A program made the translations under genes and the position numbers. Under the pieces are notes generated by a model, which worked only from the letters and a program-made list of their open reading frames with translations, was not told the origin of the DNA and ran no database searches. From Marispirochaeta aestuarii (GTDB lineage: Bacteria; Spirochaetota; Spirochaetia; JC444; Marispirochaetaceae), in NCBI RefSeq assembly GCF_002087085.1, contig NZ_MWQY01000001.1:1-64000 (forward strand): DNA of 64,000 nt, given 5' to 3'. Position 1 is the first letter of the stretch, and each line of letters begins with the position of its first letter. Positions 1 to 64,000 of the stretch are shown piece after piece.

Positions 1-82
1 CTGGTCGTTCGCTTCGCTCACTGCTCGGCTGTGCGACCCGCCTGGTCGTTCGCTTAGCTCACTGCTCGGCTATGCGGCCCGC
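1..82. repeat. 41-bp tandem repeat, two copies
   Basis: Two adjacent 41-bp units (1-41 and 42-82) differ at only three positions. Both begin CTGGTCGTTCGCTT and end in CCCGC. The second unit supplies the stop codon and last residues of the small minus-strand ORF at 59-193. It looks like a dispersed intergenic repeat, but copy number elsewhere cannot be judged from this window. Confidence 0.75.
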
Positions 83-193
83 CCAGGAGTTTCTTAAGCG
101 GTTCAGCACCGACTTCGGATCCTCCTCGGCGCAGTAGCTGATCTTTTTGTAGAACTGGTTGCTCTCGTCGAAGATCAGGGTCTCCGGGCCCAT
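59..193 (-). pseudogene. Small ORF, probable gene remnant ending in the repeat
   Basis: A 44-codon minus-strand reading frame starts MGPETLIFDES and ends AGRIAEQ. The sense frame continues upstream of the ATG (residues GDGCI) to a stop near 248 without another good start. The last seven codons lie in the 41-bp repeat unit. The amino-acid composition looks protein-like. I do not recognise a family. It is most likely the 3' piece of a larger decayed gene whose end was replaced by the repeat; a genuine small gene is less likely because there is no convincing ribosome-binding site. Confidence 0.3.
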
Positions 194-470
194 GATGCAT
201 CCATCCCCACGATTGTGGACACGAAGTAACCCTCTATACTCGGTCCCTCATTTTATAGCATATCTTAGCATTTTTTGACGGGAATTGGGGAATCCTTGCA
301 CGGCCGCGTCCTCCGCACTCAAGGAATTCTTGACGACCCTTTCTGAGAGATGATTCATCGTGATGAGTAATCGCTGATACCGGATTAAAACCGGCCCGGG
401 ATTATCTCCTTGTTTCCGAAGTTCATGGCAGATCCTTCAGGCTCAGCATTCTAATGGGGCCGTGAAATAG
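194..470. other. Intergenic stretch without a recognised gene
   Basis: About 280 bp of non-coding sequence separates the ORF remnant from the terminator of the Ldh2-type gene. It contains an AT-rich patch near 250-275 and a short CCGG-ATTAAAA-CCGG hairpin near 380-395. I see no ORF with a ribosome-binding site and no RNA family that I recognise. Confidence 0.5.
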
Positions 471-488
471 GGCGGGGTTTCCCCCGCC
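471..488 (-). terminator. Hairpin after the Ldh2-family gene
   Basis: A perfect 7-bp stem (GGCGGGG/CCCCGCC) with a TTTC loop starts at the stop codon of the dehydrogenase gene on the minus strand. The bases that follow on that strand are CTATTTC, so the U-tract is weak. It is the likely end of the two-gene operon. Confidence 0.55.
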
Positions 489-1534
489 TAGGCATATGCG
501 GCAAGGCTCAAGTCCAGCTCTTCCGCTGTAGTTTCCAGATCTTTCCGGATAGCATCGGAGAGCTTTATGCCCTCTGCCTTTGCCTCGAGGGTCTTGAGGT
601 ACTCGATTTCACCGGGCATATAAATCCGGTCGAAGCCTTCCGCCCTGGGGCAGTCGTGGACGGCATGAACATACTCGTTCATGATGGTGTAAAACTCCTC
701 CACCTTCATGAAGGCTTCGATCTTTATGCCTCCGAAAACATGGCCGATTCTCTGGGGTGTATCGAGTCCGCTGTACAGGTGCCCCACATCGGTAAGCCAC
801 TTGGAGCCGGACAGCACTCCGCAGAGTATGTCGATTATCAGTGCCAGCCCGGAGCCTTTGGGGCCGCCCATGGGGCTCAGGAGTCCCTGCAGGGCCGCTT
901 CCGGGTCCCTGGTCTCCCGGCCTTCTTTATCCAGCGCCCATCCCTGGGGAAGTTCCCTTCCCGCCTGGGCTGCCAGCAGAATCTTGCCCCGGGCCACCAG
1001 GCTGCTGGCCATATCGACAACCAGGGGCAGTCCGTTTCCCGTGGGTACGGCTATGGAGAGGGGACTGGTCCCCACCATCGCTTTCTTTCCGCCCCAGGGG
1101 GCCATGGTGGGATTGGCATTGCTCATGGCAAAGCCGATGATTCCCCGATCCAGGCCCTTCATGGAGTAATAAGCGGTTACTCCGAAATGGTTCGAGTTAC
1201 CCACCGCTGCCAGACCGATCCCGTTTTCCAGAGCGTTCTGTACCGCCGTCTCGGCGCCGAAGTGTCCCGCAACGGGACCCATGGCGTTCTCACCGTCGAT
1301 TCTGCAGATACCGCCGGTTCTGGAAACGATTTTCGGATCGGCGGCGGGGTTGATTCCCCCCGCCTTGATACGTTGTACGTAAATCGGAAGTTTCGAAACG
1401 CCGTGGGATTCTATGCCCCGGGAATCAGCAAAGACCAGGACCTCCGCGGCGTTCCGTGCCTTGTCTTCGGTAACCCCGACCCGTGTGAGGACCGCGGTGA
1501 CAAACTCTTTCAGTCTATCCTCTTGAACATGCAT
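488..1534 (-). CDS. Ldh2/YiaK-family NAD(P)-dependent oxidoreductase
   Basis: This 348-aa protein matches the malate/L-lactate/ureidoglycolate dehydrogenase (Ldh2, YlbC/YiaK) family in length and motifs. It shows the NSNHFGVTAYY segment with the family's conserved active-site His (about residue 117), a glycine-rich PWGGKKAMVGTSP segment where other members read TNP, and GPKGSGLALIIDILCG near residue 225, matching the usual GYKGYGLA motif. Members are cytoplasmic and interconvert 2-oxoacids and 2-hydroxyacids with NAD(P)H. The substrate cannot be read from sequence. The ATG at 1534 has GGAG eight bases upstream. It is the second gene after the DapA-family gene (25-bp gap), so it probably acts in the same sugar-acid or amino-acid catabolic route controlled by the divergent GntR regulator. 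Confidence 0.85.
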   Translation of the reverse strand: MHVQEDRLKEFVTAVLTRVGVTEDKARNAAEVLVFADSRGIESHGVSKLPIYVQRIKAGGINPAADPKIVSRTGGICRIDGENAMGPVAGHFGAETAVQNALENGIGLAAVGNSNHFGVTAYYSMKGLDRGIIGFAMSNANPTMAPWGGKKAMVGTSPLSIAVPTGNGLPLVVDMASSLVARGKILLAAQAGRELPQGWALDKEGRETRDPEAALQGLLSPMGGPKGSGLALIIDILCGVLSGSKWLTDVGHLYSGLDTPQRIGHVFGGIKIEAFMKVEEFYTIMNEYVHAVHDCPRAEGFDRIYMPGEIEYLKTLEAKAEGIKLSDAIRKDLETTAEELDLSLAAYA

Positions 1535-1559
1535 TTATTCACTCCGATATTTTTATCGT

Positions 1560-2447
1560 TTAGAGCAGTTCCATTCCTTTCAGGATCTTCTTCAGCTGCT
1601 CCTTCTCGTCGGAGCTCATGGGGCCGACGGGTTCGAAGCAGGGTCCTGCCTCTATTCCCAGAAGCTCCAGGGCTTCCTTGATGACCGTCGGGAAGGTCCC
1701 CAGACTGAAGGCAATACGCAGGGGCGCCAGACGGAACTGGGCCTCCAGGGAGCCTTTGATGTCGCCTGCCACATACTTGTCGTAGATGTCCGCACAGATC
1801 CGGGGGGCAACGTTGGCACAGGCTGCAACTGCACCGGCACCACCGTAACAGAGGTTGGCATGAATCAGGGTGTCCCGGCCGATCATTACATCGAAGTCCA
1901 TATCCCGGGTAAGGCGGATATTCTCGGCGGTGTTCGTCATGTCCCCGGAGGAGTCCTTGATCCCAATAATATTCTTGATCTTTGCGAGTTCCACCACCGA
2001 ACCGGGCTGCAGGGCTACGTGGGTCTTGGGCCTGTTGTCGTAGAGCAGAATCGGCAGATCGGTGCTTGCCGCAACATCGGTAAAATGCTTGATCAGCTGC
2101 TGCTGGTTAGGGCTGATAAACAGAGGGGTAAGAACAGAGAGGGCATCCACACCGACTTCCTGGGCGATCTGGGCCAGTTCGATACTTCCCCGGGTGGTTA
2201 TGTGGTTGGCCCCGGCATAGACCGGAACCCGTCCGGCAACCTGATCCTTGGTTACCTCCAGAATCATCCGGTACTCGTCATTGGACAGACAGTAGAACTC
2301 ACCGGTTGTTCCAATGGCGAATATTCCGTGAACGCCTCCGTCAAGCAGAAAATCGATCAGCTTGCGAAGGGCTTTCTCGTTCACCTTGCCGTCTTTTGTC
2401 AGGGGGGTGATCATTGCGGGCAGTACGCCCTTGGGAGCAAAATTCAT
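1560..2447 (-). CDS. DapA/NanA-family class I aldolase/lyase
   Basis: This 295-aa protein is of the dihydrodipicolinate synthase/N-acetylneuraminate lyase family, (beta/alpha)8-barrel enzymes that form a Schiff base with a 2-oxo substrate. Visible motifs are GTTGEFYCLS (carboxylate-binding GTTGE), LLYDNRPKT with the active-site Tyr, and IGIKDSSGDM with the Schiff-base Lys. Pairing with an Ldh2-type dehydrogenase and a GntR/FCD regulator points to catabolism rather than lysine synthesis, so dapA is not assigned. The start at 2447 is chosen because AGGAG lies six bases upstream; the ATG at 2453 would abut the Shine-Dalgarno sequence. It is the first gene of the operon and lies downstream of a sigma70-type promoter with a palindrome in its spacer. 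Confidence 0.85.
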   Translation of the reverse strand: MNFAPKGVLPAMITPLTKDGKVNEKALRKLIDFLLDGGVHGIFAIGTTGEFYCLSNDEYRMILEVTKDQVAGRVPVYAGANHITTRGSIELAQIAQEVGVDALSVLTPLFISPNQQQLIKHFTDVAASTDLPILLYDNRPKTHVALQPGSVVELAKIKNIIGIKDSSGDMTNTAENIRLTRDMDFDVMIGRDTLIHANLCYGGAGAVAACANVAPRICADIYDKYVAGDIKGSLEAQFRLAPLRIAFSLGTFPTVIKEALELLGIEAGPCFEPVGPMSSDEKEQLKKILKGMELL

Positions 2448-2519
2448 ACTCATCTCCTGTGTGCAGAGCCGCCTGCGGGCCTGCAAAAAAGTATTGCTTA
2501 TAATGAAAAATTATGAAAT

Positions 2520-2549
2520 ATTATGTCTGATGCATCAGGCATCTGTCAA
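2520..2549 (-). promoter_or_regulatory. Promoter of the DapA/Ldh2 operon
   Basis: On the minus strand a consensus -35 TTGACA (2544-2549) is followed, after an 18-bp spacer, by CATAAT (2520-2525). It reads towards the DapA-family gene and leaves a leader of roughly 65 nt. Confidence 0.7.
2527..2538. promoter_or_regulatory. Palindromic operator inside the promoter spacer
   Basis: CTGATGCATCAG is a perfect 12-bp palindrome lying wholly between the -35 and -10 of the catabolic operon promoter. GntR/FCD regulators usually bind short palindromes, and the gene for one starts about 115 bp away in the opposite direction. Repression by that regulator is inferred. Confidence 0.55.
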
Positions 2550-2571
2550 TTGTTTTGCATCGACTTTTTCG

Positions 2572-2600
2572 TTGTTTCCTTATCCCGCATCGTATATCAT
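2572..2600 (+). promoter_or_regulatory. Possible promoter of the GntR gene
   Basis: TTGTTT (2572-2577) and TATCAT (2595-2600) are separated by 17 bp and read towards the regulator gene. The -35 is weak. Confidence 0.3.
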
Positions 2601-2651
2601 TGAAAGGAACCGCAGGAAACGCGCAGCAGACGGGGACGGAGATCATTACCT

Positions 2652-3341
2652 ATGGAAAAACAGGATACAGCACTTACGGCAGTTAACGATCAGTTCAGGT
2701 CCCTGAGTGAGACGGTTTACAGTAAAATCCGGGAAGCCATTCTTGCACGGGAACTTGAGCCGGGGGAACGCTTGAGCGAGCGGATGCTGGTGGATAAGCT
2801 GGGGGTGAGTTCAACCACGGTAAAACGGGCCCTCCAGCAGCTTCAGGCCGAAGGCCTGGTGGAAATACAGCCCCGGAAGGGTACCTACGTGGTGGAGAGT
2901 TTCCCCGCCATGGAAGAGAACACCGTTATGCGGGCCTCCCTGGAAGGGCTGGCCGCCCGCTTTGCCGCTTCCAAGGCAACAGATGAGGATCTGCAGGAGA
3001 TGCGGGAACAGATAGTGGAAATGCGCCGCAGAACCGAAAAAGATACCCAGCAGAATATAAGCGAAGCGAACGCACGGTTTCATTCCCTGGTCCATCGGGC
3101 CTCCTATAACCCCTATGTCGGGCGCCTGATCGATGTTCTCAGAAATTTTGACCGCGATCTGCGTCATCAGGCCCTCTCTGATCATGAAGAAGCTGTCCGG
3201 GGGCTGAAGGACCATATCTCGGTCTTCGAGGCTATCGAAGCCCGGGACGGCGACCTGGCGGAGGAGCGGATGCGCCGGCATATCTTAAGGACCCTGGAGT
3301 TTGTAAAGACCGGGATGAAAAAGGGCGGAAAAAAATTCTAG
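2652..3341 (+). CDS. GntR-family regulator, FCD subfamily
   Basis: This 229-aa protein has an N-terminal winged helix-turn-helix (about residues 15-80: SETVYSKIREAIL, then SERMLVDKLGVSSTTVKRALQQLQAEGLVE and a QPRKGTYVV wing) and an all-helical FCD effector domain (about 85-215) with the usual metal/ligand histidines, for example in ARFHSLVHRAS and MRRHIL. Such regulators respond to small carboxylates or sugar acids. It is divergent from the DapA/Ldh2 operon and most likely controls it through the palindrome at 2527-2538. The start at 2652 has GGAG ten bases upstream. Confidence 0.9.
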   Translation: MEKQDTALTAVNDQFRSLSETVYSKIREAILARELEPGERLSERMLVDKLGVSSTTVKRALQQLQAEGLVEIQPRKGTYVVESFPAMEENTVMRASLEGLAARFAASKATDEDLQEMREQIVEMRRRTEKDTQQNISEANARFHSLVHRASYNPYVGRLIDVLRNFDRDLRHQALSDHEEAVRGLKDHISVFEAIEARDGDLAEERMRRHILRTLEFVKTGMKKGGKKF

Positions 3342-3459
3342 AAGCTTCCCCGGGGCTGAACCGTATTTCTACCCCCCGATTCGAGGCACAGCGGCATATT
3401 TCTCTTTTCTGCAAAAGATTAGTATTTTAGGCAGGCATGCTGTTCATAAGGAGGAATAT

Positions 3460-3669
3460 ATGAAACTCAGTGCACGCAATCAGATCAAAGGCAAGGTGCT
3501 TAAAGTTACCAGGGGGGCAGTCAACTCCGAGGTAATCCTGGAAATCCCCGGAGGAGCCCAGATTGTCTCGATCATAACCAATAGTTCCGCCGAAAGCCTG
3601 GGGCTGGCGGAAGGAAAGACAGCCTACGCGGTAATCAAGGCCTCCAATGTCATGGTGGCGGTGGATTAA
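3460..3669 (+). CDS. Molbindin, single TOBE domain
   Basis: This 69-aa protein is one complete Mop/TOBE domain starting MKLSARNQIKGKV. The family motifs ARNQ..G, GAVNSEV, ITNSSAESLGL and AYAVIKASNVMVAV are all present. Mop proteins assemble into small cytoplasmic oligomers that bind molybdate or tungstate for storage or homeostasis. An AAGGAGG Shine-Dalgarno sequence precedes the ATG by seven bases. No molybdate transporter or molybdopterin gene is nearby, and a strong hairpin follows, so it is probably monocistronic. Confidence 0.9.
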   Translation: MKLSARNQIKGKVLKVTRGAVNSEVILEIPGGAQIVSIITNSSAESLGLAEGKTAYAVIKASNVMVAVD

Positions 3670-3685
3670 AATCCATTGAGGTCCA

Positions 3686-3722
3686 TGGGCCCGGTTCGGT
3701 CCTGTTCCGGGCCCAGGTTTTC
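3686..3722 (+). terminator. Intrinsic terminator after the molbindin gene
   Basis: The arms GGGCCCGG (3687-3694) and CCGGGCCC (3707-3714) form a perfect 8-bp GC stem with a 12-nt loop. AGGTTTT follows. It lies 18 bp after the molbindin stop. Confidence 0.7.
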
Positions 3723-3834
3723 CGGAATTGCCGTACTGAGTGTCCGGAGATTCCCGCTCCCCGACGGAGGTTTCCATCTTCCCCGGACTTTTCCTGAAAG
3801 TGTGCCCCGAAGACCTTTGACCCGACGTCTCTAT

Positions 3835-3945
3835 CTATGCCTGCTCCCTTTTGTTCTTTTTTTCGTTCTTCTCTTTACGCTTCTCTTTCTGGGTTTTCAG
3901 CGGTTTCTTCTTGCTGTCCTTGTGTGTGTTTCTTTCTTTTCCCAT
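3835..3945 (-). CDS. 36-aa lysine-rich peptide
   Basis: The frame encodes a 36-residue, extremely basic peptide starting MGKERNTHKDSKKKPLKT and ending in alternating Lys/Arg/Glu/Asn. AGGAG lies seven bases before the ATG at 3945, which supports this start over the longer in-frame reading. Similar short 'KKKP..T.KEKR' proteins are annotated as hypothetical in other bacteria; I recall the pattern but cannot verify homology here. The charge suggests binding to nucleic acid or the ribosome, which is inference only. Confidence 0.6.
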   Translation of the reverse strand: MGKERNTHKDSKKKPLKTQKEKRKEKNEKKNKREQA

Positions 3946-4289
3946 GAGTGGCTCCTTGTCGCCGTCAACTTTCCTTACGAATGGACCGGTCAGGGCTTCT
4001 GCACATGAAGCGGCTAAGTACATCACCGGTCAGTATAAGATACTTCCCTGGGCCGACTTAATCCAGGCATTTTGAAAAAACCTGATAAATTAGGGTCTTG
4101 ACGAAACATAGCGCCGATACCTCAGGTACCTGGGACCGTATTCGGAGGGATTTCTGCTTTTTCCCCGGAGATACGCCCGTGGGAACCTGCCCCGTCCGTT
4201 TCCTTTACGGCGGAATCGATACCCTTTGCCCTGGTCAGGGCTCCCGGAGCTCAGCCCGCTGCCGGAGAGGGCTTCGTAGTTCCCTTGTC
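3946..4289. other. Gene-poor stretch
   Basis: There is no convincing gene between the basic peptide and the recognisable DUF89 remnant. Minus-strand frames from about 4090 continue the remnant but have lost family resemblance, with many Gly/Arg/Ser residues and no motifs. It is probably decayed coding sequence. Confidence 0.4.
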
Positions 4290-4490
4290 CTTTACCGATG
4301 ATAATATCGGCGCTGTTCAGGAGTTCCCGAAACCCCGGGCTCAGGAACTTCGGTACCGCCCCCGGGGCGGGGAAGCCGCTGGAGGCCACCTCGCAGAGCC
4401 TGTCCATTCCGTGGCACGGGCATCCTCCATGGTGACATCGTTGATGATCCGGTAAATCGGAACCGCGTTCTCCGGGGGGGAGGCATTCCT
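4290..4490 (-). pseudogene. DUF89/ARMT1-like gene remnant, frameshifted
   Basis: Two minus-strand frames together resemble the core of DUF89 damage-control phosphatase proteins. One frame reads PIYRIINDVTMEDAR (about 4423-4466), like the family's GGPIINDVTMEDA motif. After a frame change near 4400-4420 another frame reads MDRLCEVASSGFPAPG and then FRELLNSADIIIGKGQGNYEALSG, like the SADLVIAKGQGNYE metal-binding motif. Neither frame has the N-terminal third or a recognisable C-terminus. This is a dead fragment; calling it DUF89 rests on remembered motifs. Confidence 0.45.
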
Positions 4491-4643
4491 TGATAACAGG
4501 GGTATCAGGCGGGAAACCCCGGTTGCGTACGAAAGCAGATGGAATCAAAAGGCATTCCCCACCCTGACAATATGTATCCCGACGGGACTATCCGAGAAGG
4601 ACTTTCCTGAATCGGGCTTCCCGGAGATCCGACAATAAGAATG

Positions 4644-5027
4644 TTACTTCCTGATTATCTCTTTCTCGATTTTCCGCATCCGCTTGTTCATTTCATTCAC
4701 CCGGAACTCCAGACTGTTGAGGATCCAGAACTGGAAATGATTGAATTTATGCTGGGAATGAATCATCCAGACAATCTTGATCGAAACCAGAAGTACGCTG
4801 ATCTCGATGGATACAAAGGCAGGCAGAAAATGGGTCGTAAGCTCCAGAACAAAGAAAACCAGAATCACAAAGAGGAAAAGGCCGTTGATTATATTGTCCC
4901 GGTGGGAATAGTCCTTTCCCCCGATCTTGCCCAGGAGTGAGCGGATGCGTTCCTTCTCCCGGTTGAACTCTTCCAGGTCCTCGAGGAGTTCCTTTTCCCG
5001 TGCCGCCAGATCGTCCATATGTGTCAT
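4644..5027 (-). CDS. Small membrane protein with two hydrophobic segments
   Basis: The 127-aa product has an N-terminal charged helix (MTHMDDLAAREKELLEDLEE, then KERIRSLLGKIGG) that is probably coiled coil. Two hydrophobic segments follow (GLFLFVILVFFVLEL at about 50-65 and VSIEISVLLVSIKIVWMI at about 73-92), then a basic amphipathic C-terminus. I recognise no family. The start at 5027 is chosen because a near-consensus promoter ends six bases upstream and there is no Shine-Dalgarno sequence; the frame could extend to 5132 but would then overlap this promoter. An apparently leaderless gene, divergent from argH. Confidence 0.6.
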   Translation of the reverse strand: MTHMDDLAAREKELLEDLEEFNREKERIRSLLGKIGGKDYSHRDNIINGLFLFVILVFFVLELTTHFLPAFVSIEISVLLVSIKIVWMIHSQHKFNHFQFWILNSLEFRVNEMNKRMRKIEKEIIRK

Positions 5028-5033
5028 GGGTCT

Positions 5034-5062
5034 ATTGTAGGGGCGGATTCCCCTGCTGTCCA
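5034..5062 (-). promoter_or_regulatory. Promoter giving a probably leaderless mRNA
   Basis: On the minus strand TGGACA (5057-5062), a 17-bp spacer and TACAAT (5034-5039) match the sigma70 consensus at 5/6 and 5/6. Exactly six bases separate the -10 from the ATG at 5027, which puts +1 at the A of the start codon. Confidence 0.65.
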
Positions 5063-5084
5063 TTCTGAACCTGTATTTTTCCTG

Positions 5085-5113
5085 TTTTCCCCCGGAGGAT
5101 AAATATGTATACT
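5085..5113 (+). promoter_or_regulatory. Possible argH promoter
   Basis: TATACT (5108-5113) is a good -10, 22 bases before the argH ATG. The -35 at the right distance (TTTTCC) is poor. A leader of about 16 nt would carry the GGAG Shine-Dalgarno sequence. Confidence 0.35.
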
Positions 5114-5135
5114 GTGCGCTACGGAGGCACACCCC

Positions 5136-6512
5136 ATGGCGAAACTATGGCAGAAGGACTACTCTCTTGATTCCCTGATCGAAAGCTTTACCGTCGGCAG
5201 GGATTATCTTCTTGACATGGAGCTTCTTCCGGCGGACTGCACCGCAAGTCTTGCCCACGCAAGCATGCTTGCAACCGTCGGCCTTCTGTCGGACAGCGAG
5301 CTCTCTTCTCTTTCCCGGGGGATCCGGTCGGTACTGGATGAATATGGATCCGGGGAGTATAGAATAGAAAAGAGCGACGAGGACGGCCATACCGCTCTGG
5401 AAAACCGTCTTGTGGCCCTCTGCGGAGAGGCGGGCAAGAAGATCCACACCGGGCGCAGCAGGAACGATCAGGTCATCACTGCCCTCAGGCTCTACTCCCG
5501 GGCATTCCTGTCCGAAGCGGTCCTCGCGGGGATCGACACGGTGGATGCCCTGTTGAAACTCGCCCGGGAACATGAAAAGACTCCCATGCCCGGACGAACC
5601 CACATGCAGATTGCCATGCCCTCCTCAGTTGGGCTCTGGGCGGCTGCCTATGCCGAAGAGCTTCTCGACGCTCTCAGGCAGCTTCTCTCCATCGACGCAG
5701 TTCTGGACCAGTCACCCCTGGGCTCTGCGGCCTCCTACGGGGTTCCCCTGCCTCTGGACCGTGAGCTGACCGCCGAACTCATGGGTTTTTCCGGAGTTCA
5801 GAACAATGTTCTTTATGTGAACAACTCCCGGGGGAAATTCGAGTCCTACCTGCTGGATGCATGTGAGCAGATCGGTCTGACCTTGAGCAAGATGGCCCAG
5901 GACCTGATTCTCTTTTCCCTGCCGGAGTTCGGATACTTCTCCCTGCCCCGGGAGCTCTGCTCCGGGTCCAGTATCATGCCCCAGAAGAAGAACCCCGATG
6001 GTCTCGAACTCATGCGGGCAAAATCGGCGACCCTCTCATCCTACGCATCCCAGGTAAAAGGGATCCTGCGTTCCCTTCCCTCGGGCTATAACCGGGATTT
6101 CCAGGAGACCAAGGAACCCTTTCTGCGGGGAGCCCGGCTGTGCATTCAGATGCTGCGGGTCAGCACACTGACCATATCGAAGCTCGAGGTCAACAAAGAG
6201 GCCTTAAAGCGGGGTTTCACTCCTGAGATCTACGCCACGGATGTGGCACTGGAGATGGCGGCAAAGGGAAAGAGTTTCCGCGACGCCTACCGGGAGGTAG
6301 GTACAGCCCTGGAGAAGGTGAAGGACCGGGATCCCGGGGAGTCTCTCAAGCAGCGCAGCTCAACAGGGTCTCCGGGAAACCTGAACCTCTCTTTCGCCGC
6401 CACCCGTGCGGCGGAGATCGCCTCCCATGCCCGTGCCCTGGGAGAATCCCTGGCTGCTTCAGCCTCTGACCTCGTCGGCCGTGAGGTCCCGCTCTTTCCG
6501 CCTCTGCCGTGA
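5136..6512 (+). CDS. argH: Argininosuccinate lyase
   Basis: This 458-aa fumarase/aspartase-superfamily enzyme cleaves argininosuccinate to arginine and fumarate, the last step of arginine synthesis, as a cytoplasmic tetramer. Signatures: DEDGHTALENRL and HTGRSRNDQV near the N-terminus, PGRTHMQIAMP with an active-site His, and the superfamily motif GSSIMPQKKNPD (catalytic Ser loop) at about 280-292. Length is normal. ACGGAGG precedes the ATG by about nine bases. No other arginine gene is adjacent. Its last 54 nt overlap rfuD on the opposite strand, so the two transcripts converge. Confidence 0.96.
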   Translation: MAKLWQKDYSLDSLIESFTVGRDYLLDMELLPADCTASLAHASMLATVGLLSDSELSSLSRGIRSVLDEYGSGEYRIEKSDEDGHTALENRLVALCGEAGKKIHTGRSRNDQVITALRLYSRAFLSEAVLAGIDTVDALLKLAREHEKTPMPGRTHMQIAMPSSVGLWAAAYAEELLDALRQLLSIDAVLDQSPLGSAASYGVPLPLDRELTAELMGFSGVQNNVLYVNNSRGKFESYLLDACEQIGLTLSKMAQDLILFSLPEFGYFSLPRELCSGSSIMPQKKNPDGLELMRAKSATLSSYASQVKGILRSLPSGYNRDFQETKEPFLRGARLCIQMLRVSTLTISKLEVNKEALKRGFTPEIYATDVALEMAAKGKSFRDAYREVGTALEKVKDRDPGESLKQRSSTGSPGNLNLSFAATRAAEIASHARALGESLAASASDLVGREVPLFPPLP

Positions 6513-7343
6513 TTCCGCCAGGGTCCGCAGGGCCCCGGCGGCTACGAGTCCGAGGAAGGTAATAAAAAACGGGGAGGCCAGCAGCAGGGAATCGGGAATT
6601 CCCGTCATTCCCTGGAGTACCGTTGCAGTGGCGTTGGCTGCAGAGAAGAGGAGCACCGTGGCCAGCAGGCCCAGGGGACTTTTCCCGGCGATATAGAGGG
6701 CAACCAGGGCAATCCAGCCGCGTCCGCCGGTCATGTTCGGTACGTAGGCTCCAATGTCCAGGGCCAACAGGGCGCCTGCAGCACCGCAGCCGATTCCGGA
6801 TAGCACCAGGGTTTGAAGGCGCACCATTTTTACCGGGTGTCCCAGATTCTCCAGGGTCTCCGGAGCCTCTCCAGCTGCGATGACCCTGTGTCCCCAGCGG
6901 GTCTTGCTCATAATCAGCATCAGGGCGGTAAAGGCGAATCCGGCTGCAAGTACGGGGATGATGCCGTGGTCCGGCGGAAAGGTTCTGGAGGTATTCAGGA
7001 TTGCGGGTCGCAGCACCCCTTTTGTGCCGAAGGCCATCTGGGAAGCGATGCCAAGAAAGCCTGCGGCAGCAAGGTTGAGTCCCAGACCGCTTAAGAAGAT
7101 GTTCGCTTCCAGTCTCAGCACCGTCCACGCAAAGAAGGCGGCAGCCATGGCGCCCGCAAGGCTGCCTGCCAGAACTCCCATCAGCCAGAAGCCCGATGCG
7201 GCTGCAGCTATAAAACCGAAGAAGGCGCCCAGGGCCATGAGTCCCTCCAGCCCTATGTTCAGGATGCCTGCCCGGAAGGGGAGGTATCCGGCAACGGCGG
7301 CAAGAATCAGCGGAGCGGCTATGGAAAGAACCGAATTCAGCAT
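6459..7343 (-). CDS. rfuD: Riboflavin ABC transporter permease RfuD
   Basis: This 294-aa, very hydrophobic permease of the BPD_transp_2 (NupQ/COG1079-like) type has about eight membrane segments, beginning MLNSVLSIAAPLILAAVAGYLPFRAGILNIGLEGLMALGA; the NIGLEG motif is typical of this transporter class. It is the last gene of rfuABCD, two bases after rfuC. The riboflavin assignment rests on the FMN riboswitch upstream and on the same gene order in Treponema rfuABCD (established knowledge), not on any residue in this subunit. The 3' end overlaps argH by 54 nt on the opposite strand. Confidence 0.88.
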   Translation of the reverse strand: MLNSVLSIAAPLILAAVAGYLPFRAGILNIGLEGLMALGAFFGFIAAAASGFWLMGVLAGSLAGAMAAAFFAWTVLRLEANIFLSGLGLNLAAAGFLGIASQMAFGTKGVLRPAILNTSRTFPPDHGIIPVLAAGFAFTALMLIMSKTRWGHRVIAAGEAPETLENLGHPVKMVRLQTLVLSGIGCGAAGALLALDIGAYVPNMTGGRGWIALVALYIAGKSPLGLLATVLLFSAANATATVLQGMTGIPDSLLLASPFFITFLGLVAAGALRTLAESRQRRKERDLTADEVRG

Positions 7344-7345
7344 GC

Positions 7346-8341
7346 TTATTCCCCTTTTCCGGCTTCACCGGCGGTAATGGCGATGAACACGGCGGCCTGG
7401 AGGAGCAGTCCCATCTCGTTGGAGATTCCGGAGGCCATTACCGCTGCGGAGAGTCCCTGGGTGAGGTAGGCGAAAAAGAGCGCCGCCGGCAGTATAAGGG
7501 CCGGACGGTAACGGGCTATCAGGGCCACGGCGATTCCGTTCCAGCCGATGCCTCCGGTACCCCCCTGTACAGCGGCCCCATAGACCCCAAGGCTCATCAG
7601 GGCTCCGGCGAGTCCGCACAGCGCCCCGGATATACTCATACCTCCGCTGCGGTAACGGGAGACGCGGATTCCCGAGAGGGATGCAAAACGGGGATTCGCG
7701 CCGCTCAGCCTGAGTTCATAGCCCATAAGGGTATAGCGGCTCAGAAACCACCACAGCAGGGCTGCCCCAAGGGCCAGAAATATGCCGCTGGTCAGCTGTG
7801 AAGGAGGAAGCAGTCGGACCAGGCGGAATCCCTCCGCTATCTTCGGGGTTGACAGCAGGTAGCTGTCCGGGTCCCGCAGGGGCACCGCTATAAGGTAGTC
7901 TATTATCGGGATCACGGCTCCCGCGGCCAGATAGGAGGAGATAAGCTCGTCGGTCCCTATTTTTTCCCGCATGATGCCGGAAAGCCAGCCCATGGCGCTG
8001 CCGCCGAAGGCCCCCGCCGCAAGACCCAGAGGTATCATCAGGGCCGGGGGTGCCCCGGGCAGGGCAAGCAGCAGCAGTACCGGCAGCAGGGATCCGAGGT
8101 AAGCCTGCCCCTCTCCCCCCAGATTGAAGGAGCCCGAGGTCATGGCCACGGCTATGCCCGCACCGCTCAGGGTAAGGATTCCTGCGGTGGCCATAAGGTT
8201 ACCGAAGGCGAAGGGAGTCCTCAGGGGATCGGTAAAAAGGTCTGTCAGGGCTTCCAGGGGTTTTGGGCTGACGTAGAGCACCAGCCCCAGGAGAAGGAGA
8301 ATCCCTCCGCTTATAACCAGAATCCGTCTGTTCTTTGTCAC
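7346..8341 (-). CDS. rfuC: Riboflavin ABC transporter permease RfuC
   Basis: This 331-aa permease is of the NupP (COG4603)-like subfamily. An N-terminal membrane segment (about residues 8-25) precedes a set of helices containing GSFNLGGEGQAYLGSL, the equivalent of the NIGLEG motif in its partner RfuD. Members of such pairs form the inner-membrane channel of BMP-type nucleoside or vitamin importers. Its start overlaps the rfuB stop by four bases (ATGA-type), implying translational coupling. Confidence 0.88.
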   Translation of the reverse strand: MTKNRRILVISGGILLLLGLVLYVSPKPLEALTDLFTDPLRTPFAFGNLMATAGILTLSGAGIAVAMTSGSFNLGGEGQAYLGSLLPVLLLLALPGAPPALMIPLGLAAGAFGGSAMGWLSGIMREKIGTDELISSYLAAGAVIPIIDYLIAVPLRDPDSYLLSTPKIAEGFRLVRLLPPSQLTSGIFLALGAALLWWFLSRYTLMGYELRLSGANPRFASLSGIRVSRYRSGGMSISGALCGLAGALMSLGVYGAAVQGGTGGIGWNGIAVALIARYRPALILPAALFFAYLTQGLSAAVMASGISNEMGLLLQAAVFIAITAGEAGKGE

Positions 8342-9846
8342 TTCCCGTCTCCTGTCCCGCAGATCCCCAGCATTGCCTCGCCGATCCTGCCGTGATCAAA
8401 CTGGTCACGCTGAAAGCCGGCGGTGATCTCTCCGTTATAGAGGACCAGCAGGCGGTCGGCGATTTCCAGGACCTCGTCGATATCGCTGGCAAGAAGCAGA
8501 ATCCCCGCACCCCTGTCCCGCAGACTCAGTATCCGCTGATAGACCTCCAGTCTGCCCTTGACATCGAGCCCCCAGGCCGGTTCGCAGAGAATGACCAGGC
8601 CGGAAGCCGAAAGGATTTCCCGGCCCAGAATAAGACGCTGCAGCATTCCCCCGGAGAGGGCGGAGGTCAGTGACCGGGGATGAGCAGAAATTCCGTATTC
8701 GGAAAGTAGCTCCCGGGTATAGCTCTCTTTTTTCTTTTCTCCCAGTATACCGTAACGGCTCAGTTCCTTCCGGACCAGCACAGCGGCGTTTTCCATGACC
8801 GGAAGCCCCAGGGCGGCCCCGCTCTCCAGCCGGTCGGAGGGTACCATGGCTATTCCGGCCATTTTTATCCTTTCCGGTTCCCGGGGGTAGGGTGTTCCCC
8901 CTGCCATGAGGATCTCTCCGGAGTCGGGTTGAACGGAGGCGTTGAGTATCCTCTCCAGGCAGTCCAGACCGTTCTCCCGGATGCCCGAGAGGGCAAGAAT
9001 CTCACCCCTGCGGAGGCTGAAGGAGATGTTCCGGATAAAGCTCTCCCGGGACCTCTTTGAAAGATTCCGGACTTCCAGGCAGATCCCCCCGGGACTGGAA
9101 GGGGTCAGTTCAGCAGCCCTGTCGCCGGTTCCCATGAGTATCCGGGATATCTCTTCCAGGGAGAGATCTCTTGCCTCGGTTTCGGCTATACTCTTCCCCT
9201 TTCGCAGCAGGGTAAGCCGGTGGGCGAGCTGCCGGACTTCCCGGATTTTATGGGAGACTATCAAAATGCCCATACCCTCCGCGGCGAGTTCCTGTAAAAG
9301 GGAAAAAAGGTTCTCCGTCTCCAGGGGGGTAAAGGAAGTGGAGGGTTCATCGAGGATCAGAAAATCCGGGGCCTTCAGCAGGGCTTCGACAATCATTGTC
9401 GCAGTGACCAGGTTGGCAGGTACCCGGTTTCCCCGGGTTGCCAGGGGAAGATCGATCCTGAGCCTTTCGGATATCCTCCTGATTTTTCCCGCTGCTTCAT
9501 CCCGTCCCTGTCCTGCCGGGTTCATCCCCAGGTGCAGGAACTCCTGTACCGTCAGGGAGGGGACCAGCCGGGGGTGCTGGGGAATATAGGCGATCTTCCC
9601 GCTTACTTTGGACCGGTTGTGCCGGGCAGCTGGAATACCGTCCATCAGAATCTCCCCGGAGTCGGGCCGGGTCATCCCGGCGATACAGCGCACCAGGGTG
9701 GTCTTTCCCGATCCGTTCTCCCCCAGAAGCCCGTGGATCTCTCCCCGCCGCAGATTGATGCCGGCTCCGTCGAGGGCCTTTACCTCTCCGTGGTTAAAAT
9801 ATTTGTGTATGTTCCGGGCCCTGATGGATCCTCCGCTGTCCGGCAT
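8338..9846 (-). CDS. rfuB: Riboflavin ABC transporter ATPase RfuB (two fused NBDs)
   Basis: This 502-aa protein has two nucleotide-binding domains in tandem, as in RbsA/MglA/YufO. The first has a good Walker A (GLLGENGSGKTTLV, about residue 39) and Walker B (FLILDEPSTS), but where the LSxGxxQ signature is expected it reads VPANLVTAT. The second has a degenerate Walker A (SGIRENGLDCLERIL, no GKS/T) but an intact signature (LSGGMLQR). Pairing the first Walker A with the second signature would leave one canonical composite ATP site. It lies 33 bp after rfuA and is cytoplasmic, bound to RfuC/RfuD. Confidence 0.92.
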   Translation of the reverse strand: MPDSGGSIRARNIHKYFNHGEVKALDGAGINLRRGEIHGLLGENGSGKTTLVRCIAGMTRPDSGEILMDGIPAARHNRSKVSGKIAYIPQHPRLVPSLTVQEFLHLGMNPAGQGRDEAAGKIRRISERLRIDLPLATRGNRVPANLVTATMIVEALLKAPDFLILDEPSTSFTPLETENLFSLLQELAAEGMGILIVSHKIREVRQLAHRLTLLRKGKSIAETEARDLSLEEISRILMGTGDRAAELTPSSPGGICLEVRNLSKRSRESFIRNISFSLRRGEILALSGIRENGLDCLERILNASVQPDSGEILMAGGTPYPREPERIKMAGIAMVPSDRLESGAALGLPVMENAAVLVRKELSRYGILGEKKKESYTRELLSEYGISAHPRSLTSALSGGMLQRLILGREILSASGLVILCEPAWGLDVKGRLEVYQRILSLRDRGAGILLLASDIDEVLEIADRLLVLYNGEITAGFQRDQFDHGRIGEAMLGICGTGDGK

Positions 9847-9879
9847 CGCTTACCCTTTTCCTCTGATGCTGCCCTGAGC

Positions 9880-10962
9880 CTATTCCTGTACCTTCACCGA
9901 ACCGTTCTTGAGCTCCTCAAGATGATTCTCGAGCTTCTCCCGCAGCTCTTGGCTTAAGTTTTCGGTGTAGGCGGGGTGATCGGTGATGAAAGTAATATAT
10001 CCCTCGGCTATCCCCACGGATTCCGCTGAGCCGAAGGGGAGTTCCCCCTCAATGGCCTTGAGGGTCATCTCCCGGGCCGCCCGATCCAGGTAAATTCGAG
10101 TGCTGCCGATAACGGTACCGGGGGCGACATCGTAGCCTGAGGAGTCGAACCAGATTACTCCCTTTCCTGCCTCCTGTGCCGCCGAGATCACCCCCTGGTT
10201 CGCCCCGCCGGCGATGGCCAGGATCACATTGACTCCGGAACGGAACATATCTCCGGCAAGTTCGGAGCCCTTCCCTGCGTCGTACCAGTTTCCCACAACC
10301 CGGAAATCAAGCTCTGCAGTCCCTGCCGCTGCCTCAGCGCCCTGCTGATAGCCCGGCCGGATCGAGCGGAGCATCTCCGGATACTCCTGACCTGCAATGA
10401 GGCCGACTTTTACAGTCCCTTCCGCCTGCTTCTCTCTGGCCACGAGGCCCGCGAAATAGCCGGCGAGATACCCCTGTTCCCGCTGGTTGAAACGGAAGGT
10501 GAAGATCGAGGGATTCCCTTCGATGTGTCCGTCCAGGACCAGGAAGCGGGCTTCAGGGTAGGACCTTGAGACCTCTGCACAGATCTCCGGCATCGCAGGG
10601 TTCGAAGTAACGATGAGGTCGTAGCGGCCGGAAGCTGCCAGGGAGCTCAGCTTCGTTAACCATTCTCCCTGATTGAATCCGCCTTCGACAACCGAAACTT
10701 CCACACCGGATTTTCCCCGGGCTGCCGCCTCGACTCCTTCGACCATCATCTCGTAGGTAGGGCTTCCGGCCACTACCCCGGGGACGAAAACCGCTATGGA
10801 GCCGACTGCCCCGGGGGCCTCCTGTTGTGCTTCTTCCGTCTGAGCCTCCTTCGGACTGCAGGAACTGAGGAAGAGAAAACCTGCCACCACAAAAAGGAGT
10901 ACTGCAAAACGGGTAATCCCCGGTACAGAGAAATTGAGTTTGCCTTGTAATACGCGGTTCAT
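9880..10962 (-). CDS. rfuA: Riboflavin-binding lipoprotein RfuA (BMP family)
   Basis: The 360-aa precursor has a lipoprotein signal: a positively charged start, a hydrophobic core VLLFVVAGFLFLSSC and the lipid-attachment Cys at about residue 35, followed by an acidic Glu/Gln linker. The mature part is a BMP/PnrA-type periplasmic-binding fold (AVFVPGVVAGSPTYEMMVEGVEAA, DLIVTSNPAMPEICA, GLIAGQEYPEM, LAIAGGANQGVISAAQE, IWFDSSGYDVAPG). The homologous T. pallidum RfuA (TP0298) binds riboflavin. The start at 10962 is supported by GGAGG eight bases upstream. First gene of the operon, directly under the FMN riboswitch. Confidence 0.92.
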   Translation of the reverse strand: MNRVLQGKLNFSVPGITRFAVLLFVVAGFLFLSSCSPKEAQTEEAQQEAPGAVGSIAVFVPGVVAGSPTYEMMVEGVEAAARGKSGVEVSVVEGGFNQGEWLTKLSSLAASGRYDLIVTSNPAMPEICAEVSRSYPEARFLVLDGHIEGNPSIFTFRFNQREQGYLAGYFAGLVAREKQAEGTVKVGLIAGQEYPEMLRSIRPGYQQGAEAAAGTAELDFRVVGNWYDAGKGSELAGDMFRSGVNVILAIAGGANQGVISAAQEAGKGVIWFDSSGYDVAPGTVIGSTRIYLDRAAREMTLKAIEGELPFGSAESVGIAEGYITFITDHPAYTENLSQELREKLENHLEELKNGSVKVQE

Positions 10963-11047
10963 AAAAACTGCCTCCAGAAAACGCATCGGGGGCAGATGAG
11001 AGAAAGTAGAGCGGGCCCTCCCGGAAAAATCCGGAACGGCTGGTTCT

Positions 11048-11187
11048 ATTTTCTTCTCCCATCCAGACTTTCACTGTCGGTTTCGGAATCCCACCGAATC
11101 CCCCCTGTGCCGTCTCAACGAAACCGGTACAGGGATTGCGGACTGTTACCGCCGGTCGGGACTTTAGGTCCCTCCCTCGAAGAAAAT
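11048..11187 (-). promoter_or_regulatory. FMN riboswitch (RFN element)
   Basis: Read on the minus strand this has the conserved RFN blocks in order: a GGGACCTAAAGTCCCGACC segment and GGCGGTAA, a variable arm, a GATTCGGTGGGATTCCGAA arm, CCGACAGTGAAAGTC and TGGATGGGAGAAG. A perfect 9-bp P1 closes it: ATTTTCTTC (plus-strand 11179-11187) with GAAGAAAAT (11048-11056). FMN binding normally turns off downstream genes. The 85 nt before rfuA contain a small CCGGA/TCCGG hairpin but no clear U-tract terminator, so the output may be translational. It controls rfuABCD. Confidence 0.96.
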
Positions 11188-11199
11188 ATATCTGCGTCA

Positions 11200-11229
11200 A
11201 ATATATTTCCTTTTTACCCTGAATGTCAA
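11200..11229 (-). promoter_or_regulatory. Promoter of the rfu operon
   Basis: On the minus strand a consensus TTGACA (11224-11229), an 18-bp spacer and TATATT (11200-11205) lie immediately upstream of the riboswitch P1. The predicted transcript starts within a few bases of the aptamer. Confidence 0.75.
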
Positions 11230-11263
11230 TCTTGGCCGTTCAGGCAGGCGCCTGAGGCTTTAC

Positions 11264-11293
11264 TTGACCCCCACACTGAACTAATGATAGGTT
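11264..11293 (+). promoter_or_regulatory. Possible promoter of the PRPP synthetase gene
   Basis: TTGACC (11264-11269), an 18-bp spacer and TAGGTT (11288-11293) read towards the prs-like gene. The -10 is weak, although the promoter before tRNA-Thr uses the same hexamer. Confidence 0.4.
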
Positions 11294-11364
11294 TGACCGG
11301 TATTCACCAGTAACTCCTAGCCTAGCGTTTGCTTCCGGAACGCACGAGAAGATGGGGACAACCT

Positions 11365-12672
11365 TTGAGCATATCTAAACCCGGTACTTTGGGAATCATC
11401 GCCTGTCCGGGCGGAGCGAGTTTCGCCAGGGAATTATTGCCGCACTTGCGATCCATTTATGCCCGCAAGTACCAGCGCATGGCCACACGCCTCGCCAAAC
11501 GGTATAAAATAGACAAGGAAAAGGCCATTGAGCAGATCAACTTCGTACAGGATCTGCATATTCCCTCCCAGAATCACGGCTTTTTCGGGGAACACTACCG
11601 TCCGCCCTCCTTTGAGATTCCAACCCGTTTTACCCGTTTTGCCAATGGAGAGTTCAAGGCGGAGATTCTCTCTTCGGTCCGGGGCATCGATCTGTATGTA
11701 ATTCAGGATGTGGAAAACCACTATCCCGTGCCTTTGAACGGGGAAGAGACTACCCTGAGTCTGAACGATCACATGTTTATTCTCTTCGTCACCATCGATG
11801 CCGCGATCCAGGCGGGAGCCCGCAGTGTAACCCTGGTGCTGCCGGTGTATCCCTATTCCAGGCAGCATAAGCGCAAAGGCCGGGAGAGTCTGACTGCTGC
11901 ATGGTTCGGCAGAATCTGCGAGTTCATGGGGGTTGGACGCATTATTACCCTGGACATCCACTCCCGGGAGATTCAGAATACCTTTCATCGGACTGCCATC
12001 GAGAATCTTCATGCCTCGTATCAGATTCTCAGGTCCCTTTCACGGCTGGTTGATCTGGTCCATGAGGACCTGGTTGTTGTGGCTCCGGATACCGGCGCGG
12101 TGGACCGCAACAAGTTTTACGCCGTGAGCCTGCATAAACCCCTGGCCCTTCTGTACAAGGAGCGGGACTATTCCAAGGTGAGTCAGGCGGGGGACAGCAA
12201 TATAACCAGTATAAACCTTCTCGGACACGTGGAAGGGAAAACCGTTTTCATGGCAGACGACATGCTTGGCACAGGCGGTACCCTTATCAAGGCAATGACC
12301 CATCTGAAGGAGGTGGGCGCCGAGAAAATCATCTGCGCCATCAGTCTGCCCCTCTTTACCGGCAGGGCCATCGAGGAGTTCGATGCAGCCTATCAGAAGG
12401 GGCTGTTTTACCGCATCATCGGCACCAATGCCGTTTACCATGACGAAACCCTCCTGGAAAAGGAGTGGTTTGTCTCCGCCAATATCGCCAACCTCTTTTC
12501 CAGAATTATCTCCAGGCTGCACCACGGCCGTTCCCTGAGTCCTCTCCTGGACAACCGAAAGATCATTCAGCGTCTTCTGTCCCAGGTGGCAGCCGAGGGC
12601 GGAGAAGATGAGCTTCCCTTCGACCGGGAGCCTTCATCCAGAGAGCCCGGGGAGAAGGAGAGAGGGGAATAG
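11365..12672 (+). CDS. prs: Ribose-phosphate pyrophosphokinase, long atypical form
   Basis: This 435-aa PRPP synthetase-family protein is longer than the usual 310-320 aa. Family features are FANGEFKAEI, the KRKGRES catalytic-loop region (usual RKxR), LDIHSREIQNTF (usual LDLHxxQIQGFF), VVAPDTGAVDRNKFYA, and the PRPP loop MADDMLGTGGTLIKA (usual DDxxDTGGT). Extra sequence lies at the N-terminus (a Lys/Arg-rich helix about residues 22-55) and after residue 395, ending in a charged tail. It should make PRPP from ribose 5-phosphate and ATP for nucleotide, His and Trp synthesis. No ATG start exists; TTG at 11365 with GGGGA six bases upstream is preferred over TTG at 11329. Confidence 0.82.
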   Translation: MSISKPGTLGIIACPGGASFARELLPHLRSIYARKYQRMATRLAKRYKIDKEKAIEQINFVQDLHIPSQNHGFFGEHYRPPSFEIPTRFTRFANGEFKAEILSSVRGIDLYVIQDVENHYPVPLNGEETTLSLNDHMFILFVTIDAAIQAGARSVTLVLPVYPYSRQHKRKGRESLTAAWFGRICEFMGVGRIITLDIHSREIQNTFHRTAIENLHASYQILRSLSRLVDLVHEDLVVVAPDTGAVDRNKFYAVSLHKPLALLYKERDYSKVSQAGDSNITSINLLGHVEGKTVFMADDMLGTGGTLIKAMTHLKEVGAEKIICAISLPLFTGRAIEEFDAAYQKGLFYRIIGTNAVYHDETLLEKEWFVSANIANLFSRIISRLHHGRSLSPLLDNRKIIQRLLSQVAAEGGEDELPFDREPSSREPGEKERGE

Positions 12673-12677
12673 CGGGT

Positions 12678-14066
12678 ATGAGCCCCTCCCGCAGCCATCT
12701 TGCAGTCGACATCGGAACCAGCTCTCTCAAGGCAGCACTCCTTGATGATCATGGTTCCCCTCTGGGCAGCACAAAAGTCTCTTTTGCCGGAATGCCCGGG
12801 GCCGATCTTGGTGCATGGGACCCTTCTGTCTGGGATAGCGCCTTCCGACAGGCTCTGGGAACCCTGAAGGACGGGAAAAAAGCCTCATCTGTCACCATTT
12901 CCGGCAACGGTCCCACCCTGGTACCCCTGCAAAAGGACGGCAGTCTCGCCGGTCCCGCTCTGCTCTGGCTGCAGCGGAGGAGTCCCGCTGCGATACCCCC
13001 GGATTCTTCCTCATACTTTCTGCCCGCCGCCGGATGGTTTCGGGAGACGCAGCCTGATCTTTTTGAAAAGACAGCGGTATTCGTTACATGCCCGGGGTAT
13101 CTGAGCTATCGTCTCACCGGGCTGGCCTCCGCTGCCTGTCCCGGCCGGGATTTTTCCCCTTTCATGTGGGACTCCCCGCAGCTTTCCGCCTGGGGCTTCG
13201 AGGCGTCGCTTTTTCCGGATCTCCTTTTTACCGGTGACAGGATCGGCGGAGTGAGCGCCCGGGCCGCCGAAGAGTTCGGCCTCGGCAGGGGGGTTCCCGT
13301 ATATGCCGGGGGCCCTGATTACATGATGGCCATAATCGGGTCCGGGGCGGTCCGTCCCGGTATCAGCTGTGACCGGGCAGGCACTTCGGAGGGGATCAAC
13401 TACTGTTCCCTGCGGCCGGTGGATTCCGCCTTCTTGCGGACTCTCCCGCATGCAGTATCTGGCATGTATACCGTCGCCGGAATTCTCTCTTCCACCGGGA
13501 GGGTCTTTGAGTGGTTCCGAAGGATAACCAATCAGACATCCAGAAACTATGAAGATATTCTGCGGGAGATCTACGCTCTGCCCCTGGATGCCGGGTCTCC
13601 CCGTTTCTTTCCTTCCCGTCATCGCGGGCCGATCTGGGACTTCGATCAGGGAATTTTCGCCGGGCTGCAGCCTGATCATACCCATGTGGAGCTGGGTAAG
13701 GGGGTCGTTGAAGCCATCGCTTTCGGTATCCTGGATGTTGTGGAGACCCTGAACAAAGAGGGCTGTACGGTTGCTTCCCTCCGGGGTACCGGGGGGCAGT
13801 ACCGGAATCTTCACTGGAACCGGATGAAGGCGGATATCCTGGGGATTCCCCTGGAGATCCCCAGGGTCATAGACGCTGAACTGATCGGTAATCTCTCAGC
13901 AGCTCTGGTGGGCGAGGGTGTATACGCCGATCTTGCCCAGGCCGCTGAAGATCTGGTACAGATCGACGCGGTGATCGAGCCGGAGATGGACCGCCACGGC
14001 AGGTACCGGGAACTCTACCGGGAATACCGGGCAGCCTGCGATCTCATTCCCGGAACAGGCCCATGA
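12678..14066 (+). CDS. FGGY-family carbohydrate kinase
   Basis: This 462-aa protein is an actin-fold sugar kinase. It has the phosphate-1 motif LAVDIGTSSLKAALLD at residues 8-23, AGTSEGINY in the C-terminal half, and the adenosine region ALRGTGGQYRNLHWNRMKADILGIPL typical of xylulokinase-like members. The substrate is undetermined; xylulose or a related pentose or polyol is most likely by similarity of layout. It starts five bases after the PRPP synthetase stop, so the two are co-transcribed, suggesting that pentose phosphate supply and PRPP synthesis are linked. It converges on the metallopeptidase gene with a 23-nt tail overlap. Confidence 0.85.
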   Translation: MSPSRSHLAVDIGTSSLKAALLDDHGSPLGSTKVSFAGMPGADLGAWDPSVWDSAFRQALGTLKDGKKASSVTISGNGPTLVPLQKDGSLAGPALLWLQRRSPAAIPPDSSSYFLPAAGWFRETQPDLFEKTAVFVTCPGYLSYRLTGLASAACPGRDFSPFMWDSPQLSAWGFEASLFPDLLFTGDRIGGVSARAAEEFGLGRGVPVYAGGPDYMMAIIGSGAVRPGISCDRAGTSEGINYCSLRPVDSAFLRTLPHAVSGMYTVAGILSSTGRVFEWFRRITNQTSRNYEDILREIYALPLDAGSPRFFPSRHRGPIWDFDQGIFAGLQPDHTHVELGKGVVEAIAFGILDVVETLNKEGCTVASLRGTGGQYRNLHWNRMKADILGIPLEIPRVIDAELIGNLSAALVGEGVYADLAQAAEDLVQIDAVIEPEMDRHGRYRELYREYRAACDLIPGTGP

Positions 14067-14778
14067 TCCCCCGGTTGGTCTTGAGCCAGGCTTCGGCTTT
14101 CCTGTATTCGGGAAAGTAGTGTTTTACCAGACGCCAGTAAGCGGGTGAGTGGTTCAGCTGGCGCTGGTGGCAGAGTTCATGGATTATCAGATAATCCCTG
14201 ACCGCAGGGGGAATCATGATGATTCTCCAGTTCAGGGAGATGTTTCCCAGTCCCGAGGAGCTTCCCCATCGGGTCCTCTGGTTCCGGAAAAAGACTCTCT
14301 TGAAGCCGATATCGGTTATTCGGGAAATCTCCAGGGCCCTCTTTTCGATCTCGTCTTTTGCCAGCTTTATCAGCCATTTTTCCATGACCGCCAGGGAGGA
14401 TTCTTCGCTGCCGTCCAGGGTATCGACATACAGAACCTTGTCTTCTATTTCGACTCCGCCTCGTTTGCGGCGTCCCTTTTTTAAAACGACCCTGTACGGG
14501 ATGCCCCGTAAAAGCAGCCGTTGCAGAGGATCGTGCTGTTCCCGGTTTGCCTGCAGCCTGTTGAGGTGCTTCAATACCCAGTTGCGTTTGGCAGCCACGC
14601 CGGAGGCTATCTGGACAGCAGACAGCTCCCGTGGAGCGGAGACTGTTACCTTGCCTGCCTGTGAAATTCGTATGTTTATCCGCTTCTGTCCGGGACGACG
14701 TATAAGCTCGTACTCAAATCCCGGTCCCCGTACAACAGCCACAGAACCTCTATACCACGGAAGGCGGACTCTGTCCAT
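14044..14778 (-). CDS. YgjP/WLM-type zinc metallopeptidase (M48-like)
   Basis: This roughly 244-aa protein of the YgjP (DUF45) family has the metallopeptidase motif [18 protein letters not shown], with HELCH as the HExxH zinc site and a downstream HSPAYW segment matching the family. The N-terminal half has the beta-strand pattern of these proteins ([26 protein letters not shown]). The conserved [19 protein letters not shown] block precedes the zinc site. Cellular role is unknown; the related SprT family acts on DNA-protein crosslinks. The start at 14778 (MDRVRLPWY) gives a 29-nt overlap with the upstream kinase; a start at 14841 is also possible. Confidence 0.82.
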
Positions 14779-16276
14779 CTTCCGGATTTTTTCTTCCGGC
14801 GATCTTGCTTCTGGGGAAACTGACGGTAAAAACGGTTCCATTTCCGGTTTCGAGGCTCAGGGAGCCTTCGATCTGCTGGGTCAGGGCCTGGATGAGGGTG
14901 AGTCCCAGGGATCCGTTTGGGTTTTCCAGGAGGGAAGGGTCCATTCCTTTTCCGTTATCTCCGACCGACAGGAGTACCCGCGTGTCTTCCGTCAAGGCTG
15001 TAACGCTTATTTTGCCGTTCCGGGGATCATCAAAGGCATGCTTCAGGGCATTGGTAAGCAGCTCTGTCAGAATAAGTCCGCACACCACGGCCTGATCGAG
15101 GCTCAGGTAGAGCCCCTCCATACGGATCTCGATTTTTGGGTGTATGCTGTCGGATATGTATAGTTGAAGTATGGAGGCGGAAAGCTGCCGTACGTACTCA
15201 GCCATATCGATGGAATGGAGTGTCTCCCCCGCGTAGATGGATTCATGGACCAGGGCCATGGCCCGTATGCGTACAACGCTGTCCTGGAGAATATGCTGCT
15301 GCCCCGGTTGAAGTTCGGAGGACTGGAGATTCAGCAGGGATGAGATGATCTGCAGGTTGTTCTTGACCCGGTGATGCACCTCCTTGAGCAGGACCTCCTT
15401 CTCCTTGAGGGATGTCTCGATCTGATCCCTGGAATTACGCAGGTGAATCAGCATGCTTCTGAAGTTGTACAGGAGGATTCTGACTTCTGAATGGTCCCTG
15501 ATATGGCTTGGAATACTGGTTTCTATTCTGTCGGGATTTTCAGCTATTCTGGAAAACTGATGAAGAAGAAAGTTGTATGCCTTGTAGTAGGGGCGGAAGA
15601 GCAGAACCAGGATCGCTGTAAAACCCAGGAGTACGCCGATTATTCCCAGAGCCCCGCTGCGGAAATGGCGAAGCAGAATAATGTTGATATCGTTTATGTA
15701 GAGCCCGGTGCCGATGTAGCTGTTGAGAGAGTCGACTCCCACCACATAGGATATCTTCTTCTCGGGGATCCTGCGGTCCGGTGTGGGGTAGTAATACTCC
15801 ACGTAGCCTTCCCCCTGTCTGGCGGTTTTAACCAGTTCCCGAATGGTGTATTTTCCGTTTACGTCCTGCATGTTCCACTGGTTTGTTCCCTCCATTTCCG
15901 GTTCGAAGGGCTGGACCAGGAAGATGCCGTCGTAGGTACTCATGAAGATGTAGTTCTTGGTTGCAGGATCGTCATAGACCAGGGACCGGAGTATTTTACG
16001 GACCTGACGTATCGCCTCGTCACGCTCAATTTCACCGGCCTCAAGGCGCTTGAGAATCGGCTCCACCACATTGAGACTCAGTACCACCAGCCTTTTTATC
16101 TCCTGCTTGCGCATATCGATCATGCTGGTCTGCAGGTGCAGTGCGAAAGTCAGGTTGAGGATCACTATTACCGCGATAGCTGTGACCAGGGAGGCAGCCA
16201 GGCGAAAGGTACTGCGGGAACTCAGCTTCGGTTTGTTCGGGAGGAGATCGGAATCATGGGGTTCCTGGGGTGTCAT
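14750..16276 (-). CDS. Membrane histidine kinase with extracytoplasmic Cache domain
   Basis: This 508-aa sensor kinase has one N-terminal membrane segment (about 25-47), a single-Cache-type domain (about 50-195, with [21 protein letters not shown] and [11 protein letters not shown]), a second membrane segment (about 208-228), a HAMP-like linker, a HisKA_2 dimerisation domain with the phosphoacceptor in [21 protein letters not shown] (His301), and an HATPase domain ([27 protein letters not shown]). Cache domains of this type sense small organic ligands. No response regulator is adjacent. It has no Shine-Dalgarno sequence; a promoter -10 lies nine bases upstream, so its mRNA may be nearly leaderless. 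Confidence 0.92.
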
Positions 16277-16285
16277 ACGAATGAA

Positions 16286-16314
16286 ACTATAAAAGAATAG
16301 AACAAATCATACAA
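16286..16314 (-). promoter_or_regulatory. Promoter giving a nearly leaderless kinase mRNA
   Basis: On the minus strand TTGTAT (16309-16314), a 17-bp spacer and TATAGT (16286-16291) precede the kinase ATG at 16276. The predicted start is about three bases before the ATG. The promoter overlaps the end of the radical SAM gene. Confidence 0.5.
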
Positions 16315-17674
16315 GCTTGGTAAGGATGTTCCGATTCCAGGTGGCCGCCTCCTGCTTTATCGATGAGAGCTGATTTCTGTTGAACCCCTCCCACTCCATG
16401 GGAAAGAATGTGTTGTTGTGGAAAAGGGGTTCCTCCGCCAGGGGAAAACGGCTCCTTTCGGTACAGCTGCTCCACAGGGGGCTTCCCGGGACGGGGGAGA
16501 ATTCGGCGATATGGATACGGACTCCGCCTGCCCGGGCTTCCCGGACCGAAGTTTCCACCTCATCGCTTCTCTGGTCCGGCAGTCCGGCAAGGATGTATAC
16601 CGCTATCTGCCGGGGCTTAAATCCTCCCCGGCGCAGTGCTTCCACCGCGGCGGTAAAGCTCCCTTCCCGGTACTTGCTTCCGTGGGATTCGTGAAAATCA
16701 GAGGATGAACTTTCATAGCCCAGCCTGAGTTCCCTGAAGCCGGCGCGCTTCATCAGCCGGGCTGTATCCGGGTCTATCCTGTTCAGATGCACCGCGTTGG
16801 GGGTATAAAACGACGGGGTCATCCCTTCAGCCAGTATTTTCTCAAGGAAGGGAATAAATACACTTTCGCTGTTGACCAGAAGCGCATCGTCGTAGAATGC
16901 GAAATTCCTCAGCCCGGCTTCGTAGAGCTGCCTGAACTGTGAGAAGCTCTTCTCCGGATCTCCCGCTGTAAAGCCTCCATGAAGGGCCCCGGAGGCGCAG
17001 TAGTCGCAGCGGTACGGGCAGCCCTCGTTCAGTCTCACTACCCCCGCGTCATCCCAGTATTCCAGGTCCGTCAGCGGATCAGGAAGGGGACCCGCGATTC
17101 CCGCCGGTGTCAGACCCGCCTTCCGCAGAAGCAGGTCGAGGGTCTCGCCGTCCAGCCGGGAAAGGACCGTATCCGCCCGGGTATGGGTTCGGCAGTGTTC
17201 AGGCATCAGGGAGGCGTATACACCCCCTGCAATGAGGGGAACCCCGGGAAAAAGGGATTTAAACATATTTCCTGCTTCTGCAGCTCCCTTGTACCAGTAT
17301 GTCATCCCCGTGCTCAGAAATGCGATATCCGGCCGGGCTTCACGCATCTTCTGCTGCATGACCTCCGGAAGAATCCCGTAGCGGGCAAAGCGCCGGTTGA
17401 GACCTTCGGGCAGGTACTCCTGCAGTATCGAGGGCATCTCCCGGGGAATGCGGAAGAATTTGCCGGTACCGTCGCTTTTTCTCTTCGCCGGACCCGCAAC
17501 CGCCTCGCTGAAGGGTTCTCTGTAATCCAGGGCGTTCAGGTATACTGTCTCGTAGCCACCCTTTCTCAGGGCCGCGGCCAGGCGGAACAGTCCGTAGGGC
17601 TTGAGAAAAAGGTCATAGAGGGCAAAGTCGTAGACCGGCGGGTTTATCAACAGGGCACGGGGTTTTTCCTTCAT
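16307..17674 (-). CDS. B12-binding-domain radical SAM enzyme
   Basis: This 455-aa protein has an N-terminal cobalamin-binding-like domain (ALLINPPVYDFALYD, GLFRLAAALRKGGYETVYLNALD, PDIAFLSTGMTYWY, PLIAGGVYASLMPEHC) and a radical SAM core starting with NEGCPYRCDYCASG, the CxxxCxxC that binds the 4Fe-4S cluster (about residue 225). Later it has HLNRIDPDTARLMKRAGFRELRLGYESS. Members catalyse methylations and other radical chemistry; the substrate is not evident. The start is uncertain: ATG at 17674 (MKEKPRALLINPP) fits the domain edge, while GTG at 17698 would add eight residues. Neither has a strong Shine-Dalgarno sequence. Confidence 0.87.
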   Translation of the reverse strand: MKEKPRALLINPPVYDFALYDLFLKPYGLFRLAAALRKGGYETVYLNALDYREPFSEAVAGPAKRKSDGTGKFFRIPREMPSILQEYLPEGLNRRFARYGILPEVMQQKMREARPDIAFLSTGMTYWYKGAAEAGNMFKSLFPGVPLIAGGVYASLMPEHCRTHTRADTVLSRLDGETLDLLLRKAGLTPAGIAGPLPDPLTDLEYWDDAGVVRLNEGCPYRCDYCASGALHGGFTAGDPEKSFSQFRQLYEAGLRNFAFYDDALLVNSESVFIPFLEKILAEGMTPSFYTPNAVHLNRIDPDTARLMKRAGFRELRLGYESSSSDFHESHGSKYREGSFTAAVEALRRGGFKPRQIAVYILAGLPDQRSDEVETSVREARAGGVRIHIAEFSPVPGSPLWSSCTERSRFPLAEEPLFHNNTFFPMEWEGFNRNQLSSIKQEAATWNRNILTKLV

Positions 17675-17716
17675 TGTTTCGCATGCGTAGCCTATCACAG
17701 CTGTTTCCCGATGTCA

Positions 17717-18010
17717 TTATCTGTAGATCCCGAGAAAATACGGGGATGTAGGATCCTGGCCGGAAGCGGTACTGAAACGTAGAGTATGCAGCTCTCCCGG
17801 TGAATGAGCAGGCTGTAATCGGAGCACCTCTAAAAACTGCTCCTTTCCCCATATCCAGGGTCGTAAAGACTCTCCGCGGTCCTCAACTCCTGTTATCACA
17901 AGGGTTTGCGGGTGCTGTGAAATCCTTGCTTCCTGACCCGGGCAAAAATGCCAGCTTTTAGGGCTGCCCGTCATATAATCAGGCAGGAGTATATCGACAC
18001 GTCTTGGCAT
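17717..18010 (-). CDS. Hypothetical 97-aa protein
   Basis: This 97-aa frame starts MPRRVDILLPDYMTGSPKSW and ends in TSPYFLGIYR. It lies directly upstream of the radical SAM gene on the same strand and divergent from the chemoreceptor-like gene. Its composition is protein-like (aromatics, balanced charge), without membrane segments. It has no clear ribosome-binding site and I recognise no family. It could be a small partner or substrate of the radical SAM enzyme, or a chance frame. Confidence 0.3.
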   Translation of the reverse strand: MPRRVDILLPDYMTGSPKSWHFCPGQEARISQHPQTLVITGVEDRGESLRPWIWGKEQFLEVLRLQPAHSPGELHTLRFSTASGQDPTSPYFLGIYR

Positions 18011-18042
18011 GGAGATTGCTGTTTTTCTGCAGGAGGCGTGCT

Positions 18043-19407
18043 TTGTGTATGACTGGATTACTGGATTTCCTGCGAAGACGGAAAGAGCCGATCGATTTTT
18101 CCGGGGGAGGGGAGGTGAACTGTCTGGAGTGCAGGAGAATCGAAGCGGAGGGAATTATCGCGTTTTTTCAGCGATTATCCGGCGGAAGACTTGATTTGAC
18201 ATCCGAACTTCCGGAAAACGATCCCCTTGCAGCGACGCTTAACGGACATGTCTCTTCCCTGGAACGCTTTTTCGCTTCCCTTATGGAAAACCTCGTTCAG
18301 GTAAGCGGTTCCGGCAGGTATCTGGAGCAACGGGTGGGAAAACTGTCCCGCCAGGCGGATACCCAGACCCACTCGGTGCGGGGGATCACCCGGGAGACGG
18401 ACAGACTGAACGAAGAGATCCATGCCCTGGCGGAACGGGTTTCCGGGTTTGCGGGACTTACGCAGGATTCCTTTAATGCTGCATCCGAAGGCTATTCCCT
18501 GAACGGTGAGTTCCAGATGAGACTGGAAAATCTGAAAGCCGGTATGCTTCGTACTATTGGAGCTGTGAACAGACTGACCGGTCTGCTGGACTCTGTAAAG
18601 TCCCTCACGGAAATTATCGATGAATCGGCGGAGTCGCTTCATCTGATATCCATAAACACAGCCATCGAGGCCGCCAGAGCCGGCGACCGGGGCTTCGGGG
18701 TGATAGCGACGGAACTGCGGGCTCTGGCCCGGCGCGCGGGCGAATCGGTCCGCGAGGTGGACCGTATTGTAAAATCCGTTCATGAAGAGATAAAGGCGGT
18801 CGACGGGGCAATAGAGGATTCCGCTTCTGTCATGGATATCCTGATCGGCGACTCCGAAAGGGTGGGAGAGTCCTTCGCCGGAATCAATGATTTCGCCCGC
18901 AAAGTGGAGGAGGAGGGGGTTTCCATAGCAGCTGAAATCCTGAAGCAGCGGGAAGGACTGGGATCTGTGGCCGCCGGGGTGCAGGTTATATTCCGGGCCA
19001 GTGAGGAGATTCAGGGGGAGGCGGAGAATACCGGAGCCGTGGCGACCCAGCTGAAAACCATTGTGGGGACAATTCTCGAGAAGACCGGGAGTCTTCGGCT
19101 CAGGCGGCATAAACGGGCAGTGGAGCTGGTTTATGCCATGGACAACCGGGGCAGGCAGGTGAGCTCGAATATTGTGAGCGATAAATATAAGGGCTCCGTG
19201 CGGGAACAGGGTTTTGGCGAGGACCGTTCACAGAAAGAGTATTTTTCGTCCCTTCAAGGGGGAGAAGGGGTCTATGTTTCGGATATCTATCTCTCCGATG
19301 CCAGCGGCAGGCTCTGTATAACCGTATCGGGATCGACCCTGAACCGGAAGGGCGACAGGCTCGCCGTCGCCCTGGACCTCAACCTCGAAGGCCTGCTGCG
19401 GGTCTGA
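18043..19407 (+). CDS. Soluble chemoreceptor-like protein with C-terminal sensor domain
   Basis: This roughly 454-aa protein lacks membrane segments. After a Cys-containing N-terminus (NCLECRRIEAEGI), an MCP signalling coiled coil occupies about residues 90-345. Its tip reads LHLISINTAIEAARAGDRGFGVIATELRALARRAGES, close to but diverged from the NLLALNAAIEAARAGE consensus. A C-terminal PDC/Cache-like domain follows (AVELVYAMDNRGRQVSSNIV, KEYFSSLQGGEGVYVSDIYLSD), the reverse of the usual sensor-first order. It may signal to CheA/CheW from the cytoplasm. The TTG at 18043 sits six bases after AGGAGG; the ATG at 18049 (MTGLLDF) is the alternative. Confidence 0.83.
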   Translation: MCMTGLLDFLRRRKEPIDFSGGGEVNCLECRRIEAEGIIAFFQRLSGGRLDLTSELPENDPLAATLNGHVSSLERFFASLMENLVQVSGSGRYLEQRVGKLSRQADTQTHSVRGITRETDRLNEEIHALAERVSGFAGLTQDSFNAASEGYSLNGEFQMRLENLKAGMLRTIGAVNRLTGLLDSVKSLTEIIDESAESLHLISINTAIEAARAGDRGFGVIATELRALARRAGESVREVDRIVKSVHEEIKAVDGAIEDSASVMDILIGDSERVGESFAGINDFARKVEEEGVSIAAEILKQREGLGSVAAGVQVIFRASEEIQGEAENTGAVATQLKTIVGTILEKTGSLRLRRHKRAVELVYAMDNRGRQVSSNIVSDKYKGSVREQGFGEDRSQKEYFSSLQGGEGVYVSDIYLSDASGRLCITVSGSTLNRKGDRLAVALDLNLEGLLRV

Positions 19408-19421
19408 TTCTTCCATCGGAA

Positions 19422-20975
19422 TTACCCCCGCCGGAAGTGCAGGGGATCTACCTCGTGTTTCTTGACCCTGAGGCCCATGATGCGCTCTGAAATCCCCAGA
19501 TGTCTGGCCGCCTTGGCCATGTTTCCTCTGGTGGATTTAAGGGCGTCCATAAGGAGCTCCCTCTCCAGTTTATCCAGGGCCTCCGGCAGGGTTGAACTCA
19601 GGGTGGTACTGGTGGATTCCGCGGACTGCAGGCTCGGCGGCAGGTGATGTCCGTGGATTACGTCCTCCGCGGCCAGCAGAACGGCCCGTTCTATGCAGTT
19701 TTCCAGCTCCCGCACGTTCCCGGGCCAGTGGTAACTCATGAGGAGTTCTATCGCCGAAGTTGATATGCGCTTTATGTGTTTATGGTTCTTTTCGCTGTAT
19801 TTCTCGATAAAATAGTCAGCCAGCAGGGTTATATCGGACTGCCGGTCCCGTAAGGGGGGGATGTGAATGGGAAATACATTCAGCCGGTAGTAGAGGTCCT
19901 CCCGGAAGTTTCCCAGCCCCATGAGGTCCTCCAGGTTGCGGTTGGTGGCGGCTACGATCCTGACATTGCAGTGAATCGTCGAATTGCCTCCTACCCGTTC
20001 AAATTCCCTCTCCTGCAGTACCCTCAGGAGCTTGACCTGGGTTGTGGGAGAGAGATCCCCGATCTCGTCCAGAAAGATGGTTCCGCCGTCAGCCTGTTCA
20101 AAGCGTCCCTTCCTTGTCTGGATCGCCCCGGTAAAGGCCCCTTTTTCGTGACCGAAGAGCTCGCTTTCAATGACCGTCTCCGGAAGGGCGGCGCAGTTGA
20201 CCTTTATAAAGGGCCGTTCCGCCCGCAGGCTGTTGTAGTGGATGGCATGGGCGACAAGCTCTTTTCCGGTGCCGCTTTCACCGCGGATAAGGACGGTTGC
20301 TTCGCTTTTCGATACCTGGGCAATGAGGTCGAAGACCTCCTGCATGGCCCGGGAGTTGCCTATGATATTGGCCGGACGAAAACGCTCCTCCAGTTCCTGC
20401 TGGAGCCGGCTGTTCTCTTCCATCAGCCTCTGCCGTTCCTCCTGGATGGAGCGGCGCAGCTTGACCGCCTGAGCGATCATGGATCCGATAATCGACAGAA
20501 GACGCAGATCCTCCTCGAGGCTGATGTTTATGGCGAAGAGACGGTCAACGCTCAGGGTTCCAATGGTCTCGTTGCCGATCTTTATGGGCACTATAATAAA
20601 AGAGACATCCTTCTTCTGGAGTTCATTCCGGGCACCGGTCTTGTTGAGAAACTGGGTATCGTTGTTTATGTTGGGGATTATCATCGGTTCTCCCCGTTCA
20701 ACTACCTTTCCGGTAATACCTTCGCCGATTTTGTATTTACCCCGTTCCTGCTGCTGCACGGAAAGCCCGTAGGAGGCTTCTATCCCGATTTCCCGGGTCT
20801 TGCGGTTCAACAGGGTGATTGTCCCCCGGAGCATGCCCATATTTTCAGCCATTGAACGAAGTACGGGATTAATGACATCCTTGAGATCGATGCTGCCGTC
20901 TAGAATACGGCTGATTTCAAAGAGTAACTGAAGCTCTTTTATCTTTCTGCGATAATGTTGCCTGTCTTCATCCAT
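19422..20975 (-). CDS. NifA-like sigma54-dependent activator
   Basis: This 517-aa protein has an N-terminal GAF domain (about 20-170, preceded by a [16 protein letters not shown] helix), a sigma54-interaction AAA+ domain (about 205-440) with Walker A GESGTGKE, the sigma54 loop GAFTGA, Walker [12 protein letters not shown] and an arginine-finger region, and a C-terminal Fis-type helix-turn-helix ([30 protein letters not shown]). The GAF-AAA-Fis order matches NifA and FhlA-like activators; nitrogen fixation cannot be concluded because no nif genes are nearby. AGGAG precedes the ATG at 20975. It is convergent with the chemoreceptor-like gene (14-bp gap). Confidence 0.92.
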
Positions 20976-21028
20976 TTACGAGAAGCTCCTTGCGGTCTGT
21001 CTTACAAAGATGTCTGCCGGTGTTGTGA

Positions 21029-21057
21029 ATCGTACTATTTTGTAGGTTTTGGTGCAA
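21029..21057 (-). promoter_or_regulatory. Promoter of the sigma54 activator gene
   Basis: On the minus strand TTGCAC (21052-21057), a 17-bp spacer and TACGAT (21029-21034). It lies back to back with the tRNA-Thr promoter and gives a leader of about 47 nt containing AGGAG. Confidence 0.45.
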
Positions 21058-21090
21058 GCCGTGGGAAGATGGATTTCTTTCACTTTTCTA

Positions 21091-21119
21091 TTGACAAAAA
21101 AAAGGGCTTTTGTTAGGTT
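21091..21119 (+). promoter_or_regulatory. Promoter of the tRNA-Thr/rpmG/secE/nusG unit
   Basis: A consensus TTGACA (21091-21096), a 17-bp A-rich spacer and TAGGTT (21114-21119). The transcript would start about 13 nt before tRNA-Thr. Confidence 0.6.
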
Positions 21120-21138
21120 GTTTCAACCTATCTGGTAT

Positions 21139-21211
21139 GCCCTTGTAGCTCAGTCGGTAGAGCACATCCATGGTAAGGATGGGGTCATCGGTTCAAGTCC
21201 GATCGAGGGCT
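21139..21211 (+). tRNA. tRNA-Thr (GGT)
   Basis: A 73-nt cloverleaf: acceptor GCCCTTG/CGAGGGC, D arm with AGCTCAGTCGGTAGAGC, anticodon stem CATCC/GGATG with loop ATGGTAA (anticodon GGT), and T arm with GGTTCAAGTCC. CCA is not encoded. Confidence 0.96.
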
Positions 21212-21278
21212 GTAATTCTTGACTAAGTCGCGCATTAGGGCGTACTCTTTCCAATGCAAGGCGAGGAGACTGTAAAGA

Positions 21279-21455
21279 ATGGCAAAGGCAAAGAAAGGCG
21301 CTGTTGAGCTGGTAGCGCTTAAGTGCAGTGAATGTAATCGCAGGAACTATACAACCAGCAAGAACCGGCGCAATATTCAGGGCAAGCTCGAATTCAAGAA
21401 GTATTGCCGCTTCGATCGCAAGCATACGCTGCACGTCGAAACAAAGGTCAAGTAG
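21279..21455 (+). CDS. rpmG: 50S ribosomal protein L33
   Basis: A 58-aa protein (MAKAKKGAVELVALKCSEC...) between two tRNA genes, as in many bacteria. It has the first zinc-ribbon pair CSEC, but the second pair, usually CxxC in the KYCPxCRKHT region, reads KYCRFDRKHT, so the fourth cysteine is Asp. This form may bind zinc weakly or not at all. Binds 23S rRNA near the E site. Confidence 0.95.
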   Translation: MAKAKKGAVELVALKCSECNRRNYTTSKNRRNIQGKLEFKKYCRFDRKHTLHVETKVK

Positions 21456-21474
21456 GTTTATATCGGGAAATTGC

Positions 21475-21501
21475 GAACGGCCTTAAGGCCGTTCGTTTTT
21501 T
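21475..21501 (+). terminator. Terminator-like hairpin between rpmG and tRNA-Trp
   Basis: A GAACGGCC-TTAA-GGCCGTTC stem (21475-21494) is followed by GTTTTTT. It resembles an intrinsic terminator, yet tRNA-Trp, secE and nusG follow with no obvious separate promoter, so it may attenuate partially or mark a processing point. Confidence 0.65.
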
Positions 21502-21512
21502 AATTAGTTCAC

Positions 21513-21586
21513 AGGCCAGTAGCTCCAATGGCTAGAGCGCCGGTCTCCAAAACCGGATGTTGCAGGTTCGAGTCCTGCCTGGCCTG
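21513..21586 (+). tRNA. tRNA-Trp (CCA)
   Basis: A 74-nt cloverleaf: acceptor AGGCCAG/CTGGCCT, anticodon loop CTCCAAA (anticodon CCA), and T arm GCAGG-TTCGAGT-CCTGC. Its position just before secE is the common bacterial arrangement. Confidence 0.96.
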
Positions 21587-21616
21587 TTTTTCGTTAACGA
21601 TTTTGAGGAGTAGGGG

Positions 21617-21796
21617 ATGAAGAGGCTTCTTCAGTTCTTTCGCGATAGCTATGCTGAACTCAGAAAGGTAGTGTGGCCCAGTAGAGAGGAAGTTGGATCT
21701 TCCACGAAGGTGGTAATTATTTCAACGATAATCTTTGCCGCCCTTCTGGGATTATTCGATTTCATCTTTACCGTAGGTCGCGATATAATTTTCTAG
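21617..21796 (+). CDS. secE: Preprotein translocase subunit SecE
   Basis: A 59-aa short-type SecE: a cytoplasmic amphipathic helix (FFRDSYAELRKVVWPSREEV, with the conserved KVVWPSRE motif) followed by one membrane helix (VVIISTIIFAALLGLFDFIFTV). It clamps SecY in the inner-membrane protein channel. Start at the ATG after GAGGAGTAGGGG. Lies between tRNA-Trp and nusG. Confidence 0.93.
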   Translation: MKRLLQFFRDSYAELRKVVWPSREEVGSSTKVVIISTIIFAALLGLFDFIFTVGRDIIF

Positions 21797-21861
21797 TCTT
21801 TTCCCCATCCATGATGTATCCGTCCGTAAGGTTGGATGCAGTAAGGAACAGGTGATTAATA

Positions 21862-22416
21862 ATGGCGAAAGGTTGGTACGTTCTTCATACCTATTCGGGT
21901 TACGAGAATAAAGTTGAGCGCTATATCCGCAAGCTTATGGAAACCCCCGAAGTAGGTGATTACGTTTTTGACATCAAGATACCCTCGGAAGAGGTTGTCG
22001 AGGTAAAAGACGGAAAAAAGAAGACGATAAACCGCAAATTTCTTCCCGGATACATTCTTCTGGAGATGGATCTGCCTGATCGCGGGTGGAAGGCTGTCTG
22101 CTCCCATATCAGGAGAATTCAGGGAGTAACCGGATTCCTGGGTTCCATGACCGGTATGAAGCCGCAGCCCATAAGCTCTGAAGAGGCACGGGCGATACTT
22201 CAGAAGGCAGGAGATATCAGGTCCGAGAAGGTCGTACGGAACCGTCAGAGCTTCTCCGTGGGAGAGGCTGTGCGCATAACCGACGGGCCCTTTGACACCT
22301 TTACCGGTTCCATTGAAGAGGTGAATATGGAAAAGGCCCGGCTGAAGGTTATGGTCGGTATTTTCGGTCGTTCGACGCCTGTAGAGGTTTCCTTTACCCA
22401 GGTAGAAAAGATATAG
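21862..22416 (+). CDS. nusG: Transcription termination/antitermination factor NusG
   Basis: A 184-aa protein with an N-terminal NGN domain (KGWYVLHTYSGYENKVERYI; LPGYILLEMDL) and a C-terminal KOW domain (GEAVRITDGPFDTFTGSIEEVNMEKARLKVMVGIFGRSTPVEV). It binds RNA polymerase and couples it to Rho or the ribosome. The family's usual length; secE lies upstream. Confidence 0.96.
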   Translation: MAKGWYVLHTYSGYENKVERYIRKLMETPEVGDYVFDIKIPSEEVVEVKDGKKKTINRKFLPGYILLEMDLPDRGWKAVCSHIRRIQGVTGFLGSMTGMKPQPISSEEARAILQKAGDIRSEKVVRNRQSFSVGEAVRITDGPFDTFTGSIEEVNMEKARLKVMVGIFGRSTPVEVSFTQVEKI

Positions 22417-22604
22417 TTATTGCTGATACGGGAGGCGGTCTGTCGAATTGTTGACGGGTGCCTCCTTTTGCTGTCTGTTCGCGGGTTTTGTCCCGGGCCG
22501 GACGCGCGTTGAGGGTTTCGCGTTGCGAAGCGGATGGGACCTCGTCTCTGTTTTTTCGATAAAACGGAAGCGGGGGTTTGTACCACGTTTTTTAGGAGTT
22601 TACT
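22417..22604 (+). promoter_or_regulatory. Structured nusG-rplK intergenic leader
   Basis: A 188-nt gap without a gene. It has a GGAGGC (22431-22436)/GCCTCC (22460-22465) hairpin followed by TTTT, then a GC-rich segment with several short inverted repeats and a GGATGGGACC stretch near 22528. In many bacteria L1 represses rplK-rplA through a site in this leader. Assigning that function here is inference; I could not fold the RNA. Confidence 0.35.
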
Positions 22605-23036
22605 ATGGCGAAGAAAAAGGTAACCGCAGTTATCAAGCTGCAGGTTCCCGCGGGTAAAGCGACTCCCGCACCGCCTGTCGGACCCGCCCTTGGGCCGCAT
22701 GGTGTGAGCGCTCCCCAGTTCGTGCAGCAGTTCAATGACCGCACGAAGAACTTTGAACCGGGTCTCACGATTCCGGTTGTCATCACGGTATTTGCCGACC
22801 GCAGTTTCAGTTTTATCACAAAAACACCACCTGCTGCGGTTCTCATCAAGAAGGCATGCAATCTTCAGAGCGGATCTGCCGAACCTCACAAGGTAAAGGT
22901 TGCGAAGATCTCCAAGGCCAAGCTGAAAGAGATCGCCGAGACGAAGATGCCCGATCTGAATGCCAACGATATCAATGCTGCCATGAAGATTATCGTAGGA
23001 ACGGCCCGCAGTATGGGCGTCGAAGTGGAAGCGTAG
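22605..23036 (+). CDS. rplK: 50S ribosomal protein L11
   Basis: A 143-aa protein with the N-terminal [25 protein letters not shown] segment (the thiostrepton-region proline-rich stretch) and the RNA-binding C-terminal domain ending [10 protein letters not shown]. It sits at the base of the L7/L12 stalk in the GTPase centre. TAGGAG precedes the ATG. First gene of rplKAJL. Confidence 0.97.
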
Positions 23037-23045
23037 GAGGCCGGC

Positions 23046-23717
23046 ATGAAACGGGGAAAGAAATATCAGGAAGCGCTGAAAAAATACGATAAGCAGAAGC
23101 ATTATTCGGTGGAAGAGGCCGTGGGGCTGCTCAAGGAGCTCTCCTACGCCAAATTTGACGAGACCGTGGAGGTTTCCATGCGGCTCAATCTGAAAAAGAG
23201 TCAGAATGTGCGGGATACCATGGTTCTGCCTCATCAGTTCACCGAAGAGAAGAAGATTCTGGTTTTTGCGAAGGGCGAAAAAGCAGAAGAGGCCAAAGCT
23301 GCCGGCGCCGCTTTTGTCGGCGATGATGACCTGATCGAAAAGATCCGGGGCGGCTGGCTGGATTTTGATGTTGCCGTGGCAACTCCGGATATGATGAAGG
23401 ATGTCGGGCGCCTCGGTCCGATCCTTGGTCGGCGGGGTCTTATGCCGAATCCGAAAACCCAGACGGTAACCTTCGATATTCAGGCCGCCCTTGCTGAGCT
23501 GAAAAAGGGAAGGGTCGAATTCAGGTCGGACAAAACCGGGGTTGTGCATCTTCCTGTGGGAAAGGTTTCCATGGACCCTGCACAGGTCTCCGAAAACGTC
23601 AAGGCGTTTATGGATGAGGTCGGAAAGCGGAAGCCCGCAGATATCAAGGGTGATTTCGTCAAGTCCGTAGCGGTTTCTTCTACCATGGGCCCGGGCGTCC
23701 GGGTAGAGTATAAGTAG
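23046..23717 (+). CDS. rplA: 50S ribosomal protein L1
   Basis: A 223-aa protein matching L1 ([53 protein letters not shown]). It forms the mobile L1 stalk that helps release E-site tRNA and is commonly an autorepressor of rplKA. Starts nine bases after rplK, with GGAGG upstream. Confidence 0.97.
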
Positions 23718-23732
23718 GGCTGGAGGAAGCAG

Positions 23733-24272
23733 ATGAGTGAGTATACGGTAAAGGTTCAGCAGCACAAAACGGAAGCTGTTGAAGCCCTGAAAAACCAGTT
23801 TAAAGATATATCTACCTACATCTTCACTGATTACCGTGGGTTGTCGGTGGAACAGATTTCCGAGCTGCGGGCCAAGTTGAGGGAGCAGCAGGCGCAATTG
23901 AAGGTTGTGAAAAACCGCTTTGCCAAGATCGCCCTCAAGGAGCTCGACCGCCCCGATGTTGGGGATATTCTGACCGGGCCTACAGCTGTTGCGCTCCCGG
24001 GGGATGAAGCAGGTCCCGTTGCCAAGACCCTGATTGATTTCGCCAAGGATACTCCCCTGGAGGTGAAAGGCGGCATTATCGAGGGTATGGTGTATGATTT
24101 TGCCCAGGTCGAGGCATTTTCCAAGCTGCCCACCAAGCTGGAGCTTATCTCCATGCTTATGAGTACCATGAAGGCGCCGGTCCAGAACCTGGCCCTGGTG
24201 CTGAATGCGGTGCCTCAGAAGCTTGTACGTACACTGCAGGCAGTGGCGGACAAAAAGCAGGCGGAAGGCTGA
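23733..24272 (+). CDS. rplJ: 50S ribosomal protein L10
   Basis: A 179-aa protein (EALKNQFKDISTYIFTDYRGLSVEQISELR, LKVVKNRFAKIAL, LTGPTAVALPG). It anchors L7/L12 dimers to the stalk. Only 15 bp separate it from rplA, so the long L10-autoregulatory leader found in some bacteria is absent here. Confidence 0.96.
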   Translation: MSEYTVKVQQHKTEAVEALKNQFKDISTYIFTDYRGLSVEQISELRAKLREQQAQLKVVKNRFAKIALKELDRPDVGDILTGPTAVALPGDEAGPVAKTLIDFAKDTPLEVKGGIIEGMVYDFAQVEAFSKLPTKLELISMLMSTMKAPVQNLALVLNAVPQKLVRTLQAVADKKQAEG

Positions 24273-24390
24273 TTGATTTAGATCCTTATGCAGGCCGACG
24301 GTATGTCGGTCCTTCGGATAAAGCGGCATTAGTCTTCTGTGATAGTCTGCTATTGCCGCAGAAATATTTATATTTAAAGGAGAAGGTAAT

Positions 24391-24780
24391 ATGGCTATCA
24401 CCAAAGATGAAATTTTAGAAACAATTGCGGGCATGAGCGTGCTTGAGGTTTCCGAGCTCGTTAAGGCTATGGAAGAGAAGTTCGGCGTAACCGCTGCGGC
24501 TCCCGTAGCTGTTGCTGCGGCTCCCGGCGCTGCTGCCGGTGGCGATGCTGCTGCCGAGGATGAGCAGACTGAGTTCGACGTAATCCTCAAGAGTGTAGCT
24601 GACGGAAAGAAGATTCCCGTTATCAAAGAGGTCCGCGCCATAACCGGTCTCGGTCTGAAAGAGGCCAAAGAGATCGTTGAGGCCGGCGACAAGGCCATCA
24701 AAGAGGGGGTTTCCAAAGAGGAAGCTGCCCAGATGAAGGAGAAGCTTGAAGCAGCAGGCGGCGTTGTTGAGGTTAAATAA
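24391..24780 (+). CDS. rplL: 50S ribosomal protein L7/L12
   Basis: A 129-aa protein: N-terminal dimerisation helix pair ([22 protein letters not shown]-like, residues 12-34), Ala/Gly/Pro hinge, and the C-terminal EF-binding domain ([53 protein letters not shown]-type). A 118-bp gap after rplJ and an AAAGGAG Shine-Dalgarno sequence fit the need for extra L12 copies. Confidence 0.97.
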
Positions 24781-24814
24781 CCTCCGGCCGGCAACCAATC
24801 ATCAATTTGCTCAA

Positions 24815-24844
24815 GATACCACCGGAAAAGTTTCCGGTGGTATC
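24815..24844 (+). terminator. Perfect 14-bp hairpin between rplL and rpoB
   Basis: GATACCACCGGAAA and its exact reverse complement are separated by two bases (24815-24844). The following bases are GTATTGTC, not a U-tract, so it is more likely an RNase III-type processing site or a partial attenuator than a full terminator. The E. coli rplL-rpoB gap has an equivalent attenuator and RNase III site. Confidence 0.6.
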
Positions 24845-24907
24845 GTATTGTCTATGCACAGGGCATCTGTTTGTGGTGCCTCAGATCTCGTACCTTAGGG
24901 GGGTAAG

Positions 24908-27900
24908 ATGCTGGATACTGGTAAAACCAGGAAACGTACCTATATCGGACAAGAGTTTCAGGAGGTGATGGAGCTTCCGAATCTTGTGGATATCCAGTTA
25001 TCGTCATATGAAAGATTTCTTCAGCGTGAAACCTTGCGAAACGGGCAGCCGCTGAAGGAGCAGGGTCTTGAAGAAGTGTTTCAAAGTGTATTCCCGATAG
25101 AGAGCCCCAACGGCGACATGCTGCTGGAATACACTCACTATACCCTTGACGAGGACGCGATCAAGCTCACTGAGCAGGAGTGCAAGCAGAAAGGGGTCAC
25201 CCTTGCTGTGCCCATAAAAGCCAGAATCAACCTGATCTTCCAGGAGACCGGTGAGATCCGCCAGAAGGATATTTACGTCGGCGATATTCCCCTCATGACC
25301 GACCGGGGCACCTTTATAGTAAATGGTGCCGAGCGGGTTGTAGTCAGCCAGATACACCGTTCTCCCGGCGTAATTTTCTCCCATGAAAAAGGGGTGTTTT
25401 CTTCCCGGATTATCCCCTACCGGGGTTCATGGCTTGAATTTGAAATAGACCAGAAGCGTGAGCTCATTTACGCCAAAATCGACCGCAAAAAGCGGATTCT
25501 CGGTACTCTGCTCTTACGGGCCCTCGGTTACTCCAGCAGGGAGCAGATCATCGATCTTTTCTACAAAACCGAGAAAGCTGAGGTTCTGGAGAGGGGCAAG
25601 GAGGCTCTGAACGGGCGTGTTCTTGCCAGGGCTGTCTATATCGGCGAGGGCGATGAGAAGCGCAAGCTTTACCGTGCCGGAGACAAGCTTCATCCCCATG
25701 ATGTTGACGAGCTTCTCCATTCAGGGGTTTCCGAGATAACTCTCATCAATTTCCGCGCCGAAGGATCCCTGGATTCACCGATTATTCTGAACTGTTTCGA
25801 GCGGGAAGAGGTCAAATTTACCCGTGCCGACGCGGACGTTGACGAACCGACCAAGGAAGATGCCCTGATCGCTGTCTATTCGGTGATCATGCCCGGCGAA
25901 CCTATCACCCTTGAAAGTGCTGAAAAGGATCTCAATTCCATGTTCTTTTCCAGCCGCCGTTACGATTTGGGCAAGGTCGGACGCTACAAGCTGAACAAGA
26001 AGTTCGATTATGATCCGCCGGTGGAGGAATTCACTCTTACCAGGGAGGATGTGGTCAACACCATGCTCTTCCTTATCAAGGTCTATATCGGCGACTCCTA
26101 TGTGGATGATATAGACCATCTCGGCAACCGGCGCATACGCTCCGTCGGAGAACTGATGGCTAACCAGCTCAAGACCGCTTTCAGTCGCATGGAGCGGATC
26201 GCAAAGGAGCGGATGAGTCTCAAGGAGACGGACACCGTTAAGCCCCAGGATCTGATTTCCATCAAGCCGATTGTGGCTGCCATCAAGGAATTCTTCGGTT
26301 CCTCCCAGCTTTCCCAGTTTATGGACCAGGTTAACCCCCTGGCGGAGCTGACCCACAAGCGGCGACTCAATGCCCTGGGGCCGGGAGGACTTTCCCGTGA
26401 CCGCGCCGGTTTCGAAGTCCGCGACGTACATTACACCCACTACGGGCGTATGTGCCCCATCGAAACCCCGGAAGGTCCGAATATCGGGCTTATTGTGTCC
26501 CTTGCCAATTATACCCGGGTCAACGAGTATGGTTTTCTTGAGGCCCCCTACAGAAAGGTAAAAGAGGGCGTTGCGACGGGGGATATCGAATATCTCTCCG
26601 CCATGGACGAAGAAAAGTACTTCATTGCCCAGGCCAATGCGCGCATCGACAAGGGCGGCAAATTTCTCGATGACACCATTTCCGTGCGCAAGGCCGGAGA
26701 CTATACCCAGAAGGGTGCCTCGGATATACAGTACATGGATGTGTCTCCCAAGCAGGTTATCTCCGTGGCGACATCGCTCATTCCTTTCCTGGAGCATGAC
26801 GACGCCAACCGTGCTCTGATGGGTTCGAACATGCAGCGTCAGGCAGTGCCTCTCGTTTTTACCGAACCCCCCAGGGTCGGGACTGGAATGGAGGGGAAAA
26901 CCGCCTATGATTCCGGCGTTCTGGTCAAGGCCCGCAGGGCGGGAACGGTGGAATATGTTACCTCCGAACAGATAATCATAAAGCTTGATGAGCCCTATAA
27001 TAATATAGAAAAGGACGTGTATCCTCTTCTGAAGTACCAGCGGACCAACCAGGATACCTGTTTCAATCAGCGGCCCATCGTGCAGGCCGGCCAGCATGTG
27101 GATGCCGGAGCGGTTCTGGCTGACGGTCCCGCAACCTCCGGCGGGGAGCTGGCCCTCGGGCGGAACGTGGTTGTCGGTTTCGTGCCCTGGAACGGGTATA
27201 ACTACGAGGACGCCATCCTTATTTCAGAAAAGGTGGTAAAGGAAGATATCTTTACCTCCATTCATATCAAAGAGTTCACCATAGATGTCCGGGAAACGAA
27301 GCTGGGGCCCGAAAAGCTTACCCGGGATATCCCGAATACTGCAGAAAAGGCCCTGGATCAGCTGGATGAAGAAGGCATAATACGGATCGGTGCCAAGGTC
27401 GGCTCGGGCTATATCCTGGTCGGCAAGGTGACCCCCAAGTCCGAAACCGAGACTACCCCCGAATTCAAGCTCCTTAACTCCATCTTCGGCGAGAAGGCCA
27501 AAGAGGTGCGGGATACCTCCCTGCGGGTGCCCCATGGTACCAGCGGTACGGTAATCGACGTACAGCGTCTCCGGCGCAGTGAAGGGGATGATCTTCCCCC
27601 CGGTGTGGATGAGGTCGTCAAGGTCCTGATTGCCGCAAAGCGTAAACTCAAAGAAGGCGACAAGATGGCGGGTCGCCACGGAAATAAAGGTGTCGTTGCC
27701 CGGGTATTGCCCGAGGAAGATATGCCCTTCATGGCCGACGGTACGCCTCTGGACCTCTGTCTGAATCCCCTGGGTGTACCCTCTCGTATGAACCTCGGAC
27801 AGATACTGGAAACCGAGCTTGGATGGGCGGCAAAGGCTCTGGATGAGTGGTATTCCACGCCGGTTTTCCAGTCCGCATCCACGGAAATGATAGAAAAGAA

Positions 27901-28402
27901 GCTTGCGGAAGCCGGTTTGCCCAGGAACTCGAAGACCGTACTCCATGACGGAAAAACCGGCGAAGCCTTCGAGAACCCCGTATTCTGCGGAATAATATAC
28001 ATGCTGAAGCTGCATCACCTTGTGGACGACAAGATGCACGCCCGATCAACCGGCCCCTATTCTCTGGTTACCCAGCAGCCTTTGGGCGGAAAAGCCCAGT
28101 TCGGCGGACAGCGGCTTGGAGAAATGGAGGTGTGGGCTCTGGAAGCCTACGGGGCCGCCAATACCCTGCAGGAGCTTCTTACCATCAAATCTGACGATAT
28201 GGCGGGAAGAGCGAAAATCTATGAGAGCATTGTAAAGGGTGAGCCTTCGTCGAATGCCGGGGTTCCCGAGTCCTTCAATGTGCTTGTTCAGGAGCTTCGG
28301 GGGCTTGCCCTGGATGTATCGATCTATGATTCCAAGGGTAAACAGGTTCCTCTCACCGAGAGGGACGAGGAACTGATCAGCCGGCAGGGGAGCCAGTTCT
28401 AA
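24908..28402 (+). CDS. rpoB: RNA polymerase beta subunit
   Basis: A 1164-aa beta subunit with canonical regions: SSYERFLQ near the N-terminus, [22 protein letters not shown], the rifampicin cluster [33 protein letters not shown], and [15 protein letters not shown] near the C-terminus. Asn488 (codon 26369-26371) replaces the Ser at E. coli position 531; Asn here is known from spirochaetes that are naturally rifampicin resistant. Length is of the compact type without the large E. coli insertions. Lies 127 bp after rplL and 48 bp before rpoC. Confidence 0.98.
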
Positions 28403-28450
28403 ATTGATGGCGTACGTGAATGAAAGCAGGCTAAGCTTAGGAGAGTACCA

Positions 28451-31400
28451 ATGAGGGATATTCAGGATTTTGACAATATAATGATAAAGCTGGCCAGCCC
28501 CGAACAGATTCGGGCCTGGTCTTACGGCGAGGTCAAGAAGCCGGAAACTATCAACTACCGTACCCTCAGGCCGGAGAAGGACGGACTCTTTTGTGAACGT
28601 ATCTTCGGTACCACCAAAGAGTGGGAGTGTTACTGCGGAAAGTTCAAATCTATCCGTTACAAGGGGGTAATCTGCGACCGCTGCGGCGTCGAGGTGACCC
28701 ACTTCAAGGTCCGGCGGGAACGGATGGGGCATATAGAGCTGGCCTCTCCGGTATCGCATATATGGTACTACCGTTCGGTTCCCTCCCGCATGGGACTTCT
28801 TCTGGATATGACCATAGCCAGCCTCAGGGCCGTACTGTATTACGAAAAGCACGTGGTCATAGATCCCGGTGATACCGATCTCAAGTACATGGAACTCCTC
28901 AGCGAAGAGGAGTATATGGAGTCCCGGGAACGCTTCGGCATGAGTTTTACCGCCGGAATAGGGGCTGACGCCATTCGTACGCTCCTCGAGCAGCTCGATC
29001 TGGACGCCCTCAGCGCAGAACTCAGGATGAAGATGATCGAGAAGGGGGCCAAATCCGACAAGCGACTTCTCAAGAGGATCGAGATAGTAGAAAATTTCCG
29101 GGATTCCCAGAACAAGCCTGAATGGATGATTCTGGATGTAATTCCCGTCATTCCCCCGGAGCTGCGGCCCATGGTTCAGCTGGATGGGGGACGCTTTGCA
29201 ACCTCTGACCTGAACGATCTGTATCGAAGGGTAATCAACCGCAACAACAGGCTTAAGCGGCTCATGTCGTTGAATGCTCCGGATATCATTATCCGGAACG
29301 AAAAGCGGATGCTTCAGGAGGCGGTGGACGCACTTTTCGACAACTCCAAAAAGAAACGGGTGGTCAAGGGAGCCTCGAACCGGCCTCTCAAGTCCCTCTC
29401 TGATATGCTTAAGGGCAAGCAGGGTCGGTTCCGGCAGAACCTGCTGGGCAAGCGGGTCGACTATTCCGGCCGTTCGGTAATCGTTGTGGGACCGGAGCTT
29501 CGGATGCATCAGTGCGGGCTGCCGACCAAAATGGCTCTGGAGCTGTACAAGCCCTTTATCATGAAGAAGCTCGTCGAAAAGGACGTCGTCTATAACATCA
29601 AGAAGGCAAAAACCCTGGTTGAGCAGGAGACCCCTGAGGTCTGGGCTGTTCTTGACGAGGTTGTACGGGAGCATCCGGTGCTTCTGAACCGTGCGCCCAC
29701 CCTGCACCGGCTTGGTATACAGGCTTTTGAGCCTGTTCTGGTCGAGGGTAAGGCGATCAAGCTGCATCCCCTTGTGTGTCATGCCTACAACGCGGACTTT
29801 GACGGAGACCAGATGGCGGTCCATGTGCCCCTTACTCAGGCTGCACAGATTGAGTGCTGGACTATGATGCTGTCCGTCAATAACCTTTTGAACCCCGCCA
29901 ACGGGACCCCCATCGTGTTCCCTTCCCAGGATATGGTTCTTGGTATCAACTATCTGACCAAGGAACGCCCCGGTGCAAAGGGAGAGGGCAAATATTTCGG
30001 CGGTGTCGATGAGGTGCTCATCGCCCTTGATGCCAAGGCCGTGGACTATCATGCCCTGATCAAGCTGAAGATGGATGGCGGCTGGATCGAGACTACCCCC
30101 GGACGGGTCGTTCTCAACGAAGAGATGCCCGAGGGAATCGGTTTTGTAAATGTTACCCTCGGTGACAAGCAGCTCCGCGCGCTGGTGGCAAAGACCTATA
30201 AGGATTACGGTCCTTCAACAGCCGTCAAGATGCTGGATACCATCAAGGACGTGGGATTCAAGTATGCGACCCTTTTCGGTGCAACCATCGGAGTCGATGA
30301 TATCCTGATCCCGGAAGAAAAGAAGGGAATGATAGAGGCTGCCAATAATCAGGTCCTCGCCATTCAGAACCAGTATCTCCAGGGGCACATAACCCACGAA
30401 GAACGCTACAACCGTGTTGTTGAGGTGTGGTCAAAGACCAACGAAGACCTGACGAATACCCTGATGAAGTCTCTGGAACGGGACCGCGGCGGTTTTAACC
30501 CGGTTTATATGATGGCCAATTCCGGTGCCCGTGGTAGCCGTACGCAGATTCGTCAGCTGTCGGGTATGCGGGGTCTTATGGCCAAATCCTCCGGTGATAT
30601 TATCGAACTGCCCATCCGCTCCAACTTCAAGGAGGGGCTCTCGGTTATCGAGTTCTTTATCTCCACCAACGGAGCCCGTAAGGGTCTTGCGGATACCGCC
30701 CTCAAGACCGCAGGTGCCGGTTACCTTACCAGGCGTCTTGTGGATATCGCCCAGGATGTGGTGGTGAACGAGGAAGACTGCGGCACCATCAACGGAATTG
30801 ACACCCGGGCCATCAAGGACGGCGAAGAAATCGTCGAGTCCCTGATGGACCGTATCGTCGGTCGTTTTACCCTGGAACGGGTTAAACATCCCATTACCGG
30901 CGAGATTATCATAGACGTTAACGAAGAGATTACCGATGAGATTGCACAGGCAATAGAAGATGCCGGGGTGGAATCGGTTCGAATAAGAACGGTGCTGACC
31001 TGTGAGGCCCGGCACGGGGTGTGCCAGAAATGTTACGGACGTAACCTGGCAACGAACCGGACCGTCGAGATCGGAGAGGCCGTGGGTATTATCGCGGCCC
31101 AGTCCATCGGACAGCCGGGTACCCAGCTTACCATGCGTACCTTCCATATCGGAGGTGCCGCAACCAGTGTGGCGGAAGAGAACCGGACCTATCTGCGATA
31201 TCCGGTGCTTATCCGTGAGATTCAGGGTAACACGGTAACCCTGGATTCGGGAGATCGGCTTTTTACCCGAAAGGGTTTCGTGGTTGTTTCGAAGATAATG
31301 CGGCAGATTTCCCTCGAGAAGGGGGACAAGCTGCTGGTGGAAGAGGGGCAGAAGGTAATAGTCGGCGAGCCTCTTGTGAAGCGGGGAAAAGAGGAAATCC

Positions 31401-32674
31401 TGTCTGAGGAGATTGCATATATCTCCATACACGACAAGGGGTTGCTGCTGATCGCACAGGAGCAGCGGATCGACATCCGGAACGGTGCCGAGTTGCTTGT
31501 GTCTGAGGGGGATATCGTCAAGGCGGAAGAGTCCCTGGCTATATTCGATCCTTTCTCCGAGCCGATTATCGCGGAAGTGGATGGAAAGGTGCGCTTTGAA
31601 GATATCGTTCTGGGTACTACCCTGAAGGAGGAGGTGAACGAAGATACCGGGAAGATAGAGAAGAAGATTACCGAGTTCACCCTCGAAACCCTCCAACCCA
31701 GGATAATAATAGAGGACGATGAAGGAGAGGAGGTAGCTTCGTACTTCCTGCCCGGATCGGCATACCTGAACGTGGAAGACGGTGATGTGATCAAACAGGG
31801 GCGGACTCTGGTAAAGCTGCTCAAGGAGAGCGTGAAGACCCGGGACATCACCGGTGGTCTGCCGCGGGTTGACGAGCTCTTTGAGGCCCGGCACCCGAAG
31901 AGTGCTACTGTCATTGCAAAGGTCAGCGGCACGGTTCATTTCAAGGGTATTGTCAAAGGAAAGCGGGTCCTGGAGATCGAGGACGATTTCGGCGGCAAGC
32001 ACCGTCATCTTGTACCCATGGGCAAGCACCTGCTTGTCAGGGACAGGGACCTTGTGCAGGCCGGAGAGGGACTCTGCGATGGAGCTATCGATCCGCATGA
32101 TGTGCTCGATATTGAAGGTGAAAACTCTCTGCAGAGATTTCTTGTTAACGAAGTTCAGGAGGTCTACCGCCTGCAGGGTGTAAACATCAACGACAAGCAC
32201 ATCGGTGTCATCGTGCGGCAGATGATGCGCAAGGTGGAGATTGTCCAGGTGGGAGATACGAATTTCATTTTCGGACAGCAGGTCGACAAGTATCGTTTCC
32301 ACGAGGAAAACGAGAAGGTCATTCGTGAAGGAGGACAGCCGGCCGTCGCCCGTCCGTTGCTGCTTGGAATAACCCGGGCTTCCCTGAATATTGACTCCTG
32401 GGTATCTGCAGCTTCCTTCCAGGAGACGACCAAGGTTCTGACCAATGCGGCGATTTCCGGCGACACCGATTCGCTCCGCGGATTGAAGGAAAACGTGGCA
32501 ATCGGTCATCTGATTCCTGCGGGTACCGGAATGCGAAAGTACCGCAATATAAAGCTTTTTGATGAGACCAGTGATGACCTGGACGCAACTGTACAGGGCA
32601 TTCTGGAGCAGAGAAAAATCGAAAGAGAGGCGCAGATGGAGAACGGAGTCCTCGAAGAGGAGGTTGATGCATAA
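28451..32674 (+). CDS. rpoC: RNA polymerase beta' subunit
   Basis: A 1407-aa beta' subunit. The N-terminal zinc site is [22 protein letters not shown], the catalytic Mg-binding loop is [16 protein letters not shown], the second zinc site is in [17 protein letters not shown], and the trigger-loop/bridge-helix region includes [22 protein letters not shown] charged tail follows [17 protein letters not shown] lies upstream of the ATG. A terminator-like hairpin follows, so rpoBC forms the end of a segment. Confidence 0.98.
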
Positions 32675-32724
32675 GTTCTCCGTCATGCTGAATCTGTGCC
32701 GGCTGTTTTCGGATGACATATAAA

Positions 32725-32749
32725 CCGCCGCAGTTTGCGGCGGCTTAAC
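32725..32749 (+). terminator. Hairpin between rpoC and rpsL
   Basis: CCGCCGC (32725-32731), loop AGTTT, GCGGCGG (32737-32743), then CTTAAC. A strong 7-bp GC stem with a weak U-tract lies immediately upstream of the rpsL promoter. Confidence 0.6.
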
Positions 32750-32778
32750 TTGACTTTTGTCAAGGTGACTGCTATAGT
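32750..32778 (+). promoter_or_regulatory. rpsL-rpsG promoter
   Basis: TTGACT (32750-32755), a 17-bp spacer and TATAGT (32773-32778): a near-consensus sigma70-type promoter. The predicted leader is about 33 nt and contains GGGGAG before the rpsL ATG. Confidence 0.75.
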
Positions 32779-32817
32779 CACGACTCAAGCAATTACAATT
32801 GGGGAGTTGGATCTATA

Positions 32818-33192
32818 ATGCCGACTATTAATCAACTTATTCGTAAAGGGCGTAAGGCGACTCACAACAAGACAAAATCGCCCGCCCTGGAGTCTTGTCC
32901 TCAGAAACGGGGTGTATGTACCCGTGTTATGACTGTAACCCCGAAGAAGCCGAATTCCGCTCTGCGGAAGGTTGCGCGTGTGCGTCTTACCAACGGGTTT
33001 GAGGCGACCGCCTATATTCCCGGAATCGGGCATAATCTTCAGGAGCACTCGGTTGTTCTTTTGCGTGGCGGCCGTGTCAAGGACCTTCCCGGCGTTCGCT
33101 ATCACATAGTTCGCGGTGCCAAGGATACCCTGGGTGTCGACGATCGCAAGCAGGGCCGTTCCAAATACGGTGCCAAAAAGCCGAAGGCCTAG
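32818..33192 (+). CDS. rpsL: 30S ribosomal protein S12
   Basis: A 124-aa decoding-centre protein with [28 protein letters not shown] (wild-type Lys at the streptomycin-resistance position) and [20 protein letters not shown]. Nothing unusual in length. First gene after the 32750 promoter; 12 bp before rpsG. Confidence 0.98.
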
Positions 33193-33204
33193 GGAGAGTG
33201 CAGT

Positions 33205-33675
33205 ATGAGTAGACGTAAAGTCAGTCCGGTCCGCCCGGTGCTGCCGGATCCCAGATTCGGAAGCAAGGTTCTTGCAAAGTTTGTGTCCCGCATGATGGTG
33301 GACGGAAAGCGATCCGTTGCCCGCCGCGCAGTATATGATGCAATGGATGTTATCCAGAAAAAGATGAACGAGGAACCGCTTCAGGTTTTTCTCAAGGCCA
33401 TCGAAAACGTAAAACCCGCCGTCGAGGTTAAGTCCCGCAGGGTGGGCGGTTCCACGTATCAGGTTCCCGTCGAAGTCAGGGAGACCCGCCGTGAAGCCCT
33501 TGCAATGCGCTGGATTATCCAGGCTGCCAGGGACCGGAGCGGAAAATCCATGAGTGAACGGCTGAGCGCTGAACTTATGGACGCCTATAACAATGCCGGT
33601 GTAGCCTTCAAGAAGAAGGAAGACACCCACCGTATGGCCGAGGCCAACAAGGCTTTTTCACACTACCGCTGGTAG
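33205..33675 (+). CDS. rpsG: 30S ribosomal protein S7
   Basis: A 156-aa protein ([21 protein letters not shown]-type start, [32 protein letters not shown]). It nucleates assembly of the 30S head and contacts E-site tRNA. fusA, which normally follows in the str operon, is absent; a hairpin and the tuf promoter come next. Confidence 0.97.
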
Positions 33676-33686
33676 TATGGAGTTCA

Positions 33687-33708
33687 GGGGGGAGATTGCC
33701 GTCCCCCC
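33687..33708 (+). terminator. GC hairpin directly before the tuf promoter
   Basis: GGGGGGA (33687-33693) and TCCCCCC (33702-33708) form a perfect 7-bp stem with an 8-nt loop. The -35 of the tuf promoter begins at the next base, so the usual U-tract is replaced by TTGACG. Confidence 0.5.
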
Positions 33709-33736
33709 TTGACGTATAAGGTGTCGAGGGTATACT
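33709..33736 (+). promoter_or_regulatory. tuf promoter
   Basis: TTGACG (33709-33714), a 16-bp spacer and TATACT (33731-33736). It is strong by sequence and fits the high demand for EF-Tu. Confidence 0.7.
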
Positions 33737-33742
33737 ATGGCC

Positions 33743-34058
33743 CTCGCACCGGAACAATTGTTTCGGTTGTTTGCGAGAGATCGCATTGCGGGTAATGAAG
33801 GGCGTTTAATGCTCCGCTGCGTGTACCTGTAATGTACGGCTCTGCGGCCAAACCGGTCGTCTTTTGTTTGGGATGATCAGGTGGTTGGGGTTTGATCTTG
33901 GATTCTATGTCTGTATTCGGACATCTCCACGATTTATCCTGTCTTTTGCCCTCCTGACTGTATGCCGGTTTTCCCGCGACCTTGAATATATTTTTATCAT
34001 GTGCTTATATAATACTTTTAAATTTTTTGCGTCTTTATGAGCGCAAGGAGGAATAGGA
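33743..34058 (+). promoter_or_regulatory. Long untranslated leader of tuf
   Basis: About 316 nt between the predicted transcript start and the tuf ATG hold no gene. They contain a short TTGCG/CGCAA hairpin just before the AAGGAGG Shine-Dalgarno sequence. A possible second promoter is TTGAAT (33982-33987) with AT-rich -10 candidates TATATA/TATAAT at 34006-34013 (spacers 18/20). I recognise no known RNA motif. Confidence 0.45.
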
Positions 34059-35249
34059 ATGGCCAAAGCAAAATTTGAGAGGACGAAGCCGCACATTAAC
34101 GTTGGTACTATTGGCCACGTTGACCACGGCAAGACTACTCTCACTGCAGCTATCACCATGTACAGTGCCACTAAGTTTGGTGGTAAGCTTATGAAGTATG
34201 ACGAGATCGACAACGCGCCGGAAGAAAAAGCGCGGGGAATCACGATCAATACTCGCCATGTCGAGTATGAAACAACTGCCCGACACTACGCTCATGTAGA
34301 CTGTCCCGGTCACGCCGACTATATCAAGAACATGATTACCGGTGCTGCACAGATGGACGGTGCTGTTATCGTAGTTGCGGCTACCGACGGTGCGATGTCT
34401 CAGACCAAGGAGCACATCCTTCTGGCCCGTCAGGTAGGTGTGCCTTCGCTGATTGTCTTCATCAACAAGTGTGACCAGGTTGACGATCCTGACCTGATCG
34501 AGCTGGTTGAGGAGGAGATGAAGGATCTTCTTAACGAGTATGGATTCCCCGGGGACGAGACTCCCATTATCAAGGGATCTGCTTTCGAGGCTATGGAGAA
34601 TCCTGACGATCCCGAGAAGACCAAGTGTATTGAAGATCTTCTCAATGCCATGGACAACTACTTCCCCGAACCCGAGCGTGCAATCGATGGTACTTTTCTT
34701 ATGCCCATCGAGGATGTTTTCTCCATCCAGGGGCGTGGTACTGTCGTCACCGGTCGTATCGAGCGCGGTATTGTCAAGGTTTCCGATGAGCTTGAAATTA
34801 TCGGAATCAAGGATACCAAGAAGACTGTCTGTACCGGTGTTGAGATGTTTAACAAGCTGCTCGACCAGGGGCAGGCCGGTGACAATATCGGTGCGCTTCT
34901 TCGCGGTACCGACAAGAAAGAGGTCGAGCGTGGACAGGTTCTCGCAAAGCCCGGTTCGATTACTCCGCACATGAAGTTTAAGGGACAGGTATACGTGCTG
35001 AACAAGGAAGAGGGCGGACGCCACTCTCCCTTCTTCTCCGGGTATCGTCCTCAGTTCTACTTCAGAACCACCGACATTACCGGTTCCATCACTCTGCCCG
35101 AAGACAAGCAGATGATCATGCCTGGTGACAATACAGAAATCAATGTTGAGCTTATTCACCCCATTGCCATGGAGAAAGGGCTTAAGTTCGCTATTCGTGA
35201 AGGCGGCCGGACGGTAGCTTCCGGTCAGGTTACCGATATCATCGAGTAA
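34059..35249 (+). CDS. tuf: Elongation factor Tu
   Basis: A 396-aa EF-Tu with G1 GHVDHGKT, switch [17 protein letters not shown]3 DCPGHADY, and G4 NKCDQ. Domains II and III are complete ([34 protein letters not shown]). It delivers aminoacyl-tRNA to the ribosome. AAGGAGG Shine-Dalgarno sequence. It sits between the rpsLG unit and the S10 genes, with its own promoter and a terminator-like hairpin after it. Confidence 0.98.
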
Positions 35250-35262
35250 GATTATTCTGTCG

Positions 35263-35295
35263 GGTCCCGCCCGCTTTGAGGCGGGGCCTTTTTTT
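35263..35295 (+). terminator. Terminator-like hairpin abutting the rpsJ Shine-Dalgarno sequence
   Basis: GGTCCCGCC (35263-35271) pairs with GGCGGGGCC (35280-35288) over 9 bp with one G-U pair and an 8-nt loop, followed by seven T residues (35289-35295). AGGAGG of rpsJ starts at the next base. It can act as the tuf terminator or as an attenuator of the whole S10-spc-alpha series. Confidence 0.85.
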
Positions 35296-35305
35296 AGGAG
35301 GAAGG

Positions 35306-35614
35306 ATGGCGAAGAATAGAATTCGCGTGCGGCTGCGGGGCTTTGATGTGGAGCTTGTTGATCAGAGCGCCAAATCCATCGTGCAGACCGTTGGTAAAGC
35401 CGGTGCGAGGGTTGCGGGACCGATTCCGCTGCCTACACGGATTAACAAATTCACCGTACTGCGTTCTCCCCACGTAAACAAGAAGGCGAGGGAGCAGTTC
35501 GAAATGCGTACGCACAAGCGACTGATTGATATTCTGGATCCGACGTCCAAGGTGATGGACGCCCTTATGAAGTTAGAGTTGCCCGCCGGAGTTGATGTAG
35601 AAATCAAGCAGTAG
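35306..35614 (+). CDS. rpsJ: 30S ribosomal protein S10 (NusE)
   Basis: A 102-aa protein ([65 protein letters not shown]). Also NusE in antitermination complexes. The start at 35306 is set by AGGAGG five bases upstream; the longer in-frame reading from 35276 runs through the terminator. First gene of the S10 series. Confidence 0.97.
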
Positions 35615-35687
35615 GCTTTAGCGGCAATAATACGTCTGTCTGCCGTACATGCACACAGACCAATTTTATTGATCGAGGTTTTATACC

Positions 35688-36311
35688 ATGTTGGGATTGT
35701 TGGGAAAAAAGCTTGGGATGACCCAGGTGTTCGATGAGAGGGGTGTTCTTACCCCCGTTACCGTAATAGAAATTGTAGAAAATACCATATTGAATAACAG
35801 AACCGAAGAAAAGGACGGATATACCGCAGCGGTTCTGGGCGCCTTTGAGCAGAAGGAATCCAGGCTGTCGAAACCGGTTCTTGGACAGTTCAATAAGAGC
35901 GGATCTTCTCCGAAAAGGATTGTTCAGGAAGTCCGGGATCCTGATTTTGAAGGCGAACCGGGAACTTCCCTGGGTATCGATCTTTTCGAAGGGATCCGGT
36001 TTGTTGATGTTATCGGCGATTCGAAAGGAAAGGGCTATCAGGGAGTTATGAAGCGCCACGGTTTCAAGGGTGGTAGAGCTACCCATGGTTCCAAGTTTCA
36101 CAGAGGCTTGGGAAGTACCGGTATGGCAGCGACTCCTTCGCGGGTGCTGAAGGGCAAGAAGATGCCCGGACGGATGGGGAATGAACGGGTGACTGTTCAG
36201 AATCTCCTGGTTGTAAAGATCGATCCTGAGAAAAACGCCCTGCTGGTGAAAGGAGCTGTCCCTGGCCCCAAGAACGGCGTTGTGTTTGTTCGGAAAGCCA
36301 AGAAGCGATAG
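35688..36311 (+). CDS. rplC: 50S ribosomal protein L3
   Basis: A 207-aa protein ([66 protein letters not shown]). It organises the peptidyl-transferase region of 23S rRNA. A 73-bp gap after rpsJ; upstream GAGG serves as Shine-Dalgarno sequence. Confidence 0.97.
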
Positions 36312-36349
36312 CGACCGATTTAGCAGGATTATTAGAATAGAGGCGATCA

Positions 36350-36988
36350 ATGGAAAAGAAGGTTTTGTCTACGGACGGAAAAGAGATACGAAGCATCGAG
36401 CTGTCGGATGAGGTCTTTGGCCGTGAGGTCAGCGATGGTGCTATTTATTATGCCATTCGAAACGAACTGGCGAATATGCGGATAGGTACCGCTTCCACGA
36501 AAACCCGAAGCGAGGTTCGTGGTTCAGGGGCAAAGCCCTGGAGTCAGAAGGGTACCGGCCGGGCACGTTCCGGGCACCGCAGGTCCCCTGTGTGGGTCGG
36601 GGGTGGAACGGTTTTTGGTCCCAAGCCCCGGGATTACAGCTATACCGTTCCCAAAAAAATGAAGCGTGCTGCGATGAAGTCGATTCTGAGCATGAAAGCG
36701 AAGGACGATTCTCTGGTGGTGGTAGAGGATTTTACTGTCGACAGCGGGAAGACAAAAGATCTATCCCTTATCCTCCGGAACCTTACAGCCGGTGAGCGGA
36801 CTGTTATGATCCTGAAGGACGATGACGCGATGGTTAAGCGCGCCGGCCGGAATATTCCCTGGTTGACGATTCTTTCCTACAATCGTCTGCGGGCTCATGA
36901 TCTTTTTTATGGCAGGAAGCTGCTGGTTCTGGAAACTGCCGTAAAGAATCTGAATGATTTCTATGCAGGACAGGCTTCCAAAGCCTAA
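36350..36988 (+). CDS. rplD: 50S ribosomal protein L4
   Basis: A 212-aa protein with the exit-tunnel loop (GSGAKPWSQKGTGRARSGHRRSP-type, WVGGGTVFGPKPRDYSY). In E. coli L4 represses the S10 operon; whether it acts on the 35263 hairpin here is unknown. Confidence 0.96.
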   Translation: MEKKVLSTDGKEIRSIELSDEVFGREVSDGAIYYAIRNELANMRIGTASTKTRSEVRGSGAKPWSQKGTGRARSGHRRSPVWVGGGTVFGPKPRDYSYTVPKKMKRAAMKSILSMKAKDDSLVVVEDFTVDSGKTKDLSLILRNLTAGERTVMILKDDDAMVKRAGRNIPWLTILSYNRLRAHDLFYGRKLLVLETAVKNLNDFYAGQASKA

Positions 36989-37002
36989 GGTGGTGAGATT
37001 AT

Positions 37003-37305
37003 ATGGATACACAACAGATAATCATTGAGCCGGTTCTGACCGAAAAGACCAATCTGATGCGGGAAGGCGATCAGAAGAAATACGTTTTCAAGGTGCATCC
37101 CTGGGCCAACAAGAATATGGTGATGCGGGCCATGAAGGAACTTTTCGATGTCAAGCCTGTTAAGTGCAATATCGTAAATGTCAAGGCAAAGCCCCGTTCG
37201 ACCAGGACGAAGCACGGTGTACGCCGCGGCAGCACAACTCCCTGGAAGAAGGCGATCGTTACCCTGGCATCAGGCGATAAGATCGAAATCATCGACGGCA
37301 TTTAA
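37003..37305 (+). CDS. rplW: 50S ribosomal protein L23
   Basis: A 100-aa protein (IIIEPVLTEKTNLMREGDQKKYVFKVHPWANK; VKAKPRSTRTKHGVRRGS). It lies at the tunnel exit and is the docking site for trigger factor and SRP. 14 bp after rplD. Confidence 0.96.
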   Translation: MDTQQIIIEPVLTEKTNLMREGDQKKYVFKVHPWANKNMVMRAMKELFDVKPVKCNIVNVKAKPRSTRTKHGVRRGSTTPWKKAIVTLASGDKIEIIDGI

Positions 37306-37328
37306 CACAGCGGTAAGGAGAAGCGAGA

Positions 37329-38153
37329 ATGGGTATAAAGAAATACAAGCCGAGAACCCCGGCTTTGCGGTATAAAACGTCTCTTACGTTTGAAGAAATA
37401 ACCGCAACCAAATCTGAAAAGGCTCTTACCATCGGGAAATTTCAGAAGGCCGGAAGGGGCGCTGGCGGACGTATCAGTGTCCGGCGCAGGGGCGGCGGAC
37501 ATAAACGAAAATACAGGGTCATCGACTTTAAAAGGGACAAATATGGAATACCCGGCAAGGTCGCTACCATAGAATATGATCCCAACCGCAGCGCTAACAT
37601 TGCTCTGATACATTACGCCGACGGCGAAAAGCGGTACATCCTGGCCCCCAGGGGTCTGAAGGTCGGCATGTCCATCGTCAGCGGTGAAAACGCACCGAAA
37701 GAGATTGGAAACGCTCTTCCCCTGGAGAATATCAACCTTGGTATGACTGTTCATAACGTCGAGCTCCAGAAGGGGCGTGGCGGACAGCTTGTCAGGGCAG
37801 CCGGAATGGGTGCGACCCTGGTTGCCAAAGAGGATGACTACGTAACTCTTAAGCTGCCATCCGGGGAGATGCGTCTTGTTTTCAAGAAGTGCATGGCTAC
37901 TCTTGGAGAAATTGGAAACGAAGATCACATGAACGTTTCCATCGGAAAGGCCGGTCGTTCACGCTGGCTTGGAAAGAGGCCGAAGGTCCGGGGTGTAGTG
38001 ATGAACCCCGTTGATCACCCCCATGGAGGCGGTGAAGGAAGAACTTCCGGCGGACGTCATCCGGTTACCCCCTGGGGTCAGCCTACCAAGGGTTACAAGA
38101 CACGGAAGAAGAGAAAATCCTCCGGCAAGTTTATTGTCAAGAAGCGGAAATAG
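37329..38153 (+). CDS. rplB: 50S ribosomal protein L2
   Basis: A 274-aa protein ([63 protein letters not shown]). The conserved [16 protein letters not shown] loop approaches the peptidyl-transferase centre. Normal length; basic C-terminus. Confidence 0.98.
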
Positions 38154-38162
38154 GAGAGAGTC

Positions 38163-38444
38163 GTGGCGCGTTCTATAAAGAAAGGACCATTTATCGAGAA
38201 GAAGCTGTACAAGCGTATACTCGAGATGAGCAAATCCGGTGAGAAACGGATGATCAAGACCTACTCCCGGTGTTCTACGATTATTCCTGAGATGGTTGGA
38301 TTAACTATTTCGGTTTATAACGGTAAGAGCTGGGTGCCGGTTTATGTAACGGAAAACCTGGTCGGACACAAGCTTGGAGAGTTTTCCCCGACAAGAATTT
38401 TCCGTGGTCATGCAGGTTCTGACAAGAAAGCCGGAAAGAGATAG
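38163..38444 (+). CDS. rpsS: 30S ribosomal protein S19
   Basis: A 93-aa protein ([68 protein letters not shown]-type core). It uses a GTG start eight bases after GGAGAG. In the 30S head next to S13. Confidence 0.97.
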
Positions 38445-38459
38445 GTGAGGCAATAAGAT

Positions 38460-38822
38460 ATGGAAGCGAAGAAAGGCTATAAAGCTAATATTCGGCATCT
38501 GCTGATTGCTCCGACCAAGTTGCGCCGGGTTGCAAACGTAGTCCGGAACAAGCCTTACGTCGAGGCAATGGCTATTCTTGAAAGTCTGCCTCAGAAGGGA
38601 GCGAAATTCCTGACCAAGGCGATTCATTCTGCTGCGGCCAATGCCCTGGTACAGAATAAGCAGCTTGACGAAGAGATGCTGTATATCAAGGATCTGCAGA
38701 TCAACGAAGGTCCGAGGCTCAGGCGTCTGTGGGCTCGTGCGCGGGGACGCCGGGACATCCTGCAGAAACGTATGAGTCATATATCTGTAGTCGTAGACGA
38801 AATTGCTGAGAGGGGTAAATAG
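38460..38822 (+). CDS. rplV: 50S ribosomal protein L22
   Basis: A 120-aa protein ([54 protein letters not shown]). Its beta-hairpin lines the peptide exit tunnel. Ends one base before the rpsC start, so translation is probably coupled. Confidence 0.96.
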
Positions 38823-38823
38823 G

Positions 38824-39531
38824 ATGGGGCAGAAAGTTAATCCCATTGGATTGCGTTTAGGAATCAACAAAACATGGTCTTCCAAATGGTATGTGGATCC
38901 CAGGGAATACGCTGATACCCTTCATGAAGACCTTGCTCTCAGGAAGGCTCTCGCCGCATCTCCCGAGGCTCAGGGTGCTGAGATATCCGAAGTTGAGATT
39001 ATCAGGCATCCCCAGAGGATAACCATCGTAATTCACACCTCCAGACCGGGAATTATCATCGGTGCCAAGGGTGCGAATATAGAAAAGGTGGGCGGTCGTC
39101 TTCAGAAGATTGCCAACAAGAAAATCCAGCTTAAGATCAAAGAGGTTAAACGACCGGAGGTCAACGCTCAGATAATCGCCCAGAATGTTGCACGGCAGCT
39201 GAAGTCCCGCGGTTCCTTCCGGCGGGCCCTCAAGATGGCTGTAAATAACGCCATGAAAGCCGGTGTGCAGGGTGTCAAGGTGCGCGTAGCAGGACGTCTT
39301 GGCGGTGCCGAGATGTCCAGGACCGAACAGTATAAGGACGGACGGGTTCCTCTTCATACACTGAGGGCGAATATTGATTACGGTACCGCCGAGGCCGACA
39401 CCACCTTCGGCGTTATCGGGGTTAAAGTCTGGGTTTTTACCGGCGAAGTATATCGGAAGGATCGAAAGGAAGACGCAGGGCTCCTGGTTCGGAAAAAGAA
39501 AACCCCCGCTGCTGCGTCGGAGAGGAGCTAA
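38824..39531 (+). CDS. rpsC: 30S ribosomal protein S3
   Basis: A 235-aa protein ([25 protein letters not shown] domain with [50 protein letters not shown]-type core). It forms the mRNA entry helicase with S4 and S5. The start at 38824 matches the invariant MGQKVNP N-terminus. Confidence 0.97.
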
Positions 39532-39534
39532 GCG

Positions 39535-39957
39535 ATGCTGAGTCCAAAGAGAACGAAGTTCAGGAAACAACACCGTCAGGTTCGTCGTCTGAAAAAGACA
39601 GCTAACCGGGGGAATAAGATATCCTTTGGAGATTTCGGGTTGATTGCCCTTGAGGGTGAGTGGATAACCAACCGGCAGATAGAAGCTGCCCGTATCGCGA
39701 TGACCAGACACGTAAAGCGTGGCGGTAAGGTCTGGATCAGGATATTCCCTGACGTTCCTTACACAAAGAAACCTGCTGAAACGCGGATGGGAAAAGGTAA
39801 GGGTAACCCCGAAACCTGGGTAGCTGTGGTCAAAGAGGGAACCGTAATGTTCGAGATGGCGGGTGTCCCCCTTGAGCTTGCGCAGGAAGCTATGAAACTT
39901 GCTGCATCCAAGCTGCCCATCAAGACGAAGTTCGCCGTACGGCGGGATTTGGAGTAA
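39535..39957 (+). CDS. rplP: 50S ribosomal protein L16
   Basis: A 140-aa protein ([56 protein letters not shown]). It positions A- and P-site tRNA on the 50S. Three bases after rpsC. Confidence 0.97.
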
Positions 39958-39962
39958 TAGCT

Positions 39963-40178
39963 ATGAAGAACTCATTTTCTGATCTTACGTATGATGAGCT
40001 TCTGCTGAAGCGTGAGGAGCTGAAATCGAAGCTCCGTGAACACCGGTTTAACAAGGTGCTTGGGCACGTGGAAAATCCGGTGGAAAAACGTAACCTGCGT
40101 CGAAGCGTAGCTCGTTTGAACACGATTATCCACGAGTATGCCCTTGGAATGCGAGTACCGGAAGAAGGTAGGAAATAG
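39963..40178 (+). CDS. rpmC: 50S ribosomal protein L29
   Basis: A 71-aa two-helix protein ([51 protein letters not shown]). Located at the tunnel exit next to L23. Five bases after rplP. Confidence 0.95.
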
Positions 40179-40180
40179 AA

Positions 40181-40471
40181 ATGGATACTATGGATAAAGA
40201 CGCGGTGGAAAAGACAAGTAACGAAACCGGCAAAAAGGTGTATACCGGGGTGGTCGTCAGTGACAAAATGGACAAGTCCATTGTGATTCAGGTTTCGACA
40301 CGGCAGCTGCACCCCTTGTATAAGAAATATGTCGCCCGGTCAAAGAAGTTTATGGCCCATGATGAGAATAATGATGCACATATCGGAGATACTGTACGCA
40401 TTGTTGAGTCCCGGCCCATGAGTAAGCGAAAAACCTGGAAGCTGGTTGAAATTGTAGAGCGCGCGAAATAA
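40181..40471 (+). CDS. rpsQ: 30S ribosomal protein S17
   Basis: A 96-aa protein whose OB-fold core begins [21 protein letters not shown]; it has [47 protein letters not shown]-type residues. The first 17 residues ([17 protein letters not shown]) are an acidic N-terminal extension compared with the usual 80-88 aa. Confidence 0.95.
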
Positions 40472-40501
40472 TCCGACGCGACATGAGGGAGAAGAATTAC
40501 C

Positions 40502-40870
40502 ATGGTACAGATGCAGACATATCTGAATGTTGCCGACAACAGCGGAGCAAAGCGCGTCCAGTGTATTAAGGTGCTCGGAGGCAGTAAAAGAAAATATGCC
40601 GGAGTCGGCGATATTATAGTAGTTGCGGTGAAGGATGCTCTTCCCAATGCTGCCATCAAGAGCGGGGATGTCCAGAAGGCTGTAATCGTGCGGACTAAAA
40701 AGGAGTTTCGTCGCCCGGACGGAACCTACATCCGCTTTGATGACAACGCCTGCGTTATTATTGACGCAAACCTTAATCCCCGGGGAAAGCGTATTTTCGG
40801 GCCTGTAGCCAGGGAGCTTAGAGATACCGGTTTCATGAAAATCGTATCACTGGCTCCAGAGGTCCTTTAG
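40502..40870 (+). CDS. rplN: 50S ribosomal protein L14
   Basis: A 122-aa protein ([58 protein letters not shown]-like segment reading [28 protein letters not shown]-type end). Forms intersubunit bridges and is the RsfS silencing-factor target. Confidence 0.97.
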
Positions 40871-40891
40871 GCTCTGCACGAGGTATAAAGG

Positions 40892-41212
40892 ATGAGTGGG
40901 AAGATGAAGATAAAACTGAAAAAAGAGGACACAGTCCAGGTCATCGCGGGGAAAGACGCCGGAAAGAGCGGTAAAGTTCTCAGAATTGACCGGAACAAGG
41001 GACGTGTAGTGGTTCAGGGGCTGAATATGGTCAAAAAGTCCGTAAAGCCCAGGAGTCAGCAGGACAAGGGAGGTATCATCGATATCGAAGCCGGTCTTGC
41101 AGTTTCTAACGTCATGATCGTATGCAAAAAATGCGGACCTACACGGATCGGATATAAAATCGATGGCGATTCGAAGATCAGGGTCTGCAGAAAATGCGGG
41201 GAGGCTCTTTGA
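40892..41212 (+). CDS. rplX: 50S ribosomal protein L24
   Basis: A 106-aa protein with a KOW motif ([23 protein letters not shown]) and a C-terminal [12 protein letters not shown]...CRKCGEAL segment, two CxxC pairs that could bind zinc. It initiates 50S assembly. The stop overlaps the rplE start (TGATG), implying coupled translation. Confidence 0.96.
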
Positions 41213-41763
41213 TGGCTGAGTACACACCCAGACTTAAAAAGGTGTATCTGGAAACCGTCAGAAAAGAACTGGTGGAAGAGTTCGGATACAAGTCACCGAT
41301 GCAGATCCCTCGGGTAGAGAAGGTCAGCGTTAGTGTTGGTGTCGGTGATGCCATCGCCAATAAGAAATTCCTGGATTCTGCAACAAAGGAACTGGAGCAG
41401 ATTACCGGTCAGCATGCGGTGAAAACCAAGGCCCGGAAATCCATAGCCAACTTCAAGCTTCGTGAAGGTATGGAGATAGGCGCAAAGGTTACATTGCGGG
41501 GAAATTACATGTGGGAGTTTCTCGAGAGACTGTTGAATGTAGCTCTGCCTCGTGTAAAGGACTTCCGGGGAGTCAATCCCAAAGCCTTCGACGGAAAAGG
41601 GAACTACGCTCTCGGTATCCAGGAGCAGATTATTTTTCCTGAAATTGATTACGACAAGATCGAACGGGTCAGCGGGCTTAATGTTGCAATCGTAACCAGC
41701 GCAAAGAACGACGACGAGGCTCGTAGTCTTCTGCAGAAGCTCGGAATGCCCTTCAGGAAATAG
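41212..41763 (+). CDS. rplE: 50S ribosomal protein L5
   Basis: A 183-aa protein ([58 protein letters not shown]). Binds 5S rRNA and contacts P-site tRNA. The start at 41212 overlaps the rplX stop by one base. Confidence 0.97.
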
Positions 41764-41774
41764 GAGTAAACGAG

Positions 41775-41960
41775 ATGGCTAAGAAATCAATGATAATAAA
41801 AGCAGCGCGGAAGCCGAAGTTTATGACCAGAAAGGTTAACAGGTGTCGTGTCTGCGGACGTCCCCGGGGATATATGCGCAAATTCCAGATGTGCAGGGTC
41901 TGTTTTCGCAAATATGCGAGCGAGGGACTTATTCCCGGTGTAACAAAATCAAGCTGGTGA
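41775..41960 (+). CDS. rpsZ: 30S ribosomal protein S14, zinc-binding type
   Basis: A 61-aa short-type S14 with both zinc-ligand pairs intact ([23 protein letters not shown]). This differs from the longer zinc-free S14 of E. coli. Located in the 30S head between rplE and rpsH, as usual. Confidence 0.96.
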
Positions 41961-41971
41961 GGGAGTATTAA

Positions 41972-42370
41972 ATGGCTGTTACCGATCCTGTAGCAGATAT
42001 GCTGACAAAGATACGAAATGCAAGTAGTGCGCGTTTCGACCGAGTTGATATTCTTACCTCTAAACTGAAGCTTGAGATTGTTAAAATACTCAAGAACGAG
42101 GGGTATATTAAAAACTTCAAGAAAACTACCGTGGATGGGAAAAACTACATCCGTATTTTTCTGAAGTTCGACGATAAACAGAAGCCGATAATCCACGGGA
42201 TAAAGAAGATTTCCACCCCCGGAAGAAGAATCTACGCCGGATACAAGAAGCTTCCCCGTATCTTCAACGGGTATGGAACACTGATCGTTTCCACCTCCAC
42301 GGGGGTAACGACCGGGAAGAAAGCTGCGGAAAAGAAGGTCGGCGGCGAACTTATTTGTTCGGTATGGTGA
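41972..42370 (+). CDS. rpsH: 30S ribosomal protein S8
   Basis: A 132-aa protein ([39 protein letters not shown]-like segment; [32 protein letters not shown]-type end). Binds 16S helix 21 and in E. coli represses the spc operon. Confidence 0.97.
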
Positions 42371-42380
42371 GGGTAGTGAG

Positions 42381-42920
42381 ATGTCACGTGTAGGAAAATT
42401 ACCGATAGAGATACCCAAGGGGGTAAAGGTTAATCTCAACAACTCTGTTGTAGAGGTTGAGGGCCCCAAGGGAAAGCTTACCCAGGAGATCAAAGGCGAT
42501 ATCAGCCTCAACATAGAAGACAGCCAGGTTGTCGTTGAGTGCAACAGCCAGACAAAGCAGAATCGGTCTTATCATGGATTGTACCGAAAATTGCTGCAGA
42601 ACATGGTTACCGGAGTAAGCAACGGGTTCAGTAAAACCCTGCTTATAAACGGAGTCGGTTACCGGGCAGAGCTAAAGGGTAAAGTCCTTGCTTTGAACCT
42701 GGGATACTCCAACATGATTGAGTTCATGATAAACGATGATGTTTCGGTAAACCTTGAGGGAAACAACAAGGTTATTATAAGCGGCATAGACAAACAGAAG
42801 GTAGGTCAGGCTGCTGCCGAAATACGTTCTTTACGGCCCCCGGAGCCATATAAAGGCAAGGGTATCGTGTATGAAAACGAGAATCTGCGCCGTAAGATCG
42901 GTAAGTCTGGTGTTAAGTAA
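42381..42920 (+). CDS. rplF: 50S ribosomal protein L6
   Basis: A 179-aa protein ([55 protein letters not shown]). Two-domain protein near the sarcin-ricin loop. Normal length; 10 bp after rpsH. Confidence 0.97.
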
Positions 42921-42928
42921 GGATTAGC

Positions 42929-43291
42929 ATGATGAAGAAGATAGAGGAAAAACTCAGAAAGCGTCTTCAGCGCAAACGGCACATCAGGAAACAGATTTTC
43001 GGTACCGCAGAAAGGCCGCGGATGACCGTCTACCGCAGTAACCGCTATGTCTACATACAGGTAATCGATGATGCCGGCGGCGTAACGATTGCCGCAGTGA
43101 ATAACAGACAGAAGGACAGTGCGGATCTGAAAACCAATGTCGAGAATGCAGAAAAGCTCGGTGAGAAGATCGGTGCGCGCCTGAAAGAGCAGTCGGTTGA
43201 TACTGTTGTTTTCGACAGGAACGGTTACAAGTATCACGGGATAGTCAAAGCTATAGCCGACGGTGCCCGGAAAACCGGACTGAAGTTCTAG
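42929..43291 (+). CDS. rplR: 50S ribosomal protein L18
   Basis: A 120-aa protein (KRLQRKRHIRKQIFGTAERPRMTVYRSNRYVYIQVIDD-type start; FDRNGYKYHGIVKAIADGARKTGLKF-type end). It binds 5S rRNA with L5. An arginine-rich N-terminus is normal for the family. Confidence 0.96.
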   Translation: MMKKIEEKLRKRLQRKRHIRKQIFGTAERPRMTVYRSNRYVYIQVIDDAGGVTIAAVNNRQKDSADLKTNVENAEKLGEKIGARLKEQSVDTVVFDRNGYKYHGIVKAIADGARKTGLKF

Positions 43292-43297
43292 GGGGAT

Positions 43298-43819
43298 ATG
43301 GTGGAAAGACGAGATCGAGATAATCGCGATAGAGATCGGGATAAAGAATTTACTGAGAAGCTGATAAAACTGAACCGTGTCGCCAAGGTCGTCAAGGGTG
43401 GTCGCCGCTTTTCCTTCTCCGCTCTGGTAGTCGTTGGAGATCAGAAGGGCCGTGTAGGTCTGGGCTTTGGAAAGGCAAACGATGTAACCGAGGCGATCCG
43501 CAAGAGTATTGAGAAGGCAAAGAAGAATATGATAAACCTGCCTCTTAAAAATGGTACTCTGCCGCATGAAGTTATCGGTCAGTTCAAAAGTGCCGAGGTG
43601 CTCATGAAACCCGCGGCCCCGGGTACCGGCGTAATCGCCGGAGGTCCGGTACGTGCGGTTATGGATGTGAGTGGTGTTACCGATATCCTGAGTAAATCTC
43701 TGGGCTCCAAAAATACCATAAACATCGTAAAAGCGGTGTTTGAAGGCTTTAACAATATCCTCGACGCCAAAGAGGTTGCGAGGAACCGTGGTAAGAGCCT
43801 TGCGGAAATGTGGGGGTAA
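43298..43819 (+). CDS. rpsE: 30S ribosomal protein S5
   Basis: A 173-aa protein. After an Arg/Asp-rich N-terminal stretch ([15 protein letters not shown]) comes [21 protein letters not shown] and the core [22 protein letters not shown], then [21 protein letters not shown]. Part of the mRNA-entry helicase and accuracy centre. The alternating R/D tail is a minor lineage-specific feature. Confidence 0.96.
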
Positions 43820-43822
43820 GGT

Positions 43823-44002
43823 ATGAAATTACGGATCAAACTTGTTAACAGCGTAATTGGACGCCCGCAGAACCAGAGGCGGGTAGTTGAAGCCCTGGGC
43901 TTAAAAAAGCTGAACAGCACGGCTGACCATGACGATGTCCCATCTATCCGGGGTATGGTCAGGAAGGTTTCTCACCTGGTTCAGGTAGAGGAGATCAAAT
44001 AA
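43823..44002 (+). CDS. rpmD: 50S ribosomal protein L30
   Basis: A 59-aa protein ([29 protein letters not shown], then [21 protein letters not shown]-type end). Four bases after rpsE. The short form is typical of bacteria. Confidence 0.94.
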
Positions 44003-44003
44003 T

Positions 44004-44483
44004 ATGGAATTGCATGCACCGAAAGGTTCTACAAAGAAAAAGATAATTGTGGGTCGTGGAAACTCCGCTCGACGGGGACGGACCTCTGGTAAAGGAAACA
44101 ACGGTCAGAACGCACGTTCCGGTGGAGGGGTCCGACCCGGATTCGAGGGCGGGCAGATGCCTCTCTACAGGCGGGTTGCACGGCGGGGATTTTCAAATTA
44201 TCCTTTTAAAAAGGAATATCTGCCGGTAAACCTCGAGCTGATCGAAAAGAAATTTGCCGACGGCGAAACTGTCAGCCTGGAAACTCTCAAAGAGAAGAAG
44301 CTTGTCAAGGGCAAGAACGTTGCCGTAAAAATTCTTGCGAACGGTGAAATAACAAAGAAGCTGACCTTCCAGGTTGATCATGTTTCATCCGCTGCAAAAG
44401 AAAAGATCGAGAAAGCCGGCGGTACTGTTGCCGTTGCTGCTCAGGAGAAAAGCGAAAAAAACGCCGAAGAAAAAGGCGAATAG
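44004..44483 (+). CDS. rplO: 50S ribosomal protein L15
   Basis: A 159-aa protein (GRGNSARRGRTSGKGNNGQNARSGGGVRPGFEGGQMPLYRR-type core; GFSNYPFKKEY). A Lys/Glu tail of about 15 residues (EKSEKNAEEKGE) follows the usual end. Starts two bases after rpmD. Confidence 0.95.
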   Translation: MELHAPKGSTKKKIIVGRGNSARRGRTSGKGNNGQNARSGGGVRPGFEGGQMPLYRRVARRGFSNYPFKKEYLPVNLELIEKKFADGETVSLETLKEKKLVKGKNVAVKILANGEITKKLTFQVDHVSSAAKEKIEKAGGTVAVAAQEKSEKNAEEKGE

Positions 44484-44495
44484 GACTGAACTGAT

Positions 44496-45818
44496 ATGGC
44501 GACGAATCCACTAGTTGATATTTTCCGTATCCGCGACCTCAGACAAAGGATATTGTTTACCCTCGGAATGCTGGTTGTCTTTCGGCTTGGGGCCAACCTT
44601 CCAATTCCAGGTATAAACGTGAAAGCTTTGAATCTCTACTTTATGTCTCAGCAGGGAGGTGCGGGGGTCGGTATTACCGAGTATATCGACTTCTTTGCGG
44701 GTGGAGCGTTTAAGAACTTCTCCATTTTTATGCTTGGTATAATGCCCTACATCTCCACCTCGATCATCATGCAGCTTCTGGTGCTGGTTTTCCCCAGCCT
44801 CAAGCGCATAAGTGAACAGGAGGGGGGACGAAAGAAGATACAGCGCTACACTCGTTACGGAACGGTAGTAATATGTCTGATCCAGTCCTATGCCGTAACC
44901 ATATATGCAAATCAGATCCCTGATGCCATAAACATAAACCGGACGGCTTATACTTTCATCGCAATGCTGACTGTTACGACGGGAACGATATTTCTTATGT
45001 GGATTGGCGAACAGATCAGTCAGCGGGGGATCGGTAACGGTATATCCCTGCTTATCTTCGCCGGTATCGTTGCCAGGATGCCCGCTGCATTTATCACCCT
45101 TATCGAGAAGGTGCAGATCGGCGAGCTGAACCCTGTCTTCGTTATTCTGGTCCTTGGAATGTTCATAGCAGTCATTGGGCTTGTAATCTACGAGCAGCAG
45201 GGTCAGCGAAAAATCCCGGTTCAGTATGCAAAGAGGGTGGTCGGTCGAAGGATGTACGGCGCACAAAACACCTACATACCCTTCAAAATCAACCCGTCAG
45301 GTGTAATACCTGTAATCTTTGCCTCCAGTGTACTGACCTTCCCGCTGCAGATTGCGGGAAACCTGGGGGGACAGGTAAGCTGGCTTCAGAGTCTCAGTTA
45401 CTGGTTGCGGCCGAACGGTATTCCCTATCTTATTATGTACACCCTCTTGATTATCTTTTTTGCATACTTCTATACTCAGGTGACCCTGAATCCCCATGAA
45501 ATTGCAAAACAGATACGGGAGAACGGGGGATCCATTCCCGGTATACGTACCGATAAGATTGAAGAGTATTTGAATACAATTTTGAGCCGGATTATACTGC
45601 CCGGTGCATTATTCCTGGCTTTTATTGCAGTTATACCTTCCATCGTGCAGATGCTCTTTAACTTTCCTCTGGAAGTGGCTATGCTGATGGGTGGAACATC
45701 GCTGCTTATTATGGTAGGTGTAGACCTTGATACGATGTCCCAGATCGAGGGACACCTGAGGATGCACCATCATGACGGCCTGGTTAAGAAGGGCAAAATT
45801 CGATCAAGAAACCTATAA
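44496..45818 (+). CDS. secY: Preprotein translocase subunit SecY
   Basis: A 440-aa ten-helix channel protein ([26 protein letters not shown]; plug region [60 protein letters not shown]). It is the protein-conducting pore of the inner membrane, working with SecE encoded at 21617. adk, map and infA, which often follow secY, are absent; rpmJ comes next. Confidence 0.97.
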
Positions 45819-45828
45819 GGGGACCTAT

Positions 45829-45942
45829 ATGAAGGTAAGAGTTAGCGTTAAACCTATGTGTGATAAATGCAAGGTTATTAAGCGGCGCGGCGTTGTCCGG
45901 ATAATTTGCGATAATCCCAAACACAAGCAGCGTCAGAAGTAG
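45829..45942 (+). CDS. rpmJ: 50S ribosomal protein L36
   Basis: A 37-aa protein ([20 protein letters not shown]...) with the complete zinc ribbon C-x2-C...C-x4-H. This is the zinc-dependent form. It sits between secY and rpsM, 10 bp from secY, with AGGGG upstream. Confidence 0.95.
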
Positions 45943-45953
45943 GAGATCCATAA

Positions 45954-46328
45954 ATGGCACGTATTGCAGGTATCGACCTTCCAAATAAAATGACAAAGAT
46001 TGCCCTGACCTATATTTACGGTATAGGAAGATCTTTGGCCATAGAGGTTTGCGAGAAAGCGGGTGTTGATCCCGATGCAAAAATAAATGATCTGACTGCA
46101 GACGAGGTAAACAATATTCGTCAGTTGCTGGATAATGAGTATACCGTTGAGGGCCGTCTGAGGACCGAAACAGCGCTCAATATCAAGCGGCTTATGGATA
46201 TCGGGTGCTATCGCGGCTTACGGCACCGTCGAGGTTTACCCCTTCGAGGTCAGAGGACAAAAACGAACGCGCGTACCCGGAAGGGTAAGAGAAAGACCGT
46301 CGCCAACAAGAAAAAAGCGACCAAGTAG
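45954..46328 (+). CDS. rpsM: 30S ribosomal protein S13
   Basis: A 124-aa protein ([57 protein letters not shown]-type C-terminal segment). It contacts tRNA in the P site and forms bridge B1. The basic tail is of normal length. Confidence 0.97.
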
Positions 46329-46343
46329 TCAAAGGAGCATACA

Positions 46344-46724
46344 TTGGCTAAGGTTAAGAAGAAGAAAGAGAAAAAGACGGTATACGAAGGTCAGGTCTAC
46401 ATACAGGCTACCTTCAATAATACCATCGTTACTATCACTGATATGACAGGAAACGCCGTTTCATGGGCATCCGCCGGTGGATTGGGCTTTAAGGGTGCAA
46501 AAAAATCCACACCCTATGCGGCCCAGACTACAGCCGAAACGGCGGCCAAGAAGGCTATGGATTATGGCCTTCGGGAAGTGCATGTCAAGGTAAAGGGTCC
46601 GGGAATGGGACGCGAGTCTGCGATTCGTTCCCTTGGTAATCTGGGACTGGCGGTAAAGAGCATTCGCGATATTACCCCCATCCCGCATAATGGTTGCCGG
46701 CCCCGGAAGAGCAGAAGGGTATAA
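46344..46724 (+). CDS. rpsK: 30S ribosomal protein S11
   Basis: A 126-aa protein ([52 protein letters not shown]-type end). It uses a TTG start preceded by AAAGGAG at seven-base spacing. Platform protein near the Shine-Dalgarno helix. Confidence 0.97.
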
Positions 46725-46736
46725 GGAGTTACAGAC

Positions 46737-47372
46737 ATGGCAAGATACGTAGGACCTGCCTGCCGGCTCTGTCGCGCAGAACACACAAAATTATTTCTTA
46801 AGGGTGAACGCTGTAACTCCCCTAAGTGTCCCATAAACAAAAAACGTCCTTCCCCGGGGAAAGGTCCCCGCGAAAGGATGAAAAAGATGTCAGACTACGG
46901 GATACAGCTTCGGGAGAAGCAGAAACTGAAGAGAATGTACATGTTGCTTGAGAAGCAGTTCAAGATTCTCTTCGACAAAGCAGAACGCATGAAGGGAATT
47001 ACCGGTGAAAACCTGATAACCCTTCTGGAAAGCAGAATTGATAACATCGTTTATCGGCTGCACTTCGCTTCTTCACGTTCACAGGCCCGACAGCTCGTTA
47101 ACCATGGGCATATAAAGGTGAACGGCCGACGTGTGACTATTCCCTCCTACCTGGTAAGGGAAAATGATGTTATAGAAGTGCATGAAACAAGCAAAAAGCT
47201 TGTAAATATCAAGGAGAGCCTCAAGCAGTTCTCCCGGTCCGGGGTAAGTCCCTGGCTTGAGTTGAATCCTGATGAAATGAGGGGAAAGGTTCTGGCTCTA
47301 CCCCGCCGTTCTGATGTAACTGAACTTGCAGATGTAAAAGAACATCTCATTGTAGAGCTCTATTCTCGGTAA
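46737..47372 (+). CDS. rpsD: 30S ribosomal protein S4
   Basis: A 211-aa protein with an intact N-terminal zinc site (GPACRLCRAEHTKLFLKGERCNSPKCP: C-x2-C...C-x4-C) and an S4 RNA-binding domain (LESRIDNIVYRLHFASSRSQARQLVNHGHIKVNGRRV-type). It nucleates 30S assembly. 12 bp after rpsK. Confidence 0.97.
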   Translation: MARYVGPACRLCRAEHTKLFLKGERCNSPKCPINKKRPSPGKGPRERMKKMSDYGIQLREKQKLKRMYMLLEKQFKILFDKAERMKGITGENLITLLESRIDNIVYRLHFASSRSQARQLVNHGHIKVNGRRVTIPSYLVRENDVIEVHETSKKLVNIKESLKQFSRSGVSPWLELNPDEMRGKVLALPRRSDVTELADVKEHLIVELYSR

Positions 47373-47381
47373 GGTGGTGAC

Positions 47382-48434
47382 ATGGCGCGCAAGAACTTAA
47401 TGAAAGGATTCAAAAAACCTAAGGGTATTACATTCGAGCATTCGGAGGTAAACCAAAATTACGGTAAGTTCATCGCTTATCCTTTTGAAAGAGGATTCGG
47501 TACTACCATTGGAAACACCTTGCGCCGTGTATTACTCAGTTCCATACAGGGATATGCGATTACTGCGGTAAAGATTACCTCCTATGACAGTGAGGGGACT
47601 CCGCACATTATTTCTTCAGAGTTTGAATCGATCCCGGAAGTCGTTGAAGACACTCCGGAGATTATTAACAACCTGAAATCGCTGAATGTGCGTTTACCCA
47701 ATGATACAGAGCAGAAAACCGTTCTGATCGAGTTCAAGGGACCTGGAGAGGTTACCGGAGACTCGATCGCGCAGGCAACGGATATTGAGGTAATTAATAA
47801 GGATCTTAAAATTGCAACCCTGATGGAGAATGCAAACATCGATATCGAAATACAGGTGGATCTTGGACGTGGGTATATCCCCGCTGAGACCAACGAAAAA
47901 TATATCGATGTTATCGGTACAATCCCCGTCGATGCAGTGTTTTCACCGGTAAAGAGGGTGAAGTACTCCATAGAAAATACCAGGGTTGGACAGCGCAGCG
48001 ATTATGACAAGCTGGTACTCGAGGTGTACACGGATGGTACCATTGCCCCGGATGATGCTGTAGCCGAGGCTGCAAAGATCGCTAAAGATCATTTTTGCAT
48101 TTTTATCAATTTCGATGAAGATTCAGTAACTGGTGATGATGAACTGGATGAAGATGAAGAGCGAATACGGGCAATTCTGGATACACCGGTGGAAGAGCTC
48201 GAACTCTCTGTCAGATCGAGCAACTGTCTGAAGAATGCGAATATAAAGACCATTGGCGATCTGACTCGAAGAACTGAAGATGATATTGCCAAAACCCGTA
48301 ATTTTGGCAAGAAATCCCTAACGGAAATCAAAGAGAAACTTCAGGAATGGAATCTGTATTTAGGTATGACTGATTACAGTGTCCTAAAAGACTCAGACAG
48401 GTTCATGAAAGGCAAAGAAGAAGATGAAGCATAG
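47382..48434 (+). CDS. rpoA: RNA polymerase alpha subunit
   Basis: A 350-aa protein: NTD dimerisation domain ([31 protein letters not shown]-type) and CTD (about 265-325: [43 protein letters not shown]), joined by a very acidic linker. A tail of about 25 residues extends past the CTD. It overlaps rplQ by 11 nt. Confidence 0.97.
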
Positions 48435-48939
48435 AATTGGATTTAACCGTCTTGGTCGAAAGGCAAGTCACCGTAAGGCAATGCTCAGGAACATGGTAAC
48501 TTCCCTGTTCAATTATGAGAAGATTACCACAACAAAGGCCAAAGCTCTCGAGATACGCCGAATCGCCGAGAAAATGATTACCCGGGCCAAGACCGATTCA
48601 GTACATAATCGCAGGATGGTCGCGCGGTATATCTGGGACAAGGGAATCGTAAATAAACTGTTTACAGAGATTGGCCCGAAGAATACCAACAGAAACGGCG
48701 GATATTGCAGGATCCTGAAAATTGGCAATAGAAACGGCGATGCCGCTGAAATGGTAGTCATTTCTCTCGTTGAAAGTGACAACGAAGCCGAAGGAAAGGC
48801 CGAAAAGGCCTCCAAAAAGAAGAAAGCGAAGGCTCCAAAGGCTGAAACTGCAAAAAAAGACGAGACCAAAACCGTAAAAGCGGACTCTGAAGAAAAATCT
48901 GAAGCATCCGAGGAAGCTGTAAAACAGGAAGCTGAATAA
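48424..48939 (+). CDS. rplQ: 50S ribosomal protein L17 with a long charged tail
   Basis: A 171-aa protein. Residues 1-120 are a normal L17 ([44 protein letters not shown]). About 50 further residues form a Lys/Glu/Ala/Ser-rich tail ([21 protein letters not shown]...EEAVKQEAE) not present in typical L17. Last gene of the alpha segment; a strong terminator follows. Confidence 0.95.
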
Positions 48940-48960
48940 TACTTGGCTTGTGAATGAGAG

Positions 48961-48988
48961 AAAGGGGAGCAGGGCTCCCCTTTTTTTA
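48961..48988 (+). terminator. Terminator of the S10-spc-alpha series
   Basis: AAAGGGGAGC (48961-48970), loop AGG, GCTCCCCTTT (48974-48983) and a run of T. A perfect GC-rich stem with a U-tract just after rplQ. Confidence 0.9.
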
Positions 48989-49087
48989 TCTTTTCCAGGA
49001 ACAAGCCTTGTCTCTGCTCTTTACACGGAAGAACTACATACCGATAATCAAACAAGAAGACTCTATAAGGAGCTTGTTAACTAAAGC

Positions 49088-49396
49088 ATGCGCCCCGGAA
49101 ATAGAATTGCAATAAGTCTGCTCATTACCATTCTACTGTTTACTGTATTTGTATTCCTGGCTTTTTCCGGGCTCTTCTCTTACATTGAACGGACTTTCTA
49201 CAATAACCGCGTAAGTGCAAACATACAATCAGATCTAACCCAAAAGGCGGCTGCAATACAGGAGTTTCATGAAAACCAGATTGACAGATTCGTCGAAATA
49301 TTCTCCGATCCCCTGTTTTGGCAGGTATATCGAAACAATGTAAGTCGAGAGCTGATTGAAAAAACGACGGATACAGATCGGATACTGAAAAGGTAA
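49088..49396 (+). CDS. N-terminal part of an interrupted membrane sensor-like protein
   Basis: 102 codons encode a start Met, a membrane helix (AISLLITILLFTVFVFLAFSGLFSYI, about residues 8-33) and the beginning of an extracytoplasmic helix-rich sensor domain (FHENQIDRFVEIFSDPLFWQVYRNNVSRELIEK). The frame ends at a TAA (49394-49396) and continues in the same frame beyond it for nearly 3 kb, so this is one locus rather than a separate gene. AGGAG lies about 15 bases upstream of the ATG, which is too far for a good Shine-Dalgarno sequence. I recognise no named family; the layout resembles Cache-domain sensors. Confidence 0.6.
   Translation: MRPGNRIAISLLITILLFTVFVFLAFSGLFSYIERTFYNNRVSANIQSDLTQKAAAIQEFHENQIDRFVEIFSDPLFWQVYRNNVSRELIEKTTDTDRILKR
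49394..49396 (+). other. In-frame ochre codon (TAA) at codon 103
   Basis: Sense coding resumes at once in the same frame (ISGYLGYRFIDEDGKIWYSS...), with Cache-like residues. No frameshift is needed to join the two parts. It may be a point nonsense mutation, a base-calling error or a readthrough codon. Confidence 0.85.
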
Positions 49397-49603
49397 ATTT
49401 CCGGATATCTTGGATACAGGTTTATTGATGAAGACGGGAAAATCTGGTACTCAAGTTTTCAAGGGGATATCCGGGAATCCACTGCAACCCGAAGGGTTTA
49501 CTATCAGTTTGCGGACGTCGAACCCGAAAATTCTCTTGATGATTATATAGTCCGTGATGATCCTTCCTTTCGCATAGAATCCAGGGGGCAGCGATTCGCC
49601 TAT

Positions 49604-52285
49604 TTGATACCTGTCAGGAATACAATAGATGAGTATCAGGGAACGCTTATAGTATATACAGGGTATTCGGGACTGATAAATAACCTGTCGGGGCGGAGTC
49701 TTCTTGAAGCTGGCAGGTCATCTGCTCTGATTGGTAAAGAAACCTATTTGTTTAACGCTGGTATCATTGAAAATGATGAAATACTCGAAGACCTCGGTCG
49801 CCAGATATCTTCCTTTGAAAAGAATACGGGCCAGCTGATAATCGGGGGCGATTCTACCGGTTTATATAATCTGTATATAAGAACAACTGAAAGGTATGGA
49901 AAACTTGCTTACGTAGCTAGCGCAGAAGAAGTAAGCCTGACAGGACCATTGAAGGTATTGCTGCTTACCATGGTTTTCCTGACAATATTTCTTATAAGTT
50001 TTCTCATATTGAGCATACGCCAGGACGATATGGCCGTTATATCTGAAAGGATAAAACGCTTTCAATACAGCTTTCTGAAGGAGTATCTGAAAAAGAGCGG
50101 GAAAATAAATCTGCAGCGTTGGAGCGCGGATTTACAAAGCCAACAGGAGATTATAAAGAAGAAGCTTCTGAAGGGCATACGTAAAAGCCAGTACGAAGAG
50201 GCGGAAAAGGTTTTTGATCAGAACTGGCATACAATAATTGAACTGCTCTCTCCAGAAGTAAGAAGCAGTCAACCAAGTCTGGATATAAAGAATCTCGAAG
50301 TAATTCTGGAAAAGGTTCTTGAAAAACAGAGAAGTCTTGAAACTTCAATGTCTGCAGGAAGCGGGCAGGACCTGAAAAAGATTAGCCCAAAGCCGCGTAA
50401 GGTCCCTGATAAGCTCGAAGAAGCAGAAGAGCTGGAAGAGGCTGAAGAGCTGGAAGAGGCTGAAGAGCTCGAAGAAGCAGAAGAGCTCGAAGAAGCAGAA
50501 GAGCTGGAAGAAGCCGAGGAGCTCGAAGAAGCCGAGGAGCTCGAAGAAGCCGAGGAGCTGGAAGGGGCCGAAGAGCTGGAAGAGGCCGAAGAGCTGGAAG
50601 AAGCTGAAGAGCTGGAAGAAGCCGAAGAGCTGGAAGAAGCGGAAGAGCTGGAAGAGGCCGAGGAGCTCGAAGAAGCAGAAGAGCTGGAAGAGGCCGAAGA
50701 ACTCGAAGAACTCGAAGAAGCCGAAGAGCTGGAAGAAGCGGAAGAGCTGGAAGAAGCCGAGGAGCTGGAAGAGGCTGAAGAGCTGGAAGAGGCTGAAGAG
50801 CTGGAAGAGGCTGAAGAGCTGGAAGAGGCCGAAGAACTCGAAGAAGCAGAAGAGCTCGAAGAAGCAGAAGAACTGGAAGAGGCCGAAGAGTTCGAAGAAG
50901 CGGAAGAACTGGAAGAGGCTGAAGAGCTCGAAGAAGCCGAAGAACTGGAAGAAGCGGAAGAACTCGAAGATCTCGAATCAAAGGACATGGATATTCTCTC
51001 CTTCAGCGGATTTATTGCTGATGAAGATGCTTTTGATCTGGAGACATTATTTAACCGGCCCGAGGATCTTGGTGATATTGGTGTATTCGAAGATGCATAT
51101 GAGGATGAGGATATTGAGGAGTTATCGGAAATAGATGATGAAAGCGGGAGCTTTACAGAGACAGGAACTCCTGGCAGGAAGGAGGAGCGGGAACTGGATG
51201 AATTACCCGAAGCCTCCGAGGAGGAAGTACGGGTACAGAGTGCAGCGCGAGACATTTATCATCCAAGAAAGGTAATTCCCCTGGAGGAGGAACCTTTTGA
51301 AATTCTTGATGAATTACCGTCAAGCTCGGCGGAGGAAATTCCGTCACCTGTGATGGAGCTTGAAAACAGACAGATTGAGGCTATTGATTATAGACGGATC
51401 GAAAGCGATTTTTCCTATTCACCAGGAGGAACATCTGTAAGTTCCTTACATGACGATAATTCGACTGCCGGGGTGATGGCAGGTACCATTGACAGGGCAG
51501 AAATTGATAAGCTGGCGGATGAGATCAAAAAGACCGGGCCTGTAGAGGTATATTCATTCAGCGAACTTATCCCCCTGGAAAATGCAGTCGAAGAAACAAT
51601 TGAGGAAAATAACGGTGTATTCCGTATAAAGGAATCTGTGTATACTGCCCGGCGAGGGGACTCTCCTCGAAGCAAAAAAGACTTTAAAGAGCTGGTTGAT
51701 TCAGTATTGAAAAGTGATTCGGAACGCGAAAGTATCGAATCGATCTTTGACTTTGGTCCGGTGGATCTCGGGCTCTCTCCGGCAGATCGTGAACAATTCT
51801 CCTCAGGCGAGGATGAGATGTTCGGACAGACAGAGAGTCAATTACTTACTGAGAAAGGTTTTAATTATGATGCCTACCTTAAAGACTTTAAGGCTGGCCA
51901 GATCGGAATAATGAAATCCCTGATGCGTGTTTCCGCTCAGTGTAATGCTGTGTACTCGTCGATACTCGGCTTCGATGAAAAAGGTCTCTCCTCACAATAT
52001 TCCCTGGGAATGGACGAGGAGTCCAGTCGGAGACTGAAATTTGATAAAAATGATGACCTGTTCCCGATTTTTCTTGACTTCCGGCTTGTATTCCTGCTGA
52101 AGGGGCGCACGGGCATGCCATTTTTTGACTCACGTTTTGATGAAAGAGGACGACACTTCATCGACGGTCATATCTTTATTCCTGTCATCCACAATGGAAT
52201 GCCGGCGTATCTGTACCTTTCCCTCAAGCAGCGCAGGGATTCTGTGCAATTTTACATCGATACCCTTCAGCAATTGATGCAATAA
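49604..52285 (+). CDS. Main part of the interrupted sensor-like protein with EELEEA repeats
   Basis: The continuing frame (open from 49397; the first listed start here is a TTG without a Shine-Dalgarno sequence) encodes the rest of an extracytoplasmic domain, a second membrane helix (VLLLTMVFLTIFLISFLILSI, about residue 115), a basic cytoplasmic helix (ISERIKRFQYSFLKEYLKKS), about 31 tandem EELEEA hexapeptides, a long acidic linker and a roughly 150-residue C-terminal globular domain (YDAYLKDFKAGQIGIMKSLMRVSAQCNAVYSSILG; FIDGHIFIPVIHNGMPAYLYLSLKQRRDSVQFYIDTLQQL-type end) that looks GAF-like. No kinase, cyclase or chemotaxis output is visible. It lies between rplQ and rny. Function unknown. 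Confidence 0.7.
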   Translation: MIPVRNTIDEYQGTLIVYTGYSGLINNLSGRSLLEAGRSSALIGKETYLFNAGIIENDEILEDLGRQISSFEKNTGQLIIGGDSTGLYNLYIRTTERYGKLAYVASAEEVSLTGPLKVLLLTMVFLTIFLISFLILSIRQDDMAVISERIKRFQYSFLKEYLKKSGKINLQRWSADLQSQQEIIKKKLLKGIRKSQYEEAEKVFDQNWHTIIELLSPEVRSSQPSLDIKNLEVILEKVLEKQRSLETSMSAGSGQDLKKISPKPRKVPDKLEEAEELEEAEELEEAEELEEAEELEEAEELEEAEELEEAEELEEAEELEGAEELEEAEELEEAEELEEAEELEEAEELEEAEELEEAEELEEAEELEELEEAEELEEAEELEEAEELEEAEELEEAEELEEAEELEEAEELEEAEELEEAEELEEAEEFEEAEELEEAEELEEAEELEEAEELEDLESKDMDILSFSGFIADEDAFDLETLFNRPEDLGDIGVFEDAYEDEDIEELSEIDDESGSFTETGTPGRKEERELDELPEASEEEVRVQSAARDIYHPRKVIPLEEEPFEILDELPSSSAEEIPSPVMELENRQIEAIDYRRIESDFSYSPGGTSVSSLHDDNSTAGVMAGTIDRAEIDKLADEIKKTGPVEVYSFSELIPLENAVEETIEENNGVFRIKESVYTARRGDSPRSKKDFKELVDSVLKSDSERESIESIFDFGPVDLGLSPADREQFSSGEDEMFGQTESQLLTEKGFNYDAYLKDFKAGQIGIMKSLMRVSAQCNAVYSSILGFDEKGLSSQYSLGMDEESSRRLKFDKNDDLFPIFLDFRLVFLLKGRTGMPFFDSRFDERGRHFIDGHIFIPVIHNGMPAYLYLSLKQRRDSVQFYIDTLQQLMQ
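50414..50970 (+). repeat. About 31 tandem 18-bp units encoding EELEEA
   Basis: An array of about 557 bp in which each 18-bp unit encodes Glu-Glu-Leu-Glu-Glu-Ala. Leu is CTG or CTC, Ala is GCA, GCT, GCC or GCG, and Glu is GAA or GAG. Only three protein-level departures occur: one Gly for Glu (EELEGA), one Phe for Leu (EEFEEA) and one shortened unit (EELEELEEA). The six-residue period is not that of a classical heptad coiled coil. Net charge of the array is about -124. Confidence 0.97.
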
Positions 52286-52320
52286 TCCTATTCGATAAAC
52301 ATTCTCGATTGTATATTTGC

Positions 52321-52348
52321 TTGACAAATGTGTTGCGATATTTATAAT
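52321..52348 (+). promoter_or_regulatory. rny promoter
   Basis: TTGACA (52321-52326), a 16-bp spacer and TATAAT (52343-52348): full consensus at both hexamers. The predicted leader is about 25 nt and contains GGAGG. Confidence 0.85.
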
Positions 52349-52379
52349 TAAGCGTACATTTGTATCTGGAGGAAGAAGC

Positions 52380-53909
52380 ATGAACGTACTGATGGTCGTT
52401 GTTCTTCCTCTCGTAGGTATAATTCTAGGTTGGACTATAAGATGGGTTTATGCCCGATTCCAGCTTTCTTCTGTTGAGCAGAAAGCTGAGCGTTTGAGTC
52501 AAGATGCCATACGGGAAGCTGAAGCACGTAAAAGAGAGCTTCTGCTTGAAACGAAAGATCAACTCCTAAAAGAGAGGAACCAGCAGGAGCGGGAATTTCG
52601 AGAAAGAAGAAGCGAGTTGCAGCGTCTGGATAGACGTCTGCAGCAGCGTGAAGAAAATCTAGAAAAAAAACAGAGTCTGCTTGAAAGACAGAAGCAGGAT
52701 CTCACCGATCGAGAGGAAAAACTAGCAGGAGAAGAAGCGCAGGTTGCCCAGAAGCTTGAGCAGTGGCGCGATGAATTAGAGAAAATAGCCGGATTGACTT
52801 CCGAGGAAGCAAAAAAGATCATAATCAGTTCCATGGAAAATGAGGCAAAACATGATGCCCAGCTGATTATCAACAAGATTGAACAGGAAGCTCTGAGTAC
52901 TGCGGAAAAGAAATCCAGGGACATACTTATTACGACAATTCAGCGTCTGGCGACTGAAGTAAGTTCCGAGGTTACTATTGCATCCGTGTCCCTGCCGAAC
53001 GATGAAATGAAGGGACGTATTATAGGTCGGGAGGGCAGGAATATCCGTACCCTCGAAACCTTGACCGGGGTAGATGTAATTATCGACGATACTCCCGAGG
53101 CGGTTGTTATTTCCTGTTTTGATCCCATTCGCAAGGAGATTGCCCGGAGGTCTCTCGAAAGATTGATTACCGACGGCAGAATACATCCGGCAAGAATAGA
53201 AGAGGTCGTCCAGAAGGTCACCAAGGAGATCAGTCAGATCATCTATGATGAGGGTGAAAAGGTCCTCTTTGATCTGGGTATACACAATATGAGCCAGGAA
53301 TGCATCAGAGCCCTCGGACGCCTGCATTTCAGGACCAGCTACGGACAGAATGTACTGAACCACTCAAAAGAGGTTGCCGTGATTTCCGGAATGCTGGCCG
53401 CCGAGGTTGGTGCCGACAGGGATATCGCCAAACGGGGGGCTTTGCTGCACGATATTGGAAAGGGTATCGAGACCGACGGTGACGGAAACCACGCCGAGCT
53501 GGGTATGGAACTGGCACGTAAAAACGGTGAGGACCCGCGGGTAATCAACGCAATCGGCTCCCACCACAATGATGTGGAGCCCAACTGTGTGGAGTCTGTT
53601 CTGGTGCAGATCGCTGATGCAATTTCCGCCGCACGTCCAGGCGCCCGGCGTGAGACTCTGGATAATTACATCAAACGTCTTGAAAACCTGGAACGGATAG
53701 CCGGTGAGTTTGACGGTGTAGAAAAGACCTTCGCAATACAGGCCGGACGGGAACTGAGGATCATGGTAAATAACGATCGGATAAGCGACGATAAGGCCAA
53801 GGAACTGGCAAAGGACATTGCCAAGAAAATTGAGTCGGAATTGCGTTATCCTGGTCGGATTAAGGTCACGATTATTCGTGAGACCCGGGTCGTGGAATAC
53901 GCCCGGTGA
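52380..53909 (+). CDS. rny: Ribonuclease Y
   Basis: A 509-aa endoribonuclease of mRNA decay. Domains: N-terminal membrane anchor (MVVVLPLVGIILGWTIRWVY), a long coiled coil (about 30-190), a KH domain (LPNDEMKGRIIGREGRNIRTLETLTGVDVIIDDTP-type, about 200-270) and an HD domain (RGALLHDIGKGIETDGDGNHAELG, metal-binding HD). Start at 52380 with GGAGG seven bases upstream. The pairing with the YmdB-type gene downstream is conserved in many bacteria. Confidence 0.97.
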   Translation: MNVLMVVVLPLVGIILGWTIRWVYARFQLSSVEQKAERLSQDAIREAEARKRELLLETKDQLLKERNQQEREFRERRSELQRLDRRLQQREENLEKKQSLLERQKQDLTDREEKLAGEEAQVAQKLEQWRDELEKIAGLTSEEAKKIIISSMENEAKHDAQLIINKIEQEALSTAEKKSRDILITTIQRLATEVSSEVTIASVSLPNDEMKGRIIGREGRNIRTLETLTGVDVIIDDTPEAVVISCFDPIRKEIARRSLERLITDGRIHPARIEEVVQKVTKEISQIIYDEGEKVLFDLGIHNMSQECIRALGRLHFRTSYGQNVLNHSKEVAVISGMLAAEVGADRDIAKRGALLHDIGKGIETDGDGNHAELGMELARKNGEDPRVINAIGSHHNDVEPNCVESVLVQIADAISAARPGARRETLDNYIKRLENLERIAGEFDGVEKTFAIQAGRELRIMVNNDRISDDKAKELAKDIAKKIESELRYPGRIKVTIIRETRVVEYAR

Positions 53910-53946
53910 TCTCAGACAGAAGAGACGAAAGGAAAATCATCGATTG

Positions 53947-54741
53947 ATGGCACAGTATCTTAACGCTCTGATTCTCGGCGACATAGTCGGACAACCGGGA
54001 ATCAGGGCTGTTTTTATTCACCTGAAGCAGTTGGTCCGGGAAACCAATGCGGATATCGTCGTCGCCAACGGGGAGAACTCCGCAGACGGTTTCGGCATTA
54101 CGCCGCAAATTGCCGACCAGCTTTTTTCCTGCGGTGTAGATGTGATTACCACCGGGAATCATATCTGGCAGAAGCGGGAGATAATCCACTCGCTGGAGAG
54201 TTCCGACCGTATCCTGCGGCCGGCAAATTATCCTCCCGGTGTTCCCGGAAAAGGCCTGACAAAGCTGGATATAAAGGGTATTCCCGTCGCAGTTATTAAT
54301 CTCCAGGGACGGCAGCATATGTACTCCCTGGATTGTCCCTTCAGAAGCGCCGATGAGATCCTCAAGAAGCTGGACGGTAAGGCAAAAGTCAGAATAATCG
54401 ATTTCCATGCCGAGGAGGTTATGGAGAAAGAGGCTCTTGCCTACTATCTGAATGGTCGGGTTAGCGCTGTTCTGGGAACCCATACCCATATCCAGACCGC
54501 CGACGAACGGATCCTCTCCGGAGGTACTGCCTATATAACCGATATCGGTATGACAGGGCCAAGCCGCAGTGTTATTGGGGTAAACCTGGAGACCGCCATA
54601 GAACGATCACTGACCCAGATGCCTCTGAAAATGGCGGTCGCGGATCTCGAGGCCTGTATTCGGGGAGTTCATCTGAAAATTGATACCGAAAACGGAAAAT
54701 GCACTGAAATAAACAGAATCTTCGTTGAATCTACGCTCTGA
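53947..54741 (+). CDS. YmdB-type metallophosphoesterase (TIGR00282)
   Basis: A 264-aa protein with all the metal-ligand motifs of the YmdB/DR1281 family: LILGDIVGQPG, VVANGENSADGFG, ITTGNHIW, RPANYPPG, IIDFHAE and VLGTHTHIQTADE. Members have phosphodiesterase activity, reported on 2',3'-cyclic nucleotides or 3',5'-cAMP, and affect biofilm and motility genes in Bacillus. The start at 53947 is set by the family N-terminus; 37 bp after rny, so the two are probably co-transcribed. Confidence 0.92.
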   Translation: MAQYLNALILGDIVGQPGIRAVFIHLKQLVRETNADIVVANGENSADGFGITPQIADQLFSCGVDVITTGNHIWQKREIIHSLESSDRILRPANYPPGVPGKGLTKLDIKGIPVAVINLQGRQHMYSLDCPFRSADEILKKLDGKAKVRIIDFHAEEVMEKEALAYYLNGRVSAVLGTHTHIQTADERILSGGTAYITDIGMTGPSRSVIGVNLETAIERSLTQMPLKMAVADLEACIRGVHLKIDTENGKCTEINRIFVESTL

Positions 54742-54747
54742 GGGAAC

Positions 54748-55557
54748 ATGACGTCTTATCCGCGGCGGGCCGGAAAGATCCCGCTGCTTCAGCTTCTCTA
54801 TCGCCGCTTTCCGGATATACCGAAGGATGAGCTCTATGCCCGGCTCTTATGCGGAGAGGTTCGTGTTGACGGTTCCACGGAAAAAGACCCGAAAGCCCTG
54901 GTTAAGCCCGCGGCGGAGTTGGGGTTCAGCAGGCAGCGTTATGTAAGCCGTGGCGGTGATAAACTGGAATCAGCTTTTCTCGGGCTGGGGTTCCCGGTTA
55001 CCGACAAGGTTTTTGTCGATGCCGGTTCTTCCACCGGCGGCTTTACCCATTTTCTGCTGCTCCACGGGGCGCGGTCGGTACATGCCGTGGACGTTGGGTA
55101 CAACCAGCTGGATTACAGCCTGCGCACCGATCCTCGTGTAATCGTCCATGAGCGGACAAACATCTTATCCCTGAAATCCCTTGATCCCAGACCGGATGCG
55201 GCCGTCGGCGACCTGTCTTTCCGTTCTCTGCGTGGAGTGGTTGACCATGTCCTCTCCCTGACCAGTGAAGGCTGGGGAGTCTTTCTTCTGAAGCCTCAGT
55301 TTGAGCTCAACGCACCGTACGACGATTTTAATGGTATTGTATCTGACGACTCCCTTCTTCAGCACACGGTTGAAGAAACCCTCTGTGCTCTGGCGGACGA
55401 TTCCGTGCTGACTGAGAAGATCTGCAGGGCTGGAATAAAAGGAAGAAAAGGCAATCAGGAGTATCTTGTCCTGTTGAGATCAGGCAGTTCCTTCAGCCTG
55501 AAGGAAGAACGGAGGAGAATAAGAGACCTGATTCGGGAAGAGTTTTCGGGATTTTGA
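54748..55557 (+). CDS. tlyA: TlyA-family rRNA 2'-O-methyltransferase
   Basis: A 269-aa protein: N-terminal S4 RNA-binding domain (IPLLQLLYRRFPDIPKDELYARLLCGEVRVDG) and an FtsJ-like methyltransferase domain with RYVSRGGDKLESAF, the SAM motif VFVDAGSSTGGFTHFLL, VHAVDVGYNQLDY, DLSFRSL and LLKPQFEL. TlyA methylates 16S and/or 23S rRNA cytidines (C1409/C1920) and determines capreomycin susceptibility in mycobacteria. GAGGGAAC precedes the ATG; six bases after the phosphoesterase stop. Confidence 0.92.
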   Translation: MTSYPRRAGKIPLLQLLYRRFPDIPKDELYARLLCGEVRVDGSTEKDPKALVKPAAELGFSRQRYVSRGGDKLESAFLGLGFPVTDKVFVDAGSSTGGFTHFLLLHGARSVHAVDVGYNQLDYSLRTDPRVIVHERTNILSLKSLDPRPDAAVGDLSFRSLRGVVDHVLSLTSEGWGVFLLKPQFELNAPYDDFNGIVSDDSLLQHTVEETLCALADDSVLTEKICRAGIKGRKGNQEYLVLLRSGSSFSLKEERRRIRDLIREEFSGF

Positions 55558-55652
55558 GCTCTGTGACGTGGTAAATGTCCGGGAACTGACCGAAAATATG
55601 ATTGATCGCCGCGATGGCAGGAATTCGAAGGAAATAAAGGAGCCCGGAAGCT

Positions 55653-56747
55653 ATGCAAGAATCGGATCTTATCGGAATCCCGGAGGATTCAATCTCTACA
55701 CCTGCACTGATTGTGGATGCGGATATTCTTGAAGCCAACATTGAAAAGATGCAAAGCTATCTGTCGGAAAAAGGCGTATCCCTGAGGGCCCATGCCAAAA
55801 CCCACAAGTCCCCCTATATCGGACAGATTCAGATGAAGACAGGAGCTATTGGTCTCTGTTGCGCCACGCTTGCCGAAGCGGAGGCAATGGTTCAAGGAGG
55901 ACTCAACAACATCCTTATAACCAGCCAGGTGGCAGAAGCTGATAAACTGCAGCGCCTCGCTTCTATTGCGGCGGATGCGGATATCAGTATAGCCGCAGAC
56001 TGCAGGGAAAATATAGCTGAGCTTTCAGAGGCTGCCTTGTCCCGGGGCTCCACCATCGGCATTGTTATCGAGGTTGATGTGGGTATGGGGCGCTGCGGAG
56101 TACGGTCTGCCGGCGAAGCTGTGGCTCTTGCAGACGAGACTGTTGCGCGGGACGGCCTCAGATTCAGAGGGCTTATGGGATACGAAGGACACGCGGTCTT
56201 TATCGGCGACAGAACCGACAGAAGGAGAACCGGGCTTGCGGCAAATCATCTGCTTATGGAGAGCGTGAATGCCGTGAGGGCACGAGGTATCCCCGTGGAG
56301 ATTGTAAGCGCTGCGGGAACCGGAACCTACGATATCGCTGCCGGGATGGAAGGAATAACAGAAATTCAGGCCGGTTCCTATATCTTCATGGATCTTGCCT
56401 ACGAGAAACTGGGACTGCCCTTTGAAATTTCCCTGACGGTTCTCTCCACGGTAATCAGTCGCCCGGATCAGAAAACCGTAGTCCTGGACTGCGGTATGAA
56501 GTCAATATCCGTTGAACGGGAGATGCCCCGCGCCCGCGGATATGACGGTATGGAGGTTTTTAAACTCGCAGAGGAACATGCCCTGGCCCGCGTCGATCCT
56601 TCCGGGAAATCGCCCCTGAGAGGTGAGAAGGTCTCCCTGATTCCGAGCCACTGCTGTACCACTGTCAATCTTCATGACCGTATCTTCCTTGTACGGAACC
56701 GGCACGTCGAAGCTGTGTTGCCCGTTAGCGCGCGGGGAGTTCACTAA
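55653..56747 (+). CDS. D-threonine aldolase/D-serine dehydratase-like PLP enzyme
   Basis: A 364-aa fold-type III (alanine racemase-like) protein: TPALIVDADILEANI, the PLP-lysine segment RAHAKTHKSP (about residue 51), EVDVGMGRCGV, GYEGHAV, and the C-terminal metal site IPSHCCTTVNLHDRI. The His-Cys pattern is closer to eukaryotic-type D-serine dehydratase (DSD1), while the overall layout also fits D-threonine aldolase. Reaction: cleavage or dehydration of a D-beta-hydroxy amino acid. AGGAG ten bases upstream. It is tail-to-tail with the GerMN gene, overlapping by four bases. Confidence 0.83.
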   Translation: MQESDLIGIPEDSISTPALIVDADILEANIEKMQSYLSEKGVSLRAHAKTHKSPYIGQIQMKTGAIGLCCATLAEAEAMVQGGLNNILITSQVAEADKLQRLASIAADADISIAADCRENIAELSEAALSRGSTIGIVIEVDVGMGRCGVRSAGEAVALADETVARDGLRFRGLMGYEGHAVFIGDRTDRRRTGLAANHLLMESVNAVRARGIPVEIVSAAGTGTYDIAAGMEGITEIQAGSYIFMDLAYEKLGLPFEISLTVLSTVISRPDQKTVVLDCGMKSISVEREMPRARGYDGMEVFKLAEEHALARVDPSGKSPLRGEKVSLIPSHCCTTVNLHDRIFLVRNRHVEAVLPVSARGVH

Positions 56748-57520
56748 AGATCGTCTCTTCCCAGGGGCTTTCCTATATACAGGCCTTCCGGGTTGAGGTA
56801 CTGCTGTTTTACACCTTCAATCAGGAACTGGACCCGGTCTACAGTGGGAAACTCCGTGGCAGTGTAAATGAGCTGTTTAAGCTGCAGGACAGCTCCTTCA
56901 TAGCCAAAGGAGTTAAAGCGAAATGCCTCGGTCATATCGATGAAGGCGACACCGTCTTTTACGGCGACGGAGCGTATCGTTGCGTCCTGGGGAACGAGAC
57001 TGAGGAGGTTCTGGTTCAGTTCCGAGGCGGAAGGACCGTCAAGCAGGGCTTTCAGGGTGTCCGTCAGGGGGGAGTCGGTATAATAAATCGGGCGGACAAC
57101 CCTCCTCAGCTCTCCGGATGTTCCGTCAAGAAACACGAAGTAGAGGGTGGCTCTGCGAAGTCTCTTTGTCTGAGTTTCCGCTGCAGGGGGAGTATCCTCT
57201 TCCTGCGGCGCAGATTCCCGGGGTACAAGTTCGAGGGCCACAAAGGAGTCATCTTCATCCACCGCTTCTTCTCCTGCGGTTTCGGGTTCCCTCTGTTCAG
57301 ATTGAGGTTCCTCTGAAGGCGGCACCGCCGGCTCTTCAGTTTCCGGCTCATCAGTCTTTATTTCCGGCTTTTCCTGAACAGTACTCAGAACATCGATAAA
57401 ACCCGTTGCTTCCAGAACCTGTTCAATACGGCTGCGGTTAAAGAGGAATATTACTAGTATAAGCAGGATCAGGGCGATCCAGAACAGACATCCAAGGGAC
57501 GCTTTTCGTTTTCTCTTCAT
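56744..57520 (-). CDS. GerMN-domain membrane-anchored protein
   Basis: A 258-aa protein: basic start MKRKRKASLG, one membrane segment (CLFWIALILLILVIFLF, about 11-27), a long Glu/Pro-rich linker (about 45-125), then a GerMN domain (ATLYFVFLDGTSGELRRVVRPI, TLKALLDGPSASELNQNLLSLVP, VAFIDMTEAFRFNSFGYEG). GerMN domains occur in spore-germination and cell-wall-associated proteins; here an envelope role is likely but unknown. The start at 57520 lies six bases after a GATAAT element and has no Shine-Dalgarno sequence, so the mRNA may be leaderless. Confidence 0.83.
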   Translation of the reverse strand: MKRKRKASLGCLFWIALILLILVIFLFNRSRIEQVLEATGFIDVLSTVQEKPEIKTDEPETEEPAVPPSEEPQSEQREPETAGEEAVDEDDSFVALELVPRESAPQEEDTPPAAETQTKRLRRATLYFVFLDGTSGELRRVVRPIYYTDSPLTDTLKALLDGPSASELNQNLLSLVPQDATIRSVAVKDGVAFIDMTEAFRFNSFGYEGAVLQLKQLIYTATEFPTVDRVQFLIEGVKQQYLNPEGLYIGKPLGRDDL

Positions 57521-57551
57521 AGGCTCATTATCGACCACCAGTTTATGATAT

Positions 57552-57580
57552 TTGACAGTACCCTGAAAAGAGCGTATAGT
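57552..57580 (+). promoter_or_regulatory. ptsI promoter giving a nearly leaderless mRNA
   Basis: TTGACA (57552-57557), a 17-bp spacer and TATAGT (57575-57580). The ATG of ptsI is nine bases further on, so the predicted leader is about three nucleotides, with no room for a Shine-Dalgarno sequence. Confidence 0.75.
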
Positions 57581-57589
57581 GATCCCGGC

Positions 57590-59338
57590 ATGAGAGAGCT
57601 GACGGGTATTTCGGCATCTCCGGGTATCACGATCGGTACTGCTTTCCTGTACATCGACGACGCCTTCACAGTTCCACGCTATGATGTAGACGAGTCTGAT
57701 CTGGAACGGGAGTACGAGCGCTTCGAAGAAGCCTTGGAGAAGGCCACACAGGAAATCATAGAACTCAAGGATCAAACCTCATCTTCCGTGGGCGGTAACG
57801 AGAACAATTTTCTCGATGCCCATATCCTTATGATACAGGATCCGGATTTTGCCGATCAGATTAAACAAAACCTGAAAGGGAAAAAAAAGAACGTAGAGTG
57901 GATCCTGCAGCAGACTATTGAAGGCGTAATTAACAAGCTTTCAAGTTCCCAGGACAGTTATATAAGCGAACGCTCTATTGATCTCCATGATGTTTCCAAG
58001 CGTGTCCTGAATCATCTTATGTATCGCGAGCGGATTTCCCTGGCGGACCTTAGTGCGGAGGTTATTCTCGTAACTCACAACCTGCTGCCCTCGGACGCTC
58101 TGGCCATGAATACACGAAAGGTGAAGGGAATTGCCATGGATGCGGGAGGCAAGACCTCTCACACGGCTATTCTTGCCCGGGCCTTCGAGATCCCCGCGGT
58201 TCTGGGTCTCTCTGCTGTTACGAGTATTGCCCGGACCGGGGATACGATTATCATTGACGGAAACCGAGGCAAGGTAATCGTTGATCCCGATGAAGAGACC
58301 CTGAAGACCTACGAGGAGATTCTTCAGAAGTGGCAGCAGCGGGAGGTCCAGCTTGCAACCCTGAATCAGCTTCCCGCTGAAACCCAGGACGGCAAGCACA
58401 TCCTCCTGGGAGCAAATATTGAGGTCCCGGAAGAGACTGACGCGGTTATAGCCCATGGAGCAGACGGTATCGGCTTATTCCGTTCGGAGTTCCTTTTTAT
58501 GCAGCCCGGAGGTGTCTCTGACGAGGAGCAGCAGTACGAGGCTTATACCAGGGTTGTCAAGTCTGTGGAGGGAAAGCCTGTTACCATCAGGACCCTCGAT
58601 GTGGGGGGAGATAAAGCCATACCGGGTTTTGAACAGCACAGCGAGAAGAACCCCATCCTGGGCTGGCGGGCCGTCAGGTTCTGTTTTTCCCGCACCGATC
58701 TTTTTAAAATTCAGCTGCGTGCAATCCTGCGCGCTTCGGTGCACGGCGACCTCCGGATCATGTTTCCCATGATCTCCGGAGTGGAGGAGGTGGACCGTGC
58801 CCTGGAACTTCTTGAAGAGGCCAGGAGCGAATGTCGTGAGAAGGGCCAGCCTTTCAATGAAGATATCCCTGTGGGTATCATGATAGAGGTCCCTTCGGCG
58901 GCGCTGACATCGGACATTCTGGCCCGGAAGGTTGATTTTTTCTCCATAGGGACCAATGACCTTATTCAGTATACCATCGCCGTCGACCGGGGAAATGAGA
59001 GAGTCGCCTATCTCTATGAACCTTTTCACCCAGGGGTTTTGCGGTTGATTAAAATGGTTATAGATAATGCCCACAGCGCAGGAATCCCTGTGAATATGTG
59101 CGGTGAGATGGCGGGGGACCCCATCGCTACAGTAATTCTGCTGGGCATGGGCCTCGATGTTTTTAGTATGTCCTCCTTCAGCATTCCCGAGGTTAAGCAG
59201 ATCATTCGTTCGACTTCGATGATGGAAGCGGAAGAGCTGGTGGGGGAGATTATGGAAATGAAGTCGTATAGAGAAATTGACGAACATGTTCGCGGATGGA
59301 TGAATGCAGGATATAATCTCGAAGGCTACACCGGATAG
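57590..59338 (+). CDS. ptsI: Phosphotransferase system enzyme I
   Basis: A 582-aa enzyme I: it moves phosphate from PEP to HPr. The N-terminus MRELTGISASPGITIGTAFLY fits the family start, the active-site His lies in DAGGKTSHTAILARAFEIPAVLG (about residue 190), the PEP-binding signature is ADGIGLFRSEFLFM, and the C-terminal domain has DFFSIGTNDLIQYTIAVDRGNERVAYLY and the Cys loop NMCGEMAGDP. ptsH and EII genes are not adjacent. Divergent from the GerMN gene; its end overlaps der by 35 nt. Confidence 0.96.
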   Translation: MRELTGISASPGITIGTAFLYIDDAFTVPRYDVDESDLEREYERFEEALEKATQEIIELKDQTSSSVGGNENNFLDAHILMIQDPDFADQIKQNLKGKKKNVEWILQQTIEGVINKLSSSQDSYISERSIDLHDVSKRVLNHLMYRERISLADLSAEVILVTHNLLPSDALAMNTRKVKGIAMDAGGKTSHTAILARAFEIPAVLGLSAVTSIARTGDTIIIDGNRGKVIVDPDEETLKTYEEILQKWQQREVQLATLNQLPAETQDGKHILLGANIEVPEETDAVIAHGADGIGLFRSEFLFMQPGGVSDEEQQYEAYTRVVKSVEGKPVTIRTLDVGGDKAIPGFEQHSEKNPILGWRAVRFCFSRTDLFKIQLRAILRASVHGDLRIMFPMISGVEEVDRALELLEEARSECREKGQPFNEDIPVGIMIEVPSAALTSDILARKVDFFSIGTNDLIQYTIAVDRGNERVAYLYEPFHPGVLRLIKMVIDNAHSAGIPVNMCGEMAGDPIATVILLGMGLDVFSMSSFSIPEVKQIIRSTSMMEAEELVGEIMEMKSYREIDEHVRGWMNAGYNLEGYTG

Positions 59339-60635
59339 TCTGCCCCGGGTCGTTATTGTTGGACGGCCAAATGTTGGAAAATCAACCCTATTTAACAGAC
59401 TCATCGGTCACCGGGTCGCGATAACTGATCCTACCCCCGGGGTTACCCGTGATCCCGTGGAGGCCCGCTGGGACCGGGAGGCAGGCCCGGTAATGCTTAT
59501 AGATACCGGCGGATACAAGCTGGATCATAAGGACCTGGATGAACTTGTAACCCTCCGCAGCCTGCGGACCCTCAATGATGCGGACTGCATTGTGCTTGTT
59601 CTGGATGTAACGGAGATTACTCCCGAGGATGAATCCTTTATCGAGCATCTGCGGCCCTACACGGAACGGGTCATCGTGGCGGTCAACAAGGTGGACCATG
59701 AAACCAGGGAAGCCCTGGTGTATAACTTCCACAGTCTCGGTTTTTCCCGGGTTATCGGAATATCCTCCGCCCACGGACTGGGAATTCAGGACCTTGTCGA
59801 CGGGATTACTGAAATTATTCCCGAAGGTTCCGTTTTTCAGGGAGAAGATCCGGCCATTCGTCTCGCTATTCTGGGAAAACCGAATACAGGAAAATCCACT
59901 CTGCTGAACAGACTCTGTAATGATGAGCGTTCCATTGTTTCCGATATTCCCGGTACCACCCGCGACGTGGTGGAGGGAACCTTTCTCTACCGGAAAACCC
60001 TCTATAAGGTACTGGATACCGCAGGAATACGTCGGCGGGTAAAGGTTACCGACCAGGTTGAGTACTACTCGGTGAACCGGGCAATTGCCGCCATCGAAAG
60101 GGCGGACATTATTTTCCTTTTAATCGATGCCCTCACAGGGCTTAGCGATCAGGATAAGAAGATCGCCAACCTGATCGTAAAGCGCGGCCGCGGAGTTGTT
60201 CTGGTCCTGAACAAGTGGGACCTCATGTCCGGAATAGCAAATGAAGGTCAGGCCGTGGAGGACCGGGTCCGGTTTCTGTTTCCCATGCTCGAGTTCGCGC
60301 CATTGGTGAGAATCTCCGCCAGGGAAGGGGAGGGTATCGACAATCTGCTGAATACCGCCTATAAGGTCTGGAAGCAGCTGAACAAGCGGGTTGATACCGG
60401 AGAGCTGAACCGCAAGCTGGCTGAATGGACAGAACACTATGATCCTCCCCGGGACCGGCGCGGTCAGTTCAGAACAAAATACATGACCCAGGTCAGAACC
60501 AACCCCGTCAGTTTTACCCTTTTCGTAAACCGGCCGAAGGGGTTTCCTGCCGGATATCTTCAGTACTTGAAGAACAGACTGAGAAAGGACCTCGGTTTCA
60601 ATTCGATACCCCTGGATATCCATCTGAAGGGATAA
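59304..60635 (+). CDS. der: Ribosome-assembly GTPase Der (EngA)
   Basis: A 443-aa protein with two tandem GTPase domains (G1 GRPNVGKST with DTGGYK, and GKPNTGKST with DTAGIRRR; G4 NKVD and NKWD) and a C-terminal KH-like domain. It acts in 50S maturation. The ATG at 59304 lies inside the end of ptsI in another frame; translation is probably coupled. The second G3 is DTAG as usual. Confidence 0.96.
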   Translation: MQDIISKATPDSLPRVVIVGRPNVGKSTLFNRLIGHRVAITDPTPGVTRDPVEARWDREAGPVMLIDTGGYKLDHKDLDELVTLRSLRTLNDADCIVLVLDVTEITPEDESFIEHLRPYTERVIVAVNKVDHETREALVYNFHSLGFSRVIGISSAHGLGIQDLVDGITEIIPEGSVFQGEDPAIRLAILGKPNTGKSTLLNRLCNDERSIVSDIPGTTRDVVEGTFLYRKTLYKVLDTAGIRRRVKVTDQVEYYSVNRAIAAIERADIIFLLIDALTGLSDQDKKIANLIVKRGRGVVLVLNKWDLMSGIANEGQAVEDRVRFLFPMLEFAPLVRISAREGEGIDNLLNTAYKVWKQLNKRVDTGELNRKLAEWTEHYDPPRDRRGQFRTKYMTQVRTNPVSFTLFVNRPKGFPAGYLQYLKNRLRKDLGFNSIPLDIHLKG

Positions 60636-60649
60636 TAAAAGACTGATTC

Positions 60650-60679
60650 TTGCCGATAGTACCTATACGTGGGTATTCT
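60650..60679 (+). promoter_or_regulatory. Possible promoter of the NlpC/P60-like gene
   Basis: TTGCCG (60650-60655), an 18-bp spacer and TATTCT (60674-60679), ten bases before the ATG at 60690. The predicted leader would be about four nucleotides. The -35 is moderate. Confidence 0.4.
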
Positions 60680-60689
60680 AGGTTCCGGG

Positions 60690-61970
60690 ATGCAAAAGAT
60701 AATTCATATCTTTATTCTGCTGGCCGCGGCGGTATCTTTACTGTTCGGGCAGGGCTTTTTTTCGTCATCTGTACAGGGGAGGGCTCCTTTTCCCGATGCC
60801 GTTGACGTCAGGACCTCCCTTCGCTCATCCATTACCGGGTCTTCCTGGGCAGTGCAGCGTCTTCCGGCAGAGTACTACACCAGCGAAACAGCCTCTGTCA
60901 GGGTAAAATTCCAGGTCCTGCAGCAGAATGATGCCTTCTATATTCTGCTGATAAACAGTTTCGGCGGCACCTATCCCCTGTACGGCGCCGGAACCTATAT
61001 CATCAAACGCAGTCTTGAGGACGGGAGCTTTGTTCAGGCGAAAATCTTCCTGAAAAACGATCCCGATACCTTTATCCGCCTCTTTCCCTTTGGGGACAGG
61101 GCAAAGCTCGAACTCTACCTCTACGGGACCCCCCTTCACCGGGATCTGATACTGCCGGTCTCCTTCGAAGAACTTCTTTTCTCTCCTTTCAGTCGTCTGG
61201 TTTCTCTGAGTTCCGGAAGAATTGACTGGCCGCTGGTATTGCCGGAGTTGCCGGAAGGTAATTCGGGGATTGCCGGGATGATAGATGTTCTCAGGGAAAA
61301 GATCGATCTGCTTCCCGATATGGACGATGGAGCCATGGATGACTCGGGCCGCTTTGTCTATATCGAATCCGGTGAACGGGAAAGCGGAGGAGGGTTCAAC
61401 TGCTCCGGTTTCGCCAAGTATGTCGCAGACGGGATCTACTATGCCCGCCATGGGCGGCCGATGCCGGTTGAGCCCTTGAAGCTGAAGCATCCCGACCTGC
61501 GGGGAGATCCCTGGTCGAACCGCTTTGAAGATGAGCGGGACCCGTTCTTCGGACTGGACTGGACGCGGAACATAGCCTTTACCCTGGCAGAAAAACCAGA
61601 TATCGATTACGAGGATATGGATGTGAGGGATGTTCCTCTTGCCGGCTATATTGAGGATGTGGGATACCCGATGGAGAGACTCAAGGCTGTTCTTTATTAT
61701 CTGGCCCTGGAATATCCCGGATCCTTCTACCTGGGATCGGTTAACGCCCAGTTCGGCAAGGATCCGGTGCTGCGGCAGCACATACATGTTGTCGTTCTTA
61801 TGCCCTACATTAATACCATGGGCGATCTGGTTGCTGCCGTTTTCGAACGGAACAGGGAAACCAGCGTGGAATCCCTGCTCCGACGCTATCCGGGAGAAAG
61901 CATCCACCTTACCCGAATAGAAGGAGGCTCAAGCTATGTCCTTCCGCCCCTTCCGGATGAGGACCATTAA
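60690..61970 (+). CDS. Secreted NlpC/P60-like protein
   Basis: A 426-aa protein: signal peptide (MQKIIHIFILLAAAVSLLFGQGFF), a beta-rich N-terminal domain (about 30-190) and a C-terminal region with GGFNCSGFAKYVADGIY, the Cys-containing motif of NlpC/P60 cysteine peptidases, and a later RQHIHVVVLMPY carrying the likely catalytic His. Such enzymes hydrolyse peptidoglycan peptides; here the spacing between Cys and His (about 130 residues) is longer than usual, so activity is uncertain. GTG at 60669 is an alternative start. 54 bp after der. Confidence 0.65.
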   Translation: MQKIIHIFILLAAAVSLLFGQGFFSSSVQGRAPFPDAVDVRTSLRSSITGSSWAVQRLPAEYYTSETASVRVKFQVLQQNDAFYILLINSFGGTYPLYGAGTYIIKRSLEDGSFVQAKIFLKNDPDTFIRLFPFGDRAKLELYLYGTPLHRDLILPVSFEELLFSPFSRLVSLSSGRIDWPLVLPELPEGNSGIAGMIDVLREKIDLLPDMDDGAMDDSGRFVYIESGERESGGGFNCSGFAKYVADGIYYARHGRPMPVEPLKLKHPDLRGDPWSNRFEDERDPFFGLDWTRNIAFTLAEKPDIDYEDMDVRDVPLAGYIEDVGYPMERLKAVLYYLALEYPGSFYLGSVNAQFGKDPVLRQHIHVVVLMPYINTMGDLVAAVFERNRETSVESLLRRYPGESIHLTRIEGGSSYVLPPLPDEDH

Positions 61971-62000
61971 GAGTTCCTGCTCTTCGCTCCTGGAAAGGTT

Positions 62001-62029
62001 TTGAATCCTGTAACGAAATGAGGTACATT
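62001..62029 (+). promoter_or_regulatory. Possible promoter of the TPR gene
   Basis: TTGAAT (62001-62006), a 17-bp spacer and TACATT (62024-62029), eight bases before the ATG at 62038. Predicted leader about two nucleotides. Confidence 0.45.
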
Positions 62030-62037
62030 TAGCCTGT

Positions 62038-64000
62038 ATGAGAAATGCCGTAACACGTCTCTCCAGTATTCTCCTGATGCTGATATTCACGGTTTCGCTT
62101 TCGGCTGTGGATTCTGCGGATCTTCTTTTTCGTGAAGGAAGCGCACGCTTTGAACGGGGTGACTATTCCGGAGCTGCCGAAAGGTACCGGAATTTTGTAC
62201 GGCGATACCCGCAGAATGAGTCGTACCCCGATGCTCTTTACCGCCTGGGGATCTCCTCCATCAAGATCGGGGAGTACGGGGAGGGAATTGAGCTGCTTCA
62301 GCGTCTTGAGGCCCGTTATCCCGGCGGCCGTTTCAGGACGGCATTCTGGCTCGGTATCGGGTATGAAGCCCTGGGGGATTCAGAGAGAGCTCTTTCCTCC
62401 TGGGACCGGTATATCGCCGGGGAAGATACGGCATACCGCAGGGAGGCCCTGGTGGCCGCGGCATACACATACACCGAAAGCGGCAGGCCGGAGGCTGCGG
62501 AGAAACTGCTGCTCGTGCTTGAGGATTATGACGGAGATTTCTTCATCGAAAAAGGCGGTCTGGTCCTCCTCGCGGAGATATACAGGGCTGCCGGATCCTT
62601 CGGCAGGATAATAGAACTGGCTGAACGTATTGATTCCGGTTCCGTAAAAGACCTCCCGCCGGCTTTTCTTCTCACCCTGGGCGAGGCCTACCGCCAACAG
62701 GAAGATACAGCTGTAGCCGAAGAGCTCTTCCGCAGGGTTGCGGGGTCCGGTTCTCCGGATTTGCGGGCCTCTGCGTACGGCCGGCTCTTTTCTCTCTATG
62801 AAGCCTCCAATCGTCTGTCGGAGATGGAGGGTGTGGTTCTGGATGCGGAAAATCAGCTGGCGGGAGACAGGGACGCACTGGCGGCTTTCTGGTTCCGCGC
62901 TGGAGCTGTTCTTTCTTCCCGGGGATCGTCCGCCGATGGTATCGCCTATCTGAAACGTGCCTGGGACATCCGTCATCAGGCGGAGCCGCCGGGAACGCTC
63001 CCGATATTTTATGCCCAGGCCCTTATGTCCATGGATGAGACGGAGGCAGCTGTTGAAATTCTGGAAAGCGCTCTCGATGAAGGTATGGGCGATGCCGGAA
63101 GAATTCGCTACAGGCTGGCCGCTGCTTATTCCCGACTGAATGACTGGTCCGGAGTCAGAGATCTGTTGTCTTCCGGGGATCAGTCCCTGGATGCTCCTGC
63201 CTCCCTGTTGCTGGCCCAGGCCCACCTGCGTCTGAAGGAGTATCCCGCGGGTCTTTCCGTGGCATCGGCGGCCCTTGAAGAACAGCCCGCCACGGAATGG
63301 CAGCGCGGACTTCTCAAGGTAAGCTGGCAGCTTCTGGCAGCGGCAGGGGAGTACAGAGAGGCGGTCAAGACATATTCTCAGTATAAACGTCTTCTGGGGG
63401 AACCCGACGATACCGGGGATCTGCAATACCTGCGGCTCCTTTTCAACGCCGGGCTGTATAATCAGGTGGTGCGCCGGGGGAGTTCCGAGGCTGAGTCCTG
63501 GGAGGCAAAACTGCTTCGGGGAATGGCCCTGATCGGTATCCAGGAGTACGGCGAGGCCCGGGACACCCTGTCCTCCCTGTCTTCCCGGGATATTCCTGCC
63601 GAGTACCGGCAGTTCAGGGATTATTACCTTTCCTGGAGTCTCTATCGTCTGGGGGATTATCCCCGGGCTTTGCGCAGTTTCCGGGATTTTCGCAGGGACT
63701 ATCCGGATTCATCCCTGGCGTCGGAAGCGGCCTGGTACGGGGGCTGGTCGGCATTCTCCCTTAAAGACTACGGGTCCGCAGCGGAACTCTTCGGTGCCTG
63801 TGACCCTTCAGGACCCAGGGGCCGGGAAGCCCTTCTGGCCCGGGCCCGGGCTCTTGCCGCGGATGGGCGCAGAGGGGAAGCCATTCTGCTTGCAGAGAGC
63901 TATCTCGGCGAATATGCCCGCCTGGGTGGTGATGAAGCCCTCTACCTTATCTTTGAAATCCATCTGGAAGGCGCTAATCGGGATGACAGTTCCGAAGCCC
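62038..64000 (+). CDS. Exported TPR-repeat protein (3' end outside window)
   Basis: An open frame from 62038 to the window end (at least 654 codons) starts MRNAVTRLSSILLMLIFTVSLSAVDSADL, a signal peptide. It continues as many tetratricopeptide-type helical repeats, e.g. LFREGSARFERGDYSGAAERYRNFVRRYPQ, ALYRLGISSIKIGEYGEGIELLQRLEARYPGGRF, and later YLSWSLYRLGDYPRALRSFRDFRRDYP. The pattern (D/G-Y-x-x-A-x-x-x-F, YP spacing) resembles the periplasmic YbgF/BamD-type TPR family. Probably an envelope scaffold. No Shine-Dalgarno sequence; see the promoter entry. Confidence 0.85.
   Translation, partial: MRNAVTRLSSILLMLIFTVSLSAVDSADLLFREGSARFERGDYSGAAERYRNFVRRYPQNESYPDALYRLGISSIKIGEYGEGIELLQRLEARYPGGRFRTAFWLGIGYEALGDSERALSSWDRYIAGEDTAYRREALVAAAYTYTESGRPEAAEKLLLVLEDYDGDFFIEKGGLVLLAEIYRAAGSFGRIIELAERIDSGSVKDLPPAFLLTLGEAYRQQEDTAVAEELFRRVAGSGSPDLRASAYGRLFSLYEASNRLSEMEGVVLDAENQLAGDRDALAAFWFRAGAVLSSRGSSADGIAYLKRAWDIRHQAEPPGTLPIFYAQALMSMDETEAAVEILESALDEGMGDAGRIRYRLAAAYSRLNDWSGVRDLLSSGDQSLDAPASLLLAQAHLRLKEYPAGLSVASAALEEQPATEWQRGLLKVSWQLLAAAGEYREAVKTYSQYKRLLGEPDDTGDLQYLRLLFNAGLYNQVVRRGSSEAESWEAKLLRGMALIGIQEYGEARDTLSSLSSRDIPAEYRQFRDYYLSWSLYRLGDYPRALRSFRDFRRDYPDSSLASEAAWYGGWSAFSLKDYGSAAELFGACDPSGPRGREALLARARALAADGRRGEAILLAESYLGEYARLGGDEALYLIFEIHLEGANRDDSSEA

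Follow-up and report, generated by a model that had tools for sequence, protein, structure and literature searches.

The ptsI-GerMN locus

In the window, the whole 64,000-nucleotide stretch of Marispirochaeta DNA analysed here, the sequence read directly places two divergent genes 69 bases apart. The first is ptsI (57590-59338, plus strand), whose 582-aa product, PTS enzyme I, is a sugar-transport enzyme (Pfam PF05524, PF00391 and PF02896; TIGR01417). Its neighbour (56744-57520, minus strand) encodes a 258-aa protein with one N-terminal membrane segment and a GerMN (Germane) domain identified with Pfam (PF10646); it is the single PF10646 gene in the Marispirochaeta genome. This arrangement is common in Spirochaetia, where a GerMN gene adjoins ptsI divergently in 110 of 125 ptsI loci.

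The initial annotation had proposed the two genes as a candidate leaderless pair, arguing that both lack a Shine-Dalgarno sequence and that both start codons agree with the N-termini of their families. These observations hold. No Shine-Dalgarno sequence was seen within 20 nt of either ATG. In the ptsI product, residues 5-128 align with PEP-utilisers_N profile positions 1-121 and residues 4-566 with TIGR01417 positions 1-563. Much of the class shares the GerMN N-terminus, in which M and a few basic residues precede GCLFWIALILL. A three-codon frame, ATG-AGC-CTA-TGA, also overlaps the GerMN start (57518-57529, minus strand); it is present only in Marispirochaeta and its closest relative and is probably fortuitous.

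A sigma70-type promoter abutting ptsI across Spirochaetia

Immediately upstream of ptsI, the plus strand carries a sigma70-type -35 element, TTGACA (57552-57557, within TTTGACA at 57551-57557), followed after a 17-nt spacer by the -10 element TATAGT (57575-57580), which ends 9 nt before the ATG at 57590. Together the two hexamers match TTGACA/TATAAT at 11 of 12 positions with a spacer inside the 16-18 nt range, identifying a sigma70 promoter, and a search of the whole Marispirochaeta genome with TTTGACA-N14..20-TATAGT gave just two sites. Projecting from the -10 element, transcription would start at about 57587 (range about 57585-57590), leaving about 3 nt of 5' UTR, as the initial annotation had estimated from the same promoter.

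We asked how widely this placement is shared by collecting 125 orthologues of ptsI, drawn from 43 Spirochaetia families, and reading the DNA upstream of each; sequences of the same family are not independent. A sigma70-type promoter whose -10 element ends 5-11 nt before the ptsI ATG (most often 9) was found in 114 of the 125 orthologues and in 38 of the 43 families. The same test was passed by only 25 of 2490 other ATGs in these loci, and we therefore rejected chance as the cause of the placement. The elements themselves are well kept among the 114 promoter-bearing orthologues, 88 having TTGACA and 59 TATAGT (most of the rest have TATNNT), and an SD-like 4-mer lies upstream of ptsI in only five of them.

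The promoter could nevertheless be real but minor, with the main transcripts of both genes starting further upstream and carrying ordinary leaders. In keeping with this, another ATG lies in frame upstream of Marispirochaeta ptsI, at 57545, and the stretch tested is free of in-frame stops in 41 of 113 orthologues. However, a protein extended upstream would have to be encoded across the promoter itself, again without a Shine-Dalgarno sequence, and in the other 72 of 113 orthologues the frame is closed by a stop between promoter region and ATG, which rules out a longer ptsI as the general case; on these grounds we rejected the start at 57545. Moreover, the distance from promoter to ATG is held across families, whereas no such conservation is seen in the sequence immediately preceding the -35 element. 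We consider distant main start sites very unlikely, and the conserved promoter-to-ATG distance strongly supports the prediction that ptsI is leaderless across the class.

Two further observations concern this promoter. One genome, G024, has a TTTGACA-AAAA-TATATT block that resembles the ptsI promoter but sits about 50-90 nt upstream of ptsI, further out than in all its relatives, so that ptsI has apparently acquired a leader there. In addition, the spacer contains a conserved AAAA (57566-57569, plus strand; about -21 to -18; 0.57-1.06 bits per column in 35 families), and a CG just before the -10 element (57573-57574, plus strand) is likewise conserved in about 35 families. Both exceed what a sigma70 promoter needs, and both are also seen in families that lack the sigma factor FliA (sigma28).

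A sigma28-type element upstream of GerMN

GATAAT occupies 57532-57527 of the minus strand and is followed by GAGCCT and then by the GerMN ATG (57520-57518), so that the hexamer ends exactly six bases before the start codon, as the initial annotation had noted in reading it as a housekeeping -10 element. If this reading were right, both genes would be leaderless and both would be transcribed with sigma70. GATAAT does match TATAAT at five of six positions and lies at the right distance from the ATG, but the sequence 17 nt upstream, TCAAAT, matches a sigma70 -35 element at only two of six. We found a better fit in an overlapping element, GTCGATAA (57528-57535, minus strand), which matches the sigma28 -10 type GCCGATAA at seven of eight positions and is preceded at 15 nt by CAAA (57551-57554, minus strand), giving CAAA-N15-GTCGATAA in the window. 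The candidate -35 element in Marispirochaeta is thus CAAA and not TAAA, which relatives match at two to four of four positions. Counting from the -10 element, GerMN transcription would start at 57520-57521, with a 5' UTR of about 0-2 nt.

Comparison with relatives separates the two readings. Upstream of GerMN, (G/A)CCGATA recurs across the class, with CAAA, TCAA, TAAA or a less exact match at a distance of 14-16 nt upstream. The base after it can be any of the four; the final T needed by sigma70 is thus often lost while CCGAT is kept. A sigma28-like element lies on the GerMN strand in 65 of 110 loci, as against counts of 3, 6 and 8 of 110 for the three controls. With no sigma70 -35 element and this pattern of conservation, we rejected GATAAT as a sigma70 -10 element, and transcription of both genes by sigma70 seems improbable; the GerMN element is apparently best read as a sigma28/FliA promoter.

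Its position relative to the start codon is equally constrained. We anchored the GerMN starts of 72 orthologues on the conserved protein N-terminus (GCLFWIALIL and variants) and found that (C/T)CGATA ends 7-12 nt before the anchored start in 45 of 46 matches; N(C/T)CGATA is so placed in 45 of the 72 orthologues. Few Shine-Dalgarno-like strings occur at these starts. The conserved distance from element to start strongly supports the prediction that GerMN, too, is leaderless across the class.

Marispirochaeta encodes FliA (TIGR02479 match on contig C14 of its genome, 57201-57878; 302 bits against a cut-off of 189.6), and TAAA-N15/16-ACCGA(T/A) stands upstream of two of its flagellin genes. When the genome was scanned with a plain sigma28 pattern, nine sites were returned against three for a control pattern, a difference that is not informative alone. 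Among relatives, the GerMN motif is present in 61 of 93 FliA-bearing genomes and in 4 of 17 without FliA (Fisher p=0.0023, uncorrected for shared ancestry); some of the FliA absences fall in incomplete genomes, and the 32 FliA-bearing genomes without the strict motif include near-misses such as CCGAA or GCCGACA. In four families (f3, f4, f8 and f17), all examined members of which lack a FliA match, (G/A)CCGATA was found in none of 11 loci, yet GerMN beside ptsI and the ptsI promoter are retained. The GCLFWIALIL N-terminus of GerMN has also diverged or is absent in these families.

The motif might instead be the site of an unknown regulator, since many motif-bearing genomes have a weak -35 element that matches TAAA at only two or three of four positions. 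A regulatory site would not readily account for the fixed distance between (G/A)CCGATA and the start codon or for its absence from the FliA-less families, and the sequence fits the published spirochaete sigma28 -10 element (PMC9481697), making this alternative highly improbable. That element belongs to flaB2 of Treponema denticola, whose sigma28 promoter has the -10 sequence CCGATAA and a start site mapped by RACE 124 bp before the start codon (PMC9481697). The two promoters have in common a CCGATA-type -10 element and a short A-rich -35 element; by contrast, GerMN is predicted to be almost leader-free and is not a known flagellar gene.

Two predicted leaderless mRNAs from one compact region

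Taken together, these data suggest that a compact divergent promoter gives rise to two leaderless mRNAs, a reading to which we assign a probability of roughly 80%, with start sites and sigma usage deduced from sequence. RNA polymerase carrying sigma70 would transcribe ptsI to the right from TTTGACA-17-TATAGT, with a start about 0-5 nt ahead of the ATG, and polymerase carrying FliA (sigma28) would transcribe GerMN to the left from CAAA-15-GTCGATAA, its start lying at the ATG or no more than about 2 nt from it. Because there is no room for a Shine-Dalgarno sequence, the 70S ribosome probably binds both AUGs as start codons at the 5' end of the mRNA, a mode of binding established for other leaderless mRNAs. 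Of the earlier proposal, the leaderless reading stands, upheld by the class-wide promoter-to-ATG distances, but the housekeeping -10 element assigned to GerMN does not.

In Marispirochaeta the sigma28-type CAAA (57554-57551, minus strand) is the antisense of TTTG in the ptsI TTTGACA; the two -35 elements thus share bases on opposite strands, and the two promoters physically overlap. Where such bases are shared, the two polymerases would be expected to exclude each other. This overlap occurs in 18 of 65 motif-bearing loci and extends to several other families; with so few it is one version of the locus and not its usual state, and we rejected it as a general feature. That the locus is an ancestral, class-wide switch, in which sigma28 and sigma70 polymerases compete on shared -35 bases to produce the two leaderless mRNAs, tying a PTS enzyme to motility control, with the leaderless state selected, is doubtful.

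The two genes are not alone in their predicted lack of leaders. In a sample of 464 kb and 360 genes of the Marispirochaeta genome, in which all candidate starts were scored, strong sigma70 promoters cluster 5-11 nt before ATG or GTG (14, whereas the four 7-nt bins that follow hold 2-3 each). Leaderless placement is also kept in relatives for two of these genes, alaS (23 of 28) and parA (18 of 26), so we rejected the idea that ptsI is uniquely leaderless. The clustering within one genome and the conservation at alaS and parA indicate that leaderless starts are a steady habit of the class, in agreement with published counts for Spirochaetes (PMC3160421) and Leptospira (PMC5243855). To call the two genes a candidate pair understated the case, since the arrangement is class-wide and leaderless starts are general in these genomes.

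Counts of leaderless genes are usually made per genome; here individual genes can be traced as leaderless across a whole class, from which it can be argued that the leaderless state is selected. The locus also supplies start-codon evidence of a kind missed by annotation that relies on Shine-Dalgarno sequences, and it leads us to predict that the motility (FliA) regulon of spirochaetes includes a membrane GerMN protein.

A literature search for GerMN in spirochetes or leaderless Treponema start sites found no paper. Among the closest precedents are the 'TA-led' leaderless genes, already recorded for Spirochaetes (6 of 18 genomes) at an estimated average of 3.9% of genes in the six (Zheng et al. 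2011, PMC3160421). As in those genes, where the -10 element precedes the start codon by about 10-12 nt, ptsI and GerMN have a -10 element close to the start and lack a Shine-Dalgarno sequence; unlike them, they represent one locus kept leaderless class-wide in two divergent genes, and the sigma28-type -10 element of GerMN would not be targeted by a TANNNT search. Leptospira interrogans is another spirochaete with leaderless transcripts, about 440 of its mRNAs having a 5' UTR under 10 nt by dRNA-seq; it is more distant and has mapped ends, whereas our start sites come from promoter geometry, and the text of that paper does not mention ptsI (PMC5243855). We predict that ptsI and GerMN are a well-conserved, two-sigma example of this known leaderless kind. 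Other genes in the Marispirochaeta sample, likely including gatC, hflX and one for an ABC transporter ATPase, similarly have a strong promoter that ends 5-11 nt before an ATG that lacks a Shine-Dalgarno sequence.
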